From: Clostridia bacterium
Lineage (GTDB): Bacteria; Bacillota; Sulfobacillia; RBS10-35; JAJYVM01
Direction of reading: 5' to 3'
Length of the DNA stretch: 38,224 nucleotides
Assembly (NCBI GenBank): GCA_027314765.1
Contig: DAHVAF010000242.1
Span: forward strand, 1 to 38,224
The notes below the pieces were generated by a model that saw only the letters and a program-made list of their open reading frames with translations, was not told the DNA's origin and did no database searches. How positions within the stretch are numbered: the first letter of the stretch is position 1; each line of letters opens with the position of its first letter. Made by a program: the position numbers and the translations under genes. Below are positions 1-38,224 of the stretch, piece after piece.

Positions 1-161
1 TAGCGCGCTGCCGCCGCGACGGGCTGCCCGGCTTGGGGCAGGACTGGCGCCACCGCGGTCGCCAGGCTTCGCCGGGGCCACGGTGCGCAGAGAGGAGGAC
101 CCGACGTGAAGGTCGGCCCTGGACAGCGGTGGCGAGACGTCCACGAGGCCCGCGCGGTCGC

Positions 162-929
162 GTGACCGAGCGAGCCGTCCGCGTCGGTGGCCGCGCGCGG
201 CCGTATTGGGTGGCGATCCCGGAGGGGACGCCGGCCGGGGTTGTGTTCTGCCTCCACGGCCGGGGCCTCACGGCACCGTTCCAGGCCAGGCTGAGCCGGA
301 TGGACCGCCTGGCGGCGGAGGCGGGTGTCACGGTCGTGTTCCCCCAAGGCGGGATCGGCTCCGGCCAGGACTTTCACTGGGATCCGCAGGGCGATATCGC
401 CTACCTCGACGCCGTGCGGGCCGACTTCGGCGATGCGGCGCGGCGCGTCTGTGTGGCCGGCCTGTCGGCCGGCGCGCGCATGGCGTGCCGGTACGCCGCC
501 GCCAGGGCGGACGCCGTCGCGGTTCTGGCGGCCGTGGCGGGCCTTTTGCCGCCGGAGGGGAGCCTCGCCATGCCCGTGCCGGTCATCGCCTTTCACGGGC
601 TGCGCGACCGCGTGGCGCCGTTTGCGGGCGGCGTTGTCCGCCGCACCGGCGCCGTGTTCCCGCCCGTGGCGGAGGCCGCCAGGGCATGGGCGGCCGCCAA
701 CGGGGTCGGCCACGCGCCCGTCGAGCGCGCCGTCGGTCGCGCGTCCCACCAGACCGTCTATGGAGAGGGCACAGCGGGCGAGGTGATCCTCTGGACACTG
801 GCGGACGGCGGCCACACGTGGCCCGGCTGCTTCCCACCGCCCCCCTTGCGCCTGCTTCTCGGCCGCACCAACATGGAGGTCGACGCGACGGCGGAGATCT
901 GGCGCTTCCACCTGCGCCACGCGAGTTGA
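162..929 (+). CDS. alpha/beta hydrolase, PHB depolymerase/LpqC-like esterase
   Basis: ORF 33..929 with likely GTG start at 162 (VTERAVRVGGRARPYWVAIPEG); nucleophile motif GLSAG, acid region FHGLRDRVAPFAGG, catalytic His in DGGHTWPG. Confidence 0.75.
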   Translation: MTERAVRVGGRARPYWVAIPEGTPAGVVFCLHGRGLTAPFQARLSRMDRLAAEAGVTVVFPQGGIGSGQDFHWDPQGDIAYLDAVRADFGDAARRVCVAGLSAGARMACRYAAARADAVAVLAAVAGLLPPEGSLAMPVPVIAFHGLRDRVAPFAGGVVRRTGAVFPPVAEAARAWAAANGVGHAPVERAVGRASHQTVYGEGTAGEVILWTLADGGHTWPGCFPPPPLRLLLGRTNMEVDATAEIWRFHLRHAS

Positions 930-956
930 ACCCCGCCCGCGCCAAGTGCTATGCTT

Positions 957-1271
957 TCTGCCAACCAAGAGGCGACGACGGAGGAAAGTAGCCGGCGCGG
1001 TTCCGCGCCCGCCAGAGAACGGGGTCACCGGCTGAGAGCCCCGGGGCGGCGGTGGCAGGCGAAGTTCCCTCCAGCAGCCGTCCGGCTGAAGCGTGATGCG
1101 GAGCCAGGGATGGCGGCAGCTCTGCGTGATGCAGTAGGCCGGACCGGACCTCCCCGTTAGCGGAGGGCGGCGTGCCGCTGGCGCGCCGGCTGAGGCCATG
1201 GCGCGCATCGCCATGGCGAATTCGGGTGGTAGCACGGCGCCCGCCGTCCCGGCTGGGGGGATGGCGGGCGC
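957..1271 (+). promoter_or_regulatory. T-box riboswitch leader (tRNA-Phe responsive) upstream of pheST
   Basis: GGAGGAAAGTAG entry, CAGAGAAC..GGCTGAGAGCC stem-I elements, candidate specifier TTC at 1065-1067 in GAAGTTCCCTCC, CCGTTAGCGGAGG stem-III-like element, T-box sequence TTCGGGTGGTAGCACGG (1221-1237) with TGGT (N=T pairs tRNA discriminator A), then a strong hairpin, then pheS. Confidence 0.88.
1237..1271 (+). terminator. T-box-associated terminator/sequestor hairpin
   Basis: GCGCCCGCCGTCCC / GGGATGGCGGGCGC about 14-bp stem (one G-U pair), followed by weak U-rich TTCGCGTTT. Confidence 0.75.
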
Positions 1272-1289
1272 TTCGCGTTTGCGACGGAG

Positions 1290-2324
1290 GTGGACGATCT
1301 GGCGATTGACTGGGCCGCCCTGAAGGAGCAGGCGGAGTCCGAGCTGGAGGCGGCGAGCTCGCTGCAGGGGGTCGAGGAGGCGCGGGTGCGCTGGCTCGGC
1401 CGCTCGGGCCGCATCGCCCTGGCCCTGCGGGATGTGGGCAAGCTGCCGGCTGCGGAGCGCCCGGCTGCCGGCGCCCGGGGCAACGAGGTCCGCGCCGAGG
1501 TGGAGGCGCTGGTGTCCGAGCGCCTGTCGCGCCTGGAGGCGGAGGCCCTGCACGCGCGCCTGGCGGCGGAGACGATCGACGTCACCCTGCCCGGGGAGCG
1601 GCCGCAGGTGGGCCACGCCCACCCCCTGCACCAGGTCTGGCGCGACCTCGTCCGCATCTTCGGCGAGCTGGGCTTCGCCGTGGCCGACGGGCCGGAGGTG
1701 GAGACCGACTGGCTCAACTTCGGCGCCCTGAACATCCCCGAGGGGCACCCGACGCGGGACGCGCAGGACTCCTTTTTTGTGTCGGACACCCAGCTGCTGC
1801 GGACGCAGACCTCACCGGTGCAGATCCGCGCCATGCAGGCCCTGGCGCCGGCGCTGCCCGTGCGCGTCGTCGCCCCCGGCCGCGTCTACCGCCGCGATAC
1901 GACCGACGCGACCCACTCGGCCGTCTTCCACCAGATCGAGGGGCTGCTGGTCGACCGCGGCATCGCCATGAGCCACATGAAGGGCGTCATCGCGGAGTTC
2001 GCGCGCCGGCTCTATGGGCCCGAGACCAAGATCCGCGTGCGGCCGTCCTACTTCCCGTTCACCGAGCCCTCCGGCGAGGTGGACGTGACGTGCGTCTTCT
2101 GCCACGGGGCGGGCTGCCGCATCTGCAAGGGCACCGGCTGGATCGAGATCATGGGCTGCGGCATGGTTCACCCCGTCGTGCTGAAGAACGGCGGCTACGA
2201 CCCCGAGGAGGTCTCGGGCTTCGCCTGGGGCATGGGCATCGACCGCGTGGCGCAGCTGCGCTACGGCATCGACGACCTGCGCCACTTCCTGCAGAACGAC
2301 CTTCGCTTTCTGGAGCAGTTCTAA
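1290..2324 (+). CDS. pheS: phenylalanyl-tRNA synthetase alpha subunit
   Basis: Class II aaRS sequence: HPLHQVWRDLVRIFGELGF, GPEVETDWLNFGALNIPEGHPTRDAQDSFF, TDATHSAVFHQIEGL, GFAWGMGIDRVAQLRYGIDDLR. Start at GTG 1290 or CTG 1299. Confidence 0.97.
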   Translation: MDDLAIDWAALKEQAESELEAASSLQGVEEARVRWLGRSGRIALALRDVGKLPAAERPAAGARGNEVRAEVEALVSERLSRLEAEALHARLAAETIDVTLPGERPQVGHAHPLHQVWRDLVRIFGELGFAVADGPEVETDWLNFGALNIPEGHPTRDAQDSFFVSDTQLLRTQTSPVQIRAMQALAPALPVRVVAPGRVYRRDTTDATHSAVFHQIEGLLVDRGIAMSHMKGVIAEFARRLYGPETKIRVRPSYFPFTEPSGEVDVTCVFCHGAGCRICKGTGWIEIMGCGMVHPVVLKNGGYDPEEVSGFAWGMGIDRVAQLRYGIDDLRHFLQNDLRFLEQF

Positions 2325-2344
2325 AACCCGGGGGGATCACCGCC

Positions 2345-4744
2345 ATGCGCGTGCCGCTTGCCTGGCTCCTGGAGATGGTGGACTGGCCGGGGGACGTCGG
2401 CAGCCTCGCTGAGGCCCTGACCGGTCGCGGCGTGGCCGTGGAGGCCGTGGAGCGGCCGGCGGCCGGAACGGCCGGCATCGTCGCGGCCCAAATTGTGGAC
2501 GTGGCGCCCCACCCGTTCGGCGGGCACCTCAAGCTCTGCCGTTTGGAGGCGGGTCGGGCTGGCCGGGGCCTGGTCGTATCCGGTGCGCCCAACGTCGTCA
2601 GTGGGCTTCTGGTTCCGTGGGCGCCGCCCGGTGCGAGGTTGCCAGGGGGACGGGAGATGGCCAAACGGGACATTCAAGGTGTCCCGTCCGAGGGCATGGC
2701 CTGCAGCGCGGACGAGATCGGCCTGCCGGGCGACCACGCCGACGGGCTGCTGGCCCTGCCGGCCGACCTCGGCCCCGGTGACGATCTGGTGGCCGCCCTG
2801 GAGCTGGACGACCCGGTGCTGGTGCTGGAGCTGACGCCCAACTACGCGGCGCACTGCCAGTCGATCCTGGGCGTGGCCCGCGAGGTGGCGGCCCTGACGG
2901 GTGGTGCCCTGCGGCTTCCACCCGAGCCGTCGCCTCCGAATGCCGATTTGGACGCGACGTACGTCGCGTCCGTAAGAATATCGGCGCCGGACCTGTGTGG
3001 GCGGTTCATCGCCCTGCAGCTTGCCGGCGTCGGCACCGGGCCGGCGCCCATCCGCGTGCAGCGGCGGCTGGCGGCGGCCGGGGTGCGGCCGCGGGGCGCC
3101 ACCGTCGACGCCACCAACTACGTGATGCTCGAGGTGGGCCAGCCGCTGCACGCCTACGACCTGCGCGACCTGCGCGGGGGTGTGATCGGGGCGCGGCGGG
3201 CTGAAGAAGGCGAGGTTATCGTCACCCTGGACGGGCAGCGGCGGACGCTGCGCGGGGACGACCTCGTCATCGCCGACGGCGAGCGGGCGGTCGGAGTCGC
3301 GGGCGTCATGGGCGGCGAGAACACCGAGGTGCACGACGACACGCGCGAGGTGCTGCTGGAGGCGGCCTACTTCGCGCCGATGGGCATCGCCCGGACTGCG
3401 CGGCGGCTGGGGCTCGCGACGGCGGCCTCGACGCGGTTCGCGCGCGGGGTGGATCCGGCCCGGGTGCGCTGGGCGGCCGAGCGCTGCGCGGAGCTGATCG
3501 CGCGCTGGAGTGGGGGCGGGGTGAGCGCGGAGGCTGGCGACGCCGTGACCGAGTCGTTCCCGGCGACGCCGCCGGTGGTGCGGCTGCGGGGGGCCCACGC
3601 CCGCGGGCTGATCGGCGTCAAGCTGACGGCGGCCGAGTGCGGCGCGTATCTGACGGGGCTGGGCTTCAACGTCTCGGCGGACGGCGCGGACCGGCTGCGC
3701 GTGGTCGTGCCGAGCTGGCGGGGCGATGTGGCCGAGGAGATCGACCTCGTGGAGGAGGTCGCGCGGGCCTACGGCTACGACCGCATCCCGGAGGCGCTGC
3801 CGGGCGGGGCGCCGGGCGCGCCCTACCGCGACCCGGTGGCCGACGCGGGGGAGGCGGCGGGGGCCATCGCGCGCGCGGCCGGGTATAGCGAGGCTGTCAC
3901 CTCGCCCCTGCATGCGGTGGAGGAGTGGCGGCGGCTGCGGCTGCCGGCGGGGCATGATCTGCGGCGGGCCGTGCAGATCCAGAACCCCATGACCGAGGAC
4001 CAGCGCGTGCTGCGGCGGATGCTCGTACCGGGGCTGCTGGACGCCCTGGGATACAACGCCCGCCACCGGCGGGTGGATGCGGCGCTCTACGAGGTGGGGC
4101 GGGTGTTTCAGCCGACGGCGGGGGGGGCGCTGCCCGACGAGCCGCGTCACTTCGCGCTGGCGGTGGCGGGCACCGGGGCCGCCTACCTGGCGGCCAAGGG
4201 CGTGGTTGAGGAGGTCCGGGAGCGGCTCGGTGCCGGCGAGGCGCGCTATGAGCGGCCTGCCGCGGGCGAACTGCCGTTCCTTCACCCGGGGCGGTCGGCG
4301 TGGGTCGTGGGGGCGGGCGGGGAGCGGCTCGGCTGGGTCGGCGAGGTCCATCCCGAAACGGCGGCGGCCTACGGCGTCGTTGGCGCCGCGGCGGCCGCCG
4401 AGGTGGATCTGGGGCAAGTGGCCGCGGGGCGGCCAGAGGGCGCGCGGTTCGCCCCGTGGCTGCGCTCGCCGGCCGTGCGGCGCGACCTGGCCATGGCGCT
4501 CCCGGAGGCTGTGCCGGCGGGGGCGGTCGCGGAGGTGATGCGGGCGGCCGGCGGCGAGCTGCTGCGCGATGTGCGGCGCTTCGACGTGTACACGGGCGAG
4601 GGCATCGGGCCGGGGCGGCGGTCCCTGGCGTACACCCTCGTGTACCAGGCGGACCGGACGCTGACGGATTCCGAGGTGGACGTGGCCCACGACGGGGTGC
4701 GGCGGGCGCTGGTCGAGCGCCTGGGGGCGCAGCTGCGGTCGTAG
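2345..4744 (+). CDS. pheT: phenylalanyl-tRNA synthetase beta subunit
   Basis: ATG at 2345 (MRVPLAWLLEMVDWPGD), tRNA-binding domain, B5, core and C-terminal anticodon-binding (FDX-ACB) domain ending RRSLAYTLVYQADRTLTDSEV; follows pheS. Confidence 0.97.
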   Translation: MRVPLAWLLEMVDWPGDVGSLAEALTGRGVAVEAVERPAAGTAGIVAAQIVDVAPHPFGGHLKLCRLEAGRAGRGLVVSGAPNVVSGLLVPWAPPGARLPGGREMAKRDIQGVPSEGMACSADEIGLPGDHADGLLALPADLGPGDDLVAALELDDPVLVLELTPNYAAHCQSILGVAREVAALTGGALRLPPEPSPPNADLDATYVASVRISAPDLCGRFIALQLAGVGTGPAPIRVQRRLAAAGVRPRGATVDATNYVMLEVGQPLHAYDLRDLRGGVIGARRAEEGEVIVTLDGQRRTLRGDDLVIADGERAVGVAGVMGGENTEVHDDTREVLLEAAYFAPMGIARTARRLGLATAASTRFARGVDPARVRWAAERCAELIARWSGGGVSAEAGDAVTESFPATPPVVRLRGAHARGLIGVKLTAAECGAYLTGLGFNVSADGADRLRVVVPSWRGDVAEEIDLVEEVARAYGYDRIPEALPGGAPGAPYRDPVADAGEAAGAIARAAGYSEAVTSPLHAVEEWRRLRLPAGHDLRRAVQIQNPMTEDQRVLRRMLVPGLLDALGYNARHRRVDAALYEVGRVFQPTAGGALPDEPRHFALAVAGTGAAYLAAKGVVEEVRERLGAGEARYERPAAGELPFLHPGRSAWVVGAGGERLGWVGEVHPETAAAYGVVGAAAAAEVDLGQVAAGRPEGARFAPWLRSPAVRRDLAMALPEAVPAGAVAEVMRAAGGELLRDVRRFDVYTGEGIGPGRRSLAYTLVYQADRTLTDSEVDVAHDGVRRALVERLGAQLRS

Positions 4745-4932
4745 CAGGTAGCCCAGCGGGGAAAGCGCCGCCTGGGCGCGGGCGCAGTCGGGCGCCGCGA
4801 CCGCGAGGTCAAAGTCCGCGTGCGGGCGGGTCTGATGGCCCACGAGCGCGTCCACGCCCCAGCCGCCGTCGACCCCCAGACCGCGACGCCTGCGAGGGCA
4901 TCCGGCACGGCAGCGACATCGTCAGGGCCCAT
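4742..4932 (-). pseudogene. N-terminal remnant of aminoglycoside-type nucleotidyltransferase, frameshifted and truncated
   Basis: Two minus frames join: MGPDDVAAVPDALAGVAVW (frame of ORF 4369..4992), then after a shift in a GGGGG run VDGGWGVDALVGHQTRPHADFDLAVAAPDCARAQAALSPLGY (frame of ORF 2321..4855). The GGWGVDALxGxQTRPHxDxD signature is typical of this fold. Homology runs out at the pheT 3' end. Confidence 0.72.
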
Positions 4933-5008
4933 GCCCCCATGGTACAAGGGTCGAGGGTAAGCGCGGGTCGTCCCGCGCGCACGCGGCTTCAACGGAGGCG
5001 ATGGCAGG

Positions 5009-5533
5009 GTGGAGCGCGCGGGTCTCGGCAGGGCCCTGGTGGCGGCGGCGTATCTGGAAGGCGACTTCGTGCTCTCGTCCGGGCAGCACAGCCGCTACTA
5101 CCTCGATAAGTACCTCTTCAGCACAGAGCCGAAGCTCCTGGCGGCGATCGCCGAGCACCTGGCGCCGCTGGTGCCGGCGGACACGCATCGCCTGGCCGGG
5201 GTCGAGCTGGGCGGGGTTCCCCTGGTCACAGGCCTATCGCTGCACACGGGCCTGCCGTTCGTGATCGTCCGCAAGGGCGCCAAGGACTACGGCACGGCGC
5301 GGCGGATCGAGGGCGTGCTGAAGCCGGGCGAGCGGGTGGCCCTGGTGGAGGACATCTGGACGACGGCCGGCCAGGCGGTCGCCGCCGCGAACGTCCTGCG
5401 CGAGGCCGGCGCCGAGGTGGCCGCCATCCTGGCCGTCGTCGACCGGGAGCAGGGCGGGCCCGAGGCGATCCGCCAGGCTGGCTTTCTGCCCCGGGCCCTG
5501 TTCACCCGCAGCGAGCTGGGGATCGGGGCGTAG
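5009..5533 (+). CDS. pyrE: orotate phosphoribosyltransferase
   Basis: SSGQHSRYYLDKY, PFVIVRKGAKDYGT, and PRPP motif VALVEDIWTTAGQAVAAA; GTG start at 5009. Confidence 0.9.
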   Translation: MERAGLGRALVAAAYLEGDFVLSSGQHSRYYLDKYLFSTEPKLLAAIAEHLAPLVPADTHRLAGVELGGVPLVTGLSLHTGLPFVIVRKGAKDYGTARRIEGVLKPGERVALVEDIWTTAGQAVAAANVLREAGAEVAAILAVVDREQGGPEAIRQAGFLPRALFTRSELGIGA

Positions 5534-5540
5534 CGGCTCC

Positions 5541-6563
5541 GTGACGCCGAGCGAGGTCGCAGAGCGCTTCCGGCGCTTTGCCGCCATCGAGTGCGACCGC
5601 TCGCCGCTCTATCGCCGGCTGGCGGAGGGCATCGCCGAGGATGCGGACCTGGTGGCGCTGGCCGGCCGCACGGCGCCCGGCCAGCCGGTTCCCAACATGC
5701 TGCTGGCCGCTGCCCACGACCTCCTGTTGGGCGGTCTGGCGCATCCGCTGGCAAGCTTCTACCCCTCGCTTACGCCTGAGCCGGTGGCCGCCGATCCGCT
5801 GCCCGCCTTCCGCGACCTGTGCCTCAGCCAGCAGGACGCCATTGAGGAGCGCCTGGTCACGCGCCGCGTGCAGACGAACGAGGTCGCGCGGTGCGCCTGC
5901 TTCGCCCCGGCCCTGGCCCTCGCCGGCAGGGACCGCCCCCTGGCCCTGATCGACGTGGGGGCCAGCGCCGGCCTGCACCTGCTCTGGGACCGCTATGGCT
6001 ACGAATACAGCGACGGGCGGCGGTTCGGGCCGGCGGCGAGCGGCGTGGGGCTGCGGTGCGAACTGCGGGGGGCGGAGCGACCGGCCCTGCCAGATCGCGT
6101 CACCGTGGCCGCTCGCGTCGGCGTCGACATCCACCCGGTCGACGTGCGTGACCCGCAGGCGGCGCGGTGGCTGCTGGCGCTGGTCTGGCCGGACCAGCCG
6201 GAGCGTGCGGAGCGCGTGCGGGCCGCCATGGCCGTGGCGGTGTCGGACCCGCCCAAACTGGAGGCCGGGAACGCCCTGGACGTGCTGCCTGCTGTCATGG
6301 CGGAGGCGCCGTCCGAGGCCGAGGTCTGTGTGCTCCACTGCCACACGCTGAACCAGTTCAGCCCGCCGGATCGGCAGCGGTTTGCGGCGGTGCTGGCCGG
6401 GGGCGGCCGGCCCGTCACCGAGGTCGCCATCGAGTGGTCGGCCGGCGAGCCCGCGCCGCGGCTGAGCCTCACCCGGTATCGCGGCGGGCGCGTGCGGGAG
6501 GCGATCCTCGGCACCTGCGATGCGCACGGCGAGTGGCTGGCGTGGGGCCTCGCCCCCCAGTAG
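5541..6563 (+). CDS. DUF2332 family protein
   Basis: RFAAIECDRSPLYRRLAEGIAED, LIDVGASAGLHLLWDRYGYEY, VCVLHCHTLNQF are typical of DUF2332 proteins. Confidence 0.8.
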   Translation: MTPSEVAERFRRFAAIECDRSPLYRRLAEGIAEDADLVALAGRTAPGQPVPNMLLAAAHDLLLGGLAHPLASFYPSLTPEPVAADPLPAFRDLCLSQQDAIEERLVTRRVQTNEVARCACFAPALALAGRDRPLALIDVGASAGLHLLWDRYGYEYSDGRRFGPAASGVGLRCELRGAERPALPDRVTVAARVGVDIHPVDVRDPQAARWLLALVWPDQPERAERVRAAMAVAVSDPPKLEAGNALDVLPAVMAEAPSEAEVCVLHCHTLNQFSPPDRQRFAAVLAGGGRPVTEVAIEWSAGEPAPRLSLTRYRGGRVREAILGTCDAHGEWLAWGLAPQ

Positions 6564-6564
6564 G

Positions 6565-7595
6565 TGACCGAGATCGTCCGGCGCACCCCGTCGACCGTCA
6601 CGTCGCCGCCGCTCGGAATGATGGGCTGCGGGTCCGTGTGGCCGAAGTCGACGCCGAAGACGAGCGATCCATGCGGGTTGAACTCCGCCAGTGCCCGCAT
6701 GACCGCGCCGCGCTGCCGCTCGATGCAGGTGGCCCGCTCCTCGGATGTGGTCTGCCGCTGCAGCGACCACGTCTTGGGGCGCGCCCACAGCGCAGCGCGG
6801 AAGCTGGCAAGCAGCCCCCGCTTGCGCATGCCCATCCGCACCCGATACACGTGCGCGGCCTCCGCATCTCCTCCGACGTCTCCAGGAACAGCACGCATCC
6901 GGCGTACGCGCTCGTATCCTTCAGGTAGCGGGTCGCGCGCAGGTGGACGTCGACGATACCGAGGCTCCCGCCCCGGACGGGGCCTGTGAGCGCCGCCCGC
7001 GGCCCGTGCCATGTCCACGGCTCGGCCGGGCGCATCGGCGGGAGCCGGTCCGCCGAGGCCACCTCGGTCCAGCTCCGCTCCGCGTTCGTGCACTCGCCGG
7101 GCTCGGTGCGCGGATGCGTGCCATGGGTGAACAGCGCCCGCTGCAGTGCGTCGCGTGTATAGGGGTGAATGCCACCGGCACGGGCCAGCCGCGCCATCAC
7201 CGAACCCCCGTGGTACGAGACAAGGCCGCGATTCCACAGCAGCAGGCGCAGGTGGGTGGGGTCGCCGTACCCGAAGAAAGGCTTGGGGTTGCCACGCAGC
7301 AGGTCCGCCTCGAGGCGCCTCAGCACCCGGATCTCGTCGTCCCCGCCGATGGTGGCGATGACCGCCCTGAGCGTCGGGTCGGCGAATGCCGCGTGGAGAT
7401 CCCGCGCACGGTCCTCGGGCGATGCCGCCGCCGCGCGCCTCGTGGGTACGCGACCGGCTCGAGCTGCAGGACCTCGCGCAGCCGCCGCAGGCCAAGGTCC
7501 AGGACCTGGGGGGGATGAGCCGCCGCCCGGCCCGAGGGTGAGAGGACCGCGATCCGGTCCCCCCGCTGCGGTTTGGGCGGATATGCCAACGCCAT
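6565..7595 (-). pseudogene. S66-family (LD-carboxypeptidase/MccF-like) peptidase, two frameshifts
   Basis: Homology in three minus frames in succession: MALAYPPKPQRGDRIAVLSPSGRAAAHPPQVLDLGLRRL; ATIGGDDEIRVLRRLEADLLRGNPKPFFGYGDPTHL...LRATRYLKDTSAYAGCVLFLETSEE; AAHVYRVRMGMRKRGLLAS...SLVFGVDFGHTDPQPIIPSGGDVTVDG. Breaks near 7447 and 6869, each repaired by adding one base. Confidence 0.85.
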
Positions 7596-7607
7596 GAGGC
7601 CAGGGTA

Positions 7608-8183
7608 TCAGGTCGTTGGGGTGCCACTGGCTTCCTCATCGTACCTGGCGAAGAACCTGCGGATGGCCGCGTCGGCGCATGCCCGGTCGCCGGTGGCGAG
7701 GAGGTCGAGCAGTACCCCGCGGATGACGCCCACGGCGAGGCGACTTTCGACGCGTGCGGTTTCGGCCGGCATTCCCCGCGCCTCCAGCAGCGCGGCCAGC
7801 GGTTGCGCCGTGGGCTCGAAGGCGGTCTCCAGCAGCGGCTTGGCCCACACGCGCCCCTGGAGCGCCGCCGTGTACACCTCGAAGTACAGCCGCTCGAAAG
7901 GGGCCAGCGCGGGGTCGCTCATGCGCAGCCAGCTTGCATACAGGCAGGCCGCAAGGCCCTGCGCGGGCTCGAGTCGCGCCAGGGCGTCGAGCTGCGCGGC
8001 CTCGACCGCCCGGACCACCTCCAGCAGCAGCCCCTCCCGGCTTCCGAAGTGATAGATCAGCATGCGGTGGCTGGTGCCGAGGGCGGCCGCCAGGGCGCGC
8101 AAGCTCACGTCCGCCGTGCCGTGGGTGGCGAAGTACTCAATGGCCGCGTCCAGCAGGCGCCCCTTTGCCCCTTGCGTCTCCAT
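7608..8183 (-). CDS. TetR/AcrR family transcriptional regulator
   Basis: METQGAKGRLLDAAIEYFATHGTADVSLRALAAALGTSHRMLIYHFGSREGLLLEV: TetR N-terminal HTH. Alternative start at 8192. Confidence 0.88.
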   Translation of the reverse strand: METQGAKGRLLDAAIEYFATHGTADVSLRALAAALGTSHRMLIYHFGSREGLLLEVVRAVEAAQLDALARLEPAQGLAACLYASWLRMSDPALAPFERLYFEVYTAALQGRVWAKPLLETAFEPTAQPLAALLEARGMPAETARVESRLAVGVIRGVLLDLLATGDRACADAAIRRFFARYDEEASGTPTT

Positions 8184-8213
8184 GTACCACATGATACATG
8201 TACCATATGGTAC
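8184..8213. promoter_or_regulatory. Tandem palindromic operators between divergent tetR and SRPBCC genes
   Basis: GTACCACATGATAC (8184-8197, imperfect palindrome) and GTACCATATGGTAC (8200-8213, perfect 14-bp palindrome), centres 16 bp apart. Confidence 0.75.
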
Positions 8214-8632
8214 AAATCACGGTCTCCGTGGACATTGACGCAACCGCCGATCGCGTGTGGGCGGCCCTCACGGACGTCGACGCGTACCCGCGCTGGAACA
8301 GGGGCGTGACGCGCATCGAGCGCGTTCCGGGCACCCGGGGCCTGGCGCCCGGCGACCGGGTGCGTATCACGCAGCCGCGGCTCGGCACCGCCACATGGAC
8401 CGTGACGCGGCTCGACCCCGGCACCAGGTTTGACTGGGCACAGACCCGCGGCCTGGTGACCACGACGGCGACCCACCAGATCACGCCGACCGGGGCGGGT
8501 GTCCGGCTGGACCTCGGCCTGCGCTTCGAGGGGCTGGGGGCTGGCCTCACTGGGTGGTTGATGGGCCGCGAGGCCCGCCGGTTCGTGGCGACGGAGGCCG
8601 ACGGCTGCCGGGCGCTCTGCGAGGGCGGGTAG
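8207..8632 (+). CDS. SRPBCC (START-like/polyketide cyclase) family protein
   Basis: MVQITVSVDIDATADRVWAALTDVDAYPRWNRGVTRIERVPG...LAPGDRVRITQP; typical SRPBCC N-terminus. Alternative ATG at 8198. Confidence 0.82.
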   Translation: MVQITVSVDIDATADRVWAALTDVDAYPRWNRGVTRIERVPGTRGLAPGDRVRITQPRLGTATWTVTRLDPGTRFDWAQTRGLVTTTATHQITPTGAGVRLDLGLRFEGLGAGLTGWLMGREARRFVATEADGCRALCEGG

Positions 8633-8642
8633 GGCCCGCCCT

Positions 8643-8890
8643 TCACGCCGACTTGGGCGCGGCGGACTCGACGCGGGCCTGGCGGCGGTCCACCCGGTCG
8701 ACGACCACGCCGGCGAAGGGGCTCGCCACGACGCTGCAGGCCCCGCTCACGGCGGCCGCCGACGCCATCCAGGTCACCGAGCCCGTCGACTGCAGAACTC
8801 ACCAACACACAGCACCGCGATCGCGGCCAGGCCATCGCCGATGATGGAGACGAACTGGCCGGATCGCAGGATCCACATATCGGGCCGCAT
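8643..8890 (-). pseudogene. Truncated, frameshifted N-terminal remnant of an MFS exporter
   Basis: Minus strand MRPDMWILRSGQFVSIIGDGLAAIAVL, then frame change to VLQSTGSVTWMASAAAV...VVASPFAGVVVDRVDRRQARVESAAPKSA-stop; colinear with the N-termini of the three adjacent intact MFS genes. Confidence 0.85.
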
Positions 8891-8891
8891 G

Positions 8892-10112
8892 CTAGCCCCC
8901 GGCCCGGGCTGGCCCCAGCCCCGCCGCCGCAAAGGCCTCATCCACCGGCCGCATCCCGCCGCAGCCGAAGCCGACGCCCGTGGCCAGCACGCCGCCCCCG
9001 CATGCCGCGATGACGCCCCCCACCGACCACACGGCGGCAAGGGCGCCCGCCCCGGCCTGCGACAGGGGCACCAGGGCCTGGGCCGTGCTGCCCAGCAGGC
9101 TGAATACCCGCCCCTGGAACTCCTCCGGCACGCCCGACTGCAGCAGGGAGTACACGGCGGCGTTCGCAATCGCCGCCCCGGCGCCGGCGACCGCCATCAC
9201 CGCCAGGCCCAGCACCAGCGACCGCCCGAGCCCCAGCACACCGAACGCCAGCCCCATGACGGCGATGAGGCCGTAGAGGCTGGACGCGCGCCTTGCCGAC
9301 CGCCCCGTGGCGCTGATGGCCGCCGAGGCGAGCACGGTGCCGAGCGGGAAGCTCGCCTCCAGGAAGCCGTACCCCTGCGCGCCGGCATGGAGCGGCCCGG
9401 CGGCCAGGGCCGGCAGCAGGACCATCGCGCTATTGGTCAGTGCGTTGATCGCGAGCACGGGCCCTGTCAGGGCGCGCATCAGCGGGTGCTTGCGCACATA
9501 GCGCAGGCCCTCCAGCATCTGGCCGCCGAAGCCGGACGCGGCGATGGCCCGCTCGGCCGGGATGGCGATCAGCGCAAGCGCGGCGAAAGAGACCAGAAAT
9601 GAGCCCGCGTCGGCGCCAAGGGCCAAGGCGACGCCGAAGGCCGCCACCAGGACCCCGCCGACGGCGGCCCCGATCAGCCCGCCCGTGGACTGGGCGAAGC
9701 TCAGCAGCCCGTTGATCCGCGGCAGGGCCTCCGGGCCCACCAGCCGGGGCAGCGCCGCCAGCAGGGCTGGGAAGTACGCGGCCCCGATCATGCGGGAGAT
9801 GGCCAGCAGGACCACCAGGGCCCAGATCGGCAGGTGCCCGCTGGCCGACAGCGCCGCGATGGCGCCGTAGCACACCGCACGCGCCCCGTCCGCCGCCATC
9901 ATCAGGCTGCGGCGGTCGAGGCGGTCGACCAGCACCCCGGCGAAGGGGCTCACCACCAGGCTGGCCGCCGCCAGGATCGCCGCCACGCCCGCCATGAGCG
10001 CCACCGAGCCCGTGGTCTGGAGCACCCACCAGAGCACGGCCACCGAGGCGAGCCCGTCGCCGATCACCGACACAAACTGGCCCGTCACCAGGATCCAGGC
10101 GTCACGGCGCAA
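8892..10112 (-). CDS. MFS transporter (EntS-like MFS_3 family), copy 1
   Basis: MRRDAWILVTGQFVSVIGDGLASVAVLWWVLQTTGSVALMAG...SPFAGVLVDRLDRR; 12-TM pattern; TTG start overlapping end of copy 2. Confidence 0.88.
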   Translation of the reverse strand: MRRDAWILVTGQFVSVIGDGLASVAVLWWVLQTTGSVALMAGVAAILAAASLVVSPFAGVLVDRLDRRSLMMAADGARAVCYGAIAALSASGHLPIWALVVLLAISRMIGAAYFPALLAALPRLVGPEALPRINGLLSFAQSTGGLIGAAVGGVLVAAFGVALALGADAGSFLVSFAALALIAIPAERAIAASGFGGQMLEGLRYVRKHPLMRALTGPVLAINALTNSAMVLLPALAAGPLHAGAQGYGFLEASFPLGTVLASAAISATGRSARRASSLYGLIAVMGLAFGVLGLGRSLVLGLAVMAVAGAGAAIANAAVYSLLQSGVPEEFQGRVFSLLGSTAQALVPLSQAGAGALAAVWSVGGVIAACGGGVLATGVGFGCGGMRPVDEAFAAAGLGPARAGG

Positions 10113-11346
10113 CCTGACCCACCTCCTCGGCGGGGGCCGTGCGCGGCGCCAGGGCGAGGGCTCCGGTGACGGCCGGCGCCGCGGCGAGCCCGAAGCCGGC
10201 CGAGCTGCCGGCCACAGCCAGGCCGCTGGCCAACGTCACGGCGGCGGACCCGAAGACCTGGGCCAGCACGCCTGCACCCGCCTGGGCCAGGGGGGTGAGT
10301 CCCTGGCCGATGCCGTTGACGAGGCCGAAGACCCGGCCCTGCATTTCCGCCGGAACGCGGCGCTGCAGCAGCGTCGTGAACATCACATTGGGCACGGCGA
10401 CCAGCACCCCGCCGACGACGGTGAACACGAGGGCCAGCGCAAGGCTGTGCGACAGGGCCAGGCCGATGACGGCGAGGCCAGCGCCCGCCGTGGCGCCATA
10501 CAGGGCGGCCCCGCTCCGGGCAATGGCCGGAACGGCGCTGATCACCCCCAGGCCGGCCAGGATCCCGACGGGAAACCCAGCCTCCAGCGCGCCATAGCCC
10601 TGGGCTCCGGCGTGCAGGGGACCCGCCGCCAGCAGGGGGAAGAGCACGGTGATGCCGCCCGCGGCGCCGTTCACCAGCAGCCCGAACTCCGCCATCGAGC
10701 GCACCAGGCCGTCCTGGCCCAGGAAGGCGAGGCCCGCGCGCATCTGGCGGAAGAACCCTTCGGCGGCCTCGCCCGCCGTCCGCCGGACGGCGGGGATGGC
10801 CACCATGGTGAGGCTGGCCACCGACACCACGAACGACAGGGCATCGGCGGCCAGCGCCGGGCCGACGCCCAACGCCGCCACCAGGACCCCGCCGACGGCC
10901 GCGCCGAGGATCTGGCCGCCGTTCTGGGACATCCCCAGCAGGCCGTTGGCCCGCTCCAGCCCGTCCTCGGCCACCATCCGCGGCAGGGAGGCCGCGAGCG
11001 CCGGGGAGAAGAGGCTGCCGGCGGCACGCGCCGTGGTCAGCAGCACGAAGACCGCCCACAGCGGGAGGCTGCCGGTCGCCGCCAGGAGAGCCATGCCCCC
11101 GTATATCGCCGCCCGGGCCAGGTCGACGCCGATCATCAGGCGCCGCCGGTCCAGGCGGTCGGCGAAGACCCCGGAGAACGGGCTCATCGCGACGGTGGTG
11201 GCGGCGGCGACGGCCGCGACCGCGCCCATCGCGGCGGCGGAGCCCGTCGTCTGCAGCACCCACCAGAGCACGGCGATGGCGGCGACGCCGTCGCCGACGA
11301 CCGACACGAACTGGCCGGAGAGCAGGACCCAGATGTCGCGCCGCAT
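10102..11346 (-). CDS. MFS transporter (EntS-like MFS_3 family), copy 2
   Basis: MRRDIWVLLSGQFVSVVGDGVAAIAVLWWVLQTTGSAAAMGAV...SPFSGVFADRLDRRRLMIGVDLARA. Confidence 0.88.
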   Translation of the reverse strand: MRRDIWVLLSGQFVSVVGDGVAAIAVLWWVLQTTGSAAAMGAVAAVAAATTVAMSPFSGVFADRLDRRRLMIGVDLARAAIYGGMALLAATGSLPLWAVFVLLTTARAAGSLFSPALAASLPRMVAEDGLERANGLLGMSQNGGQILGAAVGGVLVAALGVGPALAADALSFVVSVASLTMVAIPAVRRTAGEAAEGFFRQMRAGLAFLGQDGLVRSMAEFGLLVNGAAGGITVLFPLLAAGPLHAGAQGYGALEAGFPVGILAGLGVISAVPAIARSGAALYGATAGAGLAVIGLALSHSLALALVFTVVGGVLVAVPNVMFTTLLQRRVPAEMQGRVFGLVNGIGQGLTPLAQAGAGVLAQVFGSAAVTLASGLAVAGSSAGFGLAAAPAVTGALALAPRTAPAEEVGQVAP

Positions 11347-11347
11347 G

Positions 11348-12568
11348 CTACGCGCTCGCCGCGGGCGGGCGTAGCCCGGCGGCGGCAAACGCCTCGTCCA
11401 CGGGCCGCGCCCCGCTCCAACCGAAACCGAGGCCCGTGGCCACCACGCCGCCCCCGCATGCGGCGATGACGCCCCCGACCGACCACACGGCCGCCAGGGC
11501 GCCGGCGCCAGCCTGGGACAAGGGCTGCAGGGCCTGGGCGGCTCCGCCCAGCAGGCTGAACACCCGGCCCTGGACCTCCCCGGATACCCCCGCCTGCAGC
11601 AGCGCGTTGACGGCCGCGTTCCCGATCGCCGCCGCCGCCCCCGCGACCGCCATCTCGCCGAGGCCCACCACCAGCGAGCGGCTCAGCCCCAACGCGCCGA
11701 TCGCGACGCCCATGACCACGACAAGCCCGTAGACGCTGGAGGCGCGCCTCGCGGAGCGGCCCGTGGCGCTGATGACCCCCGAAGCCAGCACGGTGCCCAG
11801 CGGAAAGCTGGCCTGAAGGAAGCCGTAGCCCTGCGCGCCGGCGTGCAGCGGACCGGCCGCCAGGGCAGGCAGCAGGACCATTGCGGAGTTGGTCATCGCG
11901 TTCAGGACTAGGACGGGGCCGGTGAGGGCGCGCAGCAGGGGGTGCTGCCGCACATAGCGCAGGCCCTCAAGCATCTGCCCGCGGAAGCCGGATGCGGCGA
12001 TGGCCTTTTCCGCCGGGATGGCGATCAGGGCGAGCGAGGTCACGGAGACCAGAAAGGAGACGGCATCCGCCGCCAGGGCCAGGGCCACGCCGAAGGCCGC
12101 CACCAGCACCCCGCCGACGGCGGCCCCAATCAGACCGCCCGTCGACTGGGCAAAGCTCAGCAACCCGTTGACCCGCGGCAGGGCCTGTGGGGCCACCAGC
12201 CGCGGCAACGCCGCCATCAGGGCGGGGTAGTAAGCGGCCCCGATGGCGCGCGCCACAGCCAGCAGGGCCACCAGGACCCAGATCGGCAGGTGCCCGCCCG
12301 CCGCCATCGCCGCAATGGCGCCGTAGCACAGGGCACGCGCCCCGTCCGCCGCCATCATGAGCCCCCGGCGGTCGAGCCGGTCTGCCAACACCCCTGCGAA
12401 GGGACTCGCAAGGAGCCCGGCAGCGGCCAGGATCGCCGCCACGCCGGCCATCACCGCCACCGAACCTGTCGCCTGCAACACCCACCAGAGCACCGCCACC
12501 GACGCGAGCCCGTCGCCGATGACCGAGACGAACTGCCCCGTCACGAGAATCCAGGCCTGCGTGCCCAT
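11348..12568 (-). CDS. MFS transporter (EntS-like MFS_3 family), copy 3
   Basis: MGTQAWILVTGQFVSVIGDGLASVAVLWWVLQATGSVAVMAG; by eye much closer to copy 1 than to copy 2; ATG overlaps stop of upstream permease. Confidence 0.88.
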   Translation of the reverse strand: MGTQAWILVTGQFVSVIGDGLASVAVLWWVLQATGSVAVMAGVAAILAAAGLLASPFAGVLADRLDRRGLMMAADGARALCYGAIAAMAAGGHLPIWVLVALLAVARAIGAAYYPALMAALPRLVAPQALPRVNGLLSFAQSTGGLIGAAVGGVLVAAFGVALALAADAVSFLVSVTSLALIAIPAEKAIAASGFRGQMLEGLRYVRQHPLLRALTGPVLVLNAMTNSAMVLLPALAAGPLHAGAQGYGFLQASFPLGTVLASGVISATGRSARRASSVYGLVVVMGVAIGALGLSRSLVVGLGEMAVAGAAAAIGNAAVNALLQAGVSGEVQGRVFSLLGGAAQALQPLSQAGAGALAAVWSVGGVIAACGGGVVATGLGFGWSGARPVDEAFAAAGLRPPAASA

Positions 12569-13350
12569 CAGTGCAGCGCCAGGGTGCCGGCCCGGCGCAC
12601 ATGGCGCTCCACGGCCCAGAACACCGCGGCCCCGGCGGCGGCCAGCGCCGCCGCCATGATCGCCAGCAGCCGCTGCTCGACGGGAAGCGGGAGCAGGGGG
12701 GCGCCGCCGAGCACCAGCGTGCGCAGCGCATCCAGGCCGTAGGTCGTCGGCAGGGCCATGGCCAGCGCCGCCAGGCCGCGCGGCAGGTCGCCGACGGGCA
12801 TGCTCTGCCCGGACAGCGTGCTCAGGATGAACTGCCCGGCGTCGGTGATGGTGTTGGCCTGCCGCACCACCAGCACCAGGCCGGCGAAGCCGAGCCCGAA
12901 CCCGTAGAGCGCCACCAGCATGGGTCCGATGTACGCCAGGGCCCGGGGCAGGGCCTGCCACTGGCCCTGCAGGCCGTAGACCACGCCGGCCAGGCCCAGC
13001 GACAGCAGCGACTCCGCCGTGCCGAGCACCAGGCTCCACACCACGCGCCCCAGCAGCTGCAGGCTGGGGCTGGCCGGACTGAGCCAGTTGGCCTCCAGCA
13101 CGCCAGTGTCCATATCCTGCTTCAGGGAGAAGCCGATCCCCCACATCACGGTGCCGATGTACGAGGTGACGGCGACCCCCAGCAGGGCGAAGCTGGTGTA
13201 GTCGCGGAAGGGGCCGCCGCCGAAGGCGCGGCCCAGGAAGTAGAGCGGCGCGAACCACACCAGCGGGTCCAGGACGATGCGGAGGATCTGCAGGCGGTAC
13301 CGGAAGAAGATGCGGCGGTCCCGGCCGAAGGCTGCGGCCACCACGGCCAT
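12568..13350 (-). CDS. ABC-2 type transporter permease
   Basis: MAVVAAAFGRDRRIFFRYRLQILRIVLDPLVWFAPLYFLGRAFGG; ABC-2 membrane topology; coupled to neighbouring ABC genes. Confidence 0.82.
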   Translation of the reverse strand: MAVVAAAFGRDRRIFFRYRLQILRIVLDPLVWFAPLYFLGRAFGGGPFRDYTSFALLGVAVTSYIGTVMWGIGFSLKQDMDTGVLEANWLSPASPSLQLLGRVVWSLVLGTAESLLSLGLAGVVYGLQGQWQALPRALAYIGPMLVALYGFGLGFAGLVLVVRQANTITDAGQFILSTLSGQSMPVGDLPRGLAALAMALPTTYGLDALRTLVLGGAPLLPLPVEQRLLAIMAAALAAAGAAVFWAVERHVRRAGTLALH

Positions 13351-13351
13351 C

Positions 13352-14113
13352 TCAGTAGGTCCCCAGGGCGCCGCGCCGGCGCACGCTGGCCTCCACGCCG
13401 GCGAAGAGCAACGCCCCCAGGGCAGCAAGGCCCACGTCGAAGCCCAGCAGCCGCACCAGGTCGGTCCCCCAGGGTCCGCCGCGCATGGCGTCCAGGGCGT
13501 AGGTCATGGGCAGGGCGCCGCCGACCCGCTGCAGCCAACCCGGCAGCACGGCCAGGGGGCAGGTGATGCCGCAGGCGACCATGAAGAGGCCGCGCACCAG
13601 GTTGACCATCACGCTCACGTCCTTCGCCCAGAACACCATGGCCGCCAGCACCAGGCCGACGCCCAGCACCCACGGCACGCTCGCCACCGCGACGGCCGCG
13701 GCGACCGGCCACGGCGCCGCCCACCTCACCCCGAATAGGAGCGTGCACTCCAGCGCGCCCAGCACCATGCCGGCCAGGCTGAGGCCGATGTCGGTCAGCG
13801 CCGGGCCGGTCAGCAGGGCCCAGCGGGCGGCCGGGCTCGACCAGTTGCTCTCCAGCGTGCCGCCGGTCTGCTCCTGGCGCAGGGCGCCGCCGACCGACCA
13901 GCACGTGACGTTGACCCACATCCACATCAGAGTGCCGGAGACGATGTCCGCCCGGTAGCCGGCGAAGCCGTGCCCGCCCTGGGCCAGCGCCCCAGCGGTC
14001 AGGAGGTAGGCGGCCGGGAATATCACCGGCCAGGCGAGGTAGGCGAACCAGAAATCCGGATAGCGGAGCTTCATCAGCAGCGAGCGCCGCACGCCGGCCC
14101 AGAGCGCGCTCAT
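13352..14113 (-). CDS. ABC-2 type transporter permease
   Basis: MSALWAGVRRSLLMKLRYPDFWFAYLAWPVIFPAAYLLTAG; multi-TM; overlaps the ATPase gene. Confidence 0.82.
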   Translation of the reverse strand: MSALWAGVRRSLLMKLRYPDFWFAYLAWPVIFPAAYLLTAGALAQGGHGFAGYRADIVSGTLMWMWVNVTCWSVGGALRQEQTGGTLESNWSSPAARWALLTGPALTDIGLSLAGMVLGALECTLLFGVRWAAPWPVAAAVAVASVPWVLGVGLVLAAMVFWAKDVSVMVNLVRGLFMVACGITCPLAVLPGWLQRVGGALPMTYALDAMRGGPWGTDLVRLLGFDVGLAALGALLFAGVEASVRRRGALGTY

Positions 14114-15036
14114 GCGCGGAGCGCCTGTCCGGCCACGGCCACGAAGACGTCCTCCAGCGTGGGTTCGACGGACTCGCAGCGGAGCACCGCCGCGCCCGCC
14201 TGCGCCGCCTGCGCGACCAGAGCCGGCAGCTCGGCCGCCGGGTCGCTGACCGGCACCCGCAGCTCCCAGCGGCCCTCGCCGATGGCCACCGCCTCCCCGG
14301 GCAGGGACAGGTCCGGCCGCCAGCCGGCCAGCTCGACCCGGCAGACCGCGCCGCCCCCGAGCCGCCGCTTCAGGGCACCCGGCGCGTCCAGGGCCACGAT
14401 GCGGCCGCCCGTCACGAAGGCGACCCGCTGGCAGAGCTCGTCGGCCTCCTCCATGTAGTGGGTGGTGAGGAGCACGGTGCGGCCCTCGGCCGCCACGGCG
14501 CGCACCTCGTCGCGCAGCAGTCGGGCGGAGACCGGATCCAGCCCGGCCGTCGGCTCATCGAGCAGCAGTACGGCCGGATCGGCCAGCATGCTGCGCGCCA
14601 GGGCCAGGCGCTGCTTCATGCCGGTGGAGTACCGCTCGACCAGCTCGTCGGCGCGGTCGTCCAGGCGAAAGCGCGCGAGGAGGTCGCCGGCGCGCCGCCG
14701 GGCGTCCGCCCCCCGCAGGCCGTAGAGCGCGGCGAAGTACAGCAGGTACTCCCGGCCCGTCAGCTTCCAGTAGAGGCTTCGCTCGCCGCCGAGCACCGCG
14801 CCCAGGCGGCGCCGGGCGGCCACCGGGTGGCGGGCGACGTCGTGGCCGGCGATGCGCGCCACCCCCGAGGTCGGCAGGAGCAGCCCGCAGAGCATCCGCA
14901 CGGTGGTGCTCTTGCCCGCCCCGTTGGGGCCGAGCAGGCCGAAAACCTCGCCGGCCTCCGCGCTGAAGCTGATGTGGTCGACCGCGACCCGTGTCCCGAA
15001 GCGCTTGCTCAGGTCGGAGACCTCGACCGGCGCCAT
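14110..15036 (-). CDS. ABC-2 exporter ATP-binding protein (DrrA/CcmA-like)
   Basis: MAPVEVSDLSKRFGTRVAVDHISFSAEAGEVFGLLGPNGAGKSTTVRML, YSTGMKQRLALARSML, LLLDEPTAGLDP. Confidence 0.93.
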   Translation of the reverse strand: MAPVEVSDLSKRFGTRVAVDHISFSAEAGEVFGLLGPNGAGKSTTVRMLCGLLLPTSGVARIAGHDVARHPVAARRRLGAVLGGERSLYWKLTGREYLLYFAALYGLRGADARRRAGDLLARFRLDDRADELVERYSTGMKQRLALARSMLADPAVLLLDEPTAGLDPVSARLLRDEVRAVAAEGRTVLLTTHYMEEADELCQRVAFVTGGRIVALDAPGALKRRLGGGAVCRVELAGWRPDLSLPGEAVAIGEGRWELRVPVSDPAAELPALVAQAAQAGAAVLRCESVEPTLEDVFVAVAGQALRA

Positions 15037-15055
15037 CTGCCATCGCCTCGACCCC

Positions 15056-15091
15056 AGGTTAAACACTGTCAATAGCCATGTCAACAATGTT
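15056..15091 (-). promoter_or_regulatory. Putative promoter/operator for the ABC-MFS operon
   Basis: Minus strand TTGACA (15084-15079), 17-bp spacer, TAACCT (15061-15056); a second TTGACA at 15072-15067; imperfect inverted repeat AACACTGT...ACAATGTT at 15062-15091. Confidence 0.4.
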
Positions 15092-15148
15092 GAAGTCGGA
15101 CTTGACACGTGGCAGAAGGCCCGGTGATGCATTAGATTGGGCTCTGCG

Positions 15149-17030
<1,882 letters not shown>

Positions 17031-17041
<11 letters not shown>

Positions 17042-17351
17042 CGGTGCCCGCGTGGTCGTGAACATCTACGGCGAGGAGTGCGCGCTGCGGGGGGATGGAA
17101 CGCCCGAGCGCCTGCGGGGCCTGGCCGCGCTGGTGGACGCCCGCATGCGGGCGGTGGCCGGCCGCACGCCGCAGCTGAGCAAGACGCGGGTGGCCATGCT
17201 GGCGGCGCTGCAACTGGCGGACGAGCTCGGCCGCCTGCAGGAGGCCCTGGTCAGTCGCGTCGAGGTCGAGGAGCGCCCGCTGCCGGCACCCGCGCCCGCC
17301 GCCGCGCCCGTGCCGCCGCCGCGCCGCATCACGCACCGCCCCCGCGCGTGA
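17031..17351 (+). CDS. zapA: cell division protein ZapA
   Basis: MADDGARVVVNIYGEECALRGDGTPERLRGLAALVDARMRAVAGRTPQLSKTRVAMLAALQLADEL: ZapA signature; located before polX. Confidence 0.85.
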
Positions 17352-19042
17352 GCCTGCCCAGCGGCTGGCAGACCAACCGCGCCCTGTACCTGCTGTTCAA
17401 CCGCTTCGCCGACCTCATCGAGATCGAGGGCGGCGAGGACAGCAAGAAGTCGTCGTCGTACCGCCGTGCCGCCATCGCCCTGCGCAACCTCGACCAGCCG
17501 GTGGACACCATGGCCGCCGAGGGCCGCCTGCGCGAAATCCCCGGCATCGGCCCCGTCCTGGCCGCGAAGATCCAGGAGTACCTGCAAACGGGCGCGATCG
17601 CGGCGCTGCAGCGTCTGGAGGACGAGGTGCCGCCCGGTGTGGTCGACCTGCTGGACCTGCCCGGGGTCGGCGCGCGCACCGCCGGCACGCTCTGGCACGC
17701 CCTGCACGTGGCCTCGCCGGCGGAGCTGGAGACCGCGATCCGGGCCGGACGGCTGCAGGACATCGGGGGCTTCGGCCCCAAGAAGGAGCAGGCCCTGCTG
17801 GCCGCGCTCGCCGGCCTGAGCAGCCCGCGGCTGATTCTCTCCGAGGCCTGGGGAATCGCGGAGGCCCTGCGCGACCGTGTGGCCGCCGTTCCCGGCACGT
17901 CGCGGGTCGAGGTGGCGGGGGAGGCCCGGCGCGGCTGCCCGCTGTCGGCCGCGGTGACGCTGGTGGCGGCGGGTGCGGGGCCGGCCATCGCGGCGGCGCT
18001 CTCCGGGCTCGCGATCTGGGCGCGCGATGGCGCGCCCAAGCCCGTGGCGTCCGCGGTCACGGCCACGCTGGAGGCCGGGGTGCCGCTGCGCATCGTGCTC
18101 AGCCCGCCGCTGGCCTTCGGCACGGCCATGTGCCTGGCGACCGGCAGCCCGGCCCACCTCGCGGCGCTCGCCGACCTGCCGGCCGCCGCGGACGAGGAGG
18201 CCGTCTACGGCGCCCTGGGCCTGCCCTGGATCGCCCCCGAGCTGCGCGAGGGCACGGGAGAGGTCGGGGCCGCGCGGGCGGGCACGCTGCCGCGGCTGCT
18301 GCGCGAAGGTGACATCAAGGGCGACCTGCACACCCACACCCGGTGGTCGGACGGCTCCGCCTCGGTGGCGGAGATGGCCGCCGCCGCGGCGGCGCGGGGC
18401 GACCGCTACCTGGCGATCACGGACCACTCGCGGGCGCTGGTGATCGCCCACGGGCTCGGTCCGGAGGAGATCCGCCGCCAGCGGCGCGAGATCGACGACG
18501 TGCGCGCGAGCACGGGCATGACCCTGCTGCAGGGCTGCGAGGTTGAGGTGCTGGCCGACGGGCGCCTCGATCTGGACGACGAAAGCCTGCACAGCCTGGA
18601 CTTCGTGATCGCATCGCTTCACAGCCGCTTCGGCCAGGACGGGCCGACGATCACGGAGCGGGCGCTGCGGGCCGTCCGCCACCCGCTGGTCGACATGGTC
18701 GGCCACCCGAGCGGCCGCCGGCTGCCGGAGCGGCCGGAGTATCCCATCGACCTGGAGCGGCTGATCGACGCGGCGGCGGAGTGTGGCAAGGCCCTGGAGG
18801 TCAACGGCTCGCCGGAGCGGTGCGACCTCGACGGGGCGTGGGCGCGGCGGGCGGCGGCCAGGGGCGTGGCGATCTCCGTGGACAGCGACGCTCACGGCTT
18901 GGGCGGCCTTGCCTTCCGGCGCTTCGGGGTGATGACGGCGCGGCGCGGCTGGCTGCAGCCGGAGCAGGCGTTGAACACGCGGGAGCCTTCAGACCTTCTC
19001 GCCTGGCTGCGCAGCCGGCGGGGTCGCCTGGGGCATAAATGA
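17348..19042 (+). CDS. polX: PolX-family protein (N-terminal HhH/8-kDa domains, degenerate palm, C-terminal PHP domain)
   Basis: GTG start at 17348; NRALYLLFNRFADLIEIEGGEDSKKSSSYRRAAIALRNL, IPGIGPVLAAKIQEYLQTG, LPGVGARTAGTLWHAL; PHP motifs DLHTHTRWSDG, ITDHS, GCEVEV, IASLHS, VGHPSGR, SDAH. Confidence 0.88.
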   Translation: MSLPSGWQTNRALYLLFNRFADLIEIEGGEDSKKSSSYRRAAIALRNLDQPVDTMAAEGRLREIPGIGPVLAAKIQEYLQTGAIAALQRLEDEVPPGVVDLLDLPGVGARTAGTLWHALHVASPAELETAIRAGRLQDIGGFGPKKEQALLAALAGLSSPRLILSEAWGIAEALRDRVAAVPGTSRVEVAGEARRGCPLSAAVTLVAAGAGPAIAAALSGLAIWARDGAPKPVASAVTATLEAGVPLRIVLSPPLAFGTAMCLATGSPAHLAALADLPAAADEEAVYGALGLPWIAPELREGTGEVGAARAGTLPRLLREGDIKGDLHTHTRWSDGSASVAEMAAAAAARGDRYLAITDHSRALVIAHGLGPEEIRRQRREIDDVRASTGMTLLQGCEVEVLADGRLDLDDESLHSLDFVIASLHSRFGQDGPTITERALRAVRHPLVDMVGHPSGRRLPERPEYPIDLERLIDAAAECGKALEVNGSPERCDLDGAWARRAAARGVAISVDSDAHGLGGLAFRRFGVMTARRGWLQPEQALNTREPSDLLAWLRSRRGRLGHK

Positions 19043-19043
19043 A

Positions 19044-19069
19044 GGCCACGCCGCGCAGGCGGCGTGGCC
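19044..19069. terminator. Bidirectional hairpin between convergent polX and RRM genes
   Basis: Perfect 11-bp stem GGCCACGCCGC-GCAG-GCGGCGTGGCC directly after the polX stop. Confidence 0.65.
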
Positions 19070-19086
19070 ACCAAAGCCTCGCTCGG

Positions 19087-19398
19087 TTAGCGCCGGAAGC
19101 TGCGGTCCTCGCGCGGGCGGGCCTCGCTGACCGTGATGTCGCGGCCGCCCACCTGCGTTCCGTTCAGCGCGTCGATCACGGCCTGCGCGCTGTCCACGGG
19201 CACCTCGACAAAGCCGAACCCCCGCGAGCGACCGGTCTCGCGGTCCGTGGCGACCCGCGCCGCCAGTACCTCCGCGTACTGTGAGAAGACTTGGGTCAGC
19301 TCATCCGGCGTGATGCTCCAAGGCAGGTTGCCGACGAAGAGGGTCTTGGTCAACGGTCCGGTCTCCTCCGCTCGGGTCCGTCTAGGCTTGGAGGTCAT
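19087..19398 (-). CDS. RNA-binding protein, single RRM domain
   Basis: TKTLFVGNLPWSITPDELTQVFSQYAEVLAARVATDRETGRSRGFGFVEV: RNP2 and RNP1 motifs. Start ATG 19398 or TTG 19353. Confidence 0.93.
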   Translation of the reverse strand: MTSKPRRTRAEETGPLTKTLFVGNLPWSITPDELTQVFSQYAEVLAARVATDRETGRSRGFGFVEVPVDSAQAVIDALNGTQVGGRDITVSEARPREDRSFRR

Positions 19399-19637
19399 CG
19401 AGGCCCCGTAAACCCGCGCGGAGCGTACCACGCCGCCGCTTGGCCCGGCAAGCGGATCAACGCGAAAAACCGCAGAATCTGTCGACCAGAATCGACGGGT
19501 GCGGACGGCCCCGGGCTTCCGCATCGTGTAATCGCGCGGCGCCATGTGCCATGCGGACTGCGGCGAATTGCGGCGCAGCGCAGGTAAGGCCACTCGGGCC
19601 GAGGGGAGATGGTGAGAAGTGCCAGTTCCAGCCGGCG

Positions 19638-20513
19638 TCAGGCGCGTGTCGGTTTCTGTTGGGGGCGGCGCGTCCAGCGGGCGCGGGCCAGGCGGCGGCA
19701 GGACTCCCAGAGGTTGCCGACGAGCAGGCCGCCCGGAAGGAACCAGAGGGCGTTGAGGCCGAGGAAGGCGGCGCAGCTGCCGGCCGCCACGACGAGGGCG
19801 TACAGGTACTGGTGGCGCGCCTGGGCGGGGGAGGACGGCGGGTCGGTGAGCATGATGGTGGCGAAGAAGAGCAGCATCTGGATGTCGGGGGCGCGGAAGA
19901 TCTCGGCCACCTGGGCGGCGTCGCCGCGGAAGGCCGCGACGGTGTAGACGAGCAGGCTGGCGCCGAGGAAGGTGAGCGCCATGGGGAGCTTACCCACCTT
20001 CGAGGCGACGTAGAGGCCGACGGCGGCGAGGCCCAGGAACCACACGGGGGAGAGGTCGGGCAGGGCGCCCCACCAGCTCTGCTCGCTGTGAAACAGCAGG
20101 GCCGAGGCGACCAGGCCGAAGGCGGCCGGGTTGAAGACGTTGCTCCAACGGGTGCGCAGTGCGTACTTCGAGAGGATCGCCACCACAGCCGTCAGAGCCG
20201 GGATGATCCACGGCTGGCGGGGCGCGAGGATCATGCCGACGATGACGCCGGTGAGAAGGCCCCCGTCGGGGAAGGCCCAGCGGTCGTGCGCCACCCAGCC
20301 CATGACCCAGTCGGCGGCCACAGCCGTCACGGCCGCGATCACGACGGTGGCGAAGGCGGCGCTGCCGTCCCTGACCACGGAGGCCGTGATGGCCAGCAGC
20401 AGGAGGCCGATGAGCGCGATCCCCTTGGGCGCGCGGACGAAGCTGGCGAGGCGCCGGGCCGGCGAGCCCGGGCGCGCGCGGCGGGTTGGGCGCTCCTCGG
20501 TGGAGAGGGTCAC
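19638..20513 (-). CDS. RnfD/NqrB-like multi-pass membrane protein
   Basis: GTG start 20513 overlapping apbE stop; polytopic; WVAHDRWAFPDGGLLTGVIVGMILAP, LRTRWSNVFNPAAFGLVAS resemble the RnfD/NqrB family. Confidence 0.72.
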   Translation of the reverse strand: MTLSTEERPTRRARPGSPARRLASFVRAPKGIALIGLLLLAITASVVRDGSAAFATVVIAAVTAVAADWVMGWVAHDRWAFPDGGLLTGVIVGMILAPRQPWIIPALTAVVAILSKYALRTRWSNVFNPAAFGLVASALLFHSEQSWWGALPDLSPVWFLGLAAVGLYVASKVGKLPMALTFLGASLLVYTVAAFRGDAAQVAEIFRAPDIQMLLFFATIMLTDPPSSPAQARHQYLYALVVAAGSCAAFLGLNALWFLPGGLLVGNLWESCRRLARARWTRRPQQKPTRA

Positions 20514-22147
20514 GATACCCGCCGCCTCCTCAGGCCGGGAGTGGTATGGATCTGCAGGTCGGCGCCGACGATGAGGCCGTCCGCCCGCTGGCGCCGCAGC
20601 CAGCGCAGCCCGGCGGTGGGGCCCAGGACGAACGCCGCCGTGGCCAGGGCGTCCGCCAGCATCGCCGAGGGCGCCAGCACCGTGCAGGCCGTGGCGGCTT
20701 CGGCGGAGCGGGCGCCCCGCGGATCGAGGATGTGGTGGCCGCCGTCGGCGGTTGGGCGGGCATAGTCCCCCGAGGTGCAGACCGCGGCCCCGGAGACCGC
20801 AAGCACGGCGCAGTAGGCGTCGTGAGCGCGGGGGTGGCGGATTCCCACCCGCCACGGCTGGCCGTCGGCGTTGCGGCCGGCGGCGAAGAGGTCGCCACCG
20901 GCCTCGACCAGGAAGTCGGGGTGGGCGGCCGCCAACTCGCGCGCGGCCAGGTCGATCGCCATGCCCTTGGCGACGGCGCCCAGGTCGAGCAGAAGCGGGC
21001 GGCGCAGGGTGACGGCGGACGCCTGGCGGTCAAGCGCGATGTCGCGCCAGGTCGGGTCCGGGGCTGGGGAGGAGGAGGCGGGGAGCGCCTGCTCTCCAGC
21101 CAGGACCTGCGCCACGAGGAGCTGGGCCGCCATGGCGACGGTCTCATCGCCCGAATCGGCACCGGATGTCGCGGCGCGTCGTTCAGCCGCGTGCGGCCGT
21201 TCGCTGCCGGGCGCCCGCCAGGGCTCGGCGCGGCCCGTCCGGTAGTTGCGGACCAGGCCACGCGCCTGCTGACGCGCGCCGATCGTGGGGTCGAAGGCGC
21301 CGCCGCTCCGCTCGGCCACGGCGCACGCGAAGGCCACGGCCTCGAAGAGGAGCGGGCTGACGGACACCGGCTCGCCGGGCGGGCGGTCGGCCAGCCGGCG
21401 CAACTCACTTGTGGGGTCGAAGCGGCTGCACCGCGCCTCGACCTCGGCGAACCAGGCGAAGGCCCGGTCCGCGGCGGCGGCGCAGCCCGGGTGGCCGGAC
21501 GGCGCCACGATGGCGATGGTCACAGGCGTGTCCATGTAGGCGCGGGTCGTGCGGAAGAGCTCGGGCCCGGTGGGCGCACCGCGATCGGCAGGGTCGCCTT
21601 TCGGGTCTGCAGGCTCAGTCCCTGCGGTGACCGGCGACTGCGCGCGGCTGCTGCGGGGGAGGGCATGCTGTCGTGCGCCCCCGTCCGCAGCGGGTGCGTC
21701 AGGCCCGGACGGACCATCGCCAGGGGTGGCGCGAATCGGCCCGCCCCCGTCTCCAGGCATGGTGCGGGGCCCTGCGCCCCTATCGTCAAGGCCAGTGCAG
21801 GTCCCTGCCGGACTGTCGTCCGGGATCACGCGCGGCCGGGCGCCTCCGTGGCCAAGGACGGCGTGGGCTCCTGGCCGATCGTCGCCCGGGATGGCACGCG
21901 CCCGCGCGCTCGCGGGACCGCGGATGGCGTCAGAGGGCGCCGGGTCTTCCCGAGCGATCGCGCGAGGCCGTGCGCCCCTGTCGTCAAGGACGGCGCCAGG
22001 GCGCGCAGGGCCGTCGCCCGGGATGGCAGGCGCCCGGGCGCTCTCCTGGTCAGGGATGGCGCAGGGCTGCGTCTGCCCCAAGCCACGGCTGGGGCCAAGC
22101 CGCACCTCCCCGTCGCCACGGATGGCGCCAGGCCCCTGCGGACGCAT
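20510..22147 (-). CDS. apbE: FAD:protein FMN transferase (ApbE family) with repetitive N-terminal extension
   Basis: Catalytic part from MDTPVTIAIVAPSG: FAWFAEVEARCSRFDPTSELRRL, LDLGAVAKGMAIDLAA, FLVEAGGDLFAAG, HILDPRG. ORF start ATG 22147 overlaps the FMN_bind stop (TGATG). Confidence 0.85.
   Translation of the reverse strand: MRPQGPGAIRGDGEVRLGPSRGLGQTQPCAIPDQESARAPAIPGDGPARPGAVLDDRGARPRAIAREDPAPSDAIRGPASARARAIPGDDRPGAHAVLGHGGARPRVIPDDSPAGTCTGLDDRGAGPRTMPGDGGGPIRATPGDGPSGPDAPAADGGARQHALPRSSRAQSPVTAGTEPADPKGDPADRGAPTGPELFRTTRAYMDTPVTIAIVAPSGHPGCAAAADRAFAWFAEVEARCSRFDPTSELRRLADRPPGEPVSVSPLLFEAVAFACAVAERSGGAFDPTIGARQQARGLVRNYRTGRAEPWRAPGSERPHAAERRAATSGADSGDETVAMAAQLLVAQVLAGEQALPASSSPAPDPTWRDIALDRQASAVTLRRPLLLDLGAVAKGMAIDLAARELAAAHPDFLVEAGGDLFAAGRNADGQPWRVGIRHPRAHDAYCAVLAVSGAAVCTSGDYARPTADGGHHILDPRGARSAEAATACTVLAPSAMLADALATAAFVLGPTAGLRWLRRQRADGLIVGADLQIHTTPGLRRRRVS
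21653..22147 (-). repeat. About 15 degenerate 33-bp (11-aa) tandem repeats at the start of the apbE ORF
   Basis: In frame: MRPQGPGAIRG DGEVRLGPSRG LGQTQPCAIPD QESARAPAIPG DGPARPGAVLD DRGARPRAIAR EDPAPSDAIRG PASARARAIPG DDRPGAHAVLG HGGARPRVIPD DSPAGTCTGLD DRGAGPRTMPG DGGGPIRATPG DGPSGPDAPAA DGGARQHALPR; DNA 'GGATGGC'-like core recurs at about 21855, 21888, 21921, 21954, 21987, 22020, 22053, 22086, 22119. Confidence 0.92.
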
Positions 22148-23016
22148 CAGCCCTTCGCCGCCTGCGCCGCGCCCAGCGCCTGCTGCACTGCGCCCAGGAA
22201 GGCCAGGCTGCTGTCCGTAGCGCCGGAAACGGTGTCGACCTGAAGGCTCTGGGCCGCAAGGACCTCGCCCGGCATCGGCGATACGTCCGCGCAGGGATAG
22301 TGGGTCGTACAGCCCGTAACTACTATGGACGTCATCTTCCCGCCCTTGACGGTCAGCGCGACGGAGACCGAGCCGTGACGGCTCCAGCCGGTGCCGGAGT
22401 ATACACCGTCCTTATACGGACTCGATGCGGCGGCCGCCGCCGCGGCCGGCTGACCCTGCGACGACGGGTTGGTCGCCGGGCTGGTCGTCGCGCCGGCGGC
22501 CTGGCCTTGTCCCTGGGCCTGCGCGCCCGCGCCCGGAGCTGCCTGCTGCCCTGACGCCGGATTCGATCCCGGCGGGCACTGCGTCTGTGTCTGCGCCCGT
22601 GTCGCGGGGAAATAGCCGGCGGACCGCCCACCCTCCTGCTCCCGGTAACGGCCCCGGCGCCCGTCATCGTCGCCACGGCCCTCGCCGTCGCGATAGGTGG
22701 CCACGGGCGGCGGGATCACGATGGCGGAGGTGCCCGACGCTGTGCAATTCGCCGCGCCGGATACGCCGGACACCCCGGGATTGCTTGCAGCGCTTGCGCC
22801 ACCGCCCGTGGCCGCGCCGCCGGCTGTCGCCGGGGCGCCGGTCCCGCTCGTGGCGCCTGTCGCCGCGCTCGGGGACAGCTGGGCGGGCGAGGTCTGCCAC
22901 AGGTCGGCCGCCGCCTGGGTCCGCGCGTAGCCGGCGACGTACACGGCGAAGATCGCGGCCCCGCTGAGGACCATCAGCGTTTTCGACGGCCGGCGCCCTC
23001 CTGCCTGAGTGCCCAC
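22147..23016 (-). CDS. Membrane-anchored FMN_bind domain protein (covalent FMN carrier)
   Basis: N-terminal hydrophobic segment TLMVLSGAAIFAVYVAGY, low-complexity linker, C-terminal FMN_bind with YKDGVYSGTGWSRHGSVSVALTVKGGKMTSIVV and flavinylation motif VSGATDSS. Confidence 0.87.
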   Translation of the reverse strand: MGTQAGGRRPSKTLMVLSGAAIFAVYVAGYARTQAAADLWQTSPAQLSPSAATGATSGTGAPATAGGAATGGGASAASNPGVSGVSGAANCTASGTSAIVIPPPVATYRDGEGRGDDDGRRGRYREQEGGRSAGYFPATRAQTQTQCPPGSNPASGQQAAPGAGAQAQGQGQAAGATTSPATNPSSQGQPAAAAAAASSPYKDGVYSGTGWSRHGSVSVALTVKGGKMTSIVVTGCTTHYPCADVSPMPGEVLAAQSLQVDTVSGATDSSLAFLGAVQQALGAAQAAKG

Positions 23017-23154
23017 GTCGTCCCAGAACCTCCCCAGCGCAGCCTACCCCGGCGCGCTTGGAATCGGCTGAGGCAAGCGCCCGACGCTGCGCCAACGCGC
23101 GGAGAGTCGGACGCTCAGGATCAATTGTCGGCGACGCTGATCAGAATTCGATGA

Positions 23155-23176
23155 AGCCCCCGCAGGGGTGGGGGCC
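23155..23176 (-). terminator. Possible terminator after the polysaccharide deacetylase gene
   Basis: Minus strand GGCCCCC...GGGGGCTT hairpin (6-7 bp). Confidence 0.35.
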
Positions 23177-23189
23177 GCGGGTCAGGGGC

Positions 23190-24182
23190 TCAGCGCGGGG
23201 TGCCGGCCCACGGGTTGGCGGAGAGCAGATCGCTGACGCTGAGGATCCGCAGTCCCTTGTCGCGAATGGCGCGGATCATGGCGGGCAGCGCCTGGACGGT
23301 CACCGCCGTCGGGTGCATCAGCACGATGTCGCCAGCTTGGGCCCGGCCGGCCGTCCGCTCCAGCAACCTGTAGACGGGAGGGTTCTGCCAGTCGATGGTG
23401 TCTCGCGACCACAGGACAAGGGTGTGTCCTGTCGCGGCCACGGCGGCCAGCACGGCCGCGTTGAAGTCGCCCTTGTGCGGCGAGAAGAGCACCGGCCTTC
23501 GGCCGGTCAGCGCCTCGATCGCCGCATCGGCGCGCCGGATGGAGCCCTCGGCGGCCGCCTCGCCGATGCCGGCCCAGCTGTGGTCGGTGTACCCGTGGTT
23601 GCAGAAGTCGAAGCCGTCGGCGGCCATCTGCCGGACCAGGTCGCCGTGGCTCTGCGCCCAGGACCCCACGAGGCAGAAGGTCGCCGGCGCCTGGGCGGCG
23701 TGCAGCTCGCTCAGCAGGCTCGGGACGTACGGATCCCCCCAGGCGATGTTGATGAGGAACGCGACGGCCTGCTTGCCCGGGTTGCCCCTGTAGACCGGGC
23801 CTGACGGCAGGTCGGCCAGCTGGCGGGCCGCCGGCACCAGGCCCAGCACGGGCGCCACCCCGGTTCCGGCCGGGGCCGACAGCACGCGGTCGACCGTCGC
23901 CCCCACATCCACCGTGATGCCGTCCAGACCCGGCAGAAGGCCCTGAGTATCGGGGTCGACGCGGGCGTCCACAGGCGCCGTGACCGGATTCGCCGCGGCG
24001 AGGTAGGACCGCAGGTCGGCGACGGTCCAGCCCGTCACATCGACTCCGCCCAGCGTGACGCCGCTGGCCGCGGTCGGGCCGGCGGTCCGGCCGGCCGCGG
24101 GCGCCGGCTGCGCACGAAGCCATGTCAGCGCCACGGCCAAGACCGCCGCGGCGGCCAGGGCGGCGAGCCAGCCGCGTCGCAC
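23190..24182 (-). CDS. Polysaccharide deacetylase (NodB domain), exported
   Basis: Signal/anchor MRRGWLAALAAAAVLAVALTWL; VAFLINIAWGDPYVPSLLSELHAAQAPATFCLVGSWA, FCNHGYTDHSW (HxxxH), FSPHKGDFN, GDIVLMHPT. Confidence 0.88.
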   Translation of the reverse strand: MRRGWLAALAAAAVLAVALTWLRAQPAPAAGRTAGPTAASGVTLGGVDVTGWTVADLRSYLAAANPVTAPVDARVDPDTQGLLPGLDGITVDVGATVDRVLSAPAGTGVAPVLGLVPAARQLADLPSGPVYRGNPGKQAVAFLINIAWGDPYVPSLLSELHAAQAPATFCLVGSWAQSHGDLVRQMAADGFDFCNHGYTDHSWAGIGEAAAEGSIRRADAAIEALTGRRPVLFSPHKGDFNAAVLAAVAATGHTLVLWSRDTIDWQNPPVYRLLERTAGRAQAGDIVLMHPTAVTVQALPAMIRAIRDKGLRILSVSDLLSANPWAGTPR

Positions 24183-24301
24183 CCCGATCAGGCCCCCCGG
24201 TGAATTGCTATGCGCCGCCCGGGGAAGGCAGCCAGCGCCGGCTCCCTTCCCGTCGCGAACCCACGAGGGCCGCGCCCACGCGCTGTCGAAGGCCTTCGCC
24301 C

Positions 24302-24967
24302 ATGGCCACCGAGAAGGTCACGCTCCCGCGGGTGCCTGTCAAGAAGATCCTGGCGGCCCTCGCCGAGGCCCACCCCGATGCCCACACGGCGCTGGACTTC
24401 GAAAACCCGTTTCAGCTGCTCGTGGCGACAATGCTGTCGGCGCAGTGCACGGACAAGACGGTGAACGCCGTCACGCCGGCCCTCTTCGCCCGCTGCCCGA
24501 CGGCTGCCGCCATGGCGGCGCTGCCGGTCCCCGACCTCGGCGCCCTGATCCAGCGCTGTGGCCTCTGGCGCAGCAAGGCCCAGCACATCCACGACGCGTG
24601 CGCGATCCTGGAGACGGAGCATGGCGGCGAGGTGCCGGCCGACCACGCCGCGCTGGTCCGGCTGCCCGGCGTGGGGCGCAAGACGGCCAACGTGGTCGTG
24701 AGCAACGCCTTCGCGATCCCGGCCATCGCAGTCGACACCCACGTCTTCCGGGTGGCCAACCGCCTGGGCCTGGCCGCCGCGCGCACCCCCGAGGAGACCG
24801 AGCGCCAGCTGATGCGCCGCATCCCGCGCCGCGACTGGTCGCGCGCCCATCACTGGCTGATCTGGCACGGCCGCCAGGTCTGCATCGCCCGCAACCCGCG
24901 CTGCACCGCGTGCACCCTGCTGCCCTTCTGTCCCACGGGCCGCGCGCGCGTCCGCGCGGCCACCTGA
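24302..24967 (+). CDS. nth: Endonuclease III
   Basis: FQLLVATMLSAQCTDKTVN, LPGVGRKTANVVVSNAF, AVDTHVFRVANRLGL, and Cx6Cx2Cx5C cluster CIARNPRCTACTLLPFC. Confidence 0.95.
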   Translation: MATEKVTLPRVPVKKILAALAEAHPDAHTALDFENPFQLLVATMLSAQCTDKTVNAVTPALFARCPTAAAMAALPVPDLGALIQRCGLWRSKAQHIHDACAILETEHGGEVPADHAALVRLPGVGRKTANVVVSNAFAIPAIAVDTHVFRVANRLGLAAARTPEETERQLMRRIPRRDWSRAHHWLIWHGRQVCIARNPRCTACTLLPFCPTGRARVRAAT

Positions 24968-25036
24968 CCGCGCGCCTGCCGCCGCGGAACCGGGCGGGCC
25001 CATTCGCCGTCCAACGGCACGGGAGGTTCACCAAAG

Positions 25037-25786
25037 ATGGAATCGCGTCCAGGCCGGCTCTGGGTCCCAGCCCTCGGGCTGCTGCTGGTCGCGGGCCTGG
25101 TGGTCGTTGGGCTGCACGACGGGACGGCGGCCGCAGGCACCACCGCGGCCACAGCTCCGGGACCCGCCGCGCCCACGGTCACGGTCTCGGGCACCGGCAC
25201 CGCCAAGGTCACGCCCGACCAGGCCCAGGTCGACCTCGGCGTCACCGCCCAGGCCGCCACGGCCCAGCAGGCGCTCGCCGACGACAGCAGCAAGATGCAG
25301 GCCGTCGTGGCGGCGATCGAGGGCCAGGGCGTGGCGCAGACCGACCTGCAGACCACGGGGCTGAGCCTCACTCCGAACTACACGGGCGGCGGCCCGAGCT
25401 CGGCGCCCACGATCACGGGCTTTCAGGCCAGCAACAACGTCGACGTCACGCTGCACGACACGACCCAGGTCGGCGCCGTCATTGATGCGGCACTGGCCGC
25501 GGGCGCCAACCAGGTGGGCGGCGTGAGCTTCTCCACCTCACAGCCCCAGGCCGCCTACGCCGCAGCGTACAAGGCGGCCATGGCGGACGCCCAGGCGTCT
25601 GCGCAAGCGCTGGCCAGCGCCTCGGGCCTGCAGCTCGGCGCGATCCAGTCGATTTCGGCCAGCCAGGGCGGCGGCCCCATGCCCTTCGTGGCCGAGGCGG
25701 CGCCATCGGCGGTGGCGACCCCGGTCTTCGGCGGCCAGCAGACGGTCTCGGTGACCCTGCAGGTCGTCTACAACATCGGGGGCTGA
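25037..25786 (+). CDS. SIMPL domain (DUF541) exported protein
   Basis: N-terminal TM; TVTVSGTGTAKVTPDQAQVDLGVTAQAATAQQALADDSSKMQAVVAAIEGQGV; QTVSVTLQVVYNI. Confidence 0.88.
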   Translation: MESRPGRLWVPALGLLLVAGLVVVGLHDGTAAAGTTAATAPGPAAPTVTVSGTGTAKVTPDQAQVDLGVTAQAATAQQALADDSSKMQAVVAAIEGQGVAQTDLQTTGLSLTPNYTGGGPSSAPTITGFQASNNVDVTLHDTTQVGAVIDAALAAGANQVGGVSFSTSQPQAAYAAAYKAAMADAQASAQALASASGLQLGAIQSISASQGGGPMPFVAEAAPSAVATPVFGGQQTVSVTLQVVYNIGG

Positions 25787-25798
25787 TCGCGTGCGCGC

Positions 25799-27067
25799 CT
25801 ATGCATCACGCGTGGCCTGCGCCTTCCGTGGCTCAGCGGCGCGATTGCCCGCCAGCGGCTGGCTGAGCGGTATGGAGCGGGGTTCGGCGGGGGCGGGCCG
25901 CGGCGGCGCGGCCCGCCCCCGGGCCGGCACCAGCCGCGTCACCAGCTCGCGCAGGCCTCCGATCTCGTACGCGTGGTGCGCCTCCACCGCGTGCTTCAGG
26001 GCAAGGGCGGGTGCCCCGTAGACGGTGGCCGGCCCGACCTTGCCCACACCCTCATGGCGCCCGAGCGAGACCAGGATGCCCCGCAGGTGCGCCGCGAACG
26101 GCTGCAGCGGCTCGCCGCGCAGTTGCCGCAGCAGGTTCACCGCGGCGTGGCGCCCCTCGAGGATGGCCGCCTGAGCCGTGTTGGGCACCGGGCGCCCCGT
26201 CTCGGCGTCCGTGGGCGCGCTGCAGTCACCCGCCAGAAACAGGGCGGCCGCCGCAGGCGAGCGAAGCGTGGGGTCCGCCTTCGCCTGACCTCGCCGCGTG
26301 CAGGGGAGGCCGCTCTTGCCGACCAGGGGGTTGCCGCGGATCCCCCCGGCCCAGATCAAAAGGTCGAATGGAAGCGTCCGGCCGTCCTCCAGGACCAGCT
26401 GGCCGGCCTTCGCCGCGGTGATGCGCGCACCGGTGTGCACGGCCACGCGTTTGTCGCGCAGCGCGGCGTGGGCGGTGCGCACAAGGGTGGGGTCGAACCC
26501 GGGCATGATCTCCGGCCCGCCCTCCACCAGCGCCAGCTCGAAACGATGACGATAGCTGTCCGCCATCTCCGCCACCAGCTCGACCCCGGTCAGGCCGCCG
26601 CCGGCGACGATCACGCGCGCAGGGCCCGCCGCGGAGGCCAGCCGGTGGAGCCGCTCGCGCACGCGCCGGGCCGACGCCAGGCTGTCGAGCGCGAAGCTGT
26701 GCTCGCGCAGGCCCGGCAACCCGTAGTACTCGGGCTCGTAGCCGACGGCGAGCACCGCCGCCCGGCAGCGGAGGGTGCCCGCGCCGCGCAGGGTCACCTC
26801 CACCGATTCGTCGTCCGCCCGCACGGCTTCCACGGGCGCTACGACCAGGCGCGCCGGCGGGTGGACGATGTCGTGCAGGGGCACGCGCACGTGCGAGAGT
26901 GGCTCGCTGTCTCCCGCGATGGTGTGGATCTCCGTGACGAAGGTGTGGTACGGGTCCTTGTTGACCAGCACCACCTCCGCCTCACCGGGGCGCACGTGCT
27001 GGCGAAGCTCCGCAAATGCGGCCAGACCGGCGTAACCGGCACCGAGGACGGCGACCGCAGGCGCCAC
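25799..27067 (-). CDS. Type II NADH dehydrogenase / FAD-dependent pyridine nucleotide oxidoreductase
   Basis: VAVLGAGYAGLAAFAELRQ, VIVAGGGLTGVELVAEMAD, LIWAGGIRGNPL, LFLAGDCSA, VPNTAQAAILEG. Confidence 0.88.
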   Translation of the reverse strand: MAPAVAVLGAGYAGLAAFAELRQHVRPGEAEVVLVNKDPYHTFVTEIHTIAGDSEPLSHVRVPLHDIVHPPARLVVAPVEAVRADDESVEVTLRGAGTLRCRAAVLAVGYEPEYYGLPGLREHSFALDSLASARRVRERLHRLASAAGPARVIVAGGGLTGVELVAEMADSYRHRFELALVEGGPEIMPGFDPTLVRTAHAALRDKRVAVHTGARITAAKAGQLVLEDGRTLPFDLLIWAGGIRGNPLVGKSGLPCTRRGQAKADPTLRSPAAAALFLAGDCSAPTDAETGRPVPNTAQAAILEGRHAAVNLLRQLRGEPLQPFAAHLRGILVSLGRHEGVGKVGPATVYGAPALALKHAVEAHHAYEIGGLRELVTRLVPARGRAAPPRPAPAEPRSIPLSQPLAGNRAAEPRKAQATRDA

Positions 27068-27147
27068 GGGATCACAAGCCCCCTGGGCGTAGCGTGCGCC
27101 GCGGTGCGCCGGATCAGCCGCTATAGGGCTGAAGCCGGTGGACCGCG

Positions 27148-27248
27148 CAGAGGCGGCGCCGATCAGCCGTCCGCGGTAACAGGCGTGCCGCTCTGTGGCC
27201 GGAGCCGATCAAACCGACCCCAGAGACGGCGCCGATCCGCCGTCCGCG
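27148..27248. repeat. Imperfect 28-bp direct repeat in the NDH-2/M20 intergenic region
   Basis: CAGAGGCGGCGCCGATCAGCCGTCCGCG (27148-27175) and CAGAGACGGCGCCGATCCGCCGTCCGCG (27221-27248), two mismatches. Confidence 0.8.
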
Positions 27249-27321
27249 TCCATCATGCCAAGGGGGGCAGGCCCCGATCACGAGACTGGCGAAGCCGGAC
27301 GGCGGGGGGATTGGGGCCGCC

Positions 27322-28647
27322 ATGGACCGCCAGGGCCTCAAGGCGCGCGCCTGCGCGGCGATCGACGCGGCGGGCGACGAAATCATCGGCCTGGGGGAGC
27401 GCATCTTCGCCCAGCCCGAGCTGGGCTTCAAGGAGGAGCGCACGGCCGCGCTGGTGGCGGAGGCCTTCGCGGGCCTCGGCCTGCCATTCCGGAGTGGGCT
27501 TGCCATTACGGGGCTGCGCGCGGACTTGGTGGGAGGGGCCGCGGGCGCTGGGGCGCCGCGGCTGGCCATCCTCGGCGAGCTGGACTCGCTGGTCTGTCCG
27601 GAGCACCCCCATGCCGACCCCGTGACGGGGGCCGCACACTCATGCGGCCACAACGCGCAGATCGCCGCCATGATCGGTGTGGCGACGGGCCTGGTCCGAT
27701 CCGGGGCAGCCTCCGCCCTGGGCGGAGGCGTCGCGTTCCTGGCCGTGCCGGCCGAGGAGTATGTGGAGATCGAATTTCGCGAGCGGCTGCGCCGGGAGGG
27801 CCGGATCCGCTTCCTGGGCGGCAAGCAGGAGTTCGCGCGCCTCGGGCTGCTCGACGACATCCACCTGGCGATGATGTGCCACCTCGGCAACCGCGCCCCC
27901 GGCGCCAAGGTCGCCCTGGGCGGCACCTGCAACGGCTTCATCGGCAAGCTGGCCCGCTTCCGGGGCCGGGAGGCCCACGCGGCGGGCGCCCCCGAGGCGG
28001 GGAACAACGCCCTGGCGGCGGCCCAGGTGGCGCTTGCGGCCCTGAACGCCCAGCGCGACACCTTCCGCGACGAGGACCACGTGCGCGTGCACCCCATCAT
28101 CACCAAGGGCGGCGACCTGGTGAACATCGTCCCGGCCGACGTGCGCATGGAGACGTATGTGCGCGCGCGGACGGTGGAGGCGATCATGGACGCCAACGTC
28201 AAGGTGAACCGGGCCCTGCGGGCCGGTGCCATGGCGCTCGGGGCTGAGGTCGAGATCGTGGAGCTGCCGGGCTACCTGCCGCAGATCCAGGAGCCGGCCC
28301 TCACGGAGATGTTCCGGCCCAACGCCGCGGCCATCGTCGGCGAGGGCGAGATCGCGCACGCCGGCCATGCCAGCCACAGCGGCGACCTGGGCGATGTGAC
28401 GCACATCATGCCGGCCATCCAGCCCTCGATCGGCGCCGTGGACGGGGCCTTCCACAGCAAGGACTTCCGCATCGTCGACAAGGAGCTGGCCTACCTCGGC
28501 GCGGCGAAGATGATGGCGATGACGGCCATCGATCTCCTGGCCGACGGCGCGGCGGCGGCCCGGCGCGTGGTCGCCGGCTTTCATCCGCCGTTCACCCGCG
28601 CCGGCCACCTGGCCTTCTGGGACGACCTGCTGCAGGGGGGCAGATAG
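27322..28647 (+). CDS. M20 family metallopeptidase/amidohydrolase
   Basis: RIFAQPELGFKEERTAALVAEAF, ILGELDSL, AHSCGHNAQIAAMIG, VPAEEYVEI; aminobenzoyl-glutamate hydrolase-like. Confidence 0.9.
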   Translation: MDRQGLKARACAAIDAAGDEIIGLGERIFAQPELGFKEERTAALVAEAFAGLGLPFRSGLAITGLRADLVGGAAGAGAPRLAILGELDSLVCPEHPHADPVTGAAHSCGHNAQIAAMIGVATGLVRSGAASALGGGVAFLAVPAEEYVEIEFRERLRREGRIRFLGGKQEFARLGLLDDIHLAMMCHLGNRAPGAKVALGGTCNGFIGKLARFRGREAHAAGAPEAGNNALAAAQVALAALNAQRDTFRDEDHVRVHPIITKGGDLVNIVPADVRMETYVRARTVEAIMDANVKVNRALRAGAMALGAEVEIVELPGYLPQIQEPALTEMFRPNAAAIVGEGEIAHAGHASHSGDLGDVTHIMPAIQPSIGAVDGAFHSKDFRIVDKELAYLGAAKMMAMTAIDLLADGAAAARRVVAGFHPPFTRAGHLAFWDDLLQGGR

Positions 28648-28648
28648 G

Positions 28649-29632
28649 ATGGACACCCTGGTGCTCGGCCACCGCGAGGTCCGCGCGCTTCTGCCGATGG
28701 CCGAGTGCGTCGACGTGATGGCCGCGGCCTTCGCCACCCTGGCACGGGGCGATGCCGTGCTGCCGCTGCGCAGCGCCACGGCCCTCCCAGACCGCCGGGG
28801 CTTTCTCGGCCTGATGCCCTCCTACCTCGGCGAGCCGCGGGCGCTGGGCGTCAAGGTGGTCACCGTCTTCCCGGGCAACCTCGGCACGCCCTACGAGTCT
28901 CACCAGGGGGCCATCCTCCTCTTCGAGACGGAGAACGGGCGGCTCCTCGCTGTGGTCGACGCGGGCACGGTCACCGAGATCCGCACGGCGGCCGTCAGCG
29001 GCCTGGCCACGCGGCTGCTGGCGCGGCCGGATGCGTCGACGCTCGCCATCCTCGGCTCGGGCACGCAGGCCGGGGTCCACCTGGAGGCGATGCGCGCTGT
29101 GCGCCCCATCCGCGAGGTCCGCGTCTGGAGCCGGACGGAGGCCCACGGCCGCGCCTTCGCCGCCCGCCACGGCGTGAGCTTTGCGCCGACCGCGCGCGAG
29201 GCCGTGGAGGGCGCCGACATCGTCTGCACCGTGACGGGCGCCCAGGCGCCGATCCTGGAGGGTGAGTGGCTGGCCCCGGGCGCGCACGTGAACGCCGTGG
29301 GGGCCTCGGTGCCGCCCTACCGCGAGCTGGACAGCGCCGCCGTGGCCAGGAGCCGCCTCTTCGTGGACCGGCGCGAGTCCGCCCTCAATGAGGCCGAGGA
29401 TGTTCGCGTGCCCATCCGCGAGGGCCGGATCGGCGAGGACCACATCGCCGGCGAGCTCGGCGACCTGCTGCTGGGCCGTGTGGCGGGCCGGTCAGGCCCG
29501 CACGAGATCACGCTGTTCAAGTCCCTCGGCCTGGCCGTCGAGGACCTGGCCGCCGCGCACCACGTCTACGCGCAGGCCCGCGCCCGCGGGGCGGGCAGCA
29601 GCCTGGAGATCACCGGAGAGCGGCACGGTTGA
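28649..29632 (+). CDS. Ornithine cyclodeaminase/mu-crystallin family protein
   Basis: GVKVVTVFPGN, HQGAILLFETENGRLLAVVDAGTVTEIRTAAVSGLATRLLA, LAILGSGTQAGVHLEAM, GAHVNAVGAS. Confidence 0.92.
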   Translation: MDTLVLGHREVRALLPMAECVDVMAAAFATLARGDAVLPLRSATALPDRRGFLGLMPSYLGEPRALGVKVVTVFPGNLGTPYESHQGAILLFETENGRLLAVVDAGTVTEIRTAAVSGLATRLLARPDASTLAILGSGTQAGVHLEAMRAVRPIREVRVWSRTEAHGRAFAARHGVSFAPTAREAVEGADIVCTVTGAQAPILEGEWLAPGAHVNAVGASVPPYRELDSAAVARSRLFVDRRESALNEAEDVRVPIREGRIGEDHIAGELGDLLLGRVAGRSGPHEITLFKSLGLAVEDLAAAHHVYAQARARGAGSSLEITGERHG

Positions 29633-30801
29633 AGTCTGGCCGGGAGGCGGCCCTGCTCTGGCTCGGGGGGTTCGCGCTGCGCGCCCCCCTGCTGGCCGTG
29701 CCGCCGCTGCTGCCCGTGATCGTGCGCGAGCTGGGGCTGAGCCACACGGCCGTCGGCCTGCTGACCGGCTTCCCCGTCATCCTGTTCGCCGTGGCGGCCG
29801 TGGGCGGCTCGCTGCTGATCGCGCGCTTCGGCGCGCGCCGGGCGCTCGCTTTCAGCCTGGCCGTCACCGCCGTCGGCGGCGCCCTGCGCGGGGCCACCGG
29901 GGGGGCCGCGGTCCTGTTCGCCATGACCATCCTCATGGGCGCCGGCATCGCCCTGGCCCAGCCGGCCATGATTGCGGTGGCGGCCGGCAGCTCGCGCACG
30001 GGCACCGCGCGCGCCATGAGCGTCTACTCAAACGGCCTCGTCGTGGGGGAGGTCGTCGCGGTGGCGGCCACCCTCCCCTTGGCAGCCTGGCTGGGCGGAT
30101 GGGGTCTGGGGCTCGCCGCGTGGTCGCTGCCGGTCGCGCTGGCCGCCCTGGCCTTCCTCCGCCAGCGGGAGATCGCCCCGGCCGCCCGCCGGGCGGCCTG
30201 GTGGCCCGACTACCGCGACCCCGTCACCTGGCGCGTCGGGCTGCTGCTGGGCTGCACATCCGCGATCTATCAGGTGAGCAACGCCTTCATCCCCACCTTC
30301 CTCACCGCGACCGGCCGCACCGGCCTCGTGGCACCGGCGCTGACCAGCCTGAACCTGATCCAGGTCGTGGGGTCGCTCCTCATGGCCGCCTTCCCCGCCC
30401 TGGTCGAGCGTGCGGGTGTCATGGTGACCGCTGCCGGGGTGACCCTGGCCGCGACAGTGTGCCTGGTCGCCGTTCCGGCGCCGGCCGCCGTGCTGGCAAG
30501 TGCCGGCCTGCTCGGCTGCGCCGCGAGCACGATCTTCATTCAGGGCCTGGCGCTGCCGCCCTTGCTGGCTCCGCGGGAGGAGGTTCCGCGCATGTCGGCC
30601 GGGATGTTCACGATCTCGTACACATGTGGCTTTCTGGGGCTGGTGCTTGGGGGCCAGCTCGGCGACCGTCTGGGTGCTCCCGACGCGCCGCTGCTGCCCG
30701 TGGCCCTGGCCTGCGTGGGGGCCATGGTGCTGGCCGCCGGCATCCGGCGACCTGCGGCGGCCGCGGCCCGCCGCGACGTGGCGGCGGCGCATCAGGCATG
30801 A
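29629..30801 (+). CDS. MFS transporter (CynX/NimT-like)
   Basis: LAVPPLLPVIVRELGLSHTAVGLLTGFPVILFAVAAVGGSLLIARFGARRAL; 12-TM pattern; TTG start overlaps upstream stop. Confidence 0.82.
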   Translation: MKSGREAALLWLGGFALRAPLLAVPPLLPVIVRELGLSHTAVGLLTGFPVILFAVAAVGGSLLIARFGARRALAFSLAVTAVGGALRGATGGAAVLFAMTILMGAGIALAQPAMIAVAAGSSRTGTARAMSVYSNGLVVGEVVAVAATLPLAAWLGGWGLGLAAWSLPVALAALAFLRQREIAPAARRAAWWPDYRDPVTWRVGLLLGCTSAIYQVSNAFIPTFLTATGRTGLVAPALTSLNLIQVVGSLLMAAFPALVERAGVMVTAAGVTLAATVCLVAVPAPAAVLASAGLLGCAASTIFIQGLALPPLLAPREEVPRMSAGMFTISYTCGFLGLVLGGQLGDRLGAPDAPLLPVALACVGAMVLAAGIRRPAAAAARRDVAAAHQA

Positions 30802-31541
30802 TCTTCACGCCAGAGGAGCGGGAGGCGCTGCGGGAAGCGCTCATCGCCCGGGCGCGGACGGATCCGCGCATCACCGGGGCCGCGATGACCGGGTCGGCTT
30901 CCGTCGGCCGGGAGGATCGCTGGTCGGACGTCGACCTGGCCTTCGGCATCGCCGACGGGGTCCCGCTGCACGAGCCCCTGGCCGACTGGACCGAGCACAT
31001 GGAGCGCCAGCACGGCGCCGTGCACCACCTCGACGTGCTCCGGGGGCCGGCGATCTACCGTGTGTTCCTGCTGCCCAGCACCCTGCAGGTCGACCTGGCG
31101 TTCTTCCCCGCCGCCGCCTTCGTGGCGCGGGGGGAGACCTTTCGCCTGCTGTTCGGGACCCACGCCGGACTGGCGCCCGCGGGACCCCCAACCGTCGCCC
31201 ACCTGGCCGGTCTGGGTTGGCTCCATGCCCTCCACGCCCGCACCTGTATTCAGCGTGGCCGGCCATGGCAGGCCGAGTACATGATCAGCGGCATCCGCGA
31301 CACGGTGGTGACCCTTGCCTGTGTGCGCCACGGCCTGCCCTGGGCCGACGGGCGAGGCGTGGACGCGCTGCCGGCAGAGGTGGCGGCGCCGCTGGCGGGC
31401 GCCCTGGTGGCGGCCCTGGACCCCGGCGAGCTCCGCCGGGCGTTCGGGGTGGCGGGGGAGGCGTTGCTGGCGGAGGTGCGGGCTGCCGACCCCGACCTTC
31501 ACGACCGCATCGCCGGCACCGTGAGGGAGCTGATGGCGTAG
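30798..31541 (+). CDS. Nucleotidyltransferase-domain protein
   Basis: MIFTPEEREALREALIARARTDPRITGAAMTGSASVGREDRWSDVDLAFGI: GSxxxGxxDxxSDxDL motif with later VDLAFFP; ATGA overlap with MFS. Confidence 0.85.
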   Translation: MIFTPEEREALREALIARARTDPRITGAAMTGSASVGREDRWSDVDLAFGIADGVPLHEPLADWTEHMERQHGAVHHLDVLRGPAIYRVFLLPSTLQVDLAFFPAAAFVARGETFRLLFGTHAGLAPAGPPTVAHLAGLGWLHALHARTCIQRGRPWQAEYMISGIRDTVVTLACVRHGLPWADGRGVDALPAEVAAPLAGALVAALDPGELRRAFGVAGEALLAEVRAADPDLHDRIAGTVRELMA

Positions 31542-32056
31542 TGGTGGCGGACGTCTCGGGTTTTTACACGGCCTCGGCCGGCGCGGCCGCCGCCCTGCTT
31601 GGCCTCCTCTTCGTGGCCATGCAGATCCAGCCGGACCGGCTCCCACCGGCCTTCCGCCAGCGGCGCCAGGCCCTCGCCCAGTCGACGTTTTCCATCTACA
31701 CGCACCTGTTCCTGACCGCGCTGCTCTTCTTGATCCCGGGGCTGTCCTCGCAGACGCAGGGGTGGGTGGTCCTGGCGGGCGCCGTCCTTGGCATCTACCG
31801 CACCGTACGGACGTGGACGCCCGTGTGGAAGGCGTTCGCGCGAGACGCGCCGGAGCGGCTGTGGCAGATGGTGTGGGTGCTGGTCGGCCCGATCGCCATG
31901 TACGTGCTGATCAGCTACTTCTGCGTGGAGAGTATCGCCACGCCTGCCCCGACCCAGCTGGCGCTGGAGGCGACAGGCGTGTTCGTCGGCCTCTTCTTCG
32001 TGGTGATCCGCAACACTTGGAATCTGCTGATGGAGGGCGCCGCGAGCCCCGACTAG
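31541..32056 (+). CDS. Four-TM-like membrane protein of unknown function
   Basis: GTG start overlaps upstream TAG; FYTASAGAAAALLGLLFVAMQI, hydrophobic segments LFLTALLFLIPGL, WVLVGPIAMYVLISYF, GVFVGLFFVVI. Confidence 0.7.
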   Translation: MVADVSGFYTASAGAAAALLGLLFVAMQIQPDRLPPAFRQRRQALAQSTFSIYTHLFLTALLFLIPGLSSQTQGWVVLAGAVLGIYRTVRTWTPVWKAFARDAPERLWQMVWVLVGPIAMYVLISYFCVESIATPAPTQLALEATGVFVGLFFVVIRNTWNLLMEGAASPD

Positions 32057-32143
32057 GACCAAGGTCCCAGGGAATCGCGACTGCCGTCGGATGGTCGGGC
32101 GCCTCCCTTTCCTGCAAAAGGTAATGGGAGGTCCGATGCACCC

Positions 32144-33466
32144 TTGGGATGGAATCGATGGATCGCGATTGTGACCACGGCGGCCATGGTGGCCCTGCCG
32201 GCGCAGGCGCTGGCCGACGACGGCGGCGGCGGCTCTTCGGCCTCCACCCTCTGCGCCGCCCTCAGCAACGCCACGCCGCAGGCCATCGCCGCCCTTCAGG
32301 GCACCCCGGCCCTCGCGTCGCTGCTCCAGGGCTGCGGCTCCACCACCGGCGGCGACGGCGGGCACGGCAGCGACAGCGGCGGTGGCTCCAGCCTCTGCGG
32401 CGCCCTGAGCAACGCGGCGCCGCAGGCGATCGCCGCGCTGCAGGGCAACCCGTCGCTGGCGGCCATGCTCCAGGGCTGTGGCAATAGCGGGCAGGGTGAG
32501 GCGAGCACTTCGACGACCTGCGCGTCGATGCCGGCCGCGGCCCCGGGCTGCGCCACCGGCGGCAGCCAGTCGTTCAGCGACCTCGGCGGCTACGGATGGG
32601 CGCAGGGCGCCATCGCCCAGCTGGCGCAGATGCAGATCCTGCACGGTATCGGCGGTGGCCGGTTCGACCCGGGCGGGACCCTCACCCGCGCCCAGTTCGC
32701 CGCGCTGCTCCAGCGGGTGTTCAACCTGCAGGCGCCGGCGAGCGGAGGCACCACCTTCGTCGACGTCCCGTCCGGATTCTGGGGCGCCAGCGCCATCGCC
32801 GCCGCGGCGCCGTATATGACGGAATACAAGCTCCCCGGCGGCACGGCCTTCGAGCCTGACCTGCCGGCGACCCGGATCGACGTCGCCGCCAGCATCGGCG
32901 AGATCGAGGTGGCGCAGGGCACCGCGCAGCTTCCCTCCGCGTCGGCCGCCGCCGCGATCTGGGGCGCGTTCAGCGACGGAGGCACCGTGCCGGCCGGCAT
33001 CGCCGAGGCGGCGGCCGTGGCTGTGCAGATGGGGATCATGAAGGGCTACCCGAACGGCGCCTTCGGCGTCGAGGACCCGATCAGCCGCGCCGAGGCGGCG
33101 GTCCTGCTGCAGCGCGTGCTGAGTTCCAGCGAGACGATGGGTGGCGGCGGCAGCTCGACGCCCCAGTCGGGCGCGCCGACCATCACGAGCGTGACGCCCG
33201 CCTCCGGCCTGTCCACCGGCGGCACGCCCATCGTCATTGTGGGCACCGGGTTCGTGAGCGGGGCGACGGTCGCTGTCGGCGGCGCGGCCGCCACCAGCGT
33301 GGTGGTTGTGTCGCCGACGCTGATCACGGCCGTGACCCCGCCGGGGACTGGCACCGCACCCCTGACCGTGACGACATCGGCCGGCGCGAGTCCTGCCGGG
33401 GCCCAGTTCACGTACAGCTGTGTGACCGTCCAGACGGTCAGCGGAGCGGTGTACTGCGGCACCTGA
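32144..33466 (+). CDS. Exported SLH-domain protein with C-terminal IPT/TIG domain
   Basis: Signal peptide WIAIVTTAAMVALPAQALA; SLH motifs GGYGWAQGAIAQLAQMQILHGIGGGRFDPGGTLTRAQFAALLQRVF and IAEAAAVAVQMGIMKGYPNGAFGVEDPISRAEAAVLLQRVL; IPT APTITSVTPASGLSTGGTPIVIVGTGFVSGATVAVGG. Confidence 0.85.
   Translation: MGWNRWIAIVTTAAMVALPAQALADDGGGGSSASTLCAALSNATPQAIAALQGTPALASLLQGCGSTTGGDGGHGSDSGGGSSLCGALSNAAPQAIAALQGNPSLAAMLQGCGNSGQGEASTSTTCASMPAAAPGCATGGSQSFSDLGGYGWAQGAIAQLAQMQILHGIGGGRFDPGGTLTRAQFAALLQRVFNLQAPASGGTTFVDVPSGFWGASAIAAAAPYMTEYKLPGGTAFEPDLPATRIDVAASIGEIEVAQGTAQLPSASAAAAIWGAFSDGGTVPAGIAEAAAVAVQMGIMKGYPNGAFGVEDPISRAEAAVLLQRVLSSSETMGGGGSSTPQSGAPTITSVTPASGLSTGGTPIVIVGTGFVSGATVAVGGAAATSVVVVSPTLITAVTPPGTGTAPLTVTTSAGASPAGAQFTYSCVTVQTVSGAVYCGT
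32249..32482 (+). repeat. Duplicated 30-aa Cys-flanked motif within the SLH protein gene
   Basis: LCAALSNATPQAIAALQGTPALASLLQGCG (32249-32338) and LCGALSNAAPQAIAALQGNPSLAAMLQGCG (32393-32482). Confidence 0.9.
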
Positions 33467-33524
33467 TGCGTGCGATGTGATGCGTGCGATGTTGCGTCTC
33501 CCCGGGCACCGTGCTAGCGTTGGG

Positions 33525-33624
<100 letters not shown>

Positions 33625-33646
33625 AGATCCGGCAGCATCCGCCCGT

Positions 33647-33676
33647 GCCTCCCCCTGGCTGGGAGGCTTTGCTTTT
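33647..33676 (+). terminator. Riboswitch expression platform: terminator hairpin that also occludes a Shine-Dalgarno
   Basis: GCCTCCC-(7 nt)-GGGAGGC then TTTGCTTTT; GGGAGG (33661-33666) precedes an in-frame TTG at 33675. Confidence 0.7.
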
Positions 33677-34436
33677 GGCCGCCGGCCGCGCGCTCGCCGC
33701 GCAGGGCATCTACAAGACCTACCGCCTCGGGAACGAGGATCTGCCGACCCTCGCCGGCGTGGACCTGACGGCCGCACCGGGCGAGTTCGTCGGCCTGATC
33801 GGGCCCTCCGGCTGCGGCAAGAGCACCATGCTGCGCCTGCTCGCCGGTCTGGAGGCGCCCGACCGCGGGCAGGTGGTGTTCCAGGAGTCGCCGCGCCTGG
33901 GCGCCATCGGCCTGATGCCGCAGCGCGACGCGCTCCTGCCATGGCGTACCCTGCTGGACAACGTGGCCCTGGGGCTTGAGTTGGGCGCGCGCATGGCGCG
34001 CCCCGATGCCCGCGTGAAAGCGCGCGCGCAGCTTGCCGCCTTCGGGCTGGACGGCTTCGCCGCCGCCTACCCGGGGACGCTCTCCGGTGGCATGCGCCAG
34101 CGGGGTGCGCTGCTCAGGACCTTCCTCGCCGGAAAGCCCGCCACCCTGCTGGATGAGCCCCTCGGGGCCCTCGACTCCCTCACGCGCGCGGACGTGCAGG
34201 AGTGGCTCGAGGCGGCGTGGCTGACCTTCCAGCCGACGGTCGTGCTCGTGACGCACGACGTCGACGAGGCCATCTTCCTCTGCGACCGCGTCTACGTCTT
34301 CTCGCGCCGGCCGGGGCGGGTGGTCGCCGAAGTGAGCGTCGACCTGCCGCGGCCGCGGCCCAAGGCGGCGCGCACCGCCCCGGCCTTCGTCCAGCTGAAG
34401 GAGCGCCTGCTGAAAGAGCTGCGCGGGGATGGCTAG
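33675..34436 (+). CDS. ABC transporter ATP-binding protein (thiamine/HMP precursor uptake, ThiZ-like)
   Basis: YKTYRLGNEDLPTLAGVDLTAAPGEFVGLIGPSGCGKSTMLRLLAGL, LSGGMRQRGALLRTFL, LLDEPLGALDSLTR. The supplied ORF begins at GTG 33645, inside the hairpin. Confidence 0.9.
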   Translation: MAAGRALAAQGIYKTYRLGNEDLPTLAGVDLTAAPGEFVGLIGPSGCGKSTMLRLLAGLEAPDRGQVVFQESPRLGAIGLMPQRDALLPWRTLLDNVALGLELGARMARPDARVKARAQLAAFGLDGFAAAYPGTLSGGMRQRGALLRTFLAGKPATLLDEPLGALDSLTRADVQEWLEAAWLTFQPTVVLVTHDVDEAIFLCDRVYVFSRRPGRVVAEVSVDLPRPRPKAARTAPAFVQLKERLLKELRGDG

Positions 34437-35190
34437 GCGCTATGGGCCGCCCGCGACGGTGCTGGTCATCGCGGTCGCCCTGTGGCAGGGCGCCGCGGCC
34501 GCCTTCCGCGTGCCGTCCTGGGTGCTGCCCTCGCCGTCGCTGATCCTCAGCACCCTGTGGACGGACAGGGCGCTCCTGCTGGCCAACACGTGGGTCACCC
34601 TGGAGGAGACGCTGGTCGGCTTCGCCCTGGCGCTGGCGGCGGGCCTTGGCCTCGCGTTTTTGGTGCACTGGTCGCCGTTGGCGGAGCGGGCGCTCTGGCC
34701 GCTGATTGTCGCCTCGCAGACGGTCCCCGTCCCGGCCATCGCGCCCGCCCTGGTCATCTGGCTGGGGTTCGGGCTGGCGCCCAAGGTCGTGGTCGTGGGG
34801 CTGGTCTGCTTCTTTCCCATTGTCGTGGCCACCGTCGACGGCCTGCACGGGGTGGACCACGAGCTCCTGGATGCGCTGCGCACCCTGGGCGCGAGCCCCC
34901 GGCGCCTATTCGCCGAGGTCGAGTGGCCGTCGGCCGTGCCCCAAGTCTTCTCCGGCGTGAAGATCGCCATCACGTTCAGCGTGATCGGCGCCGTGCTGGG
35001 CGAGTGGGTGGGCGCATCGGCCGGACTCGGCTACACGATGATCCGCGCCTCGTCGCAGCTGCTGACGGCGCGTGTCTTCGCGGCCATCGCCGTGCTCTCG
35101 GCGGCGGCCCTGGTGCTGTTCTGGCTGACCGTGGCGCTCGAGCGGCGGGTGCTGCACTGGAAGTTCCGAACGGGAGGTAGCGCGGGATGA
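34429..35190 (+). CDS. ABC transporter permease (ThiX-like)
   Basis: BPD_transp motif EVEWPSAVPQVFSGVKIAITFSVIGAVLGEWVGASAGLGYTMI; overlaps ATPase stop. Confidence 0.9.
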   Translation: MARRYGPPATVLVIAVALWQGAAAAFRVPSWVLPSPSLILSTLWTDRALLLANTWVTLEETLVGFALALAAGLGLAFLVHWSPLAERALWPLIVASQTVPVPAIAPALVIWLGFGLAPKVVVVGLVCFFPIVVATVDGLHGVDHELLDALRTLGASPRRLFAEVEWPSAVPQVFSGVKIAITFSVIGAVLGEWVGASAGLGYTMIRASSQLLTARVFAAIAVLSAAALVLFWLTVALERRVLHWKFRTGGSAG

Positions 35191-36428
35191 TGGCTCGACG
35201 GTGGCTGCGTGGGGCGGCGGGTGGCGCGCTGGAGGCTCCGGACGGGCGGCAGCGGCGGATGGCGGGACGCTGGCCGCGTGGGGCGGCGGGTGGCGCGCTG
35301 GTGGTTCCGGACGGGCGGCAGCGGCGGATGGTGGGCGTCCGCGACGGCCGAGCGGCGGGTGCCGCGGAGGACGTTCCGGACGGGCGGCACCCGCGGATGG
35401 CGGGACGCTGGCTGCGTGGGGCGGCGGTGCTGGTGCTGGGCGCGGTGCTCGCCGCGTGCGGGGGCGCCGCCACGGGAACCTCGGGGACGGCGACGCCGGC
35501 GGCGTCGCCGCGCAAGGTGACGCTCATGCTCGACTGGTACCCCAACGGGGACCACGCCGGCATCTACGCGGCCGCCGCCCAGGGGTTCGATGCCGCCCAG
35601 GGGCTGCACGTCGCCATCCAGGTGCCGGCCGACCCCACCTCGGCCATGAAGGCCGTGGCCGCGGGCAAGGTCGACTTCGCCGTCAGCTATGAGCCCGAGG
35701 TGCTGTTGGCGCGGGCGCAGGGGATCCCGCTCGTGGCGGTCATGGCCATGGTGCAGGAGCCGCTGAACAGCATCATCGCCCTGCCGGGGTCCGGCATCAC
35801 GCGGCCGCGCGACCTGGTGGGCAAGACGGTGGGCACCGACGGGCTGCAGAGCACGCAGGACACGCTCGACACGGTGCTGAAGGCGGACGGGGTGTCGCCG
35901 TCGCAGGTGACGACGGTGGATGTGAGCGAGGACAACGTGGCGGCGCTGCTGTCGCACAAGGTGGACGCCATCATCGGCGCCTACTGGAACTGGGAGGCCG
36001 TCGAGATCCAGCAGAAGGACGGCGGGAAGTATCCCGAGGTGCTGCGCGTCAACCAGTGGGGCGTGCCGACCTACGACGAGCTGGTGATGGTGACCTCGGA
36101 GCAGCTGATCAAGTCGGACCCGGCCCTGGTGCGCAGCTTCGTCGCCGCCCAGGTGGCGGGGGAGCAGTATGCGCAGAAGAACCCGGCCGGGGCGGTGAAG
36201 GACCTGCTGGCGGCCAACAAGGACCTCGATCCGGCCCTCGTCAGCAAGAGCGTGCGGCTGCTGCAGCCCGCCTGGGACGCGCAGGGGCCGACCATCGGCT
36301 ACATGGACCCCGCGCAGTGGACCAAGTACGAGCAGTGGATGGTGGCCCAGGGGCAGCTGAAGGCGCCGGTGAGCGTCGCGCAGGCGATGACGAACCAGTT
36401 CCTGCCGAAGGGCGGCGGCGGGAGCTGA
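35187..36428 (+). CDS. ABC transporter substrate-binding lipoprotein, NMT1/THI5-like (ThiY-like)
   Basis: Lipobox region MAGRWLRGAAVLVLGAVLAACGG; KVTLMLDWYPNGDHAGIYAAAAQGFDAAQGLHVAIQ, VDFAVSYEPEVLLARAQGIPLVAV, GAYWNWEAVEI. SD GGGAGGT precedes ATG 35187; the conventional signal peptide begins at ATG 35397. Confidence 0.9.
   Translation: MMARRWLRGAAGGALEAPDGRQRRMAGRWPRGAAGGALVVPDGRQRRMVGVRDGRAAGAAEDVPDGRHPRMAGRWLRGAAVLVLGAVLAACGGAATGTSGTATPAASPRKVTLMLDWYPNGDHAGIYAAAAQGFDAAQGLHVAIQVPADPTSAMKAVAAGKVDFAVSYEPEVLLARAQGIPLVAVMAMVQEPLNSIIALPGSGITRPRDLVGKTVGTDGLQSTQDTLDTVLKADGVSPSQVTTVDVSEDNVAALLSHKVDAIIGAYWNWEAVEIQQKDGGKYPEVLRVNQWGVPTYDELVMVTSEQLIKSDPALVRSFVAAQVAGEQYAQKNPAGAVKDLLAANKDLDPALVSKSVRLLQPAWDAQGPTIGYMDPAQWTKYEQWMVAQGQLKAPVSVAQAMTNQFLPKGGGGS
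35190..35465 (+). repeat. Four 69-bp (23-aa) tandem units at the 5' end of the lipoprotein gene
   Basis: MARRWLRGAAGGALEAPDGRQRR / MAGRWPRGAAGGALVVPDGRQRR / MVGVRDGRAAGAAEDVPDGRHPR / MAGRWLRGAAVLVLGAVLAACGG beginning at 35190, 35259, 35328, 35397. Confidence 0.92.
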
Positions 36429-36581
36429 CCCGCGTGGGGCGCCTCGCGCGGGCCGCCGGCTGGCGGGGCGGGGCGGCAGGGCCAGCGGGCTCAGCCGCGC
36501 CATGGAGCGGACGGCCACGGGCGTGAACGGCGGGACCTCCGTCGCGGAGCGCCAGGCGCTCGGGTGCAGCAGCGACGGGTA

Positions 36582-36676
36582 CACCGTCAGGGCGACCCCG
36601 GGCGCACGGCAGAGGGCGGCGCCGGAAGCACCGTCAGGGCGACCCCCGGGCGCATGGGGGAGGGCGGCGCGGGGAG
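36582..36676. repeat. 47/48-bp imperfect tandem duplication, intergenic
   Basis: CACCGTCAGGGCGACCCCGGGCGCACGGCAGAGGGCGGCGCCGGAAG followed by CACCGTCAGGGCGACCCCCGGGCGCATGGGGGAGGGCGGCGCGGGGAG. Confidence 0.85.
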
Positions 36677-36767
36677 CGGCCCTCGCGGCGCTGCGCAGGC
36701 GTCACGGCCGCCAACCGCATCACGTCGACGGCGAGCCGCGCGGTCGGGGAAGGCATTCGTACGCGGC

Positions 36768-38093
36768 CTACCCGACCGCCCGCCGCAGGGCCGGGCTCAG
36801 ATCGCCGCTGGGGGCGACCTCCACGCGCTCAAGGCCAAGCCAGGCGGCCATGAGGCGCAGCTCGGCGGCCAGGGCCGGGGCCACCTCGCCCTCGCGCGAG
36901 CCGGCCTCGGCGTGCGCGCCCTCCCCCCGCAGCGCGGCGCGGCGGCGGTCGGCCTTGAGGTCCACGCGCGCGACCAGCCGGTCGCCCAGCAGGAACGGCA
37001 GCACGTAGTACCCCTGCGCGCGCTGGGCGGCCGGGGTGTAGATGCTGATGCGGTAGCGGAAGCCGAAGAGGCGCTCCGTCCGGTCCCGGTCCCAGATCAG
37101 CGAGTCGAAGGGCGAGAGCAGGGCGCGGGCCGCGATGTCTGCCGGGGCGCCGGCCAGCGCCCACAGGTATGTGCGCTGCGGCACGCCCGCGACCCGGGCG
37201 GGGAGGAGCTCGCCCGAGTCCACGAGCTCGGCGATGCGGGCCCGCGCGGTGGCGGCGGGCAGGTGGAAGTACTGGCGCAGCTCCTTCTCGGTGGCGATCC
37301 CCTGGGCGCGAGCGGCGATGCGCACCAACTCGCGCTGGGCGTCTTCCGGGCTGGGCGCCGGCGCGGTGAGCGCCGCCGAGGGGACCACCCGCTCCGTCAG
37401 GTCGTAGAAACGCTCGAAGCCGCGGCGGGCGGCCGTGGCGACCCTGCCCTCGTAGAGGAGCCACTCGAGGGCGATCTTGGCGTCGTGCCAGTTCCACAGG
37501 CGGCCCGTGCCGACGTCCTGGCCGTCGCCGTGGCGGAGGCCGTCGGGGCTGGCGGCAGCCGCGGCGACAGGCCCGCGCTGCGCCACCACGGCAAGCACCT
37601 GGTCGACGAAGGCCGGCTGCTCGAGCCCCAGGCGCGCCATGCCCGCGATCACGGCCCACGGCGCCAGGTGCAGGGCCGGGTCGAGGGTCCTGCGCCAATC
37701 CGGCGGCGGCTGCCCTGGGCGGTCCGGAGACGGCCACGCCGCCCAGTCCCACCGCCGGGCGGCCTCCATGCGCCAGCGCAGCAGCGGGTAGGCGGAGACC
37801 GGCAGCAGCGCGGCGCGGTGGCCCCAGTACTCGAAGAGTTGGCGCGGGCCGGTGCCCCAGGCCATCTCATCGAGCAGCGCGCGCGGATAGGGCCCCAGGC
37901 GGGCGAAGACGGGCAGGTAGTGCGCGCGGCAGAGGACGTTGACCGAGTCAAGCTGCAGCTGGCCGACCCGCTCGATGGCCGCGAGCAGGTGCCCGGCGTC
38001 CACCGGACCAGCCGGCCGCGGGTCGGCAAAGCCCTGGGCCGCCAGGGCGATGCGGCGGGCCAACTCCACCGGCAGCGACTCCTCGCGGGCCAC
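36768..38093 (-). CDS. Winged-helix protein, YcaQ/AlkZ-like (HTH_42) putative DNA glycosylase
   Basis: RIALAAQGF, IERVGQLQLDSVNVLCRAHYLPVFARLGPY, LFEYWGHRAALLPVSAYPLLRWRM, LLSPFDSLIWDRDRTERLFGFRYRISIYTPAAQRAQGYYVLPFLLGDRLVARVDLKADR. GTG start 38093 or upstream ATG 38156. Confidence 0.88.
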   Translation of the reverse strand: MAREESLPVELARRIALAAQGFADPRPAGPVDAGHLLAAIERVGQLQLDSVNVLCRAHYLPVFARLGPYPRALLDEMAWGTGPRQLFEYWGHRAALLPVSAYPLLRWRMEAARRWDWAAWPSPDRPGQPPPDWRRTLDPALHLAPWAVIAGMARLGLEQPAFVDQVLAVVAQRGPVAAAAASPDGLRHGDGQDVGTGRLWNWHDAKIALEWLLYEGRVATAARRGFERFYDLTERVVPSAALTAPAPSPEDAQRELVRIAARAQGIATEKELRQYFHLPAATARARIAELVDSGELLPARVAGVPQRTYLWALAGAPADIAARALLSPFDSLIWDRDRTERLFGFRYRISIYTPAAQRAQGYYVLPFLLGDRLVARVDLKADRRRAALRGEGAHAEAGSREGEVAPALAAELRLMAAWLGLERVEVAPSGDLSPALRRAVG

Positions 38094-38224
38094 TGGACCC
38101 CTCCCCGTCTGAGCATAGGACTCCTTCGGGCCGACCTGGCCGCAGGCTGGAGTCATGAAGCTGCAATCGCAGGCACGTCATGCACGGCAACGCCTTCCGT
38201 CAATTCGGGGACGCGGGCGACAAC

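Follow-up and report, generated by a model that had tools for sequence, protein, structure and literature searches.

The window (the whole stretch of 38,224 nucleotides analyzed here) contains on its minus strand a tight three-gene operon made of an FMN_bind gene, apbE, and an NqrB/RnfD-like gene, with the following features:

22150..23016 (minus strand): FMN_bind protein (PF04205, E=2e-6), with an N-terminal membrane anchor, a low-complexity linker, and a DTVSGAT flavinylation motif

22145..22169 (minus strand): start region of apbE, CGGCGCAGGCGGCGAAGGGCTG followed by ATG, with an AAGGG Shine–Dalgarno (SD)-like motif; the sister species shares all 22 nt upstream

21653..22147 (minus strand): 33-bp (11-aa) repeat array of 15 in-register units corresponding to aa 1-165, with a consensus close to D-G/R-x-A-R-P-x-A-I-P-G and alternating 66-bp dimers

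21536..21652 (minus strand): non-repetitive rest of the extension, aa 166-204, in which aa 195-204 (ending with FRTTRAY) form the first core β-strand in the AlphaFold model

20510..21535 (minus strand): core of ApbE (FAD:protein FMN transferase), aa 205-545 (PF02424, E=4e-58; PDB 1vrm, E=3e-29)

19638..20513 (minus strand): NqrB/RnfD-like membrane protein encoded by the last of the three operon genes (PF03116, E=8e-13); the start is approximate, with a GTGA overlapping the apbE stop

The PF02424 match of ApbE is intact (residues 205-521, 197 bits against a gathering cut-off of 25.6), and the core residues DLGAVAKG, HHILDP, and LADALAT are present in the alignment. The domain had previously been placed as beginning near MDTPVTIA; in the AlphaFold model, however, the first core β-strand lies upstream of that point. 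The complete core with its conserved residues and the adjoining FMN_bind protein with a DxxSGAT motif (a D..[ST]GA[ST] match at aa 260) are shared with the known ApbEs (PF02424; PDB 1VRM, 4XDT, 6NXI). On the other hand, the window ApbE differs from a typical ApbE by a predicted disordered tail of ~190 aa and by the absence of signal peptide and lipobox, an absence common to its clade. The lipoprotein signal typical of ApbEs (common, not universal) does not occur in it; in agreement with the preliminary description, the extension carries no signal peptide, with no hydrophobic segment in aa 1-204, and close ApbE homologues of the same clade likewise lack one. In the sections available of a 2025 ApbE review, cytosolic ApbEs are known, the flavinylation of SGAT-type FMN_bind sites by ApbE is established chemistry, and an N-terminal extension of the present kind is not described (PMC12052999). 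The DTVSGAT site in the adjoining FMN_bind protein is the probable flavinylation target of the window ApbE. The topology is puzzling: the FMN_bind substrate is anchored in the membrane at its N terminus (and is probably outside) and the ApbE clade is signal-less, so that flavinylation may precede export. The association of FMN_bind, ApbE, and an NqrB/RnfD-like membrane protein is shared with the NQR/RNF-like flavinylation clusters (PMC8238504, PMC11334425), whereas the C-terminal PF00175 NAD-binding domain, which is defining for those clusters, was not detected by a Pfam search in the window membrane protein, where PF03116 is the only match.

The apbE ORF (minus strand, 22147 to 20510) is 545 aa long. 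Its ATG overlaps the FMN_bind stop at the junction (TGATG) and opens directly into the array: the first 495 nt (22147-21653) are exactly 15 × 33 bp, indel-free and in frame with ApbE. Both points had been made in the preliminary description and both hold. The self-identity of the array at lags 33, 66, and 99 is 0.50, 0.57, and 0.50 (average 0.525), compared with 0.334±0.012 in codon shuffles (z ~15). The identity peaks at lag 66, which indicates a dimeric organization of higher order and growth partly by dimers. The units are only ~50% alike and, for that reason, TRF at default thresholds does not call the array. The repeat is plain in units 1–13 but weak in unit 14 and, in part, in unit 15; the residues that follow (aa 166-204) are non-repetitive. 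Some pairs of units are closer to each other than neighboring units are (units 4 and 8 are 85% identical), a trace expected from duplication inside the array. There is no motif conserved among the units beyond a loose A-x-P-G-D core. With head-to-tail copies beyond chance, a unit length that is a multiple of three, and a position inside an open gene frame free of stops over 612 nt, the array is an in-frame coding minisatellite, a known phenomenon and an ordinary case in a repeat-prone genus.

The comparison was made with one other genome of the genus, Bacillota FK2.bin20 (G001/L040), with one genome per species. Its apbE contains an orthologous array in the same phase and with the same 33-bp unit (periodicity z ~6). 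The 33-bp weight matrix of the window scores it at 61.8 bits in phase 0 (codon shuffles, −63±9), and none of the other sampled stretches of the sister genome reaches that value. The ApbEs of order-mates have no array; in one of them (G007), the operon is the same and apbE starts with MRGARLTRVFMDT, ~33 nt after FMN_bind. Copy number, which had been proposed for comparison across relatives, does vary: 15 in the window, 5–6 in the sister species, and 0 in the order-mates. The array is the same in both species of the genus and absent from the order-mates; it therefore grew just behind the start codon, ahead of the first β-strand, and most simply in the ancestor of the genus. Intragenic tandem repeats of Legionella pneumophila (PMC2639597) share with this array a coding unit that is a multiple of three, a copy number varying between relatives, and a low-complexity product. 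In contrast to that set, the apbE units are old and ~50% diverged, the host is the N-terminus of an enzyme, and the variation is between species and not between strains.

A census of arrays (identity threshold of 0.55, with codon-shuffled controls) yields 22 arrays in the 781 kb sampled of the window's own genome (28/Mb); in the sister genome, the count is 14 over 468 kb (30/Mb). The density is 9 arrays/Mb in the order-mate G007 and 29/Mb in the class-mate G052, and the codon-shuffled controls give 0. The periods are mostly multiples of 3. In the sister species, ZapA (L040:7011-7865; L114:5406-6308, plus strand) has four tandem 12-aa units (DEARGRPRASDL, 36 bp) right after its start, which the window ZapA (16899-17351, plus strand) does not have. 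Repeat arrays also occur in the DNA ahead of the conserved domain of a YqeC protein and of a CRP-type regulator. In G055, which belongs to another family, four 33-bp units (L203:1489-1622, 98% matches) lie ahead of a protein with an HVAGTNGKGS motif, which we take to be FolC-like. With so many similar arrays in the genus, the ApbE array is one instance of a lineage-wide minisatellite process.

A profile search had been suggested as a check on the units. Searched across the class in a fixed-register HMM, they recover the ApbE orthologue of the genus; the other matches (in G055, G033, G135, and a second G001 locus) are other, unrelated 33-bp minisatellites with different sequences. A dispersed repeat family is rejected: with a 33-bp weight matrix, no second copy occurs in the ~0.78 Mb sampled from the window's genome (the best other stretch scores 7 bits vs. 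79–91), and blastn of the array against the whole own genome gives short weak matches only.

The extension itself is hydrophilic, rich in P, G, A, R, and D (mean hydropathy −0.8), and without any TM-like stretch. The AlphaFold pLDDT stays under 50 over almost the whole of residues 1–190; with just two sequences covering these columns, low values are in part to be expected. The extension has no match in Pfam, PHROG, PDB, or plasmids, and Pfam finds the ApbE core alone; a known domain or a mobile element as its source is thereby ruled out. So are a secretion or Tat signal (a hydrophobic stretch and RR are both absent) and additional flavinylation sites within the repeats (there is no DxxSGAT motif in the extension). 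Among the units, pN/pS in the apbE frame is 0.81-0.85, the lowest of the six frames, with one antisense frame at 0.85–0.88. The codon-position bias thus has the direction expected for a coding sequence, but it is weak and not decisive alone; at a pN/pS of ≈0.83, purifying selection among the units is weak. With such a weak bias, profile matches limited to the genus orthologue and unrelated minisatellites, and similar arrays in many genes of the genus, the array is not supported as a special domain or scaffold of ApbE that is constrained at the protein level.

We are fairly confident that an old in-frame minisatellite has grown in the tolerant N-terminus of ApbE and has left a disordered tail without demonstrable function. 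Before the two known species of the genus diverged, a 33-bp minisatellite would have arisen in the opening codons of apbE. This site lies behind a start codon coupled in translation to the FMN_bind gene and ahead of the first core β-strand. The array would then have gained and lost whole units, presumably by slippage or unequal exchange, and, with changes by whole 33-bp units, the reading frame would always have been kept; the units would have diverged afterwards through point mutation. The predicted product is an ApbE without signal peptide that is ordinary except for a long, hydrophilic, and disordered tail, for which the main constraints would be reading frame and solubility and which would have no role beyond being tolerated. 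Most likely, the tail is a by-product that ApbE tolerates, the first β-strand beginning only at about residue 195. Two points stand against this: the pN/pS is slightly below one, so that the peptide may be under some constraint, and the retention of the array across a divergence of ~68% identity could reflect a mild benefit.

In an alternative reading, the extension would serve, although disordered, as a tether or scaffold with a function, holding the cytosolic ApbE near a membrane-anchored substrate or partner. Both species of the genus retain the array with its place and frame unchanged; pN/pS is lower in the coding frame than in the other five; and the operon partners are membrane proteins. 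However, a tether agrees poorly with units that are only half identical and with a copy number that differs ~2.5-fold, and the pN/pS is near one and similar to that of an antisense frame. Further, the order-mates with the same operon do without an array, the units have no conserved motif besides the loose core, and similar arrays occur in many unrelated genes. Altogether, we regard a tether as unlikely. Its more specific form, a genus-specific disordered domain built of repeats that would position or regulate the cytosolic ApbE for its FMN_bind partner, with the number of repeats setting the reach, is more doubtful still. We know of no repeat-based tether on a flavin transferase, and the apbE array would be the first known, should a role be shown.

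From the comparison of the two species, the AlphaFold model, and the open frame, the array is very probably translated as an N-terminal extension of ApbE. Otherwise, the start of apbE would be M205 or some other codon inside the ORF, and the repeat would be a non-coding minisatellite in a spacer of ~600 bp. At 73-76% GC, open frames arise by chance, and several other frames are indeed open; also, the Pfam ApbE match begins at M205. Yet no SD-like sequence is found before M205, whereas M1 has the AAGGG motif in a context identical in both species. In the sister apbE, there is no in-frame ATG, GTG, or TTG between M1 and M98 (YMDT of the core), and therefore no alternative start codon. In the seven codons of FRTTRAY, directly upstream of M205, the differences between window and sister species are at third positions only and are synonymous, and the first core β-strand of the AlphaFold model (residues 195–204) is encoded there, ahead of M205. 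In the window, the apbE frame has zero stops in 612 nt and the +2 frame has 7. An untranslated leader, one of the options in the preliminary description, is disfavored by the shared start context, the lack of another sister start before the core, and the synonymous changes in FRTTRAY; a start directly at MDTPVTIA, named there as the alternative, is disfavored by the lack of an SD-like sequence at M205. An untranslated array is, consequently, quite improbable.

A contingency locus, in which the number of units would tune or switch the output of ApbE, would account for 15 copies in one species and 5–6 in the other, but gains or losses of 33 bp leave the frame as it is, and the units have diverged so much that slippage should now be rare, which makes it the least credible of the alternatives.

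The locus, read as an in-frame minisatellite leaving a tolerated tail, clearly illustrates how conserved enzymes of repeat-rich, high-GC Bacillota come to bear long disordered N-terminal tails through such growth. Caution is also in order when metagenomes are annotated: N-terminal extensions of this type need not be domains.

There are other repeats at a distance from the apbE array. The 33-bp period recurs in the class, and 3.2 identical copies of a 33-bp unit are present at G001 L207:1510-1615. In the window, an array with a 69-bp period (35142-35533) lies ahead of an NMT1/THI5-like binding protein, and another with a 48-bp period (32240-32483) lies ahead of SLH/TIG domains. Within the ApbE core, an internal loop of the window protein (aa ~310-365) contains a low-complexity insertion that is, by alignment, genus-specific. 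The sister ApbE (L040:2328-3845) has in the same loop (aa ~210-300) a different low-complexity insert, AGP-rich and 36-bp periodic, and the ApbE of G052 (L033) carries a repeat insert in that loop as well.
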